Positions 1 through 64,000 of a DNA stretch of 64,000 bases are shown here, one piece after another (the first letter of the stretch is position 1; each line of letters starts with the position of its first letter). The DNA lies in assembly GCF_002973535.1 (NCBI RefSeq), contig NZ_PVEP01000010.1, positions 1 through 64,000 of the forward strand, read 5' to 3'. The position numbers were made by a program, and so were the translations under genes. Origin of the DNA: Albidovulum denitrificans. GTDB taxonomy: Bacteria > Pseudomonadota > Alphaproteobacteria > Rhodobacterales > Rhodobacteraceae. The notes below the pieces were generated by a model, which worked only from the letters and a program-made list of their open reading frames with translations, had not been told where the DNA came from and ran no database searches.

Positions 1-239
1 AGTGTCGCCACATCCATCATCTGCTCGGCCAACATCTTCTTGAGCTTCGTGTTCTCGGCTTCGAGCGCCTTCAGCCGCTTCGCATCGGCGACCTCCATGC
101 CGCCATACTTGCGCCGCCAGTTGTAGAAAGTCGCGTCGCTGATCCCGTGCTTGCGGCACAGATCCGGCGCGCTCATGCCCGCCTGATGCTCCTTCAGAAT
201 ACCAATGATCTGCGCTTCGCTGAACCGTGATCTCTTCAT
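1..239 (-). CDS. IS3-family transposase OrfA (partial, cut by window edge)
   Basis: Reading leftward from an ATG at 239-237, the frame encodes a protein beginning MKRSRFSEAQIIGILKEHQ, followed by a helix-turn-helix with the segment CRKHGISDATFYNWRRKYGG and then a Leu/Lys-rich coiled coil (ALEAENTKLKKMLAEQ). This is the standard plan of the OrfA (InsE/InsN-like) subunit of IS3 elements of the IS407 type, which binds the element ends and is fused to the OrfB integrase by programmed frameshifting. About 79 residues are present and the rest, with OrfB, lies beyond the left edge. The 65-nt leader before the start codon is typical for this group. Intactness of the whole element cannot be judged. 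Confidence 0.9.
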   Translation of the reverse strand, partial: MKRSRFSEAQIIGILKEHQAGMSAPDLCRKHGISDATFYNWRRKYGGMEVADAKRLKALEAENTKLKKMLAEQMMDVAT

Positions 240-279
240 CGTCTGTCTCCTCAGTTGGAGAACAGGCTAACCTCAAATC

Positions 280-304
280 GAGGACTTTTCAGGGGAGCAG
301 GTCA
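280..304 (-). repeat. Probable terminal inverted repeat of the IS3-family element
   Basis: On the minus strand, 65 nt upstream of the OrfA start, the sequence begins TGACCTGCTCCCCTGAAAAG. The leading TGA and the C-rich run followed by GAAAAG resemble ends of IS407-type elements. Because the other end lies outside the window, the pairing and the target-site duplication cannot be confirmed. The boundary at 304 is an inference from this resemblance and from the spacing to OrfA. Confidence 0.5.
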
Positions 305-307
305 CTG

Positions 308-494
308 CCCGATTTGTCCGTCGACAAATCGGGCCGCGCCTGCCTGCCCCCGGCAGGCGCGTTTCCGCGCCAGCCCAGGCAGCCGCGTCCCGATTGCGGA
401 CGCACGGCGCAAGCGGAGAACCCCTTGGCTTCCGGCTTGCGCCTCCAGCCAATCGGACCGGGTGACGTGCCACTGGCACGTCCCCTGCCGGTCC
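308..494. repeat. Tandem array of five perfect inverted repeats
   Basis: Five hairpins follow each other almost without gaps: 308-318/323-333 (11-bp stem CCCGATTTGTC, 4-nt loop), 336-344/352-360 (9 bp, 7-nt loop), 385-390/398-403 (6 bp), 406-414/435-443 (9 bp, GGCGCAAGC), and a nested pair at 455-461/488-494 (GGACCGG) enclosing 464-471/475-482 (GACGTGCC, 3-nt loop). All stems are perfect matches. None is followed by a T-run, so they are poor candidates for ordinary terminators. The array begins a few bases beyond the putative IS end. Confidence 0.75.
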
Positions 495-1133
495 TCTCTT
501 GCCCCATCCGATGTAGCTACAAGACCCCTACACAAACCCGACGCCTCCCCGACGGCATTCCGACGCGCCTGGACGCATGGGGCCCGCCCCGAACCCCTTC
601 GCACGCGCAGAAACCGCCCTCTCTCCGAACGCATGGCCCTCAGACCGCCAACCCTGCCGGGGGACAGCAGAAATTCCCGCCGTCCACAGGTTGTCCACAA
701 GGAAAATCAACGGGTTATCCCCCGCTAATTTTCATGCTGCACTGCTATTTCCTTGCGCGACTCAGCCCCGGCGCGCGAACGTTCCTTTACCGCAACGGAT
801 CGCAAGACACCGGGCGGGGCGCAAAGGCCTCCGCAACCCGCGGGTGGTAGGATCGGACTTCGGTTCAATCATACCCTTGCACGGTGTGGAACGCTGGCGG
901 ATCGTGGACGGTCTTCGGACTGGAAAGCGGACGCGGTGTCGCAAGGGCTGGAGCGGGCCACGGACGGGCCTTCGGGTTCCAAGTGGTTGTGATGGTTCAC
1001 AGAATCGTCACATTGATGGGGATGCCCGGCAACGGGAAACCCGATCAGGAAGGCGTCAGGGAGGGTCGCAGGACCCATGCGAAGACCGCGTCTGAGCACC
1101 TGGCGCCTTTTCTGACTCCGTCTTTCGAAAAGC

Positions 1134-1166
1134 AACGGGACCCGCCTGCAAGCAGGGGGTCCCGTT
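1134..1166 (-). terminator. Rho-independent terminator-like hairpin
   Basis: The arms AACGGGACC (1134-1142) and GGTCCCGTT (1158-1166) pair perfectly. The loop contains a second stem, CCTGC/GCAGG (1145-1149/1152-1156). On the minus strand the hairpin is followed by GCTTTTCG, so it can end the Gre-Nudix transcript that stops at 1287. On the plus strand it is followed only by TCGTC, so use by a plus-strand transcript is possible but weaker. Confidence 0.65.
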
Positions 1167-1286
1167 TCGTCAGGGATAATCTACCGCGTCTGTAGCACCT
1201 GTGACGGTTTCATAGCGCCGATCGCGGGCCGGATCAACAAAATCTCGCGGGTAGGGCGGGGCTGAACGCAAGATATGCGCAAGGCG

Positions 1287-1778
1287 TCAGCCGTAAGAGA
1301 TCGCCAGAACCTCAAGCGACACCCGCCCCGCAGGCCGGTTCCATTCCACCACATCCCCCACCGAGGCCCCGGTCAGCGCCCGCGCCAAGGGCGAATGCGG
1401 CGCGATCCGCCCCTGTGCCGCGTCCGCCTCATCCTCGCCGGTGATCTCATAGGTGGTCTCGACATCGTCCTCATCCACCACCCTGACCCTCGCGCCAAAG
1501 GCCACCTCATCCTGCGGTTGGGTCGCGGGATCGACCGGGATGGCCGAGGCGATGCGGGCGCTTAAGTATCTGATATCCCTTTCCGCCGCGCGTTCGGGCA
1601 GGGTATCCAACCGGTCCGCCCGCGCCTTCAGGCGGGCAAGCTCCGCCTGCCGTTCCTCCATCCGGTCGCGCAAGGATTGCAGTCCGCACGGGGTGACGTA
1701 GTTCGGGTGCGGGCTGATCGGCAGGTCGGGCAGAGGGGTGTTGTCCGGCCCGTCCTCCTTCACGAAGGCGCGGCTCAT
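1287..1778 (-). CDS. GreA/GreB-family transcription factor with short coiled coil
   Basis: A protein of 163 residues starting MSRAFVKED. The N-terminal region (about 1-90) contains the motif ISPHPNYVTPCGL and a helical hairpin. The C-terminal FKBP-like Gre domain (about 92-163) has the family pattern (TYEITGEDEAD, SPLARALTGASVGDVVEW). Gre factors bind in the RNA polymerase secondary channel and stimulate transcript cleavage through an acidic tip. Here the hairpin is shorter and the usual GDxxENAEY tip is replaced by a TLPERAAERD segment, so it may bind polymerase without being a standard cleavage factor. The start overlaps the stop of the upstream Nudix gene (ATGA), implying translational coupling. 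The family is secure, the activity is not. Confidence 0.85.
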   Translation of the reverse strand: MSRAFVKEDGPDNTPLPDLPISPHPNYVTPCGLQSLRDRMEERQAELARLKARADRLDTLPERAAERDIRYLSARIASAIPVDPATQPQDEVAFGARVRVVDEDDVETTYEITGEDEADAAQGRIAPHSPLARALTGASVGDVVEWNRPAGRVSLEVLAISYG

Positions 1779-2227
1779 CTCACGATCTCCTCCAGCGGGT
1801 CGTAAAGGGCGGGGCCGGGGGGCGCGAAGGCCACCTTCGGCAGGCTGTCGGGCTTGAAGCGGATCGCGGTCATCTCCTCGCGGGCAAAGAAGCGGCGGTC
1901 GGTCACGACGTTTTCGGGGTCGCGCCAGCCGTCGTCAAGCGTGCCGCCGGTGATCTCGCAACGGAAGTAGAGGTCGATCTGGTGAAAGCCGGTGGCGGGG
2001 TCGTGGAATTCGTTGACGAGGGCGAGCGGGCCGACCGCGACGCTCAGCCCGGTTTCCTCATGCACCTCACGCCGCAGGTTGTCGGGCAGCGACGCACCCG
2101 CCTCCACCCCGCCGCCGGGCGCGCACCACAGGTCGCTGACCCCGCCGGGATAGGCGTTGACCAGCAAAAGCCGGTCGTCCCGAAGGATCAGGGCGCGGGT
2201 GGCGAGGCGGGGCAGGCGCGGTTTCAT
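1775..2227 (-). CDS. Nudix hydrolase
   Basis: About 150 residues beginning [18 protein letters not shown]. The Nudix box reads [20 protein letters not shown] followed by ETGL. It has the REVHEETG core that binds the metal, but Ala replaces the usual first Glu (GE is GA here). Nudix enzymes hydrolyse nucleoside diphosphates linked to another group, and the substrate here is unknown. A GTG further upstream (2260) is in frame, but the ATG at 2227 starts exactly where family similarity begins and leaves room for the divergent lipase promoter. The gene is translationally coupled to the downstream Gre-like gene through a 4-base overlap. Confidence 0.85.
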
Positions 2228-2303
2228 GGGGGGCGAGAGTGACGAAACGTCGCGTCGCACGCAAGGGGATGCGGTGGCGGGTTCGATCGCCTATCTTCCC
2301 TTC

Positions 2304-3035
2304 ATGTTGAAAACGTTTCTGGTCGCCCTGTCCCTGATCCCCGCCGCCGCCGCACGGGCCGATTGCGTCGTGCTGCTGCATGGGCTGGCGCGGTCGGAAA
2401 CGTCGCTTCTGGCGATGGAGGCGGCGCTGGAAGGGGCCGGGTACCGGGTTGTCAACGAAGGCTACCCGTCCACCAAGCAGCCGATCGAGGTTCTGGTGAA
2501 GGACTATGTCGGCCCGCAGATCGCCGAATGCGGGCAGGAAAGGGTGCATATCGTCACCCACTCCATGGGCGGCATCCTTGCGCGCGCCTGGCTGTCGGCG
2601 CATCGGCCGCCGGATATGGGGCGCGTCGTGATGCTGGCGCCGCCGAACCACGGCAGCGAGCTTGTCGATGCCTTTGGCGATCTGGGGCCGTTTCAGTGGA
2701 TCAACGGCCCTGCCGGGCTTGCGCTTGGCACCGGGCCGGAGAGTGTGCCGAACGAATTGCCGCCGGTGCAGTTCGACCTTGGCATCATCGCGGGGGACGT
2801 GTCGCTGAACCCGATCTATTCAAGCGTGATCGAGGGGCCGGATGACGGCAAGGTCAGCGTCGCCTCGACCCGGATCGAGGGGATGCGCGACCATATGGTC
2901 CTGCCTGTCACCCACACCTTCCTGATGAACAACCCGCTGGTCATCGCCGAGGTGATCGAGTTTTTGCAAAACGGCCGGTTCAACCGCGAGCTGAGTTTTC
3001 TTCAGGCCGTGGGGCGGGTGACGACGGGCGAGTGA
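2304..3035 (+). CDS. Secreted alpha/beta-hydrolase (lipase-like)
   Basis: A 243-residue protein. The first 22 residues ([19 protein letters not shown]) form a clear Sec signal peptide, so the enzyme is probably periplasmic or exported. The HG oxyanion segment ([10 protein letters not shown]) and the nucleophile elbow THSMGG are present. DDGKVSV supplies a candidate acid and a His occurs near the C-terminus (VTHTF), completing a Ser-Asp-His triad. It resembles short triacylglycerol lipases and lipases of the EstA/LipB type. A longer in-frame start at 2157 would bury the signal peptide and was rejected. It ends 13 bp before the convergent purK. Substrate is not known. Confidence 0.8.
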
Positions 3036-3048
3036 GCTGCCCGAACGC

Positions 3049-4125
3049 TCAGCCCTTCGTGACGATGCGGTTCACATGGCCCATCTTGCGGCCCGGACGG
3101 GCCTCGGCCTTGCCGTAGAGATGGATCGCGGTGTTCGCCTCGCGCGCCAGGTCGGGGATGCGGTCGATGTCGTCGCCGATCAGGTTTTCCATGACGACAT
3201 CCGCATGCCGCGACCCGTCGCCCAAGGGCCAGCCCGCGACCGCGCGGATATGCTGTTCGAACTGATCGACGGCGCAGCCGTTCTGCGTCCAGTGGCCGGA
3301 ATTGTGGACGCGGGGCGCGATTTCATTGACCACGAGGCCCGCGTCGGTGACGAACAGCTCAACCCCCATCACGCCGACATAATGCAGCGCGTTCAGGACC
3401 TTGCCCGCCAGCAGCACGGCGTCGGTGCGTTCGGCATTGGTCAGTTGTGCCGGTACGGTCGTGGTGCGCAGGATGCCGCCCTCGTGGATATTCTCGCCCG
3501 GATCGAAGGCCGCAACCTCGCCGGTCGCGCTGCGGGCGGCGATGACGGAGACTTCGCGGCTGAAATTCACGAAACCTTCCAGGATCGAGGGCGCGCCCGC
3601 CATGGCGGCCAGCGCGGTGTCGGCATCCTCCGGCCCGTTCAGCCGTGCCTGCCCCTTGCCGTCATAGCCCAGCCGCCGGGTCTTCAGGATCGCCGGGCAG
3701 CCGATTTCGGCAAGCGCCTCGGCCAGATCTTCGGCATCGTCCACGGCGGCGAAGGGCGCGGTTTGCAGGCCGAGGTCGCGCAGGAAGGCTTTCTCGATCA
3801 GCCGGTCCTGGCTGATGGTCAGCGCGCGGCGGTTGGGGTGGATCGGGCGATGCGCCTCAAGCGCGTCGAGGGCCGAGGCGGGGATGTTCTCGAACTCATA
3901 GGTGACGACATCGACCGCTTCGGCAAAGGCGGCCAGTGCATCAAGATCCTCATAGGGTGCGGTCGTTACGCGGTCGGCGACATGGCCCGCCGGGGGATTG
4001 GCGGCGGGTTCGTAGATATGGGTTCTGTAGCCAAGGCGCGCGGCGGCGACAGAGAGCATCCGGCCAAGCTGGCCGCCGCCGAGAATGCCGATGGTGGCGC
4101 CTGCGGGAAGGGGGCGGTCGGTCAT
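3049..4125 (-). CDS. purK: N5-carboxyaminoimidazole ribonucleotide synthase PurK
   Basis: A 358-residue ATP-grasp protein, normal length for PurK. The N-terminus has the dinucleotide-like fold motif GILGGGQLGRML and the central region has the ATP-grasp segments (ILKTRRLGYDGKGQ, ILEGFVNFSREVSVIAAR) and NEIAPRVHNSGHWT. PurK converts AIR, ATP and bicarbonate to N5-CAIR in purine synthesis, and PurE then rearranges it. It is last in the overlapping order purE, oxidoreductase, purK; its start overlaps the preceding stop by four bases, so the three proteins are likely made in a fixed ratio. Confidence 0.97.
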   Translation of the reverse strand: MTDRPLPAGATIGILGGGQLGRMLSVAAARLGYRTHIYEPAANPPAGHVADRVTTAPYEDLDALAAFAEAVDVVTYEFENIPASALDALEAHRPIHPNRRALTISQDRLIEKAFLRDLGLQTAPFAAVDDAEDLAEALAEIGCPAILKTRRLGYDGKGQARLNGPEDADTALAAMAGAPSILEGFVNFSREVSVIAARSATGEVAAFDPGENIHEGGILRTTTVPAQLTNAERTDAVLLAGKVLNALHYVGVMGVELFVTDAGLVVNEIAPRVHNSGHWTQNGCAVDQFEQHIRAVAGWPLGDGSRHADVVMENLIGDDIDRIPDLAREANTAIHLYGKAEARPGRKMGHVNRIVTKG

Positions 4126-4877
4126 GCCTGGTCCAGTCGTCTTTCAATCGCGTCAAGCGCGCGGGTCAGCGCCGCATGGGCGCCGCCATCACGCAGGATT
4201 TCGGTCATTTGCAGGCTAAGCGTCCCTTCGGTTGCCAGCGCATCGCGTTCTTGGGCCAGCCGTCCGGCGCGGCCCTTCTCCATCGCGGCAAGGAAGCCCG
4301 CCATCAACTGCGTGGTGTAGAACTCTGCCCCGTCGGCGCCGCTGCGCTGGCCAAGCCAGCCTGAGGCGGTCGCCATCAGGTCAAGGATGCCCGGCACCAT
4401 GGCGCAGATTGCGAAATGGGCGTTCAGTGCGGCTTCGTCCGGCACTTTCACCACCGGGTTTTCGGGCGCGAAAAGGTCGGCCAGCAGGACGTCATTGCCA
4501 TGCGCGGCCAGCGGGCAGCCGCCCTGTTCCAGAAAGCCAAGGGGGATGGTCTGGACGAAATCCGTGGCGGGGGCGCAGAGACGGGTCAGCGTTTCGACCG
4601 GCACCCCGGCCATGACCGACACGATCTGCTGGCCTTCGCGGAAGCGCAGTGGCGACAGCCCCGCCTCGGCATGATGCGGGCGCAGGCAGAGGAAGACGAT
4701 GTCGCTTGCGTCGACAACCGCCTGCGGCTCGGCAATCGTCACGCCGCAGTCGCGCGCCAGCGCCGCCGACACGGTTTCGTTCCGCCGCGTGACCGCGATT
4801 TCGTGGCCCTTGGCGGCCAGGTGGCGGACCATGGGCGCCGCGATATGGCCGGTGCCGATGAAGCCGATCCGGCTCAT
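4122..4877 (-). CDS. NAD(P)-binding oxidoreductase, ProC-like, between purE and purK
   Basis: A 251-residue protein. It starts [20 protein letters not shown], an N-terminal Rossmann motif (GxGxxA), and continues with [13 protein letters not shown] and VSVMAGVP, the pattern of pyrroline-5-carboxylate reductase and F420-type NADP oxidoreductase families. The C-terminal half is helical, with the [11 protein letters not shown] stretch seen where ProC dimerises. Substrate is not identifiable. The start (4877) overlaps the purE stop and the stop (4122) overlaps the purK start, both ATGA. This makes it part of the purE-purK transcription unit, although no step of purine synthesis is known to need such an enzyme. 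Confidence 0.8.
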
Positions 4878-5356
4878 CCCTGCGGTTCCTCGGGGATGGA
4901 GGCGGAAAGGGTCGCGCGCCACTGGTCGAGGCGTTTGGCCAGTTCGGGATCGTTCAGCGCCAGAATGCCCGCCGCCATCAGCCCGGCATTCGCGGCCCCG
5001 GCGGCGCCGATGGCCATGGTGGCGACCGGAAAGCCGCGCGGCATCTGGACGATGGAATAAAGGCTGTCGACACCCGACAGCGCGCGGGTCTGAACCGGCA
5101 CCCCGATCACCGGCACGCGGGTCTTCGACGCCATCATGCCGGGCAGATGCGCGGCGCCCCCCGCGCCCGCGATGATGACCTGAAGGCCACGCTCCACGGC
5201 GGTCTTGCCATAGTCCCAAAGCCGGTCCGGGGTGCGGTGGGCGGAGACGATCCTTGCCTCATGCGGCACGCCGAGTTCATCGAGAACCCCCGCCGCCTCG
5301 CGCATCGTTTCCCAGTCCGACTGGGAGCCCATGATGATCCCGACCTTCACGCCCAT
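4874..5356 (-). CDS. purE: N5-carboxyaminoimidazole ribonucleotide mutase PurE
   Basis: A 160-residue protein of the usual length for class I PurE. Signature segments are [12 protein letters not shown] near the N-terminus, [12 protein letters not shown] and the glycine-rich [12 protein letters not shown] that forms the CAIR/N5-CAIR site. It interconverts N5-CAIR and CAIR in the cytoplasm as an octamer, right after PurK in the pathway. It is the promoter-proximal gene of the purE-oxidoreductase-purK unit. The bacterial-type His (SAHRT) is present, as required for the mutase reaction. Confidence 0.97.
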
Positions 5357-5419
5357 GCCAATCCCCGCATGCCGAATGGAGCGCGCACTATAGCCATGCG
5401 CGCCCTGCGCGCAATGGCG

Positions 5420-5638
5420 TCAGGCGATGATATCGGGGGTCAGGATATCCTCGATCCGCGCGATCTGGTCCTTCAGCATCAGCTTTTGCTTTTTCAGGCG
5501 TCGCAGCCGAAGCTGATCCGACCGGCCCGAGGTCTCCATCATGTGGATCGCCTCGTCCAGGTCGCGATGTTCCTGCCGAAGGACGCCCAGCTTCACCTGC
5601 ATCACTTCGATACTGTCCATTTCGGGATGGGCGTTCAT
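5420..5638 (-). CDS. YdcH-like DUF465 small coiled-coil protein
   Basis: A 72-residue protein, highly charged and almost entirely helical, with the DUF465 features QEHRDLDEAI and LRRLKKQKLMLKDQI. Members are small cytoplasmic proteins of unknown function, common in Rhodobacteraceae. The start chosen is the ATG at 5638 (MNAHPEMDSIE); an upstream in-frame ATG at 5689 would add 17 residues, and neither has a strong ribosome binding site. It lies 63 bp upstream of purE on the same strand, so co-transcription with purE is possible. Confidence 0.8.
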   Translation of the reverse strand: MNAHPEMDSIEVMQVKLGVLRQEHRDLDEAIHMMETSGRSDQLRLRRLKKQKLMLKDQIARIEDILTPDIIA

Positions 5639-5814
5639 TCGGGGCAATCCGTGCGGAAATTGGTCGGTATCGAAAGATAGCAATTCCATGCAGTTGCGGA
5701 AAGCATTTCCGTGCGCCGCCCCTTGCCGTGCGGGGCAGGGGCGACCATATCTGATCCATGGCCGCCGGGATCGGGGCCATGACCAGTGTCGCTTGAACCC
5801 GAGGACATGTCGAA

Positions 5815-6231
5815 ATGACGAAACTGACCTTTGCCGCGCACCCCTTCCTTCTGGGCTTTGATCAGCTTGAAAGGCTTGTCGAACGCACCGCGAAAACCGG
5901 GAATGACGGCTATCCCCCGTTCAATATCGAGCAGTCCTCGGAAAACAGTTTCCGCATCACGCTGGCCGTGGCCGGTTTCCGCGAGGCCGATCTGTCGATC
6001 ACGGTCGAGGATCGCCAGCTGATGATCCGCGGCCGTCAGGCCGACGATGCCGATGAGGGGCGCGTTTTCCTGCATCGCGGGATCGCCGCACGCGCCTTCC
6101 AGCGCAGTTTCGTGCTGGCCGATGGTGTCGATGTGGCCGGGGCGGTGATGGAAAACGGGCTTCTGCATGTCGATCTGCGCCGGGCGGTGCCTGAAAGGAT
6201 CGTGCAGACGATCCGTATCGAGAAAGGGTGA
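5815..6231 (+). CDS. Small heat shock protein, Hsp20 family
   Basis: A 138-residue IbpA-type protein. The alpha-crystallin domain occupies about residues 35-130, with FNIEQSSENSFRITLAVAGF, a beta-rich core and a conserved hydrophobic-Gly-Leu segment (ENGLLHVDL). Such proteins hold unfolding clients in oligomers during heat or oxidative stress. A ribosome binding site (GAGGA) precedes the ATG. The DUF1150 gene follows after 11 bp, the usual partner in Rhodobacterales, so both are probably one stress-induced transcript. No obvious RNA thermometer was identified in the short leader. Confidence 0.93.
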   Translation: MTKLTFAAHPFLLGFDQLERLVERTAKTGNDGYPPFNIEQSSENSFRITLAVAGFREADLSITVEDRQLMIRGRQADDADEGRVFLHRGIAARAFQRSFVLADGVDVAGAVMENGLLHVDLRRAVPERIVQTIRIEKG

Positions 6232-6242
6232 GGAGAGCAGTC

Positions 6243-6470
6243 ATGGATACCAGATACGATTTCGGCCCGGAAACGGGCGACCGCATCGTCTATGTCCGCC
6301 CCGTGGCGGTCGCCGATCTGCCCGAGGAACTGCGCGAGCAGGCGATGGGGCTTGAGACCATCTATGCCGTCCACGATGCCTCGGGCGAACGGCTGGCCCT
6401 GGTGAAGGACCGCAAGCTGGCCTTCATCGTGGCGCGTCAGAACGACATGGCGCCGGTCAGCGTTCACTGA
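6243..6470 (+). CDS. DUF1150 family protein
   Basis: A 75-residue protein starting MDTRYDFGPETGDRIVYVRP and containing the DUF1150 core VADLPEELREQA and ALVKDRKLAFIVARQND. The ATG at 6243 is preceded by GAGGAG at ideal distance, which decides against the in-frame start at 6228. Function is unknown. The strict pairing with hsp20 suggests a role in protein quality control, but this is only inference from context. Confidence 0.88.
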   Translation: MDTRYDFGPETGDRIVYVRPVAVADLPEELREQAMGLETIYAVHDASGERLALVKDRKLAFIVARQNDMAPVSVH

Positions 6471-6577
6471 CCCCGGCTTCGGGATTGACCCGCGACGGAA
6501 AACGTTCCTCAGTGCGTTGAAGGGTATGGGCGCGGGTGCAAGCCGCGCCCCGCGCCACCCAAATGCATGAGGGACAA

Positions 6578-7063
6578 ATGAGTAGTGTAAGCGGATATAG
6601 CCGGGGGCAGATCATCCTCCACTGGGCGATCGTCGTCCTGTTGATCGTCAACTATGTGACAAGCGAGGCGATGGAAGAGGCCTGGCGCGCCTTCCTGAAG
6701 GGGGGCGAGGCCTTCACGCTTGGCACCGCCGTTCATGTCTGGATCGGGGTGCTGGTCCTCGTCCTTGCGGTCGTGCGGCTTTTGCTGCGCAAGACGCGCG
6801 GCGCGCCGGACCTGCCGCCGGGCGGGCATCCGGTCGCCGATCTGGTCGCCAAGCTGACGCATCTGGGGCTTTATGCCTGCATCTTCCTGCTTCCCATCGT
6901 TGGTATGGTGGGCTGGTTCGGCGCGGTTCGGGACGCGGGCATGATCCACGGACTGCTGTTCAACATCCTGATGGTGCTGACCGTGCTTCACGTCGCGGGC
7001 GCGCTTTACCACCAATATGTGCTGAAGGACGGGCTGATCCGCCGGATGATGCGCGCCGAATGA
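6578..7063 (+). CDS. Cytochrome b561 family membrane protein
   Basis: A 161-residue integral membrane protein with four predicted transmembrane helices (about 12-32, 53-73, 87-107 and 124-146). Histidines that can ligate haem b lie in the first helix (IILHWAIVV), the second (AVHVWIG), the third region (LTHLGLY) and the fourth (LTVLHVAGALYHQY). These proteins transfer electrons between periplasmic or quinone partners and haem. The ATG at 6578 follows GAGGGACAA, a good ribosome binding site; an upstream in-frame start lacks one. A bidirectional terminator follows the gene. Confidence 0.9.
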   Translation: MSSVSGYSRGQIILHWAIVVLLIVNYVTSEAMEEAWRAFLKGGEAFTLGTAVHVWIGVLVLVLAVVRLLLRKTRGAPDLPPGGHPVADLVAKLTHLGLYACIFLLPIVGMVGWFGAVRDAGMIHGLLFNILMVLTVLHVAGALYHQYVLKDGLIRRMMRAE

Positions 7064-7084
7064 CGGCGCGGTGGTGAGACGAAA

Positions 7085-7110
7085 AAAGCCCCGCCGGTTG
7101 GCGGGGCTTT
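7085..7110. terminator. Bidirectional Rho-independent terminator
   Basis: A perfect 11-bp stem, AAAGCCCCGCC (7085-7095) and GGCGGGGCTTT (7100-7110), with a GGTT loop. A-run and T-run flank it, so it can terminate both the cytochrome b561 transcript and the convergent sulfate-activation gene ending at 7130. Confidence 0.93.
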
Positions 7111-7129
7111 CCTGTTTCCGGGGGGCGGA

Positions 7130-9193
<2,064 letters not shown>

Positions 9194-9216
9194 GGGCGCG
9201 CTTTCGACTCACTATT

Positions 9217-9232
9217 TGTTCAGCGCTGAACA
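9217..9232. promoter_or_regulatory. 16-bp palindrome in the sulfate-activation gene promoter
   Basis: TGTTCAGCGCTGAACA reads identically on both strands and lies 24 bp upstream of the GTG start of the HTH-fused enzyme. It is inside an otherwise AT-richer stretch suited to a promoter. A winged-helix dimer would be expected to bind such a site, so autoregulation by the fused HTH domain is the simplest reading. Binding is an inference. Confidence 0.65.
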
Positions 9233-9394
9233 TATCTCACGGAAAGCCTGAGAAAGAAAGGGCTGCGTGCCTATTGTACCCGTTGCGGCCGGAAGTGACC
9301 CGGCTGCAACAGGACTGTTTTGGGATATGGGGTTAAGTGGGCAAGGCCGGGCGCGGCCAGCCTGCCGGTGGGGGCGATGCCTCTGGCGGCTGGA

Positions 9395-11876
<2,482 letters not shown>

Positions 11877-12079
11877 GCGAGCAGCCTTTCGGTCTGTCCT
11901 TCTGCGGGGCCCCCACCCGAAATGCAGATTGACTATGCGAACAAACTGCGGATTTTCTCCAATCTTGTCAAAAATCAGCGACTATTTTCCGGGGTGTGCA
12001 GGGCAATGCGGGGGGCGGTCGCCGCTTTGTCCACGGGGGCAAAACGGGGACCTGTCTAAAAGGACAAGTCCTTGAAATC

Positions 12080-12095
12080 TTAACACAACCTTAAC
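12080..12095. promoter_or_regulatory. CtrA-type binding site
   Basis: TTAACACAACCTTAAC matches the CtrA consensus TTAA-N7-TTAAC of alphaproteobacteria exactly. It lies 204 bp upstream of the Hint gene start, the only nearby gene that could be a target. The cell-cycle regulator CtrA in Rhodobacteraceae controls motility, gene transfer agent and related genes. Function at this site is inferred. Confidence 0.5.
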
Positions 12096-12115
12096 GTGCG
12101 AATCGGACTGTGAAA

Positions 12116-12151
12116 CTGGCGAAACCGGAAGGGGGGGGCCGGTTCCGCCAG
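12116..12151 (-). terminator. Terminator-like hairpin after the small gene
   Basis: The arms CTGGCGAAACCGG (12116-12128) and CCGGTTCCGCCAG (12139-12151) pair with one mismatch around a G-run loop. On the minus strand the hairpin is followed by TTTCAC. It lies about 77 bp downstream of the stop of the small gene at 12228 and probably ends its transcript. Confidence 0.6.
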
Positions 12152-12227
12152 TCCACAGGTCCGTGCGGGCGGCACGGGGGAGGTCGGCAAGGGATCGGGG
12201 TGCGGGAAACGGTGACGCGGGGCCGGA

Positions 12228-12335
12228 TCAGCGGCGTCTGGCGGCCTTGCGGGCGCCACGCTGCCAGGGGAGGATCAGGTCGGACCGGGTGCTTTCGGCC
12301 AGAACCCATTGCATCCAGCGACGCGTCGGTTTCAT
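12228..12335 (-). CDS. Small basic protein of 35 residues
   Basis: The frame begins MKPTRRWMQWVLAES and ends LPWQRGARKAARRR, rich in Arg/Lys and Trp. The ATG is preceded by AAAGGAG at the ideal distance, one of the best ribosome binding sites in the window, and a terminator-like hairpin follows. I believe similar short proteins with LPW-RG-R motifs occur near other Rhodobacteraceae genes but cannot name a family. It lies 153 bp downstream of pgeF on the same strand. No membrane segment is evident; nucleic-acid or ribosome binding is possible from the charge. Confidence 0.7.
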   Translation of the reverse strand: MKPTRRWMQWVLAESTRSDLILPWQRGARKAARRR

Positions 12336-12488
12336 GAAGTGCTCCTTTGCCTCAAGACGCGGCCTGCATTGGGCCGCCGGTGCCGGATCTTGCGCCCGGC
12401 TACGTCCTTCATCGCACCGCAATGCGGCGGGTTTTGGGCAAGGGTGGAGGGATTGTGTGGCTTTTGCCGTGGCGGTCAGGGCGCCCGG

Positions 12489-13244
12489 TCAGATGCGGAT
12501 GGCCGAGATCAGGCGGCCGTAATCGGCTTCATGCCGGTGGACGGAGCGGCGGTAGCTGTAGAAGCGCGCGGCATCCTCATAGGTGCAGTGCCGGGTCCAT
12601 TCGGCAAGGCCGACGCCGTGGCTGCGCAGCCGGTGCAGTCCGAAGGCGGGCAGGTCGAAATGGACCCGGTCGCCGCTGCCACCGGCGAAAAAGCGGCCAT
12701 AGTCGGGGTCTTCGGTCAGGAATTCCTCAAGAAACTCGGGTCCGACCTCATAGGCGCGCTGGCTGATGGTCGGGCCGATCACCGCGCGGACCTTTTCGCG
12801 TCGCGCGCCAAGCGCCTCCATCGCGTCCACCGTCGCCTCAAGCACGCCGCCCAGCGCGCCGCGCCAGCCGGCATGGGCCGCGCCGATGACCTTCGCCTCG
12901 GGGTCGGCGAACAGGACGGGTTCGCAATCGGCGGTCAGGACGGTCAGCGCGATGCCGGGCGTCGCCGTCACCAGCGCATCGGCGCGGGGGGAAGAGGAAA
13001 GCGGCCCGGTCACGGTGACGACATCGGCGGAATGCACCTGATGCAGGCCCGCAAGATCGGTGGCGGCGACGCCAAGCGCCTCGGCCACACGGGCGCGGTT
13101 GATCGCGACCGCCTCGCTTTGGTCGGACGATCCCGCGCCGCAGTTCAGCCCCTGGAAGATGCCCGAGGATGCGCCGCCCTTGCGTGTGAAGAAACCGTGC
13201 CGGAACGGGGCGAGCGCGGGGTGGGTCAGGATTTCCAGCGTCAT
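12489..13244 (-). CDS. pgeF: Purine nucleoside phosphorylase-like / laccase-domain protein PgeF
   Basis: A 251-residue protein of the YfiH/DUF152 family. Metal ligands are visible in HQVHSADV, LTADCEPVLFAD and AAHAGWRGALGGV, the His-Cys-His set of the family. YfiH corrects mis-incorporated residues in peptidoglycan precursors in E. coli, while other homologues act as purine nucleoside phosphorylases, so the exact role here is open. Its start overlaps the stop of the methyltransferase gene upstream (ATGA), making it the last member of lgt-midA-pgeF. Confidence 0.93.
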   Translation of the reverse strand: MTLEILTHPALAPFRHGFFTRKGGASSGIFQGLNCGAGSSDQSEAVAINRARVAEALGVAATDLAGLHQVHSADVVTVTGPLSSSPRADALVTATPGIALTVLTADCEPVLFADPEAKVIGAAHAGWRGALGGVLEATVDAMEALGARREKVRAVIGPTISQRAYEVGPEFLEEFLTEDPDYGRFFAGGSGDRVHFDLPAFGLHRLRSHGVGLAEWTRHCTYEDAARFYSYRRSVHRHEADYGRLISAIRI

Positions 13245-14317
13245 CGCATGGGGTCCAGTCCGGGCGGGGTCGCGTTTCCGGCCGGATAACAGGCCAGTAC
13301 CTTGAACAACTGACCCATTTCTTCGGCATCGGTCAAGCGGCGATGCGCGGCGCGGTGGCTTTGCAGCGCCTCGCCGCCAAGATTGCGCGCCAGCGCCTCG
13401 GCCCGCGCGCCGATGCCCAGACGGGTCAGGAATGCGCCCTGCGGGGTCATCGCGCTGACGTCGCAGCCCGCGCCCCGGAACGCCGCCGCCAGCGCCTGAA
13501 AATCCACATGCGCGGTCAGGTCGGCCTCTCCCGGTGTGGCGAAGGGGTCCTCGAACCGATGCGCGCGCAGCGCTTGAAGCGTGTCGCCGCGCGACTGCCA
13601 GCCGCCATAGTCGATGGTCAGGGCGATACCGCCATGGGCGGCGATGCGGCGGGCGATTTCCGTGGCGATCGCGGGCAGGGCGGGGCAGGTTTCGACCATC
13701 CCGCCCTCGGCCGTGTCTTCCAGCCGGTCGGTCAGCTCGCCATAGCGCGTTTCCGGCCCGAAGGCGGGGGCAAGCCGACCCTCGGCCGCTGTCACATGCC
13801 GCTCCCGCCAGCCCGCGCCCGACCGCAGGAATTGCCGGATCGGCAGGGCGTCGAAGAACTCGTTGGCGATCAGGTAAAGCGGGCCTTCGGGCAGGTCTTC
13901 GACACGGTCATGCCAAGCGCTGACCGCCGCACCAAGGGTCGCCGCCTGCCGCGCCCTCAACGTCGGTGAGGTTTCCACCAGATGCACACGCGCCGCGTCC
14001 ACCAGCCCCGGCACGGACTTCATCGCCCGCAGCGTATCGGCCATCAGCGTCCCGCGCCCCGGCCCGATCTCGGCCAGCACAAAGGGGGCAGGGCGGCCCT
14101 GATCCAGCCAGCACTGGGCGAGGAAAAGGCCGATCAGTTCCCCGAACATCTGGCTGATTTCCGGCGCGGTGGTGAAATCGCCCGCCTGCCCGAAGGGGTC
14201 GCGGGTGGAATAATAGCCATGGCGCGGGTGCATCAGACATTCGGCCATGTATTCCGCGATGGTGATCGGCCCCGTGGCCGCGATCCTTGCGGCGAGAATC
14301 CCGGCCAGCGGTGTCAT
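13241..14317 (-). CDS. MidA/NDUFAF7-like SAM-dependent methyltransferase
   Basis: A 358-residue protein of the COG1565 family. Conserved segments are [34 protein letters not shown], the SAM motif [18 protein letters not shown] and [12 protein letters not shown]. In mitochondria the homologue methylates an arginine of complex I subunit NDUFS2; the bacterial target is not settled. The ATG at 14317 overlaps the lgt stop by four bases and its stop overlaps the pgeF start, so the three genes form a coupled unit. Confidence 0.92.
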
Positions 14318-15195
14318 GCCCGCGCCTTCGCCCGCACGATCAGCCAAAGGCCCGCAAGGATCATCGGCAGCGACAGAAGCTGTCCCATCGACAGCCCGAC
14401 GGGGCCGAGTTGCAGGACATGGCCCAGCGGGTTGCCCGCCGTGATGAACTGCGCGTCGGCCTGACGGACGAATTCGACGATAAAGCGCGATAGGCCATAG
14501 CCGGTCAGGAAGGCGCCGGTGATCAGGCCCGGCCGCTTCAGCGCCCCCCGCGACAAGAGCAGCAACAGGATCAGCCCGAGGATCAGCCCCTCCATCCCGG
14601 CCTCGTAAAGCTGGCTCGGGTGGCGGGCGCAAAGTCCCGGCTCGATACCCGCGCAATCCTGCGCCGCCGGGCCGGGGAAGATCACGCCCCAGGGCAGATC
14701 GGTCGGGCGGCCCCACAGTTCAGCATTGATGAAATTCGCGATCCGGCCAAGGAAAAGGCCGACCGGCGCCACCAGCGCCATCGCGTCCGCCACCTGCATC
14801 GGCGGCGCGCCATAGCGGCGGCAGAACCACAGCCCCGCCACCACGACGCCAAGGAAGCCGCCGTGAAAGGACATGCCGCCTTCCCAGACCTTCAACACCT
14901 CAAGCGGATGGGACAGGTAATAGCCCGGCTGGTAGAACAGCACATAGCCCAGCCGACCGCCAAGGACGACGCCGAGGATGACGGCGGTGAACAGATCCTC
15001 CACCCGCCGTGGCTCCATCGGCGCTGTGTCGGCGGGCCAGAGACCGGGCCGCTTCATCAGCGCCACAAGGATGCGCCAGCCGATGACAAGGCCGATGATA
15101 TAGGCCAGCGCGTAGAAGCGCAGCGTCAGGTCCCAGCCGAAAAGCGGGATCGTCAGGCCGTTGGGAATGTCTGGAAAGCGGATCGCGGCGAGCAT
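14314..15195 (-). CDS. lgt: Prolipoprotein diacylglyceryl transferase
   Basis: A 293-residue inner-membrane protein with about seven transmembrane segments. It has the Lgt signature with essential residues in [24 protein letters not shown] and [16 protein letters not shown], and the C-terminal motif [12 protein letters not shown]. Lgt attaches diacylglycerol to the lipobox cysteine of prolipoproteins, the first step of lipoprotein maturation. GGAGGACAC precedes the ATG at 15195. It leads the lgt-midA-pgeF unit. Confidence 0.97.
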
Positions 15196-15311
15196 GTGTC
15201 CTCCTGCGGCCTCTCTCAGACCTTCTCCCTGCGGCGAAGTCAACCTTGAGCTTTGCGGCGCCGGTGCGCATATAGGCCACAAGACCGAGATGGCCCGAAC
15301 GGAGGCACCAG

Positions 15312-15566
15312 ATGACCGGACCGAACAAGCTTTTCGACGATCTGTCGAAGCTTATGACCAATGCCATGGGCGTCGCACAGGGGGCGAGGACCGAGGCCGA
15401 GACGGCGATGAAGTCCTGGATGGACCGCTGGCTGGCCGACCGCGACTTTGTCACGCGCGAGGAATTCGATGCGGTCCGCGCCATGGCGCAGAAGGCGCGG
15501 GAAGAGAATGAGGCGCTGAAAGCCCGGATCGAGGCGCTGGAAAAAACGAAGCCCGCCAAGGGCTGA
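15312..15566 (+). CDS. UbiK-like accessory factor (BMFP domain)
   Basis: An 84-residue protein with an amphipathic N-terminal helix ([20 protein letters not shown]) and a C-terminal coiled coil ([20 protein letters not shown]). This is the YqiC/UbiK membrane-fusogenic-protein plan; UbiK supports ubiquinone synthesis under aerobic conditions. AACGGAGGC upstream supplies a ribosome binding site. It diverges from lgt and is followed after 10 bp by the MaoC-like gene. Confidence 0.88.
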
Positions 15567-15576
15567 GCGGTCGGGG

Positions 15577-16407
15577 ATGCTGCCCTCGGAAAGCGATTTC
15601 GCAGACTGGATCGGGCGCAGCTTCACGCGCCGGGAGCCGGTCGGCGAAAGGTTGGTCGAGGGGTTTCGCGCGACGCTGGGGCCTTGGCTGGCCGATCAGG
15701 ACGCACCACCGGGGCTGCACTGGTGCCTTTGCCCCGACATGGTGGGGGCCGATCAGCTTGGTCGCGACGCCCATCCGCGCACCGGCCTCTTTCTGCCCGC
15801 CCTGCCATTCCCGCGCCGGATGTGGGCGGGTGGATCGCTTGACCTGACGGGCCGGTTCCGCCCCGGCGATCTGGTGACGCGGACGACGACCATCGAAAGC
15901 ATCCGCTTCCGGCAGGGCCGCAGCGGTCCCCTGGGCTTCGTCGCCGTCCGGCATCTTTATGCGGTGGACGGGCAGATGGTGCTGGATGAGGTGCATGACA
16001 TCGTCTACCGCCCCGATCCCGTTCCCGGCACGGCAGAGACGCCGCCAGTTGCCCCCGACCTCGGCGCGCCCCTTGATGCGATGGAACTGACCCCTGATCC
16101 GGTCCTTCTCTTCCGGTTCTCCGCGCTGACCTTCAATGGCCACCGCATTCACTACGATCCCCCCTATGCGACCGGGGTTGAGGGCTATGACGGCCTTGTC
16201 GTGCATGGGCCGTTGCAGGCGGTCCTGATGCTGAACCTTGCCACGCGGGTGCTTGGGCGGGCGCCGCGAACGTTCCGCTACCGGGGCCTGTCGCCGCTGA
16301 CCGTCGGCAAACCCATCGCGGTCGAGGCGCATGGCGGGCAGGGCGGTCTTGCCCTGCGGGTGCGCATCACGGGCGGCCCGGTCACGATGGAGGCGGCGGC
16401 GGTTTAA
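15577..16407 (+). CDS. MaoC-like hydratase (FAS1-like / mesaconyl-C4-CoA hydratase type)
   Basis: A 276-residue double hot-dog protein. The N-terminal half matches FAS1-like dehydratase domains (PRRMWAGGSLDLTGRF) and the C-terminal half has the MaoC catalytic helix (FSALTFNGHRIHYDPPYA) with the catalytic Asn/His region. Such enzymes hydrate enoyl-CoA or mesaconyl-C4-CoA; substrate cannot be set from sequence alone. It ends 3 bp before the convergent aldehyde dehydrogenase. Confidence 0.85.
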   Translation: MLPSESDFADWIGRSFTRREPVGERLVEGFRATLGPWLADQDAPPGLHWCLCPDMVGADQLGRDAHPRTGLFLPALPFPRRMWAGGSLDLTGRFRPGDLVTRTTTIESIRFRQGRSGPLGFVAVRHLYAVDGQMVLDEVHDIVYRPDPVPGTAETPPVAPDLGAPLDAMELTPDPVLLFRFSALTFNGHRIHYDPPYATGVEGYDGLVVHGPLQAVLMLNLATRVLGRAPRTFRYRGLSPLTVGKPIAVEAHGGQGGLALRVRITGGPVTMEAAAV

Positions 16408-16410
16408 GCC

Positions 16411-17871
16411 TTAGCCATGCCAGGCCGCGACGGTCTTCAGCGTGGTGAAGCCGTAAAGCGCCTCAAACCCCTTCTCGCGTCCGTGGCCCGACTTGCCGGT
16501 GCCGCCAAAGGGAAGCTCGACCCCGCCGCCCGCGCCGTAATTGTTCAGGAAGACCTGCCCCGCGCGCACCTTCCGCGCCATCCGCATCGCCCTCCCGAGG
16601 TCCTGCGTCCAGACCCCGGCGACAAGGCCATAATCGGTGCCGTTGGCGATGGCGGTTGCCTCCTCCTCATCCTCGAAGGGGATGACGACCTGCACCGGGC
16701 CGAAAATCTCGTCCTGCGCCAGAACGTGATCGGGCCGCGCATCGGCGTAGAGGCGGGGTGTCAGGTAAAAGCCCCCGGCGGGCGCGTCTTTGGCGATCCT
16801 CCCCTCGGCGGCCAGCGTCAGCCCGTCCGCCAGCGCCAGCATCCCCGCGATGCGGTCCTTCTGTCGGGCCGAGATGATCGGGCCAAGGTCGAGGTCATCA
16901 AGCGCCGGACCCGCGGTCAGCGCAGCGATTTTCGAGCCCATCTTCTCCACCACCTCCGCATAGCGGCTGCGCTGGACCAGAATGCGCGACCCGGCGGAAC
17001 AGGTCTGCCCGGCGTTCTGGATGCCCGCATTGACAAGGAAGGGCAGCGCGCGGTCCAGATCGGCATCGGCGAAGACGAGTTGCGGCGACTTGCCGCCCAG
17101 TTCCAGGGTCACCGGCACGATGTTCTTCGCCGCCGCCTCCTGCACCATCCGCCCGACCGGGACCGAGCCGGTGAAGGAGACGTGGTTGACGCCGGGATGG
17201 GCGGCCAGCGCCGCGCCCGCCTCGGCGCCAAGGCCGGTGACGATGTTGATCGCGCCGGGCGGAAAGCCCGCCTCTTCCGCCAGTCGCGCCAGCGCCAGCG
17301 CTGTCAGGCAGGCATCCTCGGCCGGTTTCACGACACAGGCATTGCCCGCCGCCAGCGCTGCGCCCACGGACCGTCCAAGGATCTGCATCGGGTAGTTCCA
17401 CGGCACGATATGGCCGGTCACACCATGGGGCTCGCGCAGCGTATAGACGGTATAGCCGTCCAGATAGGGGATCGTCTCGCCCATCAGCTTGTCGGCCGCG
17501 CCGCCGTAGAATTCCATGTAGCGCGCCATCGCCAGCGCATCGGTCCGTGCCTGTTTCAGGGGTTTGCCGACGTCCAGCGCCTCGATCCGGGCAAGGTCTT
17601 CGGCGCGGTCCTCGATGATCCGCGCCAGGCGCAGCATCAGCCGCCCGCGTTCCGCCGCCGTCAGCCGCCCCCAGGCGCCGTCCCGCGCGGCCCCGGCCGC
17701 CGCGACGGCGGCATCCACATCCCCGGCCCGCCCGCGCGCGATCGTGCAAAGAAGCGTCCCGTCCGAGGGGTTGGCGACCTCAAGCACCTCGCCCGCCGCC
17801 GCAGGCCCCCAGACCCCGCCGATCAGGATCTCATCCGCCGGAAACCACGTCACGCCATGCTTCGCCATCAT
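16411..17871 (-). CDS. NAD(P)-dependent aldehyde dehydrogenase, possibly lactaldehyde dehydrogenase
   Basis: A 486-residue ALDH superfamily protein. The oxyanion Asn is in the IVPWNYPM segment, the general-base Glu in TLELGGKSP and the nucleophile Cys in NAGQTCSAGSR. It is 63 bp downstream of rhaA on the same strand, making a rhaD-rhaA-aldehyde dehydrogenase order. Rhamnulose-1-phosphate cleavage yields L-lactaldehyde, so an aldehyde dehydrogenase that oxidises it to lactate would finish the pathway. This assignment follows from position; the substrate is not shown by sequence. Confidence 0.88.
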   Translation of the reverse strand: MMAKHGVTWFPADEILIGGVWGPAAAGEVLEVANPSDGTLLCTIARGRAGDVDAAVAAAGAARDGAWGRLTAAERGRLMLRLARIIEDRAEDLARIEALDVGKPLKQARTDALAMARYMEFYGGAADKLMGETIPYLDGYTVYTLREPHGVTGHIVPWNYPMQILGRSVGAALAAGNACVVKPAEDACLTALALARLAEEAGFPPGAINIVTGLGAEAGAALAAHPGVNHVSFTGSVPVGRMVQEAAAKNIVPVTLELGGKSPQLVFADADLDRALPFLVNAGIQNAGQTCSAGSRILVQRSRYAEVVEKMGSKIAALTAGPALDDLDLGPIISARQKDRIAGMLALADGLTLAAEGRIAKDAPAGGFYLTPRLYADARPDHVLAQDEIFGPVQVVIPFEDEEEATAIANGTDYGLVAGVWTQDLGRAMRMARKVRAGQVFLNNYGAGGGVELPFGGTGKSGHGREKGFEALYGFTTLKTVAAWHG

Positions 17872-17934
17872 CGCCCCCGCCTATTGCCGCGCCGAGGAAG
17901 TCACAGCGGCGGGTCGGGGTCAAGGAAGGGGCGA

Positions 17935-19179
17935 TCAGCCCCGGCTGGCGACGGCGGCCTGATAGCGGTCAAGTTCGCCGATCAGCGCCTGACCCGTGGG
18001 GCGATCTTGGCGCGCGCAGAACTCTGCCCAGACGGCGGCGAAGGGCAGGTCCTTGACCTCCTCGGTCAGAAGAAGGCGCGCGGTATGGTCCAGCCTCTCT
18101 TCCGCCGCCTTCAGCCGCGCCTGCGGCAGAAGAAGCGCGCGCAGAAGCGCCTTTTGCATGTTGCGCGTGCCGATGACCCAGGCCGCCGTCCGGCTGATCG
18201 TGGCATCGAAGAAATCAAGGCCGATATGGGTCCGCCCCAAGAGGTCGGCGAAGACAAGTTCCTGCGCCATGGACAGGATGTCGTCACCAAGAAGGATCAC
18301 ATGATCGCTGTCCCAGCGCATCGGGCGCGAGACGTGCAGCAGGATCTCATCCACCGACAGGGCGACGGAGGACAGCTTGTCGGCGACATTCTCCGTCGGG
18401 TGGAAATGGCCCATGTCGAGGCATAGCACCATGTCCTTGCGGATCGCGTAGCCAAGGTAGAATTCGTGGCTGCCGACGGTGCAGGCCTCGACCCCGATGC
18501 CAAAGAGCTTCGATTCCACGGCGTCCCGCATATGGGCGCGGTCGTGGCTTTCCGCCGTCATCGCGTCCAGCGAGGCTTCAAGCCGCCGCCTTGCGGCCAT
18601 GCGGTCCACGGGAATGTCCTTGTAGCCGTCCGGTACCCAGATGTTGTTGACCGCAGCGCTTCCCAGTGCCGCTCCGATCCGGGCGGCAATCTCGCGCGTG
18701 CGGCGGCCATGTTCGATCCAGAAATCGCGGATGCCCGCGTCGGGATGGGCAAGCGTCAGGTTGTCGTCGGCCTTGGCATGGGCGAAGAAGGTCGGGTTGA
18801 AGTCGATGCCGATCCCCTGATCCCTCGCCCAGTCCACCCAAGGGGCGAAATGGCGATATTCGATCGCGTCGCGGTCCGGGCTTTCGTCGGTGTCGAGGTA
18901 GCAGGCATGCAGGTTCAGCCGGTGCTTGCCGGGGATCTGCGCATAGGCGAATTCCAGGTCCGCGCGCAACTCGTCCGGGCTGCGCGCGCGGCCCGGATGG
19001 TTGCCGGTGGCCTGAATGCCGCCGCCCGAGGTGCCGGATTTCTTCTCGAACCCCGCCACATCGTCGCCCTGCCAGCAATGGACCGAAATCGGGATGGTCG
19101 CGATCCGGGCAAGTGCTGCCTCGGTATCGACGCCCCAGTCGGCGAAGACCTCTTTCGCGATGTCATAGCTTCTGGACAT
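17935..19179 (-). CDS. rhaA: L-rhamnose isomerase
   Basis: A 414-residue protein with close similarity over its full length to E. coli RhaA, including ISVHCWQGDDVAGFE, GGGIQATGNHPGRAR, DAVESKLFGIGVEACTVGS, CLDMGHFHPTE and HVSRPMRWDSDHV, which carry the metal-binding residues. It converts L-rhamnose to L-rhamnulose in the cytoplasm. The start at 19179 is chosen because it opens the conserved region and follows an AGGGGGG site. It is 19 bp downstream of rhaD. Confidence 0.96.
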   Translation of the reverse strand: MSRSYDIAKEVFADWGVDTEAALARIATIPISVHCWQGDDVAGFEKKSGTSGGGIQATGNHPGRARSPDELRADLEFAYAQIPGKHRLNLHACYLDTDESPDRDAIEYRHFAPWVDWARDQGIGIDFNPTFFAHAKADDNLTLAHPDAGIRDFWIEHGRRTREIAARIGAALGSAAVNNIWVPDGYKDIPVDRMAARRRLEASLDAMTAESHDRAHMRDAVESKLFGIGVEACTVGSHEFYLGYAIRKDMVLCLDMGHFHPTENVADKLSSVALSVDEILLHVSRPMRWDSDHVILLGDDILSMAQELVFADLLGRTHIGLDFFDATISRTAAWVIGTRNMQKALLRALLLPQARLKAAEERLDHTARLLLTEEVKDLPFAAVWAEFCARQDRPTGQALIGELDRYQAAVASRG

Positions 19180-19198
19180 GGCCGTTCCCCCCCTGACC

Positions 19199-21301
19199 TC
19201 AGCGCGTGAAGGCCTGCACGTTGCCGGCATCGACATTCAGGATATTGCCGGTGGATTTCGACGCGTGGTCGGAGGCGAAGAAATACGCGGCTTCGGCGAT
19301 GTCCTCGGGGTAGACCGAGCGTTTCAGCATGGAGCGCTGGCGATACATCTCCTCCAGCCCCTCCTTGTCGGTCTTGTAGGTCGAGGCGCGTTGGTCGAGC
19401 CATTCGCCCGACCAGATCTTCGACCCGCGCAGCACCGCGTCGGGGTTGACCACGTTCACCCGGATGCCCGCCTCGGCCCCTTCCAGCGCAAGGCAGCGGG
19501 CCAGATGGATTTCCGCCGCCTTGGCGGTGCAATAGGCCGAGGCATTGGGCGAGGCGGCAAGGCCGTTCTTCGAGGCGACGAAGATGATCGACCCACCCAT
19601 GTCCTGCGCCCGCATCATGCGGAACGCCGCCCGGCTGACGAGGAAATAGCCGGTGGACAGGATGTCCATGTTCTTGTTCCAGAGCGCGAGCGAGGTGTCC
19701 TCCACCGGCGCGGATGAGGCGATCCCGGCGTTGGAGACAAGGATGTCGACCCCGCCGAATTCGACCGCCATCACTGCATAGGCGGCAGCGACGGCGGTTT
19801 CGTCGGTGACGTTCATCGCCACCGTGCGCACCACGTCCTTGCCGTGCCGTTTGGCCAGTGCCGCGCCGGTATCGGCCAGCGCCGCCGCGTCGATATCGGC
19901 CAGCATCACGCAGGCGCCCTCGGCCAGGTAGCGCTCGGCCGTGGCCGATCCGATGCCACCCGCCCCGCCGGTCACCAGCGCGACGCGCCCGGCCAGCGAT
20001 TTCGGCTTCGGCATCCGTTGCAGCTTTGCCTCTTCCAGCAACCAGTATTCGATGTCGAAGGCCTCCTGCTCGGGCAGGCCGACATAGGTGCTGACCGAGG
20101 ACGCGCCGCGCATCACGTTGATGGCGTTGACGTAGAACTCGCCCGAGATTCGGGCCGTCGCCTTGTCCCTGGCGAAGGTGATCATGCCGACGCCCGGCAC
20201 CAGATAGACCACCGCGTTCGGGTCGCGCAGGGCGGGGCTGTCGGGGTGCTTGCAGCGGTCGTAGTAGGCCGCGTAGTCGGCCCGGTAGGCCGCGACCGCA
20301 TCGGCAAGGCCCGCCAGCGTGGCGTCGACGTCCGGCCGGGCGGGATCGAAGGCCACGACCAGCGGCCGGATCTTGGTGCGCAGGAAGTGGTCGGGGCAGG
20401 AGGTGCCAAGCGCCGCGAGCGGTTCCATATTCCTTGCGTTGACGAATTCCAGCACCGCGTCGCTGTCGTCGAAATGGCCGACCATGGCCTGCTGGCCCGA
20501 GATCATGCCCCGGATCGCGGGCATCAGGCGGCTGGCGACGTCGCGGCGCTGATCGGCGGGCAGGCTTTGGTGCTTCGCGCCGCCAAAGGCCGGGACGCCC
20601 GCGGTGCGTTCGGCGAACCAGTCCATCGCCTGCTGGATGACCCGCAGTGTCAGCTCGTAGCACTCCCTGGCGTCATCGGCCCAGGTGAACAGCCCGTGGC
20701 TTTCAAGGATGACGCCCTTGGCATTGGGGTTCTCCCGACAGAAGGTCTCAAGCCACAGGCCCAGTTCATAGCCCGGCCGCTTCCACGGTAGCCAGCCGAT
20801 CTCATCCCCAAAGATCTCTTGCGTCAGCGCCTTCGAATTCTGCGACGCCGCAATCGCGATGATCGCGTCGGGGTGCATGTGGTCGACGTGTTTCTTCGGC
20901 ACATAGGCGTGCAGCGGCGTGTCGATGGAGGCGGCGCGCGGGTTCAGGTTGAAGGTGCAGTGGGGCAGGTAGCCCACCATCTCATCCTCGAACTCCGGCC
21001 CGCGATAGACGCCTTTCAGCGCGTTCAGCTTGTCCATGTAAAGCGTCGCGAAACCGTCCATCCTGATCGACCCGACATCGCCGCCCGATCCCTTGACCCA
21101 GAGGACCTCGACCGCCTCGCCGCTCAGCGGGTCCGTCTCCATCGCCTTGGCCGAGGTGTTGCCGCCGCCGTAATTGGTGATGCGCTTGTCGCTGCCCAGC
21201 AGGTTGGAGCGGTAGAGGAGCTTTTCCGATTCGCTCATCCCCTTTGCCCTGCCGTCGTCCCAGCCGTTTGCAAGGCGCTGATTCTCAGCGGTTTTCAGCA
21301 T
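19199..21301 (-). CDS. rhaD: Bifunctional rhamnulose-1-phosphate aldolase / short-chain dehydrogenase
   Basis: A 700-residue two-domain protein. The N-terminal class II aldolase/adducin domain (about 25-420) has the His residues for metal binding (HMHPDAIIA and LESHGLFTW). The C-terminal SDR domain (about 435-700) has the NAD motif TGGAGGIGSA and the YCTAKAA catalytic pair. The first half splits rhamnulose-1-phosphate to dihydroxyacetone phosphate and L-lactaldehyde; the second acts on lactaldehyde. The fused type is known from Rhizobium and Bacillus (RhaD/YuxG). It is the first gene of the minus-strand arm, transcribed away from rhaR. Confidence 0.95.
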   Translation of the reverse strand: MLKTAENQRLANGWDDGRAKGMSESEKLLYRSNLLGSDKRITNYGGGNTSAKAMETDPLSGEAVEVLWVKGSGGDVGSIRMDGFATLYMDKLNALKGVYRGPEFEDEMVGYLPHCTFNLNPRAASIDTPLHAYVPKKHVDHMHPDAIIAIAASQNSKALTQEIFGDEIGWLPWKRPGYELGLWLETFCRENPNAKGVILESHGLFTWADDARECYELTLRVIQQAMDWFAERTAGVPAFGGAKHQSLPADQRRDVASRLMPAIRGMISGQQAMVGHFDDSDAVLEFVNARNMEPLAALGTSCPDHFLRTKIRPLVVAFDPARPDVDATLAGLADAVAAYRADYAAYYDRCKHPDSPALRDPNAVVYLVPGVGMITFARDKATARISGEFYVNAINVMRGASSVSTYVGLPEQEAFDIEYWLLEEAKLQRMPKPKSLAGRVALVTGGAGGIGSATAERYLAEGACVMLADIDAAALADTGAALAKRHGKDVVRTVAMNVTDETAVAAAYAVMAVEFGGVDILVSNAGIASSAPVEDTSLALWNKNMDILSTGYFLVSRAAFRMMRAQDMGGSIIFVASKNGLAASPNASAYCTAKAAEIHLARCLALEGAEAGIRVNVVNPDAVLRGSKIWSGEWLDQRASTYKTDKEGLEEMYRQRSMLKRSVYPEDIAEAAYFFASDHASKSTGNILNVDAGNVQAFTR

Positions 21302-21375
21302 CGTTTCCTCCCGACAGGCGCGGGGGACGTCATGTCCCCGAATGCCGGAACGGTGCAGGGGGTGCGGCAGAATGT

Positions 21376-21442
21376 CAATCAGTTTCAGTCATATCCAATC
21401 ATGCTGCGACGCAGAATGATTGATTGTGATTGTTTATGATTG
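21376..21442. promoter_or_regulatory. Putative RhaR operator region (repeated TGATTG)
   Basis: CAATCA occurs at 21376-21381 and 21396-21401, and TGATTG at 21417-21422, 21421-21426, 21427-21432 and 21437-21442. The central pair forms an inverted repeat, CAATCAT (21396-21402) and ATGATTG (21416-21422), around CTGCG-A-CGCAG. The region lies between the divergent rhaD and rhaR starts. DeoR-family regulators use such repeats, so RhaR is the probable binder. Confidence 0.7.
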
Positions 21443-21486
21443 ACACATGGCGAGAATCCCCGCACCTTTCCTGGTGGGAGGCCATC

Positions 21487-22290
21487 ATGCTTGAAACGGA
21501 ACGCCACAGGATCATCCTCTCTGCCGTCCAGGACCGGCCGGTGGTGACGGTCGTCGATCTTTGCGCCCTGACCGGCGCGTCCGAGGCGACGATCCGGCGC
21601 GACATCGCCACGCTTGATGCGCAGAAAAAGCTGCGCCGGGTCCGGGGCGGGGCGGAATCGATCAACCCGCCGCAGATCGTGGGCCTTGCCGGGCGTCCCT
21701 TCGTCTTCAACGAACAGATGAACATCGCGCAGAAGCAGGCGATCGCCCGCGCCGCGGTGGCCCTGTGCGAGGATGGTGAACCGATCATCATCAATGGCGG
21801 GACGACGACATTCCAGATGGTGCATCCGCTGGCGACCCGGCGCTTGCAGGTCTTCACCAATTCCTTTCCGATCGCGGAACATCTTCTGAAGCATTCGAAG
21901 AACACGATCCTGCTGCCGGGCGGGGCGATCTACCGCGAGCAGAACATCATCCTGTCCCCCTTCGACAATGACGTGTCGAAGAACTTCTACGCCCGGCGCA
22001 TGTTCATGGGCGCGCAGGGTGTCGGGCCGCTTGGCCTGATGGAGGCGGACCCGCTTCTGATCCAGGCGGAACAGAAGCTGATCGGCCAGGCGGAGGAACT
22101 GGTGCTGCTGGTCGATTCCACGAAATTCCGCAACAGGTCCAGCCTGGTGCTTTGCCCGCTGAAACGGGTTCATACGCTCATCACCGACGAAGGCATTTCC
22201 GACCGCGACGCCGCGATGTTGGAGGCCGCGGACATCAATCTGATCGTCGCCCCGGTGGCGGCGGCACAGCAGGAGGGGGCGGCCTCCTGA
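21487..22290 (+). CDS. rhaR: DeoR-family regulator of rhamnose catabolism
   Basis: A 267-residue protein. The N-terminal DeoR helix-turn-helix (about 5-58: RHRIILSAVQDRPVVTVV, then TGASEATIRRDIATLD) is followed by the sugar-phosphate-binding DeoR C-terminal domain with NGGTTTFQM. GGGAGG precedes the ATG at 21487; an upstream in-frame start lies within the operator region and is rejected. By position it is the repressor or activator of both divergent arms, as in Rhizobium leguminosarum. The effector is probably a rhamnose pathway phosphate. Confidence 0.93.
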   Translation: MLETERHRIILSAVQDRPVVTVVDLCALTGASEATIRRDIATLDAQKKLRRVRGGAESINPPQIVGLAGRPFVFNEQMNIAQKQAIARAAVALCEDGEPIIINGGTTTFQMVHPLATRRLQVFTNSFPIAEHLLKHSKNTILLPGGAIYREQNIILSPFDNDVSKNFYARRMFMGAQGVGPLGLMEADPLLIQAEQKLIGQAEELVLLVDSTKFRNRSSLVLCPLKRVHTLITDEGISDRDAAMLEAADINLIVAPVAAAQQEGAAS

Positions 22291-22340
22291 CCGCCGCCCG
22301 CCAGAACAGACACGCTTGCTATCATGGGAGGTCCAGCAAG

Positions 22341-23342
22341 ATGAAACGGCGCACGTTCACGACACTCACCACAGGGCTGACGCTTGCCGCCTGCCTGATG
22401 GGTACTTCGGCCATGGCGCAGGACAAGACCCGCATCGCGCTGGTCGTCAAGGCGCTTGGCATCGGCTTCTTCGAGGCCGCGAACAAGGGCGCGCAAGAGG
22501 CCGCGACCGAGCTTGGCGATGTCGAGATCATCTATACCGGCCCGACCGACACGACGGCGGAGGGCCAGATCGAGGTCATCAACTCTCTCATCGCGCAGCA
22601 GGTCGACGCGATCGCGATCTCGGCCAATGACCGCGACGCGGTGGCCCCGGCGCTGAAGAAGGCGATGGATCGCGGGATCACCGTCATCTCCTGGGATTCG
22701 GGCGTCGCGCCGGAAGGTCGGCAGATGCACCTCAACCCGTCCTCGAATCCGCTGATCGGCAACATGATCATCAAGCTTGCCGCCGACAACCTGCCCGATG
22801 GCGGCGATGTCGCGGTGCTGTCGGCCTCGGCCACGGCGACGAACCAGAACACCTGGATCGAGGAGATGAACAAGGTCCTGCCCAACTATCCGGGCATCAA
22901 CGTCGTGGCGACCGTCTATGGCGACGACCTTGCCGACAAGTCCTACCGCGAGGCGCAGGGCCTGATGCAGTCCTACCCGGACCTCAAGGCGATCATCGCC
23001 CCGACCAGCGTCGGCATCGTCGCGGCCGCGCAGGCGGTGGAAGATGCGGGCAAGGTCGGCCAGATCAACGTGACCGGCCTTGGCCTGCCCTCGGAAATGG
23101 CGGGCGCGGTCGAATCCGGCGCGTCGAAAAGCTTTGCGATCTGGAACCCGATCGACCTTGGCTATTCGGCGACGATGATCGCCTATCACCTCGCCAAGGG
23201 CGACGCGACGGCCGAACCCGGCGCCGCGATCCCGATGGGCCGGATGGGCAGCGTCACGCTGGACGACAACAACGAAGGCGCGATGGCCGATCCCTTCGTC
23301 TATGACGCCTCGAACATCGAGGCGTTCAAGTCGATCTTCTGA
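22341..23342 (+). CDS. rhaS: Rhamnose ABC transporter substrate-binding protein
   Basis: A 333-residue periplasmic binding protein of the ribose/LacI-type family. Residues 1-26 form a signal peptide ending in TSAMAQ. The mature protein has the sugar-binding pattern of RhaS (IGFFEAANKGAQEAATEL, AISANDRDAVAPALKKAMD, VISWDSGV). It binds L-rhamnose for the RhaTPQ importer. GGGAGG lies ahead of the start. A 10-bp stem-loop after the gene probably protects or separates its message from rhaT. Confidence 0.95.
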   Translation: MKRRTFTTLTTGLTLAACLMGTSAMAQDKTRIALVVKALGIGFFEAANKGAQEAATELGDVEIIYTGPTDTTAEGQIEVINSLIAQQVDAIAISANDRDAVAPALKKAMDRGITVISWDSGVAPEGRQMHLNPSSNPLIGNMIIKLAADNLPDGGDVAVLSASATATNQNTWIEEMNKVLPNYPGINVVATVYGDDLADKSYREAQGLMQSYPDLKAIIAPTSVGIVAAAQAVEDAGKVGQINVTGLGLPSEMAGAVESGASKSFAIWNPIDLGYSATMIAYHLAKGDATAEPGAAIPMGRMGSVTLDDNNEGAMADPFVYDASNIEAFKSIF

Positions 23343-23357
23343 TCGGCCGACCCCTTC

Positions 23358-23385
23358 CCCGGCGCGGACGCTCCCCCGCGCCGGG
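23358..23385 (+). terminator. Intercistronic hairpin after rhaS
   Basis: CCCGGCGCGG (23358-23367) and CCGCGCCGGG (23376-23385) form a perfect 10-bp stem with an 8-nt loop. There is no T-run, so it more likely blocks 3' decay or causes partial termination, raising the ratio of binding protein to transporter. Confidence 0.7.
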
Positions 23386-23411
23386 TCCCTGATCCCGGCA
23401 GAGACGGACCG

Positions 23412-24953
23412 ATGCAAATGCAGGCCCTTTCCGCTCAGGCGGACCCATCAGACATGCCCCCGGTTCTGGCGCTTGACGGCGTCACCAAGACCTTTCCGGG
23501 GGTGCGGGCGCTGTCAGAGGTGTCGCTGAACCTCTATCCGGGCGAGGTCACGGCGCTGGTCGGGGAAAACGGCGCGGGCAAGTCCACCGTGGTCAAGATC
23601 CTGACGGGGATCTACCAGCCCGACGGCGGCACGATCCGCGTCGATGGCGCGGCGGCGCGGTTTCCCACCGCGCAGGATGCCGCCGCGGCGGGCATCACCG
23701 CGATCCATCAGGAAACGGTCCTTTTCGATGAGCTGTCGGTGGCCGAGAACATCTTTCTTGGCCACGCCCCGCGCGGCCGCTTCGGCCTGATCGACACCGC
23801 GCGGATGATGTCGGCGGCGCGCGACATCCTGCACGGTATCGGCGCCGAGATCGACCCTTCGGTGCGGCTGCGCGACCTTGGCATCGCCAACAAGCACCTC
23901 GTCGCCATCGCCCGCGCGCTTTCCATCGACGCCCGCGTGGTCATCATGGACGAGCCGACCGCAGCGCTGAGCCACAAGGAGATCGAGGAGCTTTACGAGC
24001 TTGTCGAAAAGCTGAAAGGGCAGGGCAAGGCGATCCTCTTCATCTCGCACAAGTTCGATGAGATCTTTCGCATCGCCGACCGCTACACGGTCTTTCGTGA
24101 CGGCCAGTTCGTCGGCGCGGGGCGGATCGCCGAGGTCAGCGAGGGCGATTTGGTGAAGATGATGGTCGGCCGCCCGGTCGATCAGATATTCCCCTCGCGC
24201 AGCCATCAGGCGGGCGATGAGGTGTTGCAGGTCGTGGGCTATTGCCACCCGACGGAATTCGATGACATCGGCTTTACCCTCAGAAAGGGAGAGATCCTTG
24301 GCTTTTACGGCCTTGTCGGGGCGGGGCGGTCGGAATTCATGCAGGCGCTTTTCGGGATCACCGAGCCTTCGAAAGGGGTGACGAAGATCGACGGCAAGGT
24401 CCGCGTCATCCGCTCGCCCGCCGATGCGGTGGCCAATGGCATCGTCTATGTGCCTGAGGATCGCGGCAAGCAGGGTGCGATCACCGCGCTGCCGATCTTT
24501 CAGAACGTCACGCTGCCCTCGCTGTCGCGCCTCTCGCGCGCCGGGTTTCTGCGGCTGGCCGAGGAATTCCGGCTGGCGCGCGACTATACCGGCCGCCTTG
24601 ACCTGCGGGCGGCCTCGCTCGATACGCCGGTCGGCAATCTTTCGGGCGGGAACCAGCAGAAGGTGGTGATCGCCAAATGGCTGGCGACGCAGCCCAAGAT
24701 CATCATCCTTGATGAGCCGACCAAGGGCATCGACATCGGATCGAAGGCGGCGGTGCATGACTTCATGGCCGAGCTTGCGGCGCAGGGGCTGGCCGTCATC
24801 ATGGTCAGTTCGGAAATCCCCGAGGTGCTGGGCATGTCCGACCGCGTGATCGTGATGCGCGAGGGCCGGATCGCGGCCGAGCTGTCGGGCGCCGGGATGA
24901 CACCGGAAACGCTGGTCCGCCACGCGGCGGGCATTTCGGAGGTGCGGAGATGA
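23412..24953 (+). CDS. rhaT: Rhamnose ABC transporter ATPase
   Basis: A 513-residue protein with two ABC domains, as in sugar importers of the ribose/xylose class. The first domain has Walker A GENGAGKSTVVK and Walker B VVIMDEPTAAL; the second has the degenerate but normal Walker region GLVGAGRSEF and signature LSGGNQQKVVIAKW with IIILDEPTKG. It energises rhamnose import with RhaP and RhaQ. Its stop overlaps the rhaP start by four bases. Confidence 0.94.
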   Translation: MQMQALSAQADPSDMPPVLALDGVTKTFPGVRALSEVSLNLYPGEVTALVGENGAGKSTVVKILTGIYQPDGGTIRVDGAAARFPTAQDAAAAGITAIHQETVLFDELSVAENIFLGHAPRGRFGLIDTARMMSAARDILHGIGAEIDPSVRLRDLGIANKHLVAIARALSIDARVVIMDEPTAALSHKEIEELYELVEKLKGQGKAILFISHKFDEIFRIADRYTVFRDGQFVGAGRIAEVSEGDLVKMMVGRPVDQIFPSRSHQAGDEVLQVVGYCHPTEFDDIGFTLRKGEILGFYGLVGAGRSEFMQALFGITEPSKGVTKIDGKVRVIRSPADAVANGIVYVPEDRGKQGAITALPIFQNVTLPSLSRLSRAGFLRLAEEFRLARDYTGRLDLRAASLDTPVGNLSGGNQQKVVIAKWLATQPKIIILDEPTKGIDIGSKAAVHDFMAELAAQGLAVIMVSSEIPEVLGMSDRVIVMREGRIAAELSGAGMTPETLVRHAAGISEVRR

Positions 24954-25933
24954 TCAAACGGCTTGCCACCACGCGCGAGGCGATGCTGCTGGCCGCCATC
25001 GTCGTGCTGATCGCCCTGATCTCAACCCGGTTCGGCGATTTCGCGACGCCCCGGAACCTTGCCAACGTCTTCAACGACACCGCGCCGCTGATCCTGCTGG
25101 CCATCGGCCAGATGATCGTGATCCTGACCAAGTGCATCGACCTGTCCGTCGCCGCCACCCTTGCGCTGACGGGGATGGTCGTGGCGATGCTGAATACCGC
25201 CGCGCCGGGCGTTCCGGTGGCGGTGATCCTTCTCATCGCCGTTGCGCTTGGTGCGGCGCTTGGCGCGGTGAACGGCTTTTTCGTCTGGAAGCTTTCGATC
25301 CCGCCCATCGTCGTGACGCTGGGGACCATGACCATCTTCCGCGGCATCATCTTCCTGATCTCCGATGGCGCATGGGTCAACGCGCATGAGATGTCGGCCG
25401 CCTTCAAGGGTTTTCCACGCCATGTCATCCTTGGCCTGCCAATGCTGGGCTGGATCGCGATCCTGGCGGTGGTCCTCTTTCATGTCGTCACCACCCGCAC
25501 GCCGCTGGGGCGCGCCTTCTTCGCGGTGGGCGGCAATCCCCATGCCTCGGTCTATACCGGGATCGACGTCGGGCGGACGCAGTTCTGGGCCTATGTCATC
25601 TCGGGCGCGCTGGCCGGGCTGACGGGCTATCTCTGGGTGGCGCGCTACGCCGTCGCCTATGTCGATATCGCCGGCGGGTTTGAACTTGACGTGGTCGCCG
25701 CCTGCGTGATCGGCGGGGTTTCCATCGCGGGGGGCAGCGGGTCGGTGATCGGGGCGCTTCTGGGGGCGCTGTTCCTTGGCGTCATCAAGAACGCGCTGCC
25801 GGTCATCAATATCTCCCCCTTCTGGCAGCTTGCGATTTCGGGCAGCGCGATCATCATCGCCATCGCGCTGAACGCACGCGCCAGCCGGGTCAAGGGGCGG
25901 GTCATCCTCAAACGGGCGGAGCATGCGGCATGA
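24950..25933 (+). CDS. rhaP: Rhamnose ABC transporter permease
   Basis: A 327-residue BPD_transp_2 membrane protein with about eight to ten transmembrane helices and the family signature GGVSIAGGSGSVIGALLGAL. Together with RhaQ it forms the heterodimeric channel for rhamnose. Overlaps of four bases with rhaT and with rhaQ indicate coupled translation. Confidence 0.93.
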   Translation: MIKRLATTREAMLLAAIVVLIALISTRFGDFATPRNLANVFNDTAPLILLAIGQMIVILTKCIDLSVAATLALTGMVVAMLNTAAPGVPVAVILLIAVALGAALGAVNGFFVWKLSIPPIVVTLGTMTIFRGIIFLISDGAWVNAHEMSAAFKGFPRHVILGLPMLGWIAILAVVLFHVVTTRTPLGRAFFAVGGNPHASVYTGIDVGRTQFWAYVISGALAGLTGYLWVARYAVAYVDIAGGFELDVVAACVIGGVSIAGGSGSVIGALLGALFLGVIKNALPVINISPFWQLAISGSAIIIAIALNARASRVKGRVILKRAEHAA

Positions 25934-26916
25934 CGACGACCGAACGCCATATCCCCGACAGGCTGACGACACCCCTCGCGCGGGTCCTGAAAAGCTGGGA
26001 AACGCTGCTTCTGGCGGTCGCCGTCGCGATCTTCATCGTCAATTCGCTGGCCTCGCCCTATTTCCTGAACGCCTGGAACCTGAGCGACGCGACCTTCAAC
26101 TTCACCGAAAAGGGGATGATCGCGCTGGCCATGGCGCTTCTCATCGTCGCGGGGGAAATCGACCTTTCGGTCGCCTCGATCATCGCGCTGGCCTCGACCG
26201 CCATGGGGGCCGCCGCGCAGGTCGGGGCGGGACCGGCGGCGCTGGTCCTGATCGGGCTGGGCGTGGGCCTTGCCTGCGGGGCGTTCAACGCCGTCCTGGT
26301 GACGGTGATGGGCCTGCCCTCGATCGTCGTCACCATCGGCACGATGAGCCTGTTTCGAGGGATCAGCTACATCGTCCTTGGCGACGGGGTCTATGGCGGC
26401 TATCCGGCCGGGTTCGACTATTTCGGCCAGGGCTATGTCGTCTGGGTGCTGAGCTTCGAGTTCGTGCTGTTCCTGATCCTGGCCGTGATCTATGCCATCG
26501 TGCTGCACAAGACGAATTTCGGCCGCGCCGTCTATGCCATCGGCAACAACGCGACCGGGGCGCTCTTTTCCGGGATCCGGGTGAACCGGGTGAAGTTCAT
26601 CCTGTTCCTGCTGACCGGCCTCATGTCCGGGCTGGCCGCGGTGTGCCTGACCTCGCGCCTCGGGTCCACCCGCCCCTCGATCGGCGTCGGGATGGAGCTT
26701 GAGGTGGTGACGATGGTCGTCCTTGGCGGGGTCAATATCCTTGGCGGTTCCGGTTCCATCCCCGGTGTCGTGATCGCGGCCTTCGTGATGGGGCTTGTCA
26801 CCTTCGGGCTGGGCCTTTTGAATGTGCCGGGTATCGTCATGTCGATCTTCATCGGCGCCCTCTTGATCGGGGTCATCGCGCTGCCACGGCTCTGGTCGAT
26901 GATGCGTCGCGGGTGA
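25930..26916 (+). CDS. rhaQ: Rhamnose ABC transporter permease
   Basis: A 328-residue BPD_transp_2 permease, paralogous to RhaP, with the signature [20 protein letters not shown] and about eight to ten hydrophobic helices. It is the second membrane subunit of the importer. Gene order rhaS-T-P-Q-U-K is the same as in Rhizobium leguminosarum. Confidence 0.93.
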
Positions 26917-26927
26917 TCGGGGGGAAG

Positions 26928-27242
26928 ATGGAGAAATACGCCTTCAGGATGCAGCTCAATCCGGGGATGAGCGCGGAATACAAGCGTCGGCACGACGCGA
27001 TCTGGCCCGAGCTTGTGGTGCTTCTGAAGGATGCGGGCGTGTCGGACTATTCGATCCACCTTGACGAGGAGACGCACACCCTGTTCGGCGTCCTCTGGCG
27101 GGCGGAGGATCACGGGATGGACGCCCTGCCGGACCATCCCGTCATGCGGCGCTGGTGGGCGCATATGGCCGACATCATGGTGGTGAAGCCGGATAACGAA
27201 CCCGTCGCGACACCGCTTGTCACTGTCTTTCACATGCCATGA
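26928..27242 (+). CDS. rhaU: L-rhamnose mutarotase
   Basis: A 104-residue protein beginning [14 protein letters not shown] and containing the RhaU/RhaM core [28 protein letters not shown] and WWAHMADIM. It interconverts the anomers of L-rhamnose, feeding RhaA. The ATG at 26928 is chosen because family members start there; a GTG 15 bases upstream is in frame. Its stop overlaps the start of rhaK. Confidence 0.95.
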
Positions 27243-28615
27243 CCACGCCCCGCCACGTCGCCGTCATCGACATCGGCAAGACCAACGCCAAGCTGGCGCT
27301 GGTCGATACCGAAAGCCTTGTGGAAATCGCCGTCCTGACGCGGCCGAACATCGTGCGGCCGGGGCCACCCTGGCCGCATTTCGACCTGGGGGGGCATTGG
27401 CAGTTCCTGCTGGCCGGTCTGGCAGAGTTTCAGCGCAGCCATGGCATCGACGCGATTTCCGTCACGACGCATGGTGCCTCCTGCGTGTTGCTGGACGGCG
27501 CGGGGCGGCTGGCGGCGCCGATGCTGGATTATGAACATGCCGGGCCGGACGAGATGCGCGCGGACTATGACAGCATCCGCCCGCCGTTTTCGGAAACCGG
27601 GTCGCCGCGTCTGGGGATGGGGCTGAACGTCGGCGCGCAGCTTTATTGGCAATTCGCCACCGATCCGGGGTTGAGGGATCGGGTGCGGGCGATCCTGACC
27701 TATCCGCAATACTGGGCCTTTCGCCTGACGGGTGTCGCGGCCACGGATGCAAGCTCCCTGGGCTGTCATACCGACCTCTGGAACCCTTACGCCGGGCGGC
27801 TGTCCTCGCTGGCGCAGCGTCTTGGGATCGCGGACCGGATCGCGCCCACGCGGCCCTCTTCGGACATCCTCGGCCCGGTTCTGCCGGGGATCGCGAAGGC
27901 GACCGGCCTGCCTGCCACGACCCCGGTCCATTGCGGTATCCACGATTCCAACGCCTCGCTTCTGCCGCACCTTCTTGGGCAGGCCGCGCCGTTTTCGGTC
28001 GTGTCCAGCGGGACCTGGGTCATCTCCATGGCGCTGGGCGGTGCTGCCGTCACGCTTGACCCGGCGAAGGACACGCTGGTGAACGTGAACGCCCTTGGCG
28101 ATCCGGTCCCCTCGGCCCGGTTCATGGGCGGGCGGGAGTTCGACCTGCTGCTGGCGGAAGGATACCGCGACCCGACCGATGCGGAGGCGCTGGCTGTGCT
28201 GGACGAAGGGGTCATGCTGCTGCCCGCCGTGGTGCCGGATACCGGCCCGTTTCAGGGGCGCGCCGCCCGCTGGACAGCGGGAGAGCCGGAGCCGGGAAGC
28301 GGGACGCGATCCGCGGCGGTCGGCTACTACCTCGCGCTGGTCACCGCGCGCTGCCTGACGCTGATCGGGCATCGGGGAACGATTCTGGTCGAGGGGCCGT
28401 TCGCCCGCAACGGCGCCTATTGCGACATGCTGTCGGCGGCGACGGGCAGCGCGGTCGCCAAGGCGGGCAGCGCGACGGGGACAAGCCAGGGGGCGGCGCT
28501 GCTGGCCGCGCCGGGCGCCATTTCAGGGCTGCGCTATGCCGATCATGCCCCGCCGCGCGCGCGTGACGCGATGCAGCGCTATGCCCGGCGATGGGCGGAA
28601 GCGGTCGGCGATTAA
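27239..28615 (+). CDS. rhaK: Rhamnose/rhamnulose kinase (FGGY family)
   Basis: A 458-residue FGGY kinase. The phosphate-1 motif is [16 protein letters not shown], and the second domain has [13 protein letters not shown] and the [12 protein letters not shown] region. It phosphorylates the sugar so that RhaD can cleave it. In R. leguminosarum RhaK is also needed for import through RhaSTPQ, a known feature of this operon type that may hold here. The gene ends exactly where the palindromic element begins. Confidence 0.93.
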
Positions 28616-28702
28616 AGCGTTTCGGGCTATCGTTGAGAGAGTAAGTATCAGAATTCGAACGAAATAAGTTCGAATTCTGATTCAGTGTAAACCCGAAATG
28701 CT
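28616..28702. repeat. Nested palindrome exactly filling the gap between convergent stop codons
   Basis: The outer arms AGCGTTTCGGG (28616-28626) and CCCGAAATGCT (28692-28702) pair with one G-T type exchange. The inner arms ATCAGAATTCGAAC (28647-28660) and GTTCGAATTCTGAT (28668-28681) are a perfect 14-bp stem with a GAAATAA loop. The element is AT-rich in a GC-rich region and abuts the rhaK stop and the SDR stop without a spare base. It can end both transcripts, or may be a mobile palindromic repeat. Confidence 0.8.
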
Positions 28703-29434
28703 CTAGCGGATCGTGAAGCCGCCATCGGCCATCAGGGTGGCGCCGTTGATGATCCCCGCCTCGGCCGAGGCGAGGTAGAGCGCCGCCGCCGCGATCTCGG
28801 ACGGTTTGGCGAAGCGGCCGACGGGGATCTCCGCCCGGTGCCGGTCGCCCTTCTCGCCCGCCCAGCCGACGATTGCCATCGGTGTTTCCACCACGGTCGG
28901 CGCGATGGCGTTCGCGGTGATGCCGTGGCGTGCCCATTCGACGGCCATCACCTGCGTGAGGTTGACCAGCCCCGCCTTGCTTGCGCCATAGGCCGCGTGT
29001 TCGGCGATGGCGACGACACCGGCCTGCGAGGCGATGTTGATGATCCGCCCCCGCCCGCTGACCTTCAGGAAGGGCAGGGCGGCGGCCCCCATCAGCCAGG
29101 GCGCACGCAGGTTGATGGCCAGCGTCCGGTCCCAGGCGGCGATGTCGGTTTGCTCGGCCGGGAAAATCACGCCATAGCCCGCGTTGTTGACGAGGATGTC
29201 GATCCCCATCTCCGCGCCGATCCCGGCCACGGTCCGGGCAATGGCGGCGGGGTCCGCAAGGTCAAGCTGGTAGGCGCGATGATCGCCGCCGAGGCGGGCG
29301 GCAAGGTCGCTGGCATCCTTCACATCGACCAGCGCCAGCCGCGCGCCCGCCTTGGCAAAGCCTTCGGCCATTGCCGCGCCGATACCGCCCGCCGCGCCGG
29401 TGATGAGGGCCGTCAACCCGCTCAGATCGGTCAT
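28703..29434 (-). CDS. Short-chain dehydrogenase/reductase (sugar alcohol or lactaldehyde type)
   Basis: A 243-residue SDR. The NAD motif is TGAAGGIGAAMAEG, NNAG is at about residue 86, the catalytic Ser lies in INIASQAGVV, and YGASK completes the catalytic set; an acidic residue after the second strand (LVDVKD) favours NAD. Substrate unknown; its position last in the polyol operon suggests a polyol or a 2-keto sugar. The order in the minus-strand arm is epimerase, kinase, GatZ-like, SDR, ribitol dehydrogenase-like, this SDR. Confidence 0.85.
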   Translation of the reverse strand: MTDLSGLTALITGAAGGIGAAMAEGFAKAGARLALVDVKDASDLAARLGGDHRAYQLDLADPAAIARTVAGIGAEMGIDILVNNAGYGVIFPAEQTDIAAWDRTLAINLRAPWLMGAAALPFLKVSGRGRIINIASQAGVVAIAEHAAYGASKAGLVNLTQVMAVEWARHGITANAIAPTVVETPMAIVGWAGEKGDRHRAEIPVGRFAKPSEIAAAALYLASAEAGIINGATLMADGGFTIR

Positions 29435-29443
29435 GGCAGCGCC

Positions 29444-30172
29444 TCAGATGTCGAAATTGGTGGGCAGCACGATCATGTCGCGGATCGTGACGTTGCGCGG
29501 ACGGGTCAGCATGAAGACGATGCTGTCGGCAACCTCGGACGGCTCGATCAGCGAACCGCTTTCCTTCGCCTTCCTCAGGTTCTCCTCCGGCCAGTCGGCC
29601 AGAAGCGCCGAAATCACCGGACCGGGAGAGACCTGGCTGACCCGGATGCCCTTCTTGTTCAACTGCCGCCGCATGGTCTGCACGAAGCAGGTGATCGCCC
29701 ATTTGGACCCGGAATAGACCGGCTCCCACGGGATCGCGGAATGGCCGGCCACCGAGCAGGTCACGACGATGTCGCCGGTGCCGCGTTCGGCCATATGCGG
29801 GATCACGGCGTGGACGTTCTTCATCACCGCGTTGATGTTGAGGTTCAGCATCCGGTCGATGGTGGCGGCGTTCGTCTCGGTCAGGTCACCTCCGATATAG
29901 GTGCCTGCGTTGCAATGCAGGATGTCGATCTGGCCGACCTTCTCCAGGATCTCCGGCACCATCGCGTCGCAGCTTGCGGCGTCCAGCAGGTCGGTCACCT
30001 GCGCCACGGCCCGGTCGCCGTGCTGTGCCGTCAGCCGGTCCAGCGCCGCCCTGTCGCGGTCGACGAAGACGACCCGCGCCCCTTCCGCGATCAGCGCCTC
30101 GGCCGTCGCAAGGCCGATGCCCGAGGCCGCGCCGGTGATGGCCGCGATCTTGCCGTTCAGTTTGCCCGTCAT
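29444..30172 (-). CDS. Ribitol 2-dehydrogenase-like SDR
   Basis: A 242-residue SDR closely resembling Klebsiella ribitol dehydrogenase (RbtD). Shared features are AAITGAASGIGLATAE, the HCNAGTYIGG segment, LNLNINAVMKNVHAVIPH, WEPVYSGSKWAITCFV, GPVISALLADWP and the C-terminal pattern RNVTIRDMIVLPTNFDI. The enzyme oxidises ribitol, or a related pentitol, to the 2-ketose with NAD. The product D-ribulose or D-xylulose would need a pentulokinase such as the xylB gene in the other arm. Confidence 0.88.
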   Translation of the reverse strand: MTGKLNGKIAAITGAASGIGLATAEALIAEGARVVFVDRDRAALDRLTAQHGDRAVAQVTDLLDAASCDAMVPEILEKVGQIDILHCNAGTYIGGDLTETNAATIDRMLNLNINAVMKNVHAVIPHMAERGTGDIVVTCSVAGHSAIPWEPVYSGSKWAITCFVQTMRRQLNKKGIRVSQVSPGPVISALLADWPEENLRKAKESGSLIEPSEVADSIVFMLTRPRNVTIRDMIVLPTNFDI

Positions 30173-30188
30173 GTCCCTGATCCTTCGT

Positions 30189-30953
30189 TCAATGTGTGGT
30201 ATAGCCGCCGTCCGCGATCAGCGTCGCGCCGGTGACATAGGATGCGGCGTCCGACGCCAGAAATAGCGCGCAGGTGGCCATCTCCTCGGGCTCTGCGAAG
30301 CGGCGCATCGGCGTGTTTTCCGTCCAGACGCGGTTCCAGTCGGCATTGGCGATGCCCCCCGCCGTCATGTCCGATATGACGTAACCGGGCGCCAGCGCGT
30401 TCACGCGGATGCCCCGGCCCGCATATTCGAAGGCCATCGTCGTCGTCATCTGGTGGATCGCGGCCTTGGAGGAGTTGTAGGCGACCTGAAGCTGCGGCGT
30501 GTTCGCGACATAGCCGGAGATGGAGCCGATGTTGACGATGGCGCCCGATCCCTGATCCAGCATCGGTCTGATCGCCTCGCGCGCGATGCGGAACGGGGCG
30601 GTAAAGTTCGTGTCCATGATCCGCGCCAGCTGGGCGTCGGTGAAGTCGTGGAAATCGCCGTTATCGGCAACCCCGGCATTGTTGACCAGCACGTCGAGCC
30701 TGCCGAAACGCTCCAGCGCCGCGGTGACGATCCGGGCGGGGGCGTCTTGCCCGGTCACGTCGGCCTGCACCCAGGCAAAGCGGTCGGGATCGCTGGCCAG
30801 AAGTTCCTTCAGTGCGGGCGTTTCCGACCGGCTGGTCAGCAGGCATCGCGCGCCGACCCCGCCGAACAGTCGGGCGATGGCAAGGCCGATGCCCCGGTTG
30901 GCGCCGGTGATCAGGGCGACCTTGCCGTCGAGGCGGAACTGGGATGGGGTCAT
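30189..30953 (-). CDS. Short-chain dehydrogenase/reductase, polyol type
   Basis: A 254-residue SDR with TGANRGIGLAIARLF, NNAGVADNG, the catalytic Ser in VNIGSISGYVAN and YNSSK. It lies close to SDRs annotated as arabitol, sorbitol or galactitol dehydrogenases. A GGAGGACCCC site precedes the start. Its stereospecificity cannot be read from the sequence. It is directly downstream of the GatZ-like gene and would supply or consume its keto-sugar. Confidence 0.85.
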   Translation of the reverse strand: MTPSQFRLDGKVALITGANRGIGLAIARLFGGVGARCLLTSRSETPALKELLASDPDRFAWVQADVTGQDAPARIVTAALERFGRLDVLVNNAGVADNGDFHDFTDAQLARIMDTNFTAPFRIAREAIRPMLDQGSGAIVNIGSISGYVANTPQLQVAYNSSKAAIHQMTTTMAFEYAGRGIRVNALAPGYVISDMTAGGIANADWNRVWTENTPMRRFAEPEEMATCALFLASDAASYVTGATLIADGGYTTH

Positions 30954-30970
30954 GGGGTCCTCCGGGTGGG

Positions 30971-32248
30971 TCAGGCGGCCGCACCGCCGGGCTGGCAGGC
31001 GGCGTGATAGGTTTTCAGGCTTTCGGTGACGCGCCAGATCAGAACCTCATCGGGGTCAAGGGGCGCGTCGGCAAAGCGGGCGGCGGCGGGCATGTGCTGC
31101 CAGAACAGGGGCCGCGGCACGGATTGCCCCGCCAGCGCCTCCGTCAGCCGCGCCACGGCGGCCTCGGCCGCGGGTGCGGTCCAGTAATAGCGGATGCGGT
31201 CGGACAGCGAATAATGCCGCAGAAGGCGCGCGGGGCCGGTGCGGTAATGGCCCTGCCAGTGGTCCGGCGCGGCGCACATCAGCCCCTCCATCGCCCGGTA
31301 TAGCGGCCTGTCGCCATAATCCGGCAGCAGGTCCGAGGCGATCAGGTCCAGCGCATAGAGCGCCTCGCGCAGGACGAAGGTCAGTTCCGGCCCGACCTTG
31401 AGGACGGCAAAGCCGTCGGTGACAAGGGCGCTCAGCGGTGCCGCGCCCTGATAGTCGGTGGAATGCGCCTCGAACACCAGCGCGGGGTGGTGGGCCAGAA
31501 CGCCGGTCAGGGCGCGGGCCTTGGCGGGGTCATAGAAGACCACGTTCTGATTGCCGAACTCGACGCCCGGTTGCACCACGATGCCCACCACGCGGGCCAG
31601 CGCATCGGCCAGCCCGCGTTCGGCGAAGACGCGGGCGTGAACCGCGAAGGTCCGGTCGGCATTGGCCGGGGCGGTGGGGGTGATCGCGTCAAGCGCATGG
31701 TCGGCGCCGCCGGGGGGCGGGACCTCGGTCCCGATGATGTAGACCGGCATCGGCCCGCCCGCCTTGCGCGCGGTATCCTCCGCGACGGCGGCAAGGCGCG
31801 CGGCGCGGGCGGCGACGGTCATGTCGTCGGGCGGGGCGGTGTCGTCGGCGCAGGCCATCGAGGCGTCGAGATGCAGCTTGAGGAACCCGGCCCCGGCATA
31901 GGCCGCGACCATGCGTTCGGCCTCGGCCATCGCCGTCTCGGCCGGAAGGTGGCGCCAGGGGTTGGGGCCAAGGTGATCGCCGCCCAGCACGATCTGCCCC
32001 TCGGGACAGCCCTCCTGCCGCGCGAGGTCGCGCACCAGCGCCACGAAATCGGTGGGCGTCATGCCGGTATAGCCGCCCTGATGGTTGACCTGGTTGCAGG
32101 TCGCCTCGATCAGCACGGTCGCGCCCGTCTCGCGCCCGTGGCGCAGGGCGGCGCGCAGCACGACCGGATGGGCGGAACAGACCGAGGTGATGCCCCGTGG
32201 CGTTCCGGCCCGGAAAAGCGGGGCGAGATCGGTCAGCGCCAGCGCCAT
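30971..32248 (-). CDS. GatZ/KbaZ-family protein, probable D-tagatose-6-phosphate epimerase
   Basis: A 425-residue protein of the GatZ/KbaZ family (GITSVCSAHPVVLRAAL, LIEATCNQVNHQGGYTGMTP, LGGDHLGPNPWRHLP, KVGPELTFVLREALYAL). In enterobacteria GatZ is called the non-catalytic subunit of tagatose-bisphosphate aldolase, working with GatY. No GatY-like gene is present here. In Agrobacterium polyol pathways a GatZ homologue was shown to act as D-tagatose-6-phosphate 4-epimerase beside a PfkB tagatose kinase, and the same pair is adjacent here with a one-base overlap. That role fits best. Confidence 0.85.
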   Translation of the reverse strand: MALALTDLAPLFRAGTPRGITSVCSAHPVVLRAALRHGRETGATVLIEATCNQVNHQGGYTGMTPTDFVALVRDLARQEGCPEGQIVLGGDHLGPNPWRHLPAETAMAEAERMVAAYAGAGFLKLHLDASMACADDTAPPDDMTVAARAARLAAVAEDTARKAGGPMPVYIIGTEVPPPGGADHALDAITPTAPANADRTFAVHARVFAERGLADALARVVGIVVQPGVEFGNQNVVFYDPAKARALTGVLAHHPALVFEAHSTDYQGAAPLSALVTDGFAVLKVGPELTFVLREALYALDLIASDLLPDYGDRPLYRAMEGLMCAAPDHWQGHYRTGPARLLRHYSLSDRIRYYWTAPAAEAAVARLTEALAGQSVPRPLFWQHMPAAARFADAPLDPDEVLIWRVTESLKTYHAACQPGGAAA

Positions 32249-33228
32249 CACGCCCTCCGCCCGGTTTCGGCGATGAAGCGGTCCAGCTCGTCCCGCGTCC
32301 CCGCGCCTTCCATCGGGCCGCGTACCGTGACGTTGCGCGCCCCGGCGGCATTGGCATAGGTCAGCGCCATGGCCGGGGCCATGCCCAGCCTGCGGCAGGC
32401 GACATAGGCGCCGCCAAAGCAATCGCCCGCGCCGGTCGGATCGGTCTCTGTCACCGCGAAAGCCGCCGCGTCATGGCGCGTGCCATCGGCGAGGAGCGCC
32501 GAGGACCCCGCCGCGCCGCGTTTCAGCGCGATTTCCCGGACGCCGGCGTTGAAGAGGCGGTGCAACGCGGCGCTTTCCCCGATAGCCGGGTCCAGCCCGG
32601 CAGCGATGTAAAGCTCTTCCCCCGAGGGCAGGATCAGGTCCGACAGCGCCACGATCCGGTCGAGCCGCGCGCGCAGGTCGCCGTCCGAGGCAAGCTCGGG
32701 CCTGAGGTTGGGGTCAAGCGACACGGTGCCGCCGCGTGCCTTGAGCGCCGGGGCCGCGCGGGCGATCATCTCCCACACCTGCCGGTGGCCAAGAAGCGTC
32801 CCCATGACATGCAGATGCCCGGCCCGCGCGATCAGCGCCTCGGCCTCGGGCGTCCAGCCGATCCGGCCGGCGGCAGAGGTCCACATGTTGAAGACGAAAT
32901 CGCGGCCGCCATCCGCGCGGTAGCGCACGAAGGCCGATCCGGTCGGAAGGTCCGGCACCACCGCCACGGCAGAGACATCGACCCCGTCGCGCCGCAGCCG
33001 GTCAAGGTTCAGCCGTCCGAAATCGTCCGCCCCGACCGCGCCGATCATCGCGGCCGCGCCGCCCATCCGGCCGCACTGGTCGATGAAGATCGCCGGGGCG
33101 CCGCTGGGGTAGGGGCCGTAAAGCGGCTGCGGCTCGGCAAAGCCGTTGCCGGGCGTCGTGGCGACGATCTCCACCAGGATCTCGCCGATCGTCACGGTCG
33201 GGCCAAGCGTATCGGGGGCAAGCGTCAT
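32248..33228 (-). CDS. PfkB-family sugar kinase, probable tagatose kinase
   Basis: A 326-residue ribokinase-fold protein. It has a GEILVEIV start, the [17 protein letters not shown] substrate region and the [13 protein letters not shown] anion hole with the catalytic Asp. It phosphorylates a hexose or ketose. The adjacency to the GatZ-like gene (stop and start share a base) supports phosphorylation of D-tagatose or a similar ketohexose at C6; other 2-keto sugars are possible. Confidence 0.88.
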
Positions 33229-33237
33229 CGGCGTCCC

Positions 33238-34122
33238 TCAGGGCCGGGCATTGGTGGCGCGGCGGCGCTGCGCCTCGGCGTATTTGGTTTCGATGAACTG
33301 CCTGGCATGGGCGGCGAGGGGGTCGTTCTTCGTCCAGGTGTCGCGCCAGATCGCGCAGGCCAGCGACAGCCCTTCATCCACAATGGCGGTCGAGAAGCTT
33401 TCGAAGACCACGTCGCGCGCATAGCCGATGTCGAGCAGCGCGTCGAAGATCAGGTCAAAGTCTATGACCCCGTCCCCCAGATAGCCGCGATTGCTTTCGC
33501 CGATGTGGAAATATCCCAGCCGGTCGCCGGCAAGGCGGATCGCGGCGGCGGGGTTGGCCTCTTCGATGTTCATGTGGAAGGTGTCAAGATGCAGCCGGAC
33601 ATGGTCCGATCCGGTGTCGTCGATGAACTTCATCCCCTGCGCGGTGGTGTTCAGCAGGTTGGTCTCGAAGCGGTTGACGACCTCAAGCACCAGGTCGATG
33701 CCCGCGTCCTTCGCGATTTCGCCCGTTTGCGCGATGGTGGCGACGCTGTTCTTCCAGCCCTCGGCTGTGGGCAGGCGGTTGTACTTGGTATGGGCCGAAT
33801 AAAGGATGCCGCCCAGCTTGGTGCCGCCGATGTCGCGCACCGCCCGGACCGCATCGGCCAGCATGGAGGCGCCGCGCGCGACCGTCTCGCGGTCCTCGCT
33901 CGACACGTCCTTGTCCAGCGGCAGGCCCATCGTGACGCCGATCTCGACGTCAAGCGCCTGCGCCTTCCGCGCCAGCCGGTCAAGGTCGAACCGCTCGGGC
34001 CGGAGATAGGCGAACTCGATGGCGCGGTAGCCGTGTTCGGCCGATTTTTCGAGGGCCATCTCAAGCCCTTCCTGCGTCTGACCGCCGGTCCAGACGAAGG
34101 AATGAATGCCAAGACGATGCAT
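33238..34122 (-). CDS. Ketose 3-epimerase-like TIM barrel (sugar phosphate isomerase/epimerase family)
   Basis: A 294-residue AP_endonuc_2/xylose isomerase-type barrel. Residues expected for the metal site are seen in DLVLEVVNRFETN (Glu), HLDTFHMNIEE (Asp, His) and YFHIGESNRG (His), with a final Glu in VFESFS. The pattern matches D-tagatose/D-psicose (allulose) 3-epimerases, which interconvert ketohexoses or ketopentoses. First gene of the minus arm, started by the operator region at 34229-34256. Confidence 0.85.
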   Translation of the reverse strand: MHRLGIHSFVWTGGQTQEGLEMALEKSAEHGYRAIEFAYLRPERFDLDRLARKAQALDVEIGVTMGLPLDKDVSSEDRETVARGASMLADAVRAVRDIGGTKLGGILYSAHTKYNRLPTAEGWKNSVATIAQTGEIAKDAGIDLVLEVVNRFETNLLNTTAQGMKFIDDTGSDHVRLHLDTFHMNIEEANPAAAIRLAGDRLGYFHIGESNRGYLGDGVIDFDLIFDALLDIGYARDVVFESFSTAIVDEGLSLACAIWRDTWTKNDPLAAHARQFIETKYAEAQRRRATNARP

Positions 34123-34227
34123 CTGTCCGCCCCCTTTTGCAGGCGCCGTCCCTCCCGTCTGACCGGGGTGGTCCGGCGATACGATACGGGGGCGTCGCCG
34201 CGCGGATCGGCCCCTCCGCGGCGAAAC

Positions 34228-35217
34228 TTACAAGTGCATATAAAAAATTACAAATGGATTTTGCGCGCTGTCGAGCAAGAGCGGTGCGGTGACGTCATCG
34301 GTGATGAGGGTGTTGGCAAGGCCCCGCTTCAGGGCGGCAACGATAATCTCCACCTTGTGATGGCCAGCGGCGGCCAGAATCCGGTCGGGGATGGCGCGCA
34401 GCACCTCAAGGTCGATGCCGATGGTGCGGCCTTCCAGCGCGTTCGACACGCTGTTGCCGTCGGTGTCGAGGAACCGGCCCACGACATCGCCGATGGCGCC
34501 CGCCTTCGTCAGGTCGGCTGTGCTGATCTCATCCGGCAGGCCGGTGGAGATCAGGTAGGAGCGTTCCGAAAGGTTGCTGGCCGTCAGGATCGCGGCGTCG
34601 AGTTCGCGGAACTTCGCGATATGGGTCTGAAACAGCGTCTGCGACAGGAAAAGGTCCAGATCGACCCCTTCGGACAGGAAGACCGGCGCGGCAAGCAGCG
34701 AATACTTGGCCCCCAACCGTTCGGCAAAGCCCGAGGCGATGCCGAAGGAATTGAACCGCGCACCCTGCGAGGTGCCGCCGATCATCGAAAGGACCTCGAT
34801 CTCCGGGTAGGACTGTTCCGTCATCCGGGTGATCGCCGCCTGAAGCGTCATGCCCCAGGACACGCCGATCTTCTTCCAGCTTTTCGTCTTCAGGCTGGCG
34901 GTCAGGTAATCGGCCAGCGCGGCGCCGACCGGGCGGTGATAGTCATAGGCGCGGGGGTTGGCGGGGGCCACATGGGCGCCGTCCAGACCGAAGCGCTGCT
35001 TCAGCGCATCCTGAAGGTCGAGTCGGGGCAGGAAGGGCGATTCGATCTGCACCTTGACCATGCCGGTCTGCTTGGCGCGCTGGATCGCCTGGTTGACGCG
35101 CAACCGGGTCACGCCCATCACCTCGGCAATCTCGGCCTGGGTCATCTCGTTGATGTAATAGTGCCAGCACACCTCGGTGATAAAGGCGTCGCTGTCGCTT
35201 TGGGCATCCTTCGGCAT
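34228..35217 (-). CDS. SorC-family sugar-binding transcriptional regulator
   Basis: A 329-residue protein with an N-terminal helix-turn-helix (about 10-60: CWHYYINEMTQAEIAEVMG, then RLRVNQAIQRAKQTG) and a C-terminal sugar-phosphate-binding domain (about 65-325) with the SWGMTLQAAI motif. SorC/EryD/DalR-type regulators control polyol and pentose operons. It separates the two arms of the polyol island. The same motif (TACAAATG and variants) is found in its own divergent promoter and across its stop codon, before the epimerase gene, so it probably regulates both. The 3' end is unusually AT-rich. Confidence 0.92.
   Translation of the reverse strand: MPKDAQSDSDAFITEVCWHYYINEMTQAEIAEVMGVTRLRVNQAIQRAKQTGMVKVQIESPFLPRLDLQDALKQRFGLDGAHVAPANPRAYDYHRPVGAALADYLTASLKTKSWKKIGVSWGMTLQAAITRMTEQSYPEIEVLSMIGGTSQGARFNSFGIASGFAERLGAKYSLLAAPVFLSEGVDLDLFLSQTLFQTHIAKFRELDAAILTASNLSERSYLISTGLPDEISTADLTKAGAIGDVVGRFLDTDGNSVSNALEGRTIGIDLEVLRAIPDRILAAAGHHKVEIIVAALKRGLANTLITDDVTAPLLLDSAQNPFVIFYMHL
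34229..34256. promoter_or_regulatory. Putative SorC-type operator before the epimerase operon
   Basis: TACAAGTG (34229-34236) and TACAAATG (34249-34256) are direct repeats with 20-bp periodicity, in an AT-rich patch (ATAAAAAATTA between them) that overlaps the sorC stop codon. They match the motif in the binding-protein promoter at 35293-35300 and 35328-35335. The patch lies 107 bp before the epimerase start and could hold its promoter. Confidence 0.55.
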
Positions 35218-35291
35218 GGCGCTTTCCCGTTTCGGTATGCCTACGTCATCGTGGCGCGGAATGCCACAACCTTACATCTGGGCTTGCTCCG

Positions 35292-35336
35292 ATACAGATG
35301 AAATTTTCAGTTGAAAAATTTTATTTACATTTGTAT
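35292..35336. promoter_or_regulatory. Putative SorC-type operator in the divergent promoter
   Basis: ATACAGATG (35292-35300) and CATTTGTAT (35328-35336) are inverted repeats with one mismatch. Between them TTTTCA-GT-TGAAAA (35304-35317) is a perfect small palindrome. The region is AT-rich, lies between the sorC and binding-protein starts and probably contains overlapping promoters. Confidence 0.65.
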
Positions 35337-35412
35337 TGAGGTGGCCGTGAGGCGCCGGGCGGAGGGAAAGATCCCCCGCTGTGCGCATGGACACGAAAAG
35401 GGAGGAAGACCC

Positions 35413-36846
<1,434 letters not shown>

Positions 36847-36864
36847 ACCTGCCACCACGACAAG

Positions 36865-36893
36865 ACGGGTCGCCGCGTCCGGCGGCGGCCCGT
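36865..36893 (+). terminator. Intercistronic hairpin after the polyol binding-protein gene
   Basis: ACGGG-T-CGCCGC (36865-36876) pairs with GCGGCG-G-CCCGT (36882-36893), with one T-G wobble. It is followed by TCTTCT. It probably gives partial termination or protects the binding-protein message. Confidence 0.7.
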
Positions 36894-36961
36894 TCTTCTC
36901 CCGAACCTCACGGGCGGGGCCTGCCCTCTCCCCGTCGCCACGCCTTCGGAGGTGATGCGCC

Positions 36962-37840
36962 ATGCAATCCAAGACACTGGGCTGGCTTTTGCTTGCGCCC
37001 ACGCTGATCATCCTCTTCTTCTTCGGCGTGGTTCCATTCCTATATGTCCTCTGGGTGTCCTTCCATCAGTGGAACCCCTTCGCCGCCGATCCGGGGATGA
37101 GCTTCAACTGGGCCACCAACTACCGCCAGGTGGTCTTTGACGCGCAATTCATGGCCTCGCTCGGCGTCACGGCGGCCTTCGTCTTTTTCGCCGTCGTCTC
37201 GGAGCTGATCGTGGGCTACCTTCTGGCGCAGGCCTTCATGAAGGACTTTCCCGGCAAGGCGATCTTTCGCACCATCCATACGCTGCCGCTCATCATGGCG
37301 CCGATCATCGTCGGTTCGATCTGGAAGCTGATGACGACGCCTTCGATCGGCATCATCCCGCATCTCTTGCACAACTGGTTCGGCTATGACCTGAACATCG
37401 GCCAAAGTGCCGCCGCCGCCTTCATCGTGACGATCATCATGGATGTCTGGCACTGGACACCGCTGGTCACACTCACGCTGATCGCCGCGCTTGTCTCGCT
37501 GCCGCCCGACCCGTTCGAGCAGGCCCAGATCGACGGCGCGAACAAGCGCCAGATCTTCTGGCACATCACGCTGCCGATGATCCGCCCGGCGATCCTGGCC
37601 ACCGTCTTCATCCGCCTGATGGACGCGCTGCGCACGGTGGATGAGGTGCTGATGCTGACCGGAGGCGGGCCGGGATCGGCCACGCGCTATGTCGGCGTCC
37701 ACATCTACAAGGAGGTCTTCCCGCGCACGAATTACGGCTACGGCTCGGCGATCTCTGTCATCGTCCTTTACCTGACCATCGTCGCGTGCTGGCTGCTTTA
37801 CGTCAGCCTGATCGCGCCGCGCACATCGAAGAAGGGATGA
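36962..37840 (+). CDS. Polyol ABC transporter permease
   Basis: A 292-residue MalF/SmoF-type permease with six transmembrane helices and the cytoplasmic loop motif EQAQIDGANKRQIFWHITLP (EAA loop). GGAGGTGATGCGCC lies ahead of the ATG. Pairs with the following permease. Confidence 0.92.
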   Translation: MQSKTLGWLLLAPTLIILFFFGVVPFLYVLWVSFHQWNPFAADPGMSFNWATNYRQVVFDAQFMASLGVTAAFVFFAVVSELIVGYLLAQAFMKDFPGKAIFRTIHTLPLIMAPIIVGSIWKLMTTPSIGIIPHLLHNWFGYDLNIGQSAAAAFIVTIIMDVWHWTPLVTLTLIAALVSLPPDPFEQAQIDGANKRQIFWHITLPMIRPAILATVFIRLMDALRTVDEVLMLTGGGPGSATRYVGVHIYKEVFPRTNYGYGSAISVIVLYLTIVACWLLYVSLIAPRTSKKG

Positions 37841-37844
37841 TCCG

Positions 37845-38681
37845 ATGAAGACGAAGACACCCTGGCTTTTCATCCTTTTCTGGTTGTTCGTCAGCTTCCT
37901 GACGCTGTTCCCGATCTACTGGCTGTTCGTCATTTCCGTGAAACCGGCGGTAGAGCTGTTTTCGACCCCCGAGGTGCTGCTGACCAAGGTCTACTGGCAG
38001 AACTATATCGACGTGCTGAACGATGCGACGCTGCGGCGCTACATGATGAACTCTCTCATCATCTCCTCCTGCAACGCGCTTTTGTGTACGCTGCTGGGGT
38101 TCCTTGCCTGCTATGCGCTGTCGCGCTTTGACCTTGGCGGGAAGGAAAGCATCTTCTTCTGGACCATCACCAACCGCATGGCGCCGCCCGCCGTCTTCCT
38201 GCTGCCGCTCTTCCTGCTGCTGACGCAGGTCTACAAGATCGGGGATTTCTCGCTGGCCGATACGCGGACGGGGATGATCCTTGTCTATTGCACCTTCAAC
38301 CTGCCCTTCGCGATCTGGACCCTGCGCCCGACCGTGGACGGCATCCCCAAGGAACTGGACGAGGCGGCCTATGTCGACGGGGCAAGCCCCTTCAAGGTCA
38401 TCACCGAGGTGGTCTTTCCGCTGGCCCGGCCCGGTCTGGCCGTCACGCTGATCCTGACCTGGGTCTTTGCCTGGAACGAATACCTGCTGGCCGCGACACT
38501 GACCAATTTCAACGCCCGGACGCTGACCACGGGCCTGTCCGAATACGTCACCACGACCGGCACCGAATGGGGGATCATGGCCGCGATTTCCGTCTTCACG
38601 CTGATCCCGGCGCTGATCGTCTTCAGCCTGGTGCAGCGCCATATCGTCGCCGGCCTGACCTTCGGCGCGGTGAAAGGATAG
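37845..38681 (+). CDS. Polyol ABC transporter permease
   Basis: A 278-residue MalG/SmoG-type permease with six hydrophobic helices and the EAA loop ELDEAAYVDGASPFKVITEV. Follows the first permease after 4 bp and completes the membrane channel of the importer. Confidence 0.92.
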   Translation: MKTKTPWLFILFWLFVSFLTLFPIYWLFVISVKPAVELFSTPEVLLTKVYWQNYIDVLNDATLRRYMMNSLIISSCNALLCTLLGFLACYALSRFDLGGKESIFFWTITNRMAPPAVFLLPLFLLLTQVYKIGDFSLADTRTGMILVYCTFNLPFAIWTLRPTVDGIPKELDEAAYVDGASPFKVITEVVFPLARPGLAVTLILTWVFAWNEYLLAATLTNFNARTLTTGLSEYVTTTGTEWGIMAAISVFTLIPALIVFSLVQRHIVAGLTFGAVKG

Positions 38682-38685
38682 GGGC

Positions 38686-38934
38686 ATGAGCGACAAGACC
38701 ACATCCGTTGATCCGCTGCTGCATTTCGACGAGGACAGTCCGGCGGCCGCGCCCGACCGACCGGGCTTCCTGCCGATCGAGACCAACTGGTTCGACCGGA
38801 TCTTCATCTCGGTCGTGATCTGGGTGGCGCTGTCGCTGTTCTGGTTCAGGTTCATCGAACCGCTTGGCCCGTCGATCTGGATCAGCAATGCCATCGCGCT
38901 GGCGCTTGCCGTGCTGATCGTCCGCAAGGGTTGA
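38686..38934 (+). CDS. Small two-helix membrane protein in the polyol transporter operon
   Basis: An 82-residue protein. The N-terminal 40 residues are polar ([20 protein letters not shown]); two hydrophobic helices follow (about 42-58 around [15 protein letters not shown] and 63-79 around [16 protein letters not shown]) with a short KG tail. AGGATAGGGGC precedes its start and it lies 4 bp after the permease gene, so it belongs to the transport unit. I do not recognise a named family; it recalls small membrane proteins (DUF2160-like) in glycerol and polyol ABC operons. It may be an accessory subunit of the transporter. Confidence 0.75.
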
Positions 38935-38953
38935 GGCGGGAAAGGATAAAGAC

Positions 38954-40006
38954 ATGAAATCGCTGGTTCTTGAACGGAAAGACGAACTTTCGCTGCGCGA
39001 CTTCCCGGCCATCGACCGGGTCGAGGAAACCCTTGGCCCGCGCGATGTGCGGATCAGGCTGCATACCGTGGGTATCTGCGGATCGGATGTGCATTACTAC
39101 ACCCATGGGCGGATCGGCCCCTTCGTGGTCAACGAACCGATGATCCTTGGGCATGAGGCGTCCGGCACGGTGATCGAGACGGGGGCGGAGGTCACGACGC
39201 TGACTGTCGGCGACCGCGTCTGCATGGAGCCGGGCATCCCCGATCCGAACAGCCGAGCGACGCGGCTTGGCATGTATAACATCGACCCCGCCGTCCGGTT
39301 CTGGGCCACGCCGCCGGTCCATGGCATCCTGCGCCCGACCTGCGTCCACCCCGAGGGGTTCACCTTCAAGCTGCCCGACACTGTAAGCTTTGCCGAAGCC
39401 GCGATGGTCGAACCGCTGGCCGTCGGTGTCCATGCCGCGACCAAGGCGCGGGTGAAGCCGGGCGATATCGGCGTCGTCCTTGGTGCCGGGCCGATCGGGC
39501 TTGTCACCGCGCTGTCGGCGCTGGCCGCCGGGTGCGCGCGCGTCTATGTCAGCGACCTGTCCGAGAAAAAGCTGGAGATCGCCGAAAGCCTCAGCCCGGC
39601 GATCACCGGCGTGGCCGTGCCGGGCGGCGACCTCGTCGCGCGGGTGAAGGCCGAAACCGGCGGCTGGGGCGCCGATGTGGTGTTCGAGGCGACCGGCTCC
39701 CCCGCCGCCGCCGCGCAGGTGTTCGAACCGCTCGCGCCGGGCGGCTGCGTGGTGATGATCGGCGGCCAGCCCGACCCGATCCGCTATGACGCGGGCGCCG
39801 CGATGGTGCGCGAGGCGCGGGTGGAGAACATCTTCCGTTACGCCCATGTCTTCCCGCGCTGCGTGGCGATGCTCGCCTCCGGTGCCATCGACGTCAAACC
39901 GCTCATCACCCGGACCTTCGCCTTTGACGACAGCGTCCGGGCCTTTGAAATCGCCGCTTCGGCCCCGCCTGCCGACGTGAAGATGCAGATCGAACTGCCG
40001 CAGTAG
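38954..40006 (+). CDS. Zinc-dependent polyol dehydrogenase (xylitol/sorbitol type)
   Basis: A 350-residue MDR protein. The catalytic zinc ligands are Cys in VGICGSDVH and His-Glu in [14 protein letters not shown] and [16 protein letters not shown] resemble sorbitol and xylitol dehydrogenases. The NAD-binding motif is GAGPIGLV. It oxidises a polyol to a ketose, for example xylitol to D-xylulose, which XylB downstream would phosphorylate. Substrate not certain. Confidence 0.9.
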
Positions 40007-40016
40007 GGGGACAGTC

Positions 40017-41078
40017 ATGGCCAGCGTAACCATAAACAACGTCATCAAGCGCTATGGGCCCGTTCAGGTCATGCACGGCGTCAGCGTCGATATTGCCGAT
40101 GGCGAATTCGTCGTCCTTGTCGGGCCGTCCGGCTGCGGCAAGTCCACGCTGCTCAGGATGCTTGCGGGGCTTGAGGAAATCTCGGCCGGGCAGATCTCCA
40201 TCGGCGACAGGGTCGTGAACGGGGTGCCGCCCAAGGATCGCGACATCGCCATGGTGTTTCAGTCCTACGCGCTTTACCCGCACAAGACCGTGGCCGAGAA
40301 TATCGGCTTTCCGCTGAAGATGGCGAAACGCCCTAAGGCCGAGATCGACGAGAAGGTCGGCAAGGCGGCGGGTATCCTTGATCTGGCGCATCTTCTCGAC
40401 CGCTATCCGAAACAGTTGTCGGGCGGGCAGCGCCAGCGGGTCGCGATGGGCCGCGCCATCGTGCGCGATCCGAGCGTCTTTCTCTTCGATGAACCGCTGT
40501 CGAACCTCGACGCGAAGCTTCGCGTCACCATGCGGGTCGAGATCAAGGAACTGCACCAGCGGCTGAAGACCACCATCGTCTACGTGACCCATGACCAGAT
40601 CGAGGCGATGACCATGGCCGACAAGATCGTCGTCATGCGCGACGGCCGGGTCGAACAGATCGGCGCGCCGCTGGACCTTTATGACCGGCCCGCAAATGTC
40701 TTTGTCGCGGGCTTCATCGGCTCACCTTCCATGAACTTCGTCCATGGCCGGATCGGGCAGGATGCGGGCGGGCGGCATTTCGTCTCGGACGGCGGGCTGC
40801 GCTTGCCGATCCCCGAAACGGGCGCCCGCGACGGGGCCGAGGTGGTCTATGGCATCCGCCCCGAACATATCGCCGTGTCGGCCGATGGCATTCCGGTCAC
40901 GGTGGTGGTGACCGAACCGACCGGGTCAGAGACGCAGGTCTTCGCCCGCGCGGGCGAGGATCTGATCGACGCGGTCGTGAAGGATCGTATCCGGGCAAGA
41001 CCGGGTGAGACGATCGGCTTTCTGATCGACCCCGCCAATGTCCATCTCTTCGATCGCAAGACCGAAGAGCGGCTTTGA
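40017..41078 (+). CDS. Polyol ABC transporter ATPase (UgpC/MalK type)
   Basis: A 353-residue ABC protein. Walker A is [12 protein letters not shown], the signature [14 protein letters not shown] and Walker [14 protein letters not shown]-terminal OB domain (about 240-350) with [10 protein letters not shown] is typical of carbohydrate importers. Energises the polyol importer. Confidence 0.94.
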
Positions 41079-41090
41079 CGCGTCGGGCCG

Positions 41091-41780
41091 ATGACGCAGA
41101 AAGCTATGCCGAACCGCGCGGTGATCTTCGATCTCGACGGCTGCCTTGTGGACAGCGAACCGCTCTCCATCGGCGCGATCGTCGCCGAGATGGAGGCGCT
41201 GGGCATTCCCGGCACCACCTTCGAGGCGATCCGGGATTCCTTCCTTGGCGTGTCGATGCGGGTGATCTGCGACCATGTCGCCGAAAAGCTGGGCGTCGAT
41301 TGCCCGCCCGATTTCACCGACCGGGTGGAACGGCGGCTGTTCGAAAGCTACCGCACCGGGCTGCGGCTGATCGACGGTGTCGAGGCGCTTCTCGACCGGC
41401 TTGAAGGCGCGGGCATCCCCTTTGCCATCGCCACGGGCGGCTCCATTCGCCGGATGACCTACACGCTTGACTGTGCGGGTCTGTCGGACCGTTTCCGGGG
41501 CCGCGCCTTCAGCGCCGATCAGGTGGCACGCGGCAAGCCCGCGCCCGACATCTTCCTTTTCACGGCGGCGCAATTGCAGGTCGCGCCGTCCGCTTGCGTC
41601 GTGGTGGAGGATTCCCCCCTTGGCGTCACGGGCGCCGTGGCGGCAGGGGCGCGGGCGGTCGGCTTCGTCGGCGGATCGCATCTTGACGGGCGGCAGGGTC
41701 CCCATGCGGCGCTTCTTGCGGAAAAGGGGGCGTCGCCGGTTCTCTCCGACATATCCGGCGTGTTCGGGGCGATTGGCTGA
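41091..41780 (+). CDS. HAD-superfamily phosphatase (beta-phosphoglucomutase/GS1-like)
   Basis: A 229-residue HAD-IA hydrolase: motif I FDLDGCLVDSEP (near residues 12-23), motif II ATGGS, the Lys in RGKPAPDIF and motif III VVVEDSPLGVTGAVAAG. It probably dephosphorylates a sugar phosphate or polyol phosphate to avoid toxic build-up or salvage misphosphorylated intermediates. An alternative start is at 41106. Located in the polyol operon between the ATPase and xylB. Confidence 0.85.
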   Translation: MTQKAMPNRAVIFDLDGCLVDSEPLSIGAIVAEMEALGIPGTTFEAIRDSFLGVSMRVICDHVAEKLGVDCPPDFTDRVERRLFESYRTGLRLIDGVEALLDRLEGAGIPFAIATGGSIRRMTYTLDCAGLSDRFRGRAFSADQVARGKPAPDIFLFTAAQLQVAPSACVVVEDSPLGVTGAVAAGARAVGFVGGSHLDGRQGPHAALLAEKGASPVLSDISGVFGAIG

Positions 41781-41924
41781 GATGCGCCGGGGCCATGATC
41801 CGGCTGGACAGCCGCCCCGTTCGCGGCGACAGTGCGCGCGGCCGCGCAATGGCCTCCGGTTGCGACATATCGCGTCGCGGTTCGCTTGTGACGGCGCGCG
41901 GCGCGGAATTGCGAAGGGTGGAAG

Positions 41925-43376
41925 ATGAGCTTTCTCGGCATAGACCTCGGCACCTCCGGGTTGCGCGCGCTTCTGGTCGATGAGGGGGGCGTTCCGGTCG
42001 GGTCGACCGAATGGCATTACGCCGCCGCCCATCCGAAATCCGGCTGGTCGGAACAGGACCCGGCGGACTGGATCGCGGCGCTGGAAGGGGCGGTGGCCAA
42101 CCTGCGCGCGGCCCATCCCGAATTCGCGCGGCTGAAGGGGATCGGCATCGCCGGTCACATGCATGGCGCGACGCTGCTGGATGAGACGGACACGGTGATC
42201 CGGCCCTGTATCCTGTGGAACGACACCAGGTCCGAGGCCGAGGCCGCGCGGCTGGACGCCACCGACCGGGTGCGGGAGCTGTCGGGCAACATCGTCTTTC
42301 CGGGCTTCACGGCGCCCAAGCTGGAATGGGTGCGGGCGCATGAGCCCGCGCATTTCGCCCGCATCCGCAAGGTGCTTTTGCCCGCCGCCTATCTCAACCT
42401 CTACCTGACCGGGGATTATGTGTCCGACATGTCCGACGGTGCGGGGACCTCATGGCTCGATACCGGGCGGCGGGAATGGTCGGATTACCTGCTGGAACAG
42501 GGACATATGCGGCGCGACCAGATGCCCCGGATCGTCGAAGGGGCGGACCGCGCCGGGACGCTCAGGGCGGACCTTGCGCGCAAATGGGGTGTCGGCGGCG
42601 ATGTCGCGGTCGCTGGCGGGGCGGGGGACAATGCCGCTGCCGCCTGCGGGATCGGGGCGCTGGACGAAGGGCAGGGCTTCGTCTCGCTCGGGACCTCCGG
42701 CGTCATCGTGGCCGCACGGCAGGGCTATACGCCCGCGCCCGAAACCGCGGTCCACACCTTCTGCCACGCGGTCCCGAACCGTTGGTACCAGATGGGCGTC
42801 ATGCTGTCGGCGACCGACAGCCTCAACTGGCTGTCCGGCATCGTCGGCGCAAAGCCCGCCGACCTGACCGCCGCGCTGGGCGACGATCCGGTCGCGCCGG
42901 GCAAGGCGCGGTTCCTGCCCTATCTGTCGGGCGAACGGACGCCGCATAACGACGCGGTGATCCGGGGCGGCTTCACCGGGCTTGGCACCGACACCACGCG
43001 CGACGACATGACCCGCGCGGTGCTGGAAGGCGTGGCCTTCGCGCTGCGCGACAATTTCGATGCGTTGACGGCGACGGGCGCGCGGTTCGACGGGCTGATC
43101 GCCATCGGCGGTGGCACACGGTCGCTTTACTGGCTGCGGATGATCGCGACGGTTCTGGGCGTGCCGCTGCACCTGCCCGCGGGCGGGGAGTTCGGCGCGG
43201 CCCTTGGCGCGGCCCGGCTGGCGATCTGCGCGGCGACCGGCGCCGATCCGCAAGAGGTGATGGAAGGCCCCGCGCTTGGCCGTCAGATCGACCCTGTGGC
43301 AGAGCTTCGCGCGCCCTTCGAGGATGGCTATGCCCGTTTCCGCGCCGCCTATCCGCTGATCCGGCAGGCGCAGTAG
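41925..43376 (+). CDS. xylB: Xylulokinase
   Basis: A 483-residue FGGY kinase of normal XylB length. The N-terminus is GIDLGTSGLRALLVDE; the xylulokinase-type segment GHMHGATLLDETD and WNDTRSEAEA are present, and the ATP-binding domain has SLGTSGVIVAA and GGGTRSLYWLRMIA. It phosphorylates D-xylulose made by the xylitol-type or ribitol-type dehydrogenases and sends it to the pentose phosphate pathway. A 144-bp gap without further genes precedes it. Confidence 0.93.
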   Translation: MSFLGIDLGTSGLRALLVDEGGVPVGSTEWHYAAAHPKSGWSEQDPADWIAALEGAVANLRAAHPEFARLKGIGIAGHMHGATLLDETDTVIRPCILWNDTRSEAEAARLDATDRVRELSGNIVFPGFTAPKLEWVRAHEPAHFARIRKVLLPAAYLNLYLTGDYVSDMSDGAGTSWLDTGRREWSDYLLEQGHMRRDQMPRIVEGADRAGTLRADLARKWGVGGDVAVAGGAGDNAAAACGIGALDEGQGFVSLGTSGVIVAARQGYTPAPETAVHTFCHAVPNRWYQMGVMLSATDSLNWLSGIVGAKPADLTAALGDDPVAPGKARFLPYLSGERTPHNDAVIRGGFTGLGTDTTRDDMTRAVLEGVAFALRDNFDALTATGARFDGLIAIGGGTRSLYWLRMIATVLGVPLHLPAGGEFGAALGAARLAICAATGADPQEVMEGPALGRQIDPVAELRAPFEDGYARFRAAYPLIRQAQ

Positions 43377-43493
43377 GCCCCGGCGCGCACTCCCTGACAT
43401 CGTCCGTTTGCGTCATTTTCTGGCGCATCCGGGCAATGCGGGGCCACCGCCATCGGATACTCCTTGCCCATGGGCGTTCAGCAGGGGGCAGCC

Positions 43494-44621
43494 ATGAAGA
43501 TCAAATCCGTCACGGTCACCTCGCTGCGACTGCCGCTGAAGGTGCCGTATATATGGTCGCAGGGGGTTGAAGAGGCGTTCGTCGTCAACCTGATCGCGAT
43601 GGAGGCCGAGGATGGCACCATCGGCTATGGCGAAACGACGACCGCGCCGGATGCCACCGCGCAGGCGCGGGTGCTGGACAAGGTCGGGCGGCGGCTGGTC
43701 GGCACCTCGGTCTTCGACATTGCGGCGGGCTGGGCCGATGCCTATCGGGCGCTGTTCCTGACCTTCGGGGGCAACATGCCGCGCTATGCCAACCAGTTGC
43801 AGTCGGGACTGGAGATGGCCGCGCTCGATCTTCAGGGCAAACTTCTCGGCCGTCCGGTCTGGGACCTGCTCGGCGGGCAACGGCGCAAGGATGTGGGCTA
43901 TTTCTATTTCCTTCAGGGCGAAAGCCCTAAGGCGATCGCGGCCGACGCCGCCCATGCGGTCAGCATCGGGGAGCCGGTGATCTACCTCAAGGTCGGTGTC
44001 GGGACCGAACATGACCGCGACGCCGTGCGACTGGTGCGCGAGGCCATTGGCGACGCGCGCCTCAGGCTGGACGCGAATGAGGCCTGGGACGTTTCCACCG
44101 CGATCCGGCGGCTGACCGATTTCGCGCCCTACGGCATCGAGTATATCGAGCAGCCGACCACCTCACGCTCCATCGAGGCGCTGCGGCGGGTGACGGAACG
44201 CTCGCCCATCGCCATCGGTGCCGATCAGGCGATCTTCACGCTGGACGAGGTCTACCGCGTCTGCGCGACCGGGGCCGCCGACATGGTCGCCATCGGCCCG
44301 CGTGAGATCGGCGGGCTGCGCGGCACGATCAAGGCGGCGACGATTGCGGAAGGGGCGGGGCTGAACCTCTGCATCCATTCCTCGATGACGACGGGGATTT
44401 CCACCTGCGCCGAACATCATGTCGGCCGCGCGATCCCGAACCTTGACGACGGCAACCAGATCATGTGGCAGCTCTTGAAAGAGGACATCGTGGAAAGCCC
44501 CGGCCTGACTCCGGTGAAGGGGCGGCTGGCGCTTGCGGGGCGACCCGGCCTTGGCTTCACGCTGAACGCGGATGCCGTCGCCCGCGCGGCGGAGCTTTTC
44601 CGCAAGCACGACTGGTCCTGA
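43494..44621 (+). CDS. Enolase-superfamily enzyme (mandelate racemase/muconate lactonizing type), unusual active site
   Basis: A 375-residue protein. The capping domain is about 1-120 and the barrel 130-350. Metal ligands are seen at Asp193 (LDANEAW), Glu219 (IEQP) and Asp244 (ADQ). The catalytic KxK is Tyr-Leu-Lys at 164-166, and the lysine expected on the opposite strand is replaced in AIGPREIGG (residue 268). A basic start (MKIKSVTVTSLRLPL) opens the protein. It may therefore be a dehydratase, epimerase or cycloisomerase of a substrate not yet assigned. It begins a run of catabolic genes ending near 48611. Confidence 0.8.
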   Translation: MKIKSVTVTSLRLPLKVPYIWSQGVEEAFVVNLIAMEAEDGTIGYGETTTAPDATAQARVLDKVGRRLVGTSVFDIAAGWADAYRALFLTFGGNMPRYANQLQSGLEMAALDLQGKLLGRPVWDLLGGQRRKDVGYFYFLQGESPKAIAADAAHAVSIGEPVIYLKVGVGTEHDRDAVRLVREAIGDARLRLDANEAWDVSTAIRRLTDFAPYGIEYIEQPTTSRSIEALRRVTERSPIAIGADQAIFTLDEVYRVCATGAADMVAIGPREIGGLRGTIKAATIAEGAGLNLCIHSSMTTGISTCAEHHVGRAIPNLDDGNQIMWQLLKEDIVESPGLTPVKGRLALAGRPGLGFTLNADAVARAAELFRKHDWS

Positions 44622-44623
44622 GG

Positions 44624-45451
44624 ATGGCGGACGCGGCCCCCGACTGGATCAACGGTGACCCCGACGACCTTCGCCGCTGGCGCAATGCCAGCCCCGAGGT
44701 GGTCAACCCGGTCCTGCCGGATGATGTCGCGATCACGGCGCTTGCGCCCGATGGCGCCTGTCCCGGCGGCCTGATCTGCACGCCCGACCGGGTGGAGGGG
44801 GTGCCGGTGGTCTACTTCCACGGCGGCGGCTTTGTCGTCGGCTCTCCCGAGACGCACCGCATCAACACCGCCTGGATCGCGCATCTGACCCGCGCGCCGG
44901 TCATTTCGATCCGCTACCGGCTGGCCCCCGAACATGCCTTCCCGGCGCAGGCCAAGGATGCGGTGGCCGCCCTCCGCCGCCAGCTTCGTAGCCATCCGCG
45001 CCTGCGGCTGATGGGCGACAGTGCGGGCGGGCTGGTTGCGCTTTGGGCGCATGCCGGGCTGACGGTTGAGGAACGCGGTCGGATCGGGGACGTGGTCCTT
45101 TTCTATCCCGGTGGCACCGCCTCTATCCCCCGTCCGGTCGGGCTGGGGGAGGATGAGGCCGGGGGGCTGGGGCCGAAATCGCTTGCCGCCTATCAGCGCA
45201 GGCTGGATCCGAACGGGATTGCCGGGGGCGATGCGCGCTATGATCCGATGGCGGAGGGGTTCGCCGCCCCGGCGCGGATGACCATCCTCGGCGCCGGTGC
45301 CGACCCGATCCTGTATCAGGCGCGGGCGCTGGCCGACCGCCTGAAGGCGCGGCTTCTGGTGGCCGAGGGCGAGGCGCACAGCTTCCTCGCCGCGCTGCCG
45401 TCGGAGCCTGCCATCACCCATCTGAAACGCGCGCTGGGGGAAACGCCCTGA
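44624..45451 (+). CDS. Alpha/beta-hydrolase of the hormone-sensitive-lipase type
   Basis: A 275-residue hydrolase. The HSL oxyanion motif is YFHGGGFVVGS and the nucleophile elbow is LMGDSAGGLVALW; candidate Asp (GAGADPILY) and His (GEAHSF) complete the triad. It probably cleaves an ester or lactone of the compound handled by the neighbours. It starts 2 bp after the enolase-superfamily gene, so co-transcription is likely. Confidence 0.85.
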   Translation: MADAAPDWINGDPDDLRRWRNASPEVVNPVLPDDVAITALAPDGACPGGLICTPDRVEGVPVVYFHGGGFVVGSPETHRINTAWIAHLTRAPVISIRYRLAPEHAFPAQAKDAVAALRRQLRSHPRLRLMGDSAGGLVALWAHAGLTVEERGRIGDVVLFYPGGTASIPRPVGLGEDEAGGLGPKSLAAYQRRLDPNGIAGGDARYDPMAEGFAAPARMTILGAGADPILYQARALADRLKARLLVAEGEAHSFLAALPSEPAITHLKRALGETP

Positions 45452-45479
45452 TGCCGCAGGCCCGACAGAAGGTGCGCCC

Positions 45480-46163
45480 ATGCACGACACGCTGACCCTG
45501 CCGCCCGGAAAGGCCGCGCTTCTTCTGATCGACATGCAGGAGGAGCATCGGAGCGATTTCCGTTACCTCGTCCACGGTTACGAGACGGTCGTCGCCAACT
45601 GCGCCCGGCTTCTGGCGGCGGCGCGGGCGCGGGGGATGCCGGTCCTGCACACCGTCTACCTTGTCGATACGGCGGCCGATGTGACCCGGCCCTTCCATCC
45701 AAAGGGCGATGATGGCCGGTCGGCCTTTTCCGATGCCGGGACGCCGGGGGCGGAGATTTCGCCGGAACTTGCCCCCCTGCCGCAGGAAACCGTCATCGTG
45801 AAACGCGATGCGAGTTGCTTTACCGCGCCCGGTCTGGCCGAGGCGATGGACCGGCAGGGCATCGACTGGCTGATCGTCTGCGGCTGCTGGTCCGAGGCCT
45901 GCGTCGCCGCCACCGTCAAGGACGGGGTGGAACGGGGGGTGCATATCCTTCTGGTCAAGGATGCCTGCGGTTCGGGCAGCCCGGCCATGCACGAAACCGC
46001 CGTCCTGAACATGGCCAACCGGCTTTACGGCGGCGCGGTCGCGGACACCGGCCGCGCGCTGTCGCTGATCGGCGGCGGGATGGCGCGGGTGTGGCGGACC
46101 ACGCTGCCGGTGCCGATGAAATTCACCTATGAAAGCGCCTCGCGCGACTATGACGCGCTCTGA
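45480..46163 (+). CDS. Cysteine hydrolase of the isochorismatase family
   Basis: A 227-residue protein with the conserved Asp (LLLIDMQEEH), Lys (VIVKRDASCF) and Cys (VCGCWSEACVAAT) of the isochorismatase/nicotinamidase fold. Such enzymes hydrolyse amides or carbamoyl groups, for example N-carbamoylsarcosine. Beside a dimethylglycine-dehydrogenase-like gene this points toward an N-substituted amino acid, but the exact substrate is unknown. Confidence 0.83.
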   Translation: MHDTLTLPPGKAALLLIDMQEEHRSDFRYLVHGYETVVANCARLLAAARARGMPVLHTVYLVDTAADVTRPFHPKGDDGRSAFSDAGTPGAEISPELAPLPQETVIVKRDASCFTAPGLAEAMDRQGIDWLIVCGCWSEACVAATVKDGVERGVHILLVKDACGSGSPAMHETAVLNMANRLYGGAVADTGRALSLIGGGMARVWRTTLPVPMKFTYESASRDYDAL

Positions 46164-46178
46164 TCCGGGACCCGATCC

Positions 46179-48611
46179 ATGACCGAAGCCACGCCCCTGC
46201 CGTCCCATGCCCAGGCCGTCGTCATCGGCGGCGGGCTGGTTGGCTGTTCGATCCTCTACCACCTTGCCAAGCTTGGCTGGACCGACGTGGTGCTCTTGGA
46301 GCGGACGGAACTGACCTCAGGCTCTACCTGGCATGCGGCGGCGAATATCCACGGGCTGCATGACAGCACCAATATCAGCCGCCTTCAGCACTACACGATG
46401 GGCCTTTACAAGGAGCTGGAGGCCGAGACGGGACAGGGCTGCGGGATCTTTCAGCCCGGCTCCCTCTACCTTGCCCAGACCGAGGCGCGCGAACATCAGT
46501 TGCGGCTTCAGGCGGCCAAGGCGCGCTATTACAAGATGGATTTTTACGAGATCGGCCGGGATGAGGCAGAGCGTCTGCATCCGCTGGTCGATTTCGACGG
46601 CATCCGCTGCATCATGTACGAACCGCAGGGCGGCAATGTCGATCCCTCGGGCGTGACGATGGCCTATGCGGCGGGGGCGCGGGCGCGGGGCGCGCAGATC
46701 CACCGTTTCACGCCGGTGACGGCGACGGTGCCGCAGGCCGACGGGTCGTGGATCGTCGAAACCCCGCGCGGGTCGATCCGCGCCGGTTGGGTGGTGAACG
46801 CGGCGGGCCTCTGGGCGCGCGAGGTGGCGGCATTGGCCGGCATTGACCTGCCGCTGATGCCGACAGAGCATCAGTATTTCGTCACCGAGACCATCGCGGA
46901 GATCGCCGCGATGGACCGCCGCCTGCCCTCCGTCGCCGACCGCGACGGCGAATACTACCTGCGGCAAGAGGGCAAGGGCCTGCTGGTCGGCGCCTATGAA
47001 CGCGACATGCGGTTCTGGGCCGAGGACGGCACGCCCCAGGGCTTCGGGCATGAGCTGTTCCCCGACGATCTTGAGCGGATCGAGCCGAACATGATGCGCG
47101 CCATCGCCCGCGTTCCGGCGGTGGGCGAGGCGGGGATCAAGCGCGTCATCAACGGGCCGATGATCTGGTCGCCCGACAGTGCCGCGTTGTTCGGCCCGGT
47201 GCCGGAACTGCGCAACTACTTCTGCTGCAACGGCATCATCCCCGGCTTTTCGCAATCCGGCGGGCTTGGCCTTCTTTCGGCCGAATGGATGGTGGAGGGG
47301 GAGCCGAAGCTGGACATGTTCGGCTGGGACCTTGCCCGCTATGGCCACTGGGCGGGGAAGGCGTTCACCCGCGCGCGGGTCGCCGACCAATACGCCAACC
47401 GCTTCAAGATCCACTTCCCGAATGAGGAACGCGCGGCAGGCCGCCCGGTGCGCACCCGTCCGGTTTACGCCATGCAGAAGGAGATGGGGGCGGTCTTTGG
47501 CCTGAACTACGGCTGGGAACATCCCTTGTGGTTTTCCGCCGGGGAGGAACCCGTCGAAGAAACGATCGGGTTCGACCGGCAGAACTGGTGGGCGCCGGTG
47601 GGGCGCGAGGCACGGATGCTGCGGGACCGCGCGGGCCTGATCGACATCTCCAACTTTGCCCGATACCGCGTCACCGGCCCCGGCGCGCGGGACTGGCTGA
47701 ACGCCCTTGTCGCGAACCATGTGCCGGGGCAGGCGGGCCGGTCCTGCCTTGCGCCGCTGATCGGCAGGCGCGGCGGCATCGCGGGGGATTTCACCATCAC
47801 CTGCCTGGGCGATGGCGATTACCTGATGATCGGCTCGGGCATGGCCGAACGCTATCACAAGCGCTTTTTCGACGCGGTGCCGCTGCCTGCGGGGACGGCG
47901 TGGCGGTCGGTGACCGAGGCGATGGCGGGCTTCAACCTTGCCGGGCCGCTTTCGCGGGAGATCCTGCAAGGGCTGACCGATACCGATCTGTCGAACGCCG
48001 CCTTCCCCTTCTTCCGCTCGGCGCGGATCACGGTCGCGGGGGTCGCCTGCATCGCGATCCGCGTCTCCTTCACCGGCGATCTGGGATGGGAGTTGCATTG
48101 CGCCGAGGCCGACCAACCGCGCCTTTACACCGCACTTCTGGACGCGATGGCGCCTCACGGCGCCGGGCCAGTCGGCAGCCGCGCGTTGATGAGCCTTCGG
48201 GTCGAGAAGGGCTATGGCAGCTGGGGCCGCGACTACAGCCCGGAATACTGGCCGCAGGAATGCGGGCTTGCGGGGCTGGTCCGGGCCGACAAGGACTTTC
48301 TGAACCGCGAGGCCTGTCTGCGGGTCTTGCAACAGCCCGCGCGCGAGGTGCTGCGGGTGCTTGAGGTCCGCGCCGAGACCGCCGATGCGACGGGGGGAGA
48401 GCCGATTTTCGACGCGGATGGGAAGCCCGCCGGCAAGATCTCTTCCGGCGCTTATGGTTATCACGTCGGCAAGTCGCTGGCGCTGGCCTATCTGCGGCCG
48501 GAGATCGTGCCGGGGACCGGGCTTGAGGTGATGATCCTTGGCCGCCCGCATGGCGCGACGGTTCTGGACGGCGCGCCCTTCGACCCGGTGGGGCGGCGGT
48601 TGCGGGGGTAG
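46179..48611 (+). CDS. FAD-dependent oxidoreductase, dimethylglycine/sarcosine dehydrogenase-like
   Basis: An 810-residue protein with three parts: DAO FAD domain (about 8-370, with VVIGGGLVGCSILYHLAKLG), FAO_M linker (about 375-430) and GCV_T plus GCV_T C-terminal domains (about 435-800). The segment SGSTWHAAANIHG holds the His that binds FAD covalently in this family. Such enzymes demethylate N-methyl amines, passing the one-carbon unit to tetrahydrofolate. The substrate may be dimethylglycine, sarcosine or a related betaine. It is encoded just behind the cysteine hydrolase. Confidence 0.9.
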   Translation: MTEATPLPSHAQAVVIGGGLVGCSILYHLAKLGWTDVVLLERTELTSGSTWHAAANIHGLHDSTNISRLQHYTMGLYKELEAETGQGCGIFQPGSLYLAQTEAREHQLRLQAAKARYYKMDFYEIGRDEAERLHPLVDFDGIRCIMYEPQGGNVDPSGVTMAYAAGARARGAQIHRFTPVTATVPQADGSWIVETPRGSIRAGWVVNAAGLWAREVAALAGIDLPLMPTEHQYFVTETIAEIAAMDRRLPSVADRDGEYYLRQEGKGLLVGAYERDMRFWAEDGTPQGFGHELFPDDLERIEPNMMRAIARVPAVGEAGIKRVINGPMIWSPDSAALFGPVPELRNYFCCNGIIPGFSQSGGLGLLSAEWMVEGEPKLDMFGWDLARYGHWAGKAFTRARVADQYANRFKIHFPNEERAAGRPVRTRPVYAMQKEMGAVFGLNYGWEHPLWFSAGEEPVEETIGFDRQNWWAPVGREARMLRDRAGLIDISNFARYRVTGPGARDWLNALVANHVPGQAGRSCLAPLIGRRGGIAGDFTITCLGDGDYLMIGSGMAERYHKRFFDAVPLPAGTAWRSVTEAMAGFNLAGPLSREILQGLTDTDLSNAAFPFFRSARITVAGVACIAIRVSFTGDLGWELHCAEADQPRLYTALLDAMAPHGAGPVGSRALMSLRVEKGYGSWGRDYSPEYWPQECGLAGLVRADKDFLNREACLRVLQQPAREVLRVLEVRAETADATGGEPIFDADGKPAGKISSGAYGYHVGKSLALAYLRPEIVPGTGLEVMILGRPHGATVLDGAPFDPVGRRLRG

Positions 48612-48617
48612 CGGGCC

Positions 48618-50000
48618 TTACCCCGCGAAGGCGCGTTCCAGATCGCGGGCCAGCGACACAAGCCGGTTGTCCCGATAGGGATGACCCACCAGTTGCAGCC
48701 CGACCGGCATTCCGTCGCCCACCGGCAGGGGCAGGCTGATGGCCGGGCAGGGGGCAAGCAGGTTGAACGGGCTGGTCATGTCCAGCCCGCCATAGCGCCC
48801 GTCGGGCAGCGTCTTGTCGTGCATGTCGTCGGTGTCGGTGGCCAGAGGCGCGGTCTTGGCGCAGGTCGGGCAGATAAAGGCGTCCGCACCGTCCAGCAGG
48901 GCGGCGAAGTCGTGCCAGAAGGTTGTGCGTTCGAATTCCAGCCGCTTGTAATCCACCGCCGACAGCCCGGCGGAAACCTCGATCAGCGACAGAAGCTCGG
49001 GGTCCATGCGGTCGCGCTGGCCCTCTACCCGGTCGCCCCAGGCGGCGGCCAGCGCCACGGACCAGAGCGTCAGCCACAGGTCGTTGACGCGCCGCGTCCA
49101 GGGCAGGGCGACCTCTGTCACCTCGGCCCCCGCCGCCCGCAGCCGCGCGATGGCGTGGTCCATGGTCGCCGCGACCTCGGGCGCGACGGCATAGTAGCCA
49201 AGGTCGGGCGAATAGGCGAAGCGCTTGCCCGTCAGCCCCTCCGCCGGGGCCGGGTCCGGTAAGGCGGGGCGCGACAGGATGTCGGCCGGGTCCTGCCCCT
49301 CCACCGCTTTCAGGAACAGTGCGGCATCCCCGACCGAGGTCGCGAGCGGGCCGAAATGGGACATGTCGTCGAAGACGGTCGGCAGGATATCCATCGGGAT
49401 GCGGCCAAGGCCGGGCTTCAACCCGACCACCCCGCAAAGCGCCGCCGGAATGCGGACCGAACCGCCCATGTCGGTCCCTTCGGCCAGCGGCACGCAGCCG
49501 CTTGCCACGGCGACGGCAGACCCGCCGGACGATCCGCCCGCGCTGCGCATGGGATCGTGCGGATTGCGGGTCATGCCCCAGCGCGGGCTGCGGGTAAAGC
49601 CGGAATGGGCGAATTCGGGCGTCGTCGTCTTGCCGACGATGATGGCGCCCGCGGCCTTCAGGCGCCGCACGATCACCGGGTCATGGGTGCCGGGCGCATC
49701 GGACAGGGTCCATGACCCTCGGGTCGCGGGATGGCCCGCCGAGGGGGTGAAATCCTTCAGCGCCACCGGCACGCCGCAGAGAAGACCCGGTTTCGCGCCG
49801 CCGTCCAGCGCCGCGTCAAGCGCCCGCGCCGCTGCCATCGCCTCATCCCGCAGGATGATGGTGAAAGGGTTCAGCGCTGGCTGAACCTCCTCCATCCTCG
49901 TCAGGGCGGCGGCGATCCGGTCCTCGGCCGTCAGGCGCCGCGCGGCGACGGCGCGGGCGGTGTCGGCGGCGGAGAGTTGGGGCTGGATCAGGCGGTTCAT
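48618..50000 (-). CDS. Amidase (amidase-signature family)
   Basis: A 460-residue amidase. The catalytic Lys is in GVPVALKDFTPSAG and the Ser-Ser pair in GGSSGGSAVAVASG (the Ser-cis-Ser-Lys triad). Length and pattern match amidases related to GatA, AtzF and indoleacetamide hydrolases. It converges on the dimethylglycine-dehydrogenase-like gene with only 6 bp between them. Substrate unknown, but it may release ammonia from the same nitrogen compound. Confidence 0.88.
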   Translation of the reverse strand: MNRLIQPQLSAADTARAVAARRLTAEDRIAAALTRMEEVQPALNPFTIILRDEAMAAARALDAALDGGAKPGLLCGVPVALKDFTPSAGHPATRGSWTLSDAPGTHDPVIVRRLKAAGAIIVGKTTTPEFAHSGFTRSPRWGMTRNPHDPMRSAGGSSGGSAVAVASGCVPLAEGTDMGGSVRIPAALCGVVGLKPGLGRIPMDILPTVFDDMSHFGPLATSVGDAALFLKAVEGQDPADILSRPALPDPAPAEGLTGKRFAYSPDLGYYAVAPEVAATMDHAIARLRAAGAEVTEVALPWTRRVNDLWLTLWSVALAAAWGDRVEGQRDRMDPELLSLIEVSAGLSAVDYKRLEFERTTFWHDFAALLDGADAFICPTCAKTAPLATDTDDMHDKTLPDGRYGGLDMTSPFNLLAPCPAISLPLPVGDGMPVGLQLVGHPYRDNRLVSLARDLERAFAG

Positions 50001-50094
50001 CGTCCCTCCACCACGCGCGGCGCGTCAAGGTGCCGTTTCGTGGCCCCGATCATCCTTGTCGGCTTGGGGAAATGCAAGCGGCCGGGTGGGGCGC

Positions 50095-51249
50095 TCAGAG
50101 GGCGTTCAGCATGTCCTCGATATGCGGAAACCCTTCCTTCAGCGGGCGCTGGAACCAGTGCCGGGCCAGATCGGGGTCACGCGGGCGCAGGCGGCCCTCG
50201 GCATAGACGATTCCAAGGATCTTGGCCGCATAGGCGGGGCTGTTGGACAGCGCGGGATAGCTGCCCGTGGGTCGCCCGGCATAAAGCGCGGGTCGGCCGA
50301 AGGGGCTGTTGTCCACGCGGTAGGTTTCGCGCGTTGCCGTGGCGCAGTCTTCAGCGTAGGCAAGCGCTTCTTCGGTCTCCGCGTCCAGCGGACCGGGCGC
50401 CTGCGCGGCCTGGGGCAGCGTTTCCTGCCGCGAGATTTCGCGCAGCCGGTTGACCGCGATGGCGCATTTGGCCGAAAGAAGCCCGCCGTCGGCCGCGACT
50501 TTCCACCAGCCGAAACGGTCCCTTGCCGAGAAGGCCGCCGGAAGGCCGGCGAGGTCGCGCGCCGGTGTCTGCCAGGCGATCCCGGCCAGTGCCGAGGCGC
50601 CGCGGGGTTCCCCGAGGTCCAGCGCGGCCAGCAGGGCCTCGACCGCTTCGCCAAGATCGGCCAGATTGCCGGTTTCGCCATAGCGCTCCTCCAGCGTCTG
50701 GCCAAGCAGGTAAAGATAGACCGGAGATCCGCTTTCGGCGGCTTGGCGGGCATAGGAAACGCGGAGGTCGGAGAGGCCTTCGCCGATACCGAGGATCTCG
50801 GCGCGGTTGAGGAAATAGAGCCGCCGGACCATCTCGGCTGCCGCGTGCGGGTCGCCCGCATCGGCCAGCGGCTTGAGAAGGGCGATGTGGCGGCGCACCT
50901 CTTCCGGGTCGGTGCCATACCGGTCCTTGCCCATCCGGGCGAGGTTGTAGGCGGCGACGGCGCTGCCCTTGTCTGCGGCCGTGGTGAAATGCGCGCGGGC
51001 AAGATCGGGGTCCGGCGGCATGTCATATCCGCGCTGCGCCAGTACGCCGAGGTTGTTTTCCGCGGTCGCATCCCCGGTCAGGGCCAGTGTTGCCCAGTAA
51101 AGCCGGGCGGTGGGGATGTCGGACGCCTCGAACCGGTCAAGCGCGCGGTCGTTGATCCGGGCGGCGATCCCGTCCCAGGCCAGAAACGTCACTGCCATCA
51201 GGCTGCCGAAAACGACAAGGGCCGTCAGGCCCAGCTTTCGTGAACTCAT
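50095..51249 (-). CDS. Membrane-anchored Sel1-like repeat protein
   Basis: A 384-residue protein. The N-terminus (residues 7-25: GLTALVVFGSLMAVTFLAWDG) is a single transmembrane anchor. The rest has repeated helical units with A-Y-N-L-A and A-A-D-K-G or A-A-E-S-G patterns, typical for Sel1-type tetratricopeptide repeats (for instance ENNLGVLAQRGYD and AYNLARMGKDRYG). It probably scaffolds a complex in the periplasm. It is alone, with no clear operon partner. Confidence 0.75.
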   Translation of the reverse strand: MSSRKLGLTALVVFGSLMAVTFLAWDGIAARINDRALDRFEASDIPTARLYWATLALTGDATAENNLGVLAQRGYDMPPDPDLARAHFTTAADKGSAVAAYNLARMGKDRYGTDPEEVRRHIALLKPLADAGDPHAAAEMVRRLYFLNRAEILGIGEGLSDLRVSYARQAAESGSPVYLYLLGQTLEERYGETGNLADLGEAVEALLAALDLGEPRGASALAGIAWQTPARDLAGLPAAFSARDRFGWWKVAADGGLLSAKCAIAVNRLREISRQETLPQAAQAPGPLDAETEEALAYAEDCATATRETYRVDNSPFGRPALYAGRPTGSYPALSNSPAYAAKILGIVYAEGRLRPRDPDLARHWFQRPLKEGFPHIEDMLNAL

Positions 51250-51346
51250 GAATACTGCTCTTCCTTCGTGTTCCGCGCAGCGCTTTATCGGGCGAATCTG
51301 ACGATAGTTGGACAGCGTCCTTGCCGCGCCTGAGGCACCACCCAGA

Positions 51347-52165
51347 TCACACCCAGCAGGCGTCGTCCGAGAACCGCGTCAGGCTGACCAGTTCGGCAAA
51401 CGCGCCGGGGCCTGCGCCCAGAACCGGGGCGGGGTAAGTGATCGCCGCGCCTTGCGGGAAGGGGCGGACCTTGCCGCCCGCCTCAAGGATCAGCGCATAG
51501 CCCGCCATGCAGTCCCAGGCGCTCATCCTCGGTTCGGCATAGCCCACCAGCCGCCCCGCCGCGACCCAGGCCAGCATCAGCGCGCCCGAGCCATAACGGG
51601 TCCAGGCCGCTTCGGCCTCCATCAGCCGCGTGACCATCTCGCCCACCCGCGCCGCCGGGACCCGGTCATTCGCGCCGATCCCCAGAAGGCCAGACCGCAG
51701 ATCGCCCGCGGCAGCCCGCATCGGCACACCGTTGACCGTCGCACCCCGCCCTCGCGCAGCCACGAACATCTCCCCCAGCACCGGCGCATGGATCACCCCG
51801 ATCACGGGCCCGTCGGCGTCGCAGGCGCCGATGGACACGCACCAGCCGGGCAGGCCGTTCAGATAGGGCGCGGTGCCGTCAATGGGGTCGATGACCCAGG
51901 TCAGACCGGAGGTGCCGGGGCTTTCGCCATGTTCCTCACCCAGTTGCGCATCCTCGGGGAAGGCGGCGGTGAGGGCGTCGCGGATCAGCACCTCGACCGT
52001 GCGGTCGGCCTCGGACACGAGGTCGGTCACATGACGCTTGGTCTCGATCACCAGCCGGTCGCGGTTCTGAAAATGATGCAGCGCCAGCGCGCCGGCCTCT
52101 TTCGCGATCTCGGTCGCGCGGGCCAGCCGGGCATCGAGGTCCGGTGTCATCATCGTCTCCGTCAT
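51347..52165 (-). CDS. Inositol monophosphatase-family phosphatase, coupled to an ABC transporter
   Basis: A 272-residue IMPase-fold enzyme. Metal-binding motifs are LGEEHGESPG, WVIDPIDGTAPYLNGLP and MSAWDCMAGYALILEAGG. It dephosphorylates a small phosphoester such as a sugar or inositol phosphate. Its start overlaps the stop of the ABC ATPase gene by four bases, so it is made together with the importer. This coupling suggests the transporter imports a phosphorylated compound. Confidence 0.9.
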   Translation of the reverse strand: MTETMMTPDLDARLARATEIAKEAGALALHHFQNRDRLVIETKRHVTDLVSEADRTVEVLIRDALTAAFPEDAQLGEEHGESPGTSGLTWVIDPIDGTAPYLNGLPGWCVSIGACDADGPVIGVIHAPVLGEMFVAARGRGATVNGVPMRAAAGDLRSGLLGIGANDRVPAARVGEMVTRLMEAEAAWTRYGSGALMLAWVAAGRLVGYAEPRMSAWDCMAGYALILEAGGKVRPFPQGAAITYPAPVLGAGPGAFAELVSLTRFSDDACWV

Positions 52166-53220
52166 GGGATCAGCGCCGCGCCGCGCGGCTTCAGGGTCAG
52201 CGTCACCGGGGTGCCGGGGGCAAGCGGCTGGTCGCTTTCGTCGTCGATCACGAAGATGCGGCCAAGGGCGCTGTCGATTTCGTATTCGACATGATCGCCG
52301 AGGAAGGCCGAGGTGGCCACGGCGCCGTCAAGCCCGCCGCCCGTCATCGCCCCGACGCGGAGCGCGTTCGACCGCAGCGCCACCCGCGCCGGTCCCGCCA
52401 GCAACCCGCGGGCGGGCATGTCCGCCAGCAGGCCGCCAAGGCGCACCTGCGCCTGCCCGCCGGAGGTTGCGACAATCTCCGCATCGACCACATTCGCCTC
52501 ACCGATGAAATCCGCGATGAATTCGGAGGCTGGCGCATCGTAAAGCTCTCGCGGGGTGCCGATCTGGGCGATTTCGCCGTCGCGCATGACCACGATCCTG
52601 TCGGAGACGGCCAGCGCCTCTTCCTGGTCATGGGTGACATAGACGGCGGTGAAGCCAAGGCGCTGCTGAAGGTCGCGGATCTCGGTCCTGACCCGGCGGC
52701 GCAGGCGCGCGTCGAGGTTCGACAGCGGTTCGTCCAGCAGCAGAACCTGCGGTTCCAGCACCAGCGCGCGGGCCACCGCCACGCGCTGCTGCTGCCCGCC
52801 CGACAGTTCCGCCGGAAGCCGGTCGCCCAGCCCGCCAAGCCCGACAAGGTCCAGCCCCTTTTCGGCCGCCGCGCGTGCCTCCGGCCCCTTCAGGCCGCCC
52901 GCCTCCAGCCCGTAGGCCACGTTTCCCGCGACACTCATATGCGGAAAAAGCGCGTAGCTTTGGAACACCATCGACACGTCGCGCCGGTTCGCGGGCAGCC
53001 GCGTCACGTCCTGCCCGCCGATCTCGATCCGGCCCGAGGTCGGGCTTTCCAGCCCGGCCAGCATCCTTAACGTCGTTGTCTTGCCGCAGCCCGAGGGGCC
53101 AAGCAGCGTCACCAGCTCCCCCGGCGCGATGGACAGGTCCAGCGACGGGATCGCCGTGAAGGCCCCGAATTCCTTGCGGACGTTGCGGAATTCCACCGCG
53201 CCCCGGCGTGCCTCGGTCAT
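52162..53220 (-). CDS. ABC transporter ATPase (AfuC/FbpC/PotA type)
   Basis: A 352-residue ABC protein. Walker A is GPSGCGKTTTLR, the signature LSGGQQQRVAVARA and Walker [15 protein letters not shown]-terminal TOBE domain (about 270-350) is present. Its start overlaps the permease stop and its stop overlaps the IMPase-type gene. In Actinobacillus the AfuABC system, once thought to be ferric, imports hexose phosphates; the same plan occurs here. Confidence 0.92.
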   Translation of the reverse strand: MTEARRGAVEFRNVRKEFGAFTAIPSLDLSIAPGELVTLLGPSGCGKTTTLRMLAGLESPTSGRIEIGGQDVTRLPANRRDVSMVFQSYALFPHMSVAGNVAYGLEAGGLKGPEARAAAEKGLDLVGLGGLGDRLPAELSGGQQQRVAVARALVLEPQVLLLDEPLSNLDARLRRRVRTEIRDLQQRLGFTAVYVTHDQEEALAVSDRIVVMRDGEIAQIGTPRELYDAPASEFIADFIGEANVVDAEIVATSGGQAQVRLGGLLADMPARGLLAGPARVALRSNALRVGAMTGGGLDGAVATSAFLGDHVEYEIDSALGRIFVIDDESDQPLAPGTPVTLTLKPRGAALIP

Positions 53221-55409
53221 GCGGCGGCCTCCTTCAGCTTGTGTTCCCGTCGGCGCATCTGCCGTTCCCCCACCAGCAGCTGGAAGCCGCCGATCACCGT
53301 GATCATCACCACGATCAGGACCGAGGAATAGGCGATGGCGATGCCATATTCGCCGTTTTCGACCAGGCCGACGATATAGGCGGTCGCCATGTTGTACTTG
53401 GCGCTGACCAGGAAGATTACCGCGCTGATCGAGGTGATGGCGCGCACGAAGCTGTAGACGAGGGCCGCCAGGATCGCGGGCCGCATCAGGGGCAGGATCA
53501 CCCGGCGCATCGTCCGGCCCGAGCCTGCGCCAAGGGTCAGCGACGCCTCATCCAGCGACCCGTCAAGCTGCGCCATTGCCGCCACACCGCCGCGCACGCC
53601 GACCGGCATGTTGCGGAAGACGAAGCAGGCGATCAGGATCGCGGCGGTGCCGGTCATCTGAACCGGCGGCAGGTTGAAGGCCATGATATAGCTGATGCCG
53701 ATCACCGTGCCGGGGATCGCAAAGCTCATCATCAGCGCGAATTCAAAGATCGCGCGGCCGGGGAAGCGCTGGCGCACGATCAGCCAGGCGGTCAAGAGGC
53801 CCACGGCGGCGGTCAGCGGCGCGGCCAGAAGCGCGATCCGCATCGTCGTCCAGAAGCTGTTCCACGCCACCCCGGTCCAGCGCAGCCCGCCGTCCAGCGC
53901 CACGCCGAAGGCACGCTGGTAGTGCTCGAACGTCAGCGAATGGTCGAGACCCCAGACCCGGACGAAACCGCCGAAGAGGATCAGCGCATAGACCGCGATG
54001 GTGAAGGCGCCCCAGAAGAGGACGATCCCGATCACCGGCGCGGCCACCCGTGCGGGCAGCATCGCGTGACGCCCGCCATCGCCCTTGCCGGTCACGGTGG
54101 CAAAGTTCCGCCCCGCCAGCCAGAAGCGCTGGGCGAGGAAGGCGGAAAGCGTGAAGATCAGAAGGACGGTGGCCAGCACGGCGGCGCGGGCGGGGTCGTT
54201 CTGCGCGCCGACGACGGCAAAGAAGATCTCGGTCGACAGCACGCCGCCCGATCCGCCAAGAACCAGCGGGTTGCCGAAATCGGCCATCGACTCGATGAAC
54301 CCGATCAGGAAGGCGTTGGCGAGGCCGGGCGCCATCAGCGGCAGAGAGACCTTTCGGAATGTCCGCCAGCGGTCGGACCGCAGCGTCTGGCTTGCCTCTT
54401 CCATCGAGGGGCTGACGCCATCGACGACCCCGATCAGGATCAGGAAGGAGATCGGCGTGAAGGACAGCATCTGGGCGATCCAGATGCCGGTCAAGCCGTA
54501 AAGCCAGCGACCCAGTTCGAACCCCGTGAGTGCCTCGATCCATTGCGTCACCACGCCCGACCGGCCCAGCATCATCGTCAGGGCAAGGCCGACGACGAAG
54601 GGCGGGGTGATGATTGGCAGGACGGTCAGCAGGCGCAGGGATTTTTTGAACGGAAAGGCCGTGCGGGTGGCGACCAGCGCGAAGGCGAGGCCCAGCGTCG
54701 TGGTCCCGGCAGCAGTACAGATCGCAAGGAAGAAGGTCCGCCAGGCGACGCCGCAATAGCCGCCCGTCAGGCAGGACAGCGACCAGATCTTCGGGTCGAT
54801 GATGTTGCGCGCCACGCCCTCGGTCGTGAAGGAGCCGTCGAAATCCTGAAACGCGCCGGTGAACATCGACAGGATCGGGTAGAAGACGAATGTCGCGACC
54901 AGCGCGATCAGAAGCGCGATGGAGCCAAGCACGAAGGCGTCGCCCTTCAGCGCCCCGCGCTCTGCCTGGCCGAAGGCGATCATCAGGGTGAAGATCGCGC
55001 CAAGGATCAGCGCCCCGGCGCCGAAGGCGGGCTGTCCCCCGACCGCGCCAAAGGTGGTCTCCAACAGGCCCCAGTTCCAGCCGCGCAGGCCGATGGACAA
55101 CCCCTCGACCACCATCCAGACCAGCCCCGCCGCGCCGGTCAGGGCCAGCGCCCGTCCGCGCGATGCGCCCGGCGCGCGGGTCAGCCGCAGGAAGATCGCG
55201 AGCGCCCCCAGCGCAAGGATCGGCCATAGCTGCCAGCGGCCCGTGACGGCCTGCACCAGCGCGGGCCAGAGGTCGCGCTTGGTGGTCAGGTCGGCCAGCC
55301 AGTCAAAGCCGAAGAAGCCGTGGCGGATGCGGTACCATGGCATCAGCACCAGCGCGATCAGCCCGGCGGCCAGAGTCAGATCAAGCCTGCGATTGTCCTG
55401 CGACGTCAC
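53217..55409 (-). CDS. ABC transporter permease with two fused membrane domains (AfuB/FbpB type)
   Basis: A 730-residue protein with two BPD_transp_1 domains fused in one chain, about 12 or more transmembrane helices in total. EAA-loop sequences are visible in each half (MEEASQTLRSDRWRTFRKVS and LDEASLTLGAGSGRTMRRVI). The pair of domains in one polypeptide is typical of AfuB and FbpB. It forms the channel with the ATPase and binding protein. Confidence 0.92.
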   Translation of the reverse strand: MTSQDNRRLDLTLAAGLIALVLMPWYRIRHGFFGFDWLADLTTKRDLWPALVQAVTGRWQLWPILALGALAIFLRLTRAPGASRGRALALTGAAGLVWMVVEGLSIGLRGWNWGLLETTFGAVGGQPAFGAGALILGAIFTLMIAFGQAERGALKGDAFVLGSIALLIALVATFVFYPILSMFTGAFQDFDGSFTTEGVARNIIDPKIWSLSCLTGGYCGVAWRTFFLAICTAAGTTTLGLAFALVATRTAFPFKKSLRLLTVLPIITPPFVVGLALTMMLGRSGVVTQWIEALTGFELGRWLYGLTGIWIAQMLSFTPISFLILIGVVDGVSPSMEEASQTLRSDRWRTFRKVSLPLMAPGLANAFLIGFIESMADFGNPLVLGGSGGVLSTEIFFAVVGAQNDPARAAVLATVLLIFTLSAFLAQRFWLAGRNFATVTGKGDGGRHAMLPARVAAPVIGIVLFWGAFTIAVYALILFGGFVRVWGLDHSLTFEHYQRAFGVALDGGLRWTGVAWNSFWTTMRIALLAAPLTAAVGLLTAWLIVRQRFPGRAIFEFALMMSFAIPGTVIGISYIMAFNLPPVQMTGTAAILIACFVFRNMPVGVRGGVAAMAQLDGSLDEASLTLGAGSGRTMRRVILPLMRPAILAALVYSFVRAITSISAVIFLVSAKYNMATAYIVGLVENGEYGIAIAYSSVLIVVMITVIGGFQLLVGERQMRRREHKLKEAAA

Positions 55410-55431
55410 CCGATGCCCCGCTTAGGAAAGG

Positions 55432-55459
55432 GCCGGGCGGACCGCAAAGCCCGCCCGGC
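55432..55459 (-). terminator. Intercistronic hairpin after the Afu-like binding-protein gene
   Basis: GCCGGGCGG (55432-55440) and CCGCCCGGC (55451-55459) form a perfect 9-bp stem with a 10-nt loop, lying on the minus-strand transcript right after the binding-protein stop (55467). No T-run follows, so it probably stabilises the upstream part of the message or gives partial termination. Confidence 0.65.
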
Positions 55460-55466
55460 GCAAAGG

Positions 55467-56489
55467 TCATTCGGCCGCGCGGCCGCCGATCTCGGCATCC
55501 CAGCGCGCCAGCAATTCCTTGCGCCTGTCCGAGGAGCCATAGGTGGCGAAATCATAGTCGATCAGCTTGATCGAGCCGAGGTCGGGCGCCTCATCCGGGA
55601 CCTTGGCGGATGCGTTCGACGGGATCTGGAACGACCCGGCCTCGGGCATCAGTTCCTGCACCTCTGGCGTCAGGACCCAGTCGTAGAAGACCTTCGCCTC
55701 ATCCGGGTTCGGGCCGCCCAGGACCATCGACATCGACCCGATTTCGTACCCCGTGCCTTCGCAGGGGGAGCCGACGACGATGGGGAAACCTTCCACCGCC
55801 TGCGACACGGCGTCATGCTGGAAGACGATGCCAAGGCCCGTCTCGCCCCGCGCTGCCGCCTTCACCGGGGCCGAGCCCGACTTGGTGTATTGCGCGACGT
55901 TGTTGTTCAGTTCCTTGAGGTAGGCAAATGCCTCATCCTCGCCCATCAGTTGCACCAGCGTGGCCAGCGCCGTGTAGGCGGTACCCGAGCTGTTGGGGTC
56001 CGCGATCTCGATCTCGCCCTTCAGCGCGGGGTCGAGGAGGTCTTTCCAGCAGGCGGGCGGCGTGATGCCCTTGCTGGCGAAGATGTCCTTGTTATAGCCC
56101 CAGCCAAGCGCGCCGGAATAGACGCCGACGGTGCGGTAGCCCGACACCTCGGCCTGCTTGACGGCCCAGGGGTAAAGCTGGTCCAGCATCGGCGATTTGT
56201 ATTCCTCGGTCAGCCCGTCGGCGGCGGCCTGAAGATGCGGGTCTCCGGTGCCGCCCCACCAGAGGTCGGTCTGCGGATTGCGCCCTTCGGCCCGGATCTT
56301 GGCATAGGCCTCGCCCGAGGACAGGCGGACCATGTTCACCGTGGTCCCGTCATGGGCGCCCTGGAAGGCGCCCACGAGCTTCTCGCAGACCACCACATCG
56401 GCCGAGCAGATCAGGTTCAGTTCCCCCGCCATCGCGCCAGCCGGTGCAAGTGCGGTTCCGCCCAGAAGGGCGATCGCCAGTTTTTTCAT
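55467..56489 (-). CDS. ABC transporter substrate-binding protein (AfuA/FbpA type)
   Basis: A 340-residue binding protein. Residues 1-21 form a signal peptide (KKLAIALLGGTALAPAGAMA). The mature part has LNLICSADVVVCEKLVGAFQ, DLWWGGTGDPHLQAAADG and DPNSSGTAYTALATLVQLMG, as in the family of Afu, Fbp and 2-aminoethylphosphonate binding proteins. The tyrosine pair that binds ferric iron in FbpA is not evident, which argues for an organic ligand. GGGAGGAAGAC precedes the start at 56489; an in-frame extension upstream would lack a signal peptide and was rejected. Confidence 0.9.
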   Translation of the reverse strand: MKKLAIALLGGTALAPAGAMAGELNLICSADVVVCEKLVGAFQGAHDGTTVNMVRLSSGEAYAKIRAEGRNPQTDLWWGGTGDPHLQAAADGLTEEYKSPMLDQLYPWAVKQAEVSGYRTVGVYSGALGWGYNKDIFASKGITPPACWKDLLDPALKGEIEIADPNSSGTAYTALATLVQLMGEDEAFAYLKELNNNVAQYTKSGSAPVKAAARGETGLGIVFQHDAVSQAVEGFPIVVGSPCEGTGYEIGSMSMVLGGPNPDEAKVFYDWVLTPEVQELMPEAGSFQIPSNASAKVPDEAPDLGSIKLIDYDFATYGSSDRRKELLARWDAEIGGRAAE

Positions 56490-56526
56490 GTCTTCCTCCC
56501 GATTGCCTTTTACAGGCGGTGTTCGT

Positions 56527-56540
56527 TGCACACCTGTGCA
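56527..56540. promoter_or_regulatory. LacI-type operator candidate
   Basis: TGCACACCTGTGCA is a perfect inverted repeat with a 2-bp centre, 38 bp before the binding-protein start. A second related motif, TTGCACGGCTGTTCAA at 56617-56632, lies 13 bp before the lacI start. Spaced 90 bp apart, they could permit looping by a LacI tetramer. Binding is not demonstrated. Confidence 0.55.
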
Positions 56541-56644
56541 GCAGCTTGGAATCCGATCCCTGCTCTTGTCAACAAGCGCGTATGGCGGCAGTTTGGGGGC
56601 GGTGCAGCGACAGTGTTGCACGGCTGTTCAAAGGGGAAGGCGGC

Positions 56645-57643
56645 ATGGCCCGTTCGTCGGTCAGTGCGAAGGATGTCGCTGAACTTGCAGGGGTTTCGCG
56701 CACTGCGGTGTCGCGCAGCTTCACCCCCGGTGCCCCGGTTTCGGCCGAGACGCGGGCCAAGGTGTTTTCGGCCGCCGAACAGCTTGGCTACCATGTCAAT
56801 CACCTTGCGCGCGGCCTTCTGCGCGCCGAATCCGGCCTTGTCGCCCTGATCGCGGCAGAGATCGAAACCCCCTATCGCTCGGCCCTGCTGGCGGCGCTGT
56901 CGGGGCGGTTGCAGCAAGAGGGGAAGGTGGCGCTTCTCATCAATTCCGACCGTTCGGACGGCAGCGTCGCGCGGGCGCTGCGGCAGGCGATTTCCTATCG
57001 CACGGATGCCGCGATCGTGCTGTCGGGGATGCCCGATGTCTCGCTGGCCGAAACCTGCCTGCGCAACGGGATGCGCCTTGTCCTCATCAACCGGGATGAG
57101 GAGCGGCCGGGCGCGGTCAGGATCCGGCTGGACGATGAGGCGGCCGGGCGCAGCGCGCTGGTCGCCCTTGTCGCGGCGGGGTGCCGGCGGATCGCGCTTG
57201 CGACCTCGCGCGCGGGAACGCCCAGCCTTGTCGGGCGGGAGCGGGGCTTTCTTGCCGCCGCAAAGGCCGAAGGTGTCGCCGTGACGGTCGAGGCGCTGGG
57301 GGCGACGTCGTACCAGACCGGGCTTGATCTGGGGACCGCGCTGATGACGCGGCCCGACCGGCCTGATGGGGTTTTCTGTACCACCGATCTTCTGGCCTGC
57401 GGGTTGATGGACGCGGCGCGCCACCGTTTCGGCGCCGCGATCCCGCGCGATCTGTGTGTGATCGGCTTCGACGACATCCCCCAGACCGCGTGGGAGGCCT
57501 ACAACCTTACCACCTTCCGCCAGCCCCTTGATGCGCTGGCCGAGGCAGCGGTGGCGGCGCTGGCGCCCGGCGCGCCAGACCGGACCCACCGGATCGCCCC
57601 GCAACTGATCTGGCGTGGCACGGTGCGGCGGGCGGGGGAATGA
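56645..57643 (+). CDS. LacI-family transcriptional regulator
   Basis: A 332-residue protein. The LacI helix-turn-helix is at the N-terminus (SAKDVAELAGVSRTAVSRSF, then AEQLGYHVNHLARGL). The C-terminal domain is a periplasmic-binding-protein fold that senses a sugar-like effector (LINRDEERPGAV, VIGFDDIPQTAWE). It diverges from the Afu-like operon across 155 bp and is followed after 110 bp by the DeoR gene, so it probably represses the Afu-like operon until its ligand enters. Confidence 0.93.
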   Translation: MARSSVSAKDVAELAGVSRTAVSRSFTPGAPVSAETRAKVFSAAEQLGYHVNHLARGLLRAESGLVALIAAEIETPYRSALLAALSGRLQQEGKVALLINSDRSDGSVARALRQAISYRTDAAIVLSGMPDVSLAETCLRNGMRLVLINRDEERPGAVRIRLDDEAAGRSALVALVAAGCRRIALATSRAGTPSLVGRERGFLAAAKAEGVAVTVEALGATSYQTGLDLGTALMTRPDRPDGVFCTTDLLACGLMDAARHRFGAAIPRDLCVIGFDDIPQTAWEAYNLTTFRQPLDALAEAAVAALAPGAPDRTHRIAPQLIWRGTVRRAGE

Positions 57644-57673
57644 CGGCGCCGCCGCCCGGCGGTGAGCGGTTTG

Positions 57674-57717
57674 CAACATTTTCCTTGTCATTTTGTGCGG
57701 TATCCAACACTTTTTCC
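57674..57717 (+). promoter_or_regulatory. Direct-repeat operator candidate before the DeoR gene
   Basis: CAACATTTTCC (57674-57684) and CAACACTTTTTCC (57705-57717) start 31 bp apart, about three helical turns, in an AT-rich patch within the 110-bp leader of the DeoR gene. This is a plausible autoregulatory DeoR operator; evidence is the repeat alone. Confidence 0.45.
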
Positions 57718-57753
57718 GAAACGCCGCTGCAATCGGCAGAGTCGGGAGGGGGA

Positions 57754-58554
57754 ATGCTCGCCTCGGACGCGCAGGAAGACGCCCGGATACGGCTGCGCAA
57801 GCAGGACCGGTATGAGCAGATTTTGCTTGAACTGAAGCTGCGCCCGCATCTGCGGATTTCGGAACTGGCCGAACGCTTTGGCGTCTCTACCGAAACCGTG
57901 CGGCGGGATTTCGAGGCGCTGGCGGACAAGGGCCTGATCGACCGCGCCCATGGCGGCGCGTCCCGGCCGCAGGGCGGGCAGTACCCGACGCTGGACGAAC
58001 GCCAGCGCGCGCAATTCCGTGAACGCGAGCGGATCGGGCGGTTCGCCGCCGGGCTGATCCGGCCGGGAGAGACTCTGATGATCGACTCCGGCTCTACCAC
58101 GCAGCAGATGGCGCGGTTCCTGGCCTTTGCCGGAACGCCCTGCCGGGTCATCACCAATTCGCTGCCCCTCGCGATGACGCTGGGGCAAAGCGAGGCGGCG
58201 AAGGTCACCCTTGCGCCGGGGGAGTATCTGCCCAGCGAATCCGCCGTGACGGGGGAAGAGACGCTGGACTTCCTGCACCGCCACCAGGTCGACCGCGCGG
58301 TGATCGGGGCGACGGCGCTGTCGGTCGAGGGGGTGTTGGAGACGGTCCCCGGTTTCGCCGCCGTCAAGCGGGCGATGCTGGCGCGGGCGGCGAAGGGGAT
58401 GCTCCTGATCCACGGCAAGAAATTCGGAGCGCGCGGATTTGCCCGCGCGGCGCGGCTGGACGAACTGGCAAGCGTGGTCGTCGACCGCGCGCCGCCGGCA
58501 GAGCTGGGGGAGGCTTTGGCGGCGGAAGGGGTGGAGGTGCAGATCGCCACCTGA
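57754..58554 (+). CDS. DeoR-family regulator of the Phn-like transport operon
   Basis: A 266-residue protein. The DeoR helix-turn-helix (about 18-70) shows LKLRPHLRISELAERFGVST and ETVRRDFEALADKGL; the C-terminal sugar-phosphate-type sensor has DSGSTTQQMARFLA. DeoR-family sensors bind phosphorylated sugars, in line with the idea that the transporter brings in a phosphorylated molecule. GGGAGGGGGA precedes the ATG at 57754; the longer in-frame start at 57640 has no ribosome site. It leads the binding-protein gene by 55 bp. Confidence 0.92.
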   Translation: MLASDAQEDARIRLRKQDRYEQILLELKLRPHLRISELAERFGVSTETVRRDFEALADKGLIDRAHGGASRPQGGQYPTLDERQRAQFRERERIGRFAAGLIRPGETLMIDSGSTTQQMARFLAFAGTPCRVITNSLPLAMTLGQSEAAKVTLAPGEYLPSESAVTGEETLDFLHRHQVDRAVIGATALSVEGVLETVPGFAAVKRAMLARAAKGMLLIHGKKFGARGFARAARLDELASVVVDRAPPAELGEALAAEGVEVQIAT

Positions 58555-58609
58555 CGGCAACCTACAGAGCCGGGCGCACCCGGCCGGTCATCTCAACGGG
58601 AGGAAAACC

Positions 58610-59581
58610 ATGACCAAGACGACCCTGACGACCTCGGCCGCCTTCGCGGCGCTTCTGGCCTTCGCGGCCCCGGCCTTTGCGCAGGATTGCCCGCATGGCG
58701 ATCTGGACGCGCGCTATTGCGACACCGACGGCGACCTGATTGCCGACATCCCGACCGATCCGGCGCAGCAGATCGACCCCGACACGCTGATCTTCGCCTA
58801 TACCCCGGTCGAGGACCCGGCCGTCTACAAGACCGCCTGGGCGGATTTCCTGACCTATCTGGAGGAGAAGACCGGCAAGAAGGTCGTCTTCTTCCCGGTG
58901 CAGTCGAACGCCGCGCAGATCGAGGCGATGCGCTCGGGCCGCCTGCATATCTCGGGCTTCAACACCGGGTCGAACCCGCTGGCGGTGAACTGCGCGGGCT
59001 TCCGGCCGTTCACCATCATGGCCTCGAACGACGGCCATTTCGGCTATGAGATGGAGATCATCACCTATCCGGGGTCCGGCATCGAGAAGATGGAGGACAT
59101 CAAGGGACGGGAGCTTGCCTTCTCCTCCCCCACGTCGAACTCGGGCTTCAAGGCGCCCTCGGCGATCCTGAAATCCGACTATGGCATGGAGGCGGAGCGT
59201 GACTTTACCCCGGTCTTCTCGGGCAAGCACGACAACACGATCCTTGGTGTCGCCAACAAGGACTATCCCGCGGGCGCCATCGCCAATTCGGTCATGCACC
59301 GGATGATCGAACGCGACGTGATCAAGCCCGAACAGGTCGTGTCGATCTACAAGTCGCAGACCTTCCCGACCACCGGGTTCGGCGTGGTCTACAACCTCAA
59401 GCCCGAGTTGCAGGACAAGATCAAGGAAGCCTTCTTTACCTTCCCTTGGGAAGGGTCGAGCCTTCAGGAAGAGTTCAAGAAGTCCGGTGAGGAGCAGTTC
59501 ATCGAGATGAACTACAAGGATTTCTGGGACGTGATCCGCAAGATCGACGCGGCGAACGGTGTCAGCTACGCCTGCGAATAA
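58610..59581 (+). CDS. PhnD-like ABC substrate-binding protein
   Basis: A 323-residue binding protein. The N-terminus (residues 1-24, ending APAFAQ) is a signal peptide. The mature part matches PhnD/phosphite-phosphonate binding proteins: TLIFAYTPVEDPAVYKTAWA, FPVQSNAAQIEAMRSGRLHI and SSPTSNSGFKAPSAIL, the last being the Ser/Thr-rich site that grips the phosphonate or phosphate group. The ligand may be phosphonate, phosphite or a phosphoester. GGGAGGAAAACC precedes the ATG. A hairpin separates it from phnC. Confidence 0.9.
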   Translation: MTKTTLTTSAAFAALLAFAAPAFAQDCPHGDLDARYCDTDGDLIADIPTDPAQQIDPDTLIFAYTPVEDPAVYKTAWADFLTYLEEKTGKKVVFFPVQSNAAQIEAMRSGRLHISGFNTGSNPLAVNCAGFRPFTIMASNDGHFGYEMEIITYPGSGIEKMEDIKGRELAFSSPTSNSGFKAPSAILKSDYGMEAERDFTPVFSGKHDNTILGVANKDYPAGAIANSVMHRMIERDVIKPEQVVSIYKSQTFPTTGFGVVYNLKPELQDKIKEAFFTFPWEGSSLQEEFKKSGEEQFIEMNYKDFWDVIRKIDAANGVSYACE

Positions 59582-59598
59582 GGCACCGATGCGATAAT

Positions 59599-59626
59599 GG
59601 ATGGCGCGCCGGGACGTGCGCCATCC
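59599..59626 (+). terminator. Intercistronic hairpin after the PhnD-like gene
   Basis: GGATGGCGC (59599-59607) and GCGCCATCC (59618-59626) form a perfect 9-bp stem with a 10-nt loop. It lies between the PhnD-like stop and the PhnC-like start and resembles the post-binding-protein hairpins of the other three ABC operons in the window. Confidence 0.65.
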
Positions 59627-59650
59627 GCAATGACGGGGCAGGGGCAGGCG

Positions 59651-60442
59651 ATGCTGAGACTGAAAAATCTGGTCAAGACCTACAAGACCGGCGACCAGGC
59701 GCTGAAGGCGGTGAACCTTGAGGTGCCGGACGGGCAGGTTCTGGCGCTGATCGGGCCGTCCGGGGCGGGCAAATCGACGATGATCCGCTGCATCAACCGG
59801 CTGGTGGAACCGACCGGCGGCGAGGTCTGGCTGGATGACCTTGAGGTGTCGAAGCTCGGCGCCGGGGCGCTCAGGCGGGCGCGGCGGCAGATGGGGATGA
59901 TCTTTCAGGAATACGCGCTGGTCGAACGGTTGAGCGTGATGGAAAACGTGCTGTCCGGGCGGCTGGGCTATGTCGGCTTCTGGCGGTCCCTGACGCGGCG
60001 CTATCCGCAGGCGGATGTGGATGAGGCGTTTCGGCTGCTGGACCGCGTCGGCCTGCTTCACATGGCTGACAAGCGCGCGGACGAACTGTCGGGCGGGCAG
60101 CGGCAGCGGGTGGGCATCTGCCGGGCGCTGATCCAGAACCCGAAGCTCTTGCTGGTGGATGAGCCGACCGCCTCGCTCGACCCCAAGACCTCACGCCAGA
60201 TCATGCGGCTGATCTGCGAACTTTGCGCCGAACGCGGGCTGGCCGCGATCATCAACATCCACGACGTCGCGCTGGCGCAGATGTTCGTCAACCGCGTCGT
60301 GGGCCTGCGGTTTGGCGAGATCGTCTTTGACGGCCCGCCGGGCGGCCTGACGCCCGACAAGCTGACCGAGATCTACGGCGAGGAGGACTGGGAAGCCACG
60401 ATCCAGAAGGTCGAGGATGAGGATATGGAGGCCGCGCAATGA
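59651..60442 (+). CDS. PhnC-like ABC transporter ATPase
   Basis: A 263-residue ABC protein of PhnC size. Walker A is [12 protein letters not shown], the signature [14 protein letters not shown] and Walker [14 protein letters not shown]. It powers the PhnE-type permeases. The ATG at 59651 ([12 protein letters not shown]) opens the conserved part and follows GGGGCAGGCG; two upstream in-frame ATGs lack ribosome sites. Its stop overlaps the next start by four bases. Confidence 0.92.
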
Positions 60443-61272
60443 GCGGCGCCATCGGAACCGGGTCGGGGGAGCTTGAAGCGCTTCTGGGGCGGCGCTGGCG
60501 CAAGCCCGCCTTCATCGCCAACCCGCTCTTGCGCTGGGGGCTGGGGATCGGCTTCGTCGCCTATCTGATCGCCGCCGTGCTGACGATCCCTGTCGACTGG
60601 GGCCGGGTCTATGAGGGGCTTGATCGCGGCTGGCAGTTCGTCACCGCCTTCGCCCATCCCGATTTCCTGTCGCGCGGCGGCGACATCTGGGAGGGTCTTC
60701 TGGAAAGCATCGTGATGACAGTCGCGGCCTCGGTCGTCGGCATCGCGATTTCCATCCCCATCGGCCTGGGTGCTGCCCGCAACATCGCGCCCCTGCCGGT
60801 CTACCTTGTCTGCCGGGCGATCATCGCCATCTCGCGGGCCTTGCAGGAAATCATCGTGGCGATCCTTCTGGTCGCGATCTTCGGCTTTGGCCCGCTGGCG
60901 GGCTTCCTGACGCTGTCCTTCGCGACCATCGGTTTCCTGTCGAAGCTTCTGGCGGAGGAGATCGAGGCGATGGACCGGAGCCAAGCGGAGGCCGTCCGCG
61001 CGACCGGCGCGAAGTGGATGCAATGGATCAACTACGGCGTGCAACCGCAGGTTATTCCACGGCTTGTCGGCCTGTCGATGTACCGCGTCGATATCAATTT
61101 CCGCGAAAGCGCCATTCTTGGCCTCGTCGGCGCCGGGGGCATCGGGGCGACGCTGAACACCGCCTTCGACCGCTATGAATACGACACGGCGGCGGCGATC
61201 CTGATCCTCATCATCGCCATCGTCATGGGGCTGGAATACCTCTCCGGCGTGATCCGGGCGAGGGTGCAGTAA
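60439..61272 (+). CDS. PhnE-like ABC transporter permease
   Basis: A 277-residue BPD_transp_1 permease with about six helices. The EAA-like loop reads [20 protein letters not shown], followed by the [15 protein letters not shown] pattern of PhnE proteins. It overlaps the ATPase gene (ATGA), and its stop shares a base with the next permease start (TAATG). Confidence 0.92.
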
Positions 61273-62087
61273 TGCCGGTCATCGAACAGAACGGCATCAC
61301 CCTCTGGCGCCGCCGCACCACCGGCGCGGCGCTGGTCCGCTGGTTCGGCTGGCTTCTGGGCGTGGCGGTCTTTGTCTATTGCTGGCAGAAGATTTCCGCC
61401 CAGACGACATGGTTCTTCGTGCAGGACGCGCCGCGCATCGCGGGCGACATCTGGGCGCGGGCCACCCCGCCGCGCTGGGAGTATATCACCCAGCTTGGCA
61501 AACCGATCTGGGACACGCTGAACATCGCGACGCTTGGCACGCTGATCGCGCTGCTCCTGGCGGTGCCGGTCGCCTTCCTTGCGGCGCGCAACACCACGCC
61601 GTCGCGGTTCTTCGTGCGGCCCGTCGCGCTTCTCATCATCGTCTCGACCCGGTCGATCAACTCGCTGATCTGGGCGCTTCTGCTGATCGCGATCATCGGG
61701 CCGGGGGTGTTCGCGGGTGTCGTCGCGATCGCCATCCGCTCCATCGGTTTCTGCGCCAAGCTGCTTTATGAGGCGATTGAGGAGATCGACAGGACGCAGG
61801 TGGAGGCCATCACCGCCACCGGCGCCTCGCGCTGGCAGGTCATGGCCTATGGGATCGTGCCGCAGATCCTGCCCGCCTTCGCCGGGATCGCGGTGTTCCG
61901 TTGGGACATCAACATCCGCGAATCCACCGTTCTGGGCCTGGTCGGCGCGGGCGGGATCGGGTTGCAGCTGTCGGCGTCGCTCAACGTGCTGGCCTGGCCG
62001 CAGGTCTCGCTGATCCTGCTGGTGATCCTTGCGGCCGTGGTGATCAGCGAATGGGTCTCGGCCAAGGTGCGGGGGGCGATCATCTGA
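61272..62087 (+). CDS. PhnE-like ABC transporter permease (second subunit)
   Basis: A 271-residue permease with six helices, an EAA loop (DRTQVEAITATGASRWQVMA) and the same [15 protein letters not shown] pattern as its partner. Two different PhnE subunits probably form a heterodimer. The stop shares a base with the following HAD gene (TGATG), so the phosphatase is coupled to the transporter. Confidence 0.92.
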   Translation: MPVIEQNGITLWRRRTTGAALVRWFGWLLGVAVFVYCWQKISAQTTWFFVQDAPRIAGDIWARATPPRWEYITQLGKPIWDTLNIATLGTLIALLLAVPVAFLAARNTTPSRFFVRPVALLIIVSTRSINSLIWALLLIAIIGPGVFAGVVAIAIRSIGFCAKLLYEAIEEIDRTQVEAITATGASRWQVMAYGIVPQILPAFAGIAVFRWDINIRESTVLGLVGAGGIGLQLSASLNVLAWPQVSLILLVILAAVVISEWVSAKVRGAII

Positions 62088-62986
62088 TGGTGATGACGGC
62101 GGATGCGGCCCTTGCCGCCTATGAGGCGGCGCGCCACCGTTTGCCTGCTGCAGGCGCCCCCGGCGCCGCCCGGCACGCGCGCGACCTGTCGGAGATTGCC
62201 GAAGGGTTCGACGTCTTCCTTCTTGACGCCTTCGGGGTGCTGAATATCGGTGAGGCGCCGATCCCCGGCACCCCCGAACGCATCGCCGACCTGCGCGCGG
62301 CGGGCAAGCGGCTGCTGGTCGTGTCGAACGCCGCCGGTGTGCCGCATGACCGGCTGATGGAGAAATACGCCCGCCTTGGCTATGACTTCACGGCGGAAGA
62401 GGTCGTGACCTCTCGCGGCGCGCTTCTGGCCGCGCTGGCGGCCCATCCGGCGCGGCGCTGGGGCCTGATGGCCAGCCGCGCGGCGGGGCTGGGGGAGCTT
62501 GCGGGCTTTGACGTCACCTGGCTGGGGGAGGACCGGGCCGACTATGACGCGGCCGAGGGGTTCCTGATGATCGGATCGGCGGAGTGGACGGAGGCGCGTC
62601 AGGCGCTGCTGGAGGCCTCGCTGCGTGCCGATCCGCGCCCGGTCTGGGTCGGCAATCCCGATATCGTCGCCCCGCGCGAAAGCGGCTTTTCGACGGAGCC
62701 CGGACATTTCGCCCACCGCCTTGCCGATGCGACCGGGGTCGAGCCCGCGTTTTTCGGCAAGCCCTTCGCCAATATCTATGACCTTGCCTTTTCCCGCCTT
62801 GGCCCCTTCGATCCGGCCCGCGCGCTGATGGTCGGGGACAGCCTGCACACCGACATTCTTGGCGCGCGGGTGGCCGGTATCCGGTCCGCGCTGATCGCGG
62901 GTTACGGCTTTTTCGCCGGGGCGGATGTGGACGGGCCGATCCGCCAGACCGGCCTTGCGCCGGACTTCATCCTCGACCGTCCGTAG
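62087..62986 (+). CDS. HAD-IIA phosphatase coupled to the Phn-like transporter
   Basis: A 299-residue HAD superfamily protein with a C2 cap, related to NagD-type phosphatases. Motif I is FLLDAFGVLN (Asp47 as nucleophile), where the second Asp of the usual DxD is Phe49; the later motifs are VVSNAAG, FGKPFANIYD (Lys) and LMVGDSLHTDILGA. It probably removes phosphate from the imported molecule. It is the last gene of the operon and its 3' end overlaps the convergent amidohydrolase by 20 bp. Confidence 0.88.
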   Translation: MVMTADAALAAYEAARHRLPAAGAPGAARHARDLSEIAEGFDVFLLDAFGVLNIGEAPIPGTPERIADLRAAGKRLLVVSNAAGVPHDRLMEKYARLGYDFTAEEVVTSRGALLAALAAHPARRWGLMASRAAGLGELAGFDVTWLGEDRADYDAAEGFLMIGSAEWTEARQALLEASLRADPRPVWVGNPDIVAPRESGFSTEPGHFAHRLADATGVEPAFFGKPFANIYDLAFSRLGPFDPARALMVGDSLHTDILGARVAGIRSALIAGYGFFAGADVDGPIRQTGLAPDFILDRP

Positions 62987-64000
62987 GGGCGCCCGCCGCG
63001 CGGCCCTTGTCCTGCGCCAGCCTCCGTATCGCCCCGGCCAGCACCCTGACCGCGACCTCCATATCCGCGTCAGAAGCGAACTCGTCGGGCCGGTGGCTGA
63101 TCCCGCCCCGGCAGCGCACGAAAAGCATCGCGATGGGGCAGAGGTCCGCCATGGCCGAGGCGTCATGCGTGGCGCCCGACGGGATCGTCAGGGGCGCATG
63201 GCCGCTGTCCCGGATGGCCGTTTCCAGCGCGCCGGTCAGGCCGGGGTCGCAGGCCGCCGCCGGTTGCACATAGGTGCGGGTCGCCGTGAGGCCGCAGCCC
63301 GCCGCGCGGCAGATCGTGGCGGCGCGGGCCAGCGCGTCGCCCTCGAACACCTCACGCAGGGCGTCTTCCGGCGCGCGGACCTCAAGCGTGAAACGCACCT
63401 CGGACGGGATCGCGTTCACCGCGCCGGGGCGGAGAGAGAGGGTGCCGACCGTGGCGCGCAACTCGCCCTGACCTTCTGCCGCTTCGCTGATCGCCGCGAT
63501 GACGCGCGCCGCGGCGACCAGCGCGTCACGCCGCCCCGCCATCGGCACGGTTCCGGCATGGCCCGTCTCGCCGCGGATCGTGACCTCATGGCGCGCGATG
63601 CCGCAGATCGCGCTGACCGCCGCGACAGGCAGATCGTGCCGTTCCAGCACCGGCCCCTGTTCGATATGCGCCTCAAGATAGCCCGCCACGCTTGCGGGGT
63701 CGCGGCCGAGCGCCCCGATCCCCGCCGGCTCGACGCCAAAGGCCGTCATGGCGTCCCGCATCCGCTGGCCGGTCCCGTCGCGCATTTCAAGCGCCACCGG
63801 GTCCAGCGTCCCGGCCAGCGCCCTTGGCCCGATCAGCGCGGTGGGAAAGCGCACGCCTTCCTCATCGGCGAAGGCCAGAACCTCGATCGCGAAGGGAAAC
63901 CCTGCGAGGTCATCGCGCAGCGCTTTCGCCGCAAGGCAGCCAAGCGCCACGCCCATGATCCCGTCGAAGGCGCCGCCCGACGGCACGCTGTCCTGATGCG
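62967..64000 (-). CDS. M20-family N-carbamoyl/allantoate amidohydrolase (partial, runs off the right edge)
   Basis: The frame is open to the window edge, entering with HQDSVPSGGAFDGIMGVALG, a metal-binding segment of allantoate amidohydrolases and N-carbamoyl-L-amino acid hydrolases (AllC/HyuC). Later motifs are FADEEGVRFP, HIEQGPVLER, GETGHAGTVPM and SGATHDASAMADLCP. Residues for both metals are present. The N-terminal part lies outside the window. It hydrolyses ureido compounds to release ammonia and CO2. The convergent overlap with the HAD gene is 20 bp. Confidence 0.88.
   Translation of the reverse strand, partial: HQDSVPSGGAFDGIMGVALGCLAAKALRDDLAGFPFAIEVLAFADEEGVRFPTALIGPRALAGTLDPVALEMRDGTGQRMRDAMTAFGVEPAGIGALGRDPASVAGYLEAHIEQGPVLERHDLPVAAVSAICGIARHEVTIRGETGHAGTVPMAGRRDALVAAARVIAAISEAAEGQGELRATVGTLSLRPGAVNAIPSEVRFTLEVRAPEDALREVFEGDALARAATICRAAGCGLTATRTYVQPAAACDPGLTGALETAIRDSGHAPLTIPSGATHDASAMADLCPIAMLFVRCRGGISHRPDEFASDADMEVAVRVLAGAIRRLAQDKGRAAGAPTDGRG

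Follow-up and report, generated by a model that had tools for sequence, protein, structure and literature searches.

Several enzymes are known to control transcription as well as to catalyze a reaction. In Escherichia coli, these trigger enzymes include BirA, NadR, PepA, PutA, and PyrH. Of these, PutA binds DNA at its own locus only, in the spacer separating putA from putP; the available text of this source names no sulfate-activating enzyme among the trigger enzymes (PMC8249747). In AerR of Rhodobacter capsulatus, an internal ribosome-binding site in the coding sequence gives rise to a short isoform, and the isoforms regulate differently (PMC6199135). Alternative initiation has also been described for plant ATP sulfurylase, where it serves localization to the plastid and the cytosol, by a mechanism that appears, from the accessible part of the paper, unrelated to the one considered below (PMC4283515). 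The wording “EPS-associated transcriptional regulator” occurs in two papers. A search of the titles and abstract openings of the open-licence literature, preprints excluded, returned no description of a fusion between a helix-turn-helix (HTH) domain, ATP sulfurylase (Sat), and APS kinase (CysC), or of its control.

Such a fusion is encoded in the window (the whole stretch of 64,000 nucleotides from Albidovulum denitrificans that was analyzed). The fused gene occupies positions 7130..9193 of the minus strand, and its long product of 687 amino acids starts from the GTG at 9193. Reading along the protein, a winged-helix DNA-binding domain (8879..9166, minus strand) is followed by an ATP sulfurylase region with the Pfam domains PUA_2 and ATP-sulfurylase (7688..8809, minus strand) and by a Pfam APS kinase domain (7211..7666, minus strand). 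The translation contains QTRNPLHRAH, which we take to be the ATP sulfurylase motif, and GLSGSGKS, presumably the APS kinase P-loop. Both enzyme domains are complete, as the protein scores 1049 bits against NF004040 (cut-off 669) and matches the Pfam families ATP-sulfurylase and APS_kinase. Throughout the 117 fused genes compared below, the frame runs across the HTH-Sat junction with no stop codon, which indicates that the long protein is under selection too. By this comparison, the fusion is in frame, and the predicted DNA-binding domain is part of the same polypeptide as the enzyme.

The winged-helix domain is related to TIGR04176 (MarR_EPS). The window protein, or its domain alone, scores 81.5 to 86.1 bits and was therefore not assigned to this equivalog family, whose curated cut-off is 88 bits, although some fused relatives exceed that value. 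An AlphaFold2 model of the domain (mean pLDDT 80.7) comprises about 100 residues and ends in one long C-terminal helix. Searching the model against the PDB with Foldseek returned mostly MarR-type proteins among the top 50 matches, with a best E-value of 3e-5 and TM scores of only about 0.5; as modeled, the fold resembles solved MarR proteins. The bifunctional ATP sulfurylase/APS kinases 2gks and 3cr8, together with the ATP sulfurylases 1i2d and 1m8p, represent the same catalytic two-domain arrangement as the fused protein. These PDB matches start at residue 140 or later of the fused protein (148 for 2gks, 270 for 3cr8), and none of the matched chains covers the N-terminal winged helix.

Like the trigger enzymes, the fused gene would encode an enzyme that also controls transcription. 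It differs from them in carrying a MarR_EPS-type winged helix on Sat-CysC and, apparently, in also having an isoform free of this DNA-binding head. We thus suggest that it may work like a trigger enzyme, as an analogy and not as a claim of membership. The two-start design resembles that of AerR, whose host is a related bacterium. AerR, however, is a cobalamin-binding co-regulator of CrtJ rather than an enzyme, its internal start codon is CTG, and its isoforms were demonstrated on blots, whereas those of the fused gene are predicted from sequence (PMC6199135, as far as its available text goes).

A preliminary description of this DNA had pointed out a perfect 16-bp palindrome before the GTG start of the fused gene. 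Checking the window sequence confirmed TGTTCAGCGCTGAACA at positions 9217-9232, with a gap of 23 bases to the GTG. Symmetry by itself proves nothing here, since four perfect 16-bp palindromes were observed in the window where a simple composition model expects 2.2. The pattern TGTTCAG-N2-CTGAACA, which the preliminary description had proposed for a genome-wide search, occurs at one place in the window when up to two mismatches are allowed (chance mean 0.05), and without mismatches it has a single copy in the 4.1-Mb genome. This pattern nevertheless proved too narrow: the middle four bases vary among relatives, so that it would miss most orthologous operators, matching those of some species only, and the GCGC of the window lies outside the shared signal. 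The conserved part is the arms, and the genome searches were therefore repeated with the core GTTCA-N4-TGAAC (9218-9231, within the palindrome). We accordingly write the putative operator as TGTTCA-GCGC-TGAACA (9217..9232, minus strand); its arms are kept before every fused gene examined and are missing before the unfused ones examined. It is this conservation, and not the symmetry, that raises the operator above chance.

We compared the regions upstream of fused and unfused sat genes in a family sample of 198 genomes, 186 of which had a match to the fused protein. The match extends through the HTH domain in 36 genomes; in G032, which brings the number of fused genes to 37, a contig end truncates the gene. 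The core lies upstream of each of these 37 HTH-Sat-CysC fusions, with perfect arms in 36 and with nine of the ten arm positions in one (L024); in one genome (G190), the operator is split over two contigs and is perfect when read on the neighboring contig. Of 3700 shuffles of the fused upstream regions, 17 reached nine arm matches and none reached ten. By contrast, at least nine arm matches were found upstream of none of 52 unfused sat genes, of which five reach eight; these genes were not a random sample but came from the top of the match list and from genomes with long open frames. Besides the fused ones, as many as 149 of the 198 genomes have some match, several of them to the kinase part only. 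Two further unfused genes (G005 and G001) also lack the operator in the 222 and 228 upstream bases available. A looser pattern gave three matches in the 52 unfused upstream regions, all of them GCTCGACGCNGAGC, and in two of these regions (L120 and L123) the sequence places this match within the terminal part of the reductase gene that lies upstream. One gene, of G034, had initially suggested an HTH remnant through a weak alignment (L111 and L134); reading through it gave neither an HTH nor an operator, and L111 was left out of the unfused count since L134 covers the same gene.

The same picture emerged from a second collection, in which the best 80 of 297 relatives were analyzed as named loci. 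The operator is present in 80 of 80, with perfect arms in 79 and nine of ten in L301, where it sits somewhat further upstream than in the other named loci. The nearest named relatives found in this collection are Defluviimonas strains, and the named strains with the fusion include Shimia, Leisingera, Phaeobacter italicus, Roseovarius, and Sulfitobacter undariae. Eleven loci occur both among the 80 and among the 37 (identity over 740 bases), and the counts overstate independence because the loci are related. Conservation among orthologous promoters, on which the preliminary description had made its proposal depend, is thus seen in both collections.

To place these observations on a tree, we used the catalytic parts of 36 fused and 23 unfused proteins. 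The fusion is patchy, with nine state changes, four of which are forced by well-supported branches, on a tree of low resolution, in which 7 of 56 inner branches are well supported and the bootstrap had not converged. The operator changes together with the fusion in all four well-supported independent pairs; the sign test gives p = 0.125, the best attainable, and the fused rows entered this test as operator-bearing on the strength of the upstream scan. The window gene groups with unfused relatives, implying that losses, gains, or transfers affected head and operator jointly on more than one occasion. A single origin of the fusion was considered and set aside, as the tree needs nine changes, among which losses and gene transfer are indistinguishable.

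Which protein binds the operator? Stand-alone MarR_EPS genes of the same family provided a further view. A GNTC-N6-GANC palindrome lies upstream of 28 of 35 such genes, compared with 2% of shuffles, and no operator was detectable upstream of the other seven. We then related arms to recognition helices in 49 stand-alone genes, 35 from the family and 14 from outside. With an SxGxxN helix, GTTC arms were seen 11 times and GCTC arms never; with SxGxxH, GCTC arms were seen 11 times and GTTC arms three times (Fisher p = 1e-4, related proteins not being independent); the family alone gives 10:0 and 10:3 (p = 4e-4). The second arm base thus tracks the sixth position of the recognition helix, Asn or His. 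Outside this two-by-two table fall genes with mixed arms (2), GATC arms (2), a Tyr helix (3), no helix match (2), and no such site (15); both GATC-armed proteins are SFGGVN paralogues of one genome, G012. A first count had covered 40 genes, with five of the 14 from outside the family chosen after a scan for arm matches, and the two-by-two table is the same with all 49. The fused proteins have Asn in 117 of 117 (116 by script, L285 by eye), together with GTTC arms.

Taken together, the presence of the operator with fused genes and with stand-alone relatives, and its covariation with the helix, indicate that the fused HTH domain is very probably the binder. The proposal of the preliminary description that the site serves autoregulation by the fused domain gains strong support from this comparison, which ties the operator to the fusion and places it at the gene's own promoter. 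The palindrome and the long C-terminal helix would fit a dimer on the operator. A helix-to-operator code for MarR_EPS proteins is possible on the same grounds. Outside the family, at least nine of ten arm matches occur in one of 13 assessable MarR_EPS upstream regions, three genes have GTTCA arms with a five-base spacer, and eight Asn-type proteins have no such site upstream; hence the operator class is not claimed for the whole MarR_EPS protein family. The spacer variant, GTTCA-N5-TGAAC, was observed in L042, L052, L307, L308, and L319, and it extends to further families of the same phylum.

In principle, the palindrome could instead be bound in trans by another regulator, either a sulfur regulator or a stand-alone MarR_EPS protein, leaving the fused HTH to another job. 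Stand-alone MarR_EPS proteins over the cut-off do occur in four fused genomes (G142, G161, G165, and G190), and since the stand-alone gene of G142 also has GTTC arms, cross-talk may be possible there. Yet in the other three of these genomes the stand-alone arms are GCTC, and 33 of the 37 fused genomes, including that of the window, have no stand-alone MarR_EPS protein over the cut-off. Moreover, the operator is missing where the HTH is absent, and no other intergenic place recurs, as described below. We therefore regard a trans-acting binder as improbable.

The position of the operator relative to the promoter is also informative. Two bases upstream of the core lies a -10-like element, TGAGAT in the window (9234..9239, minus strand) and TGNNAT in relatives, where its four defined columns hold T in 66, G in 68, A in 74, and T in 73 of the 80 named loci, and T in 26, G in 28, A in 31, and T in 31 of 32 loci in the family set. 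This is a weak match to a -10 element, and no good -35 candidate was identified upstream of the fused genes. If it is a -10 element, transcription would start inside the palindrome, and overlap with the start site is a classical place for a repressor. The operator lies 13-24 bases from the start codon in 79 of the 80 named loci, with a mode of 19 (start codons picked by script). Such closeness raises another option, namely that the transcribed palindrome forms a 5'-leader hairpin through which translation is controlled: RNA copies of inverted repeats can adopt such structures, and this one lies about 20 nucleotides ahead of the start codon. The arms, however, are near-invariant rather than covarying, the loop would consist of the four variable bases, the arm letters track the recognition helix in the protein family, and the -10-like element points to a transcription start within the palindrome itself, all of which render a hairpin very improbable.

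In some species, the promoter carries more than one site. A second operator copy with nine or ten arm matches precedes the first by 32-34 or 47-49 bases in nine of the 37 family loci and by 26-32 bases in four of the 80 named loci (60 bases searched); the window has none. The second copies suggest cooperative binding in those species. The nine family loci are L010, L011, L020, L023, L024, L029, L030, L131, and L133, and the second copy often reads GTTCT-N4-TGAAC. Directly upstream of the fused gene, the minus-strand gene at 9395-10363 is, judging by its motifs, presumably thioredoxin-reductase-like, an arrangement also seen in several relatives; thioredoxin serves PAPS reduction.

The preliminary description had further anticipated that other copies of the palindrome would define a sulfur-assimilation or exopolysaccharide regulon. 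This expectation was not borne out: other copies are few, lie mostly in genes, and give no recurring intergenic target. In its own genome, the core has one other match, GTTCANNNNTGAAC, against one in a reversed-pattern control, and it scored as coding in a codon model trained on sat genes. Of five sites with one mismatch, four scored as coding, among them L213 at the very beginning of a frame, and the fifth, L210, is intergenic. A scan of the 36 fused genomes for GTTCANNNNTGAACA gave 41 further places, of which 32 scored as coding and nine as non-coding; 42 had been fetched initially, and L207 was removed as the split sat promoter of G190. The nine non-coding places have no neighboring gene in common within the 1.4-kb stretches compared, and one of them, L206, is probably inside an ABC-transporter gene. 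Those places that do recur do so because they lie inside conserved proteins. A wider regulon would accord with the name of the nearest family of the domain, which is called EPS-associated, and with the 67 places in the own genome at up to two mismatches, compared with 22 for the reversed pattern; given the coding context of the closer matches and the lack of a recurrent intergenic target, we consider it highly unlikely, and the predicted circuit looks single-target.

Comparing the fused genes also revealed a putative second translation start, which was absent from the preliminary description. The linker after the HTH is variable, and what is kept in it is one Arg and, in nearly all rows, a Met. 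In the window, the rare AGG codon of this Arg (R117) forms, with the next base, an internal Shine-Dalgarno AGGA (8842..8845, minus strand), followed after 8 nucleotides by an ATG (M121; 8831..8833, minus strand) at the place where unfused Sat proteins begin. The Arg codon is AGG in 116 of 117 fused genes and CGG in L013. Elsewhere in the 80 named genes, 4028 Arg codons were counted, of which 30 are AGG; this figure includes the linker codons of L273 and L281, which escaped recognition by the script. At three other conserved Arg positions, AGG is used in 2 of 117, 0 of 116, and 1 of 114 genes. An A follows the Arg codon in 116 of 117 genes, and AGGA stands exactly 8 bases ahead of the start codon in 115 of 117; the two exceptions keep this spacing, with AGGG in L303 and CGGA in L013. 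The start codon itself is ATG in 101 genes, GTG in 14, and TTG in two (n = 117).

Predicted pairing with the 16S tail is consistent with this picture. The mean energy is -4.6 kcal/mol at the internal start (79 of 80 named genes), compared with -2.3 kcal/mol at the long start and -2.7 kcal/mol at 1141 other in-frame ATGs. A value of -4 kcal/mol is attained by a quarter of these other ATGs as well. As judged by these alignments, the fused genes have a conserved in-frame internal start with its own Shine-Dalgarno. Since the long start has no clear Shine-Dalgarno, the short product is probably made in the larger amount. The simplest reading is that two proteins are made from one mRNA with the short one favored, and one mRNA would thus probably yield both a repressor-enzyme and a plain enzyme.

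One might instead suppose that only the long protein is made and that AGGA and ATG are a relic left over from an unfused sat ancestor, especially as unfused Sat proteins start at about the same residue, making the internal start an old start place. A relic should decay, yet the AGG codon, the A that follows it, and, in 117 of 117 genes, the distance to the start codon are retained, and Met has been replaced only by the start codons GTG and TTG. We therefore consider a relic unlikely.

Our preferred reading, which we hold to be highly likely on the strength of these genome comparisons, is that the gene's own winged helix recognizes the palindrome as its operator, that the long product represses its own promoter as a dimer, and that the same mRNA also gives a short Sat-CysC protein. 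An HTH-Sat-CysC dimer would sit on the operator with one recognition helix per GTTCA arm. Once bound, it would cover the transcription start and would repress, rather than activate, its own promoter by occlusion. The internal ribosome-binding site on the same mRNA would direct synthesis of short Sat-CysC without the HTH, and this short form would be the source of most of the enzyme activity. The result would be a one-gene feedback in which the enzyme-repressor reports the amount of enzyme or of enzyme-bound product (APS/PAPS). A winged-helix domain of about 100 residues leaves little room for a ligand pocket, so that a signal, if any, would probably come through the enzyme domains; that the ligand state of the Sat and CysC domains gates DNA binding is the least certain element of the proposal. 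It is conceivable, though in our judgment somewhat more likely wrong than right, that the gene acts as a homeostat: in mixed oligomers of the isoforms with and without the repressor head, the isoform ratio given by the two ribosome-binding sites and the APS/PAPS state of the catalytic domains would together determine if the operator meets two heads, and synthesis would be titrated to sulfur demand with no separate regulator.

Many bacteria of the Rhodobacter family would thus probably use one gene to make the enzyme both in plain form and as an enzyme-repressor that keeps its own synthesis in check. If this is correct, sulfate activation would join the enzymes that have a DNA-binding head, this head would be coupled to a conserved head-free isoform, and MarR_EPS proteins would follow a simple helix-to-operator code. 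In named, isolated strains, the predicted circuit is specified exactly, with operator, binding domain, recognition residue, and internal start each defined to the base.

The stand-alone MarR_EPS regulators share with the fused domain a common winged-helix sequence, the recognition helix, and the class of palindromic operator, and the window's domain falls just under the cut-off of their family. Unlike the fused domain, they are encoded on their own elsewhere in the genome. In the family, their operator classes GTTC, GCTC, and GATC go with the types of recognition helix (upstream regions of L037, L215, and L038-L054). Most of them also have a leader motif: GCGG(T/C)AGC occurs within 60 bases upstream of the start in 31 of the 35 stand-alone family genes, compared with 0.3% of shuffles (L034-L063 and L215-L219; for example, L043 and L059). 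We take this motif to resemble the ops element that recruits RfaH. In the available text of a published survey, 18% of rfaH genes are placed in Alphaproteobacteria, and one RfaH cluster is associated with a helix-turn-helix neighbor (PMC7593976).
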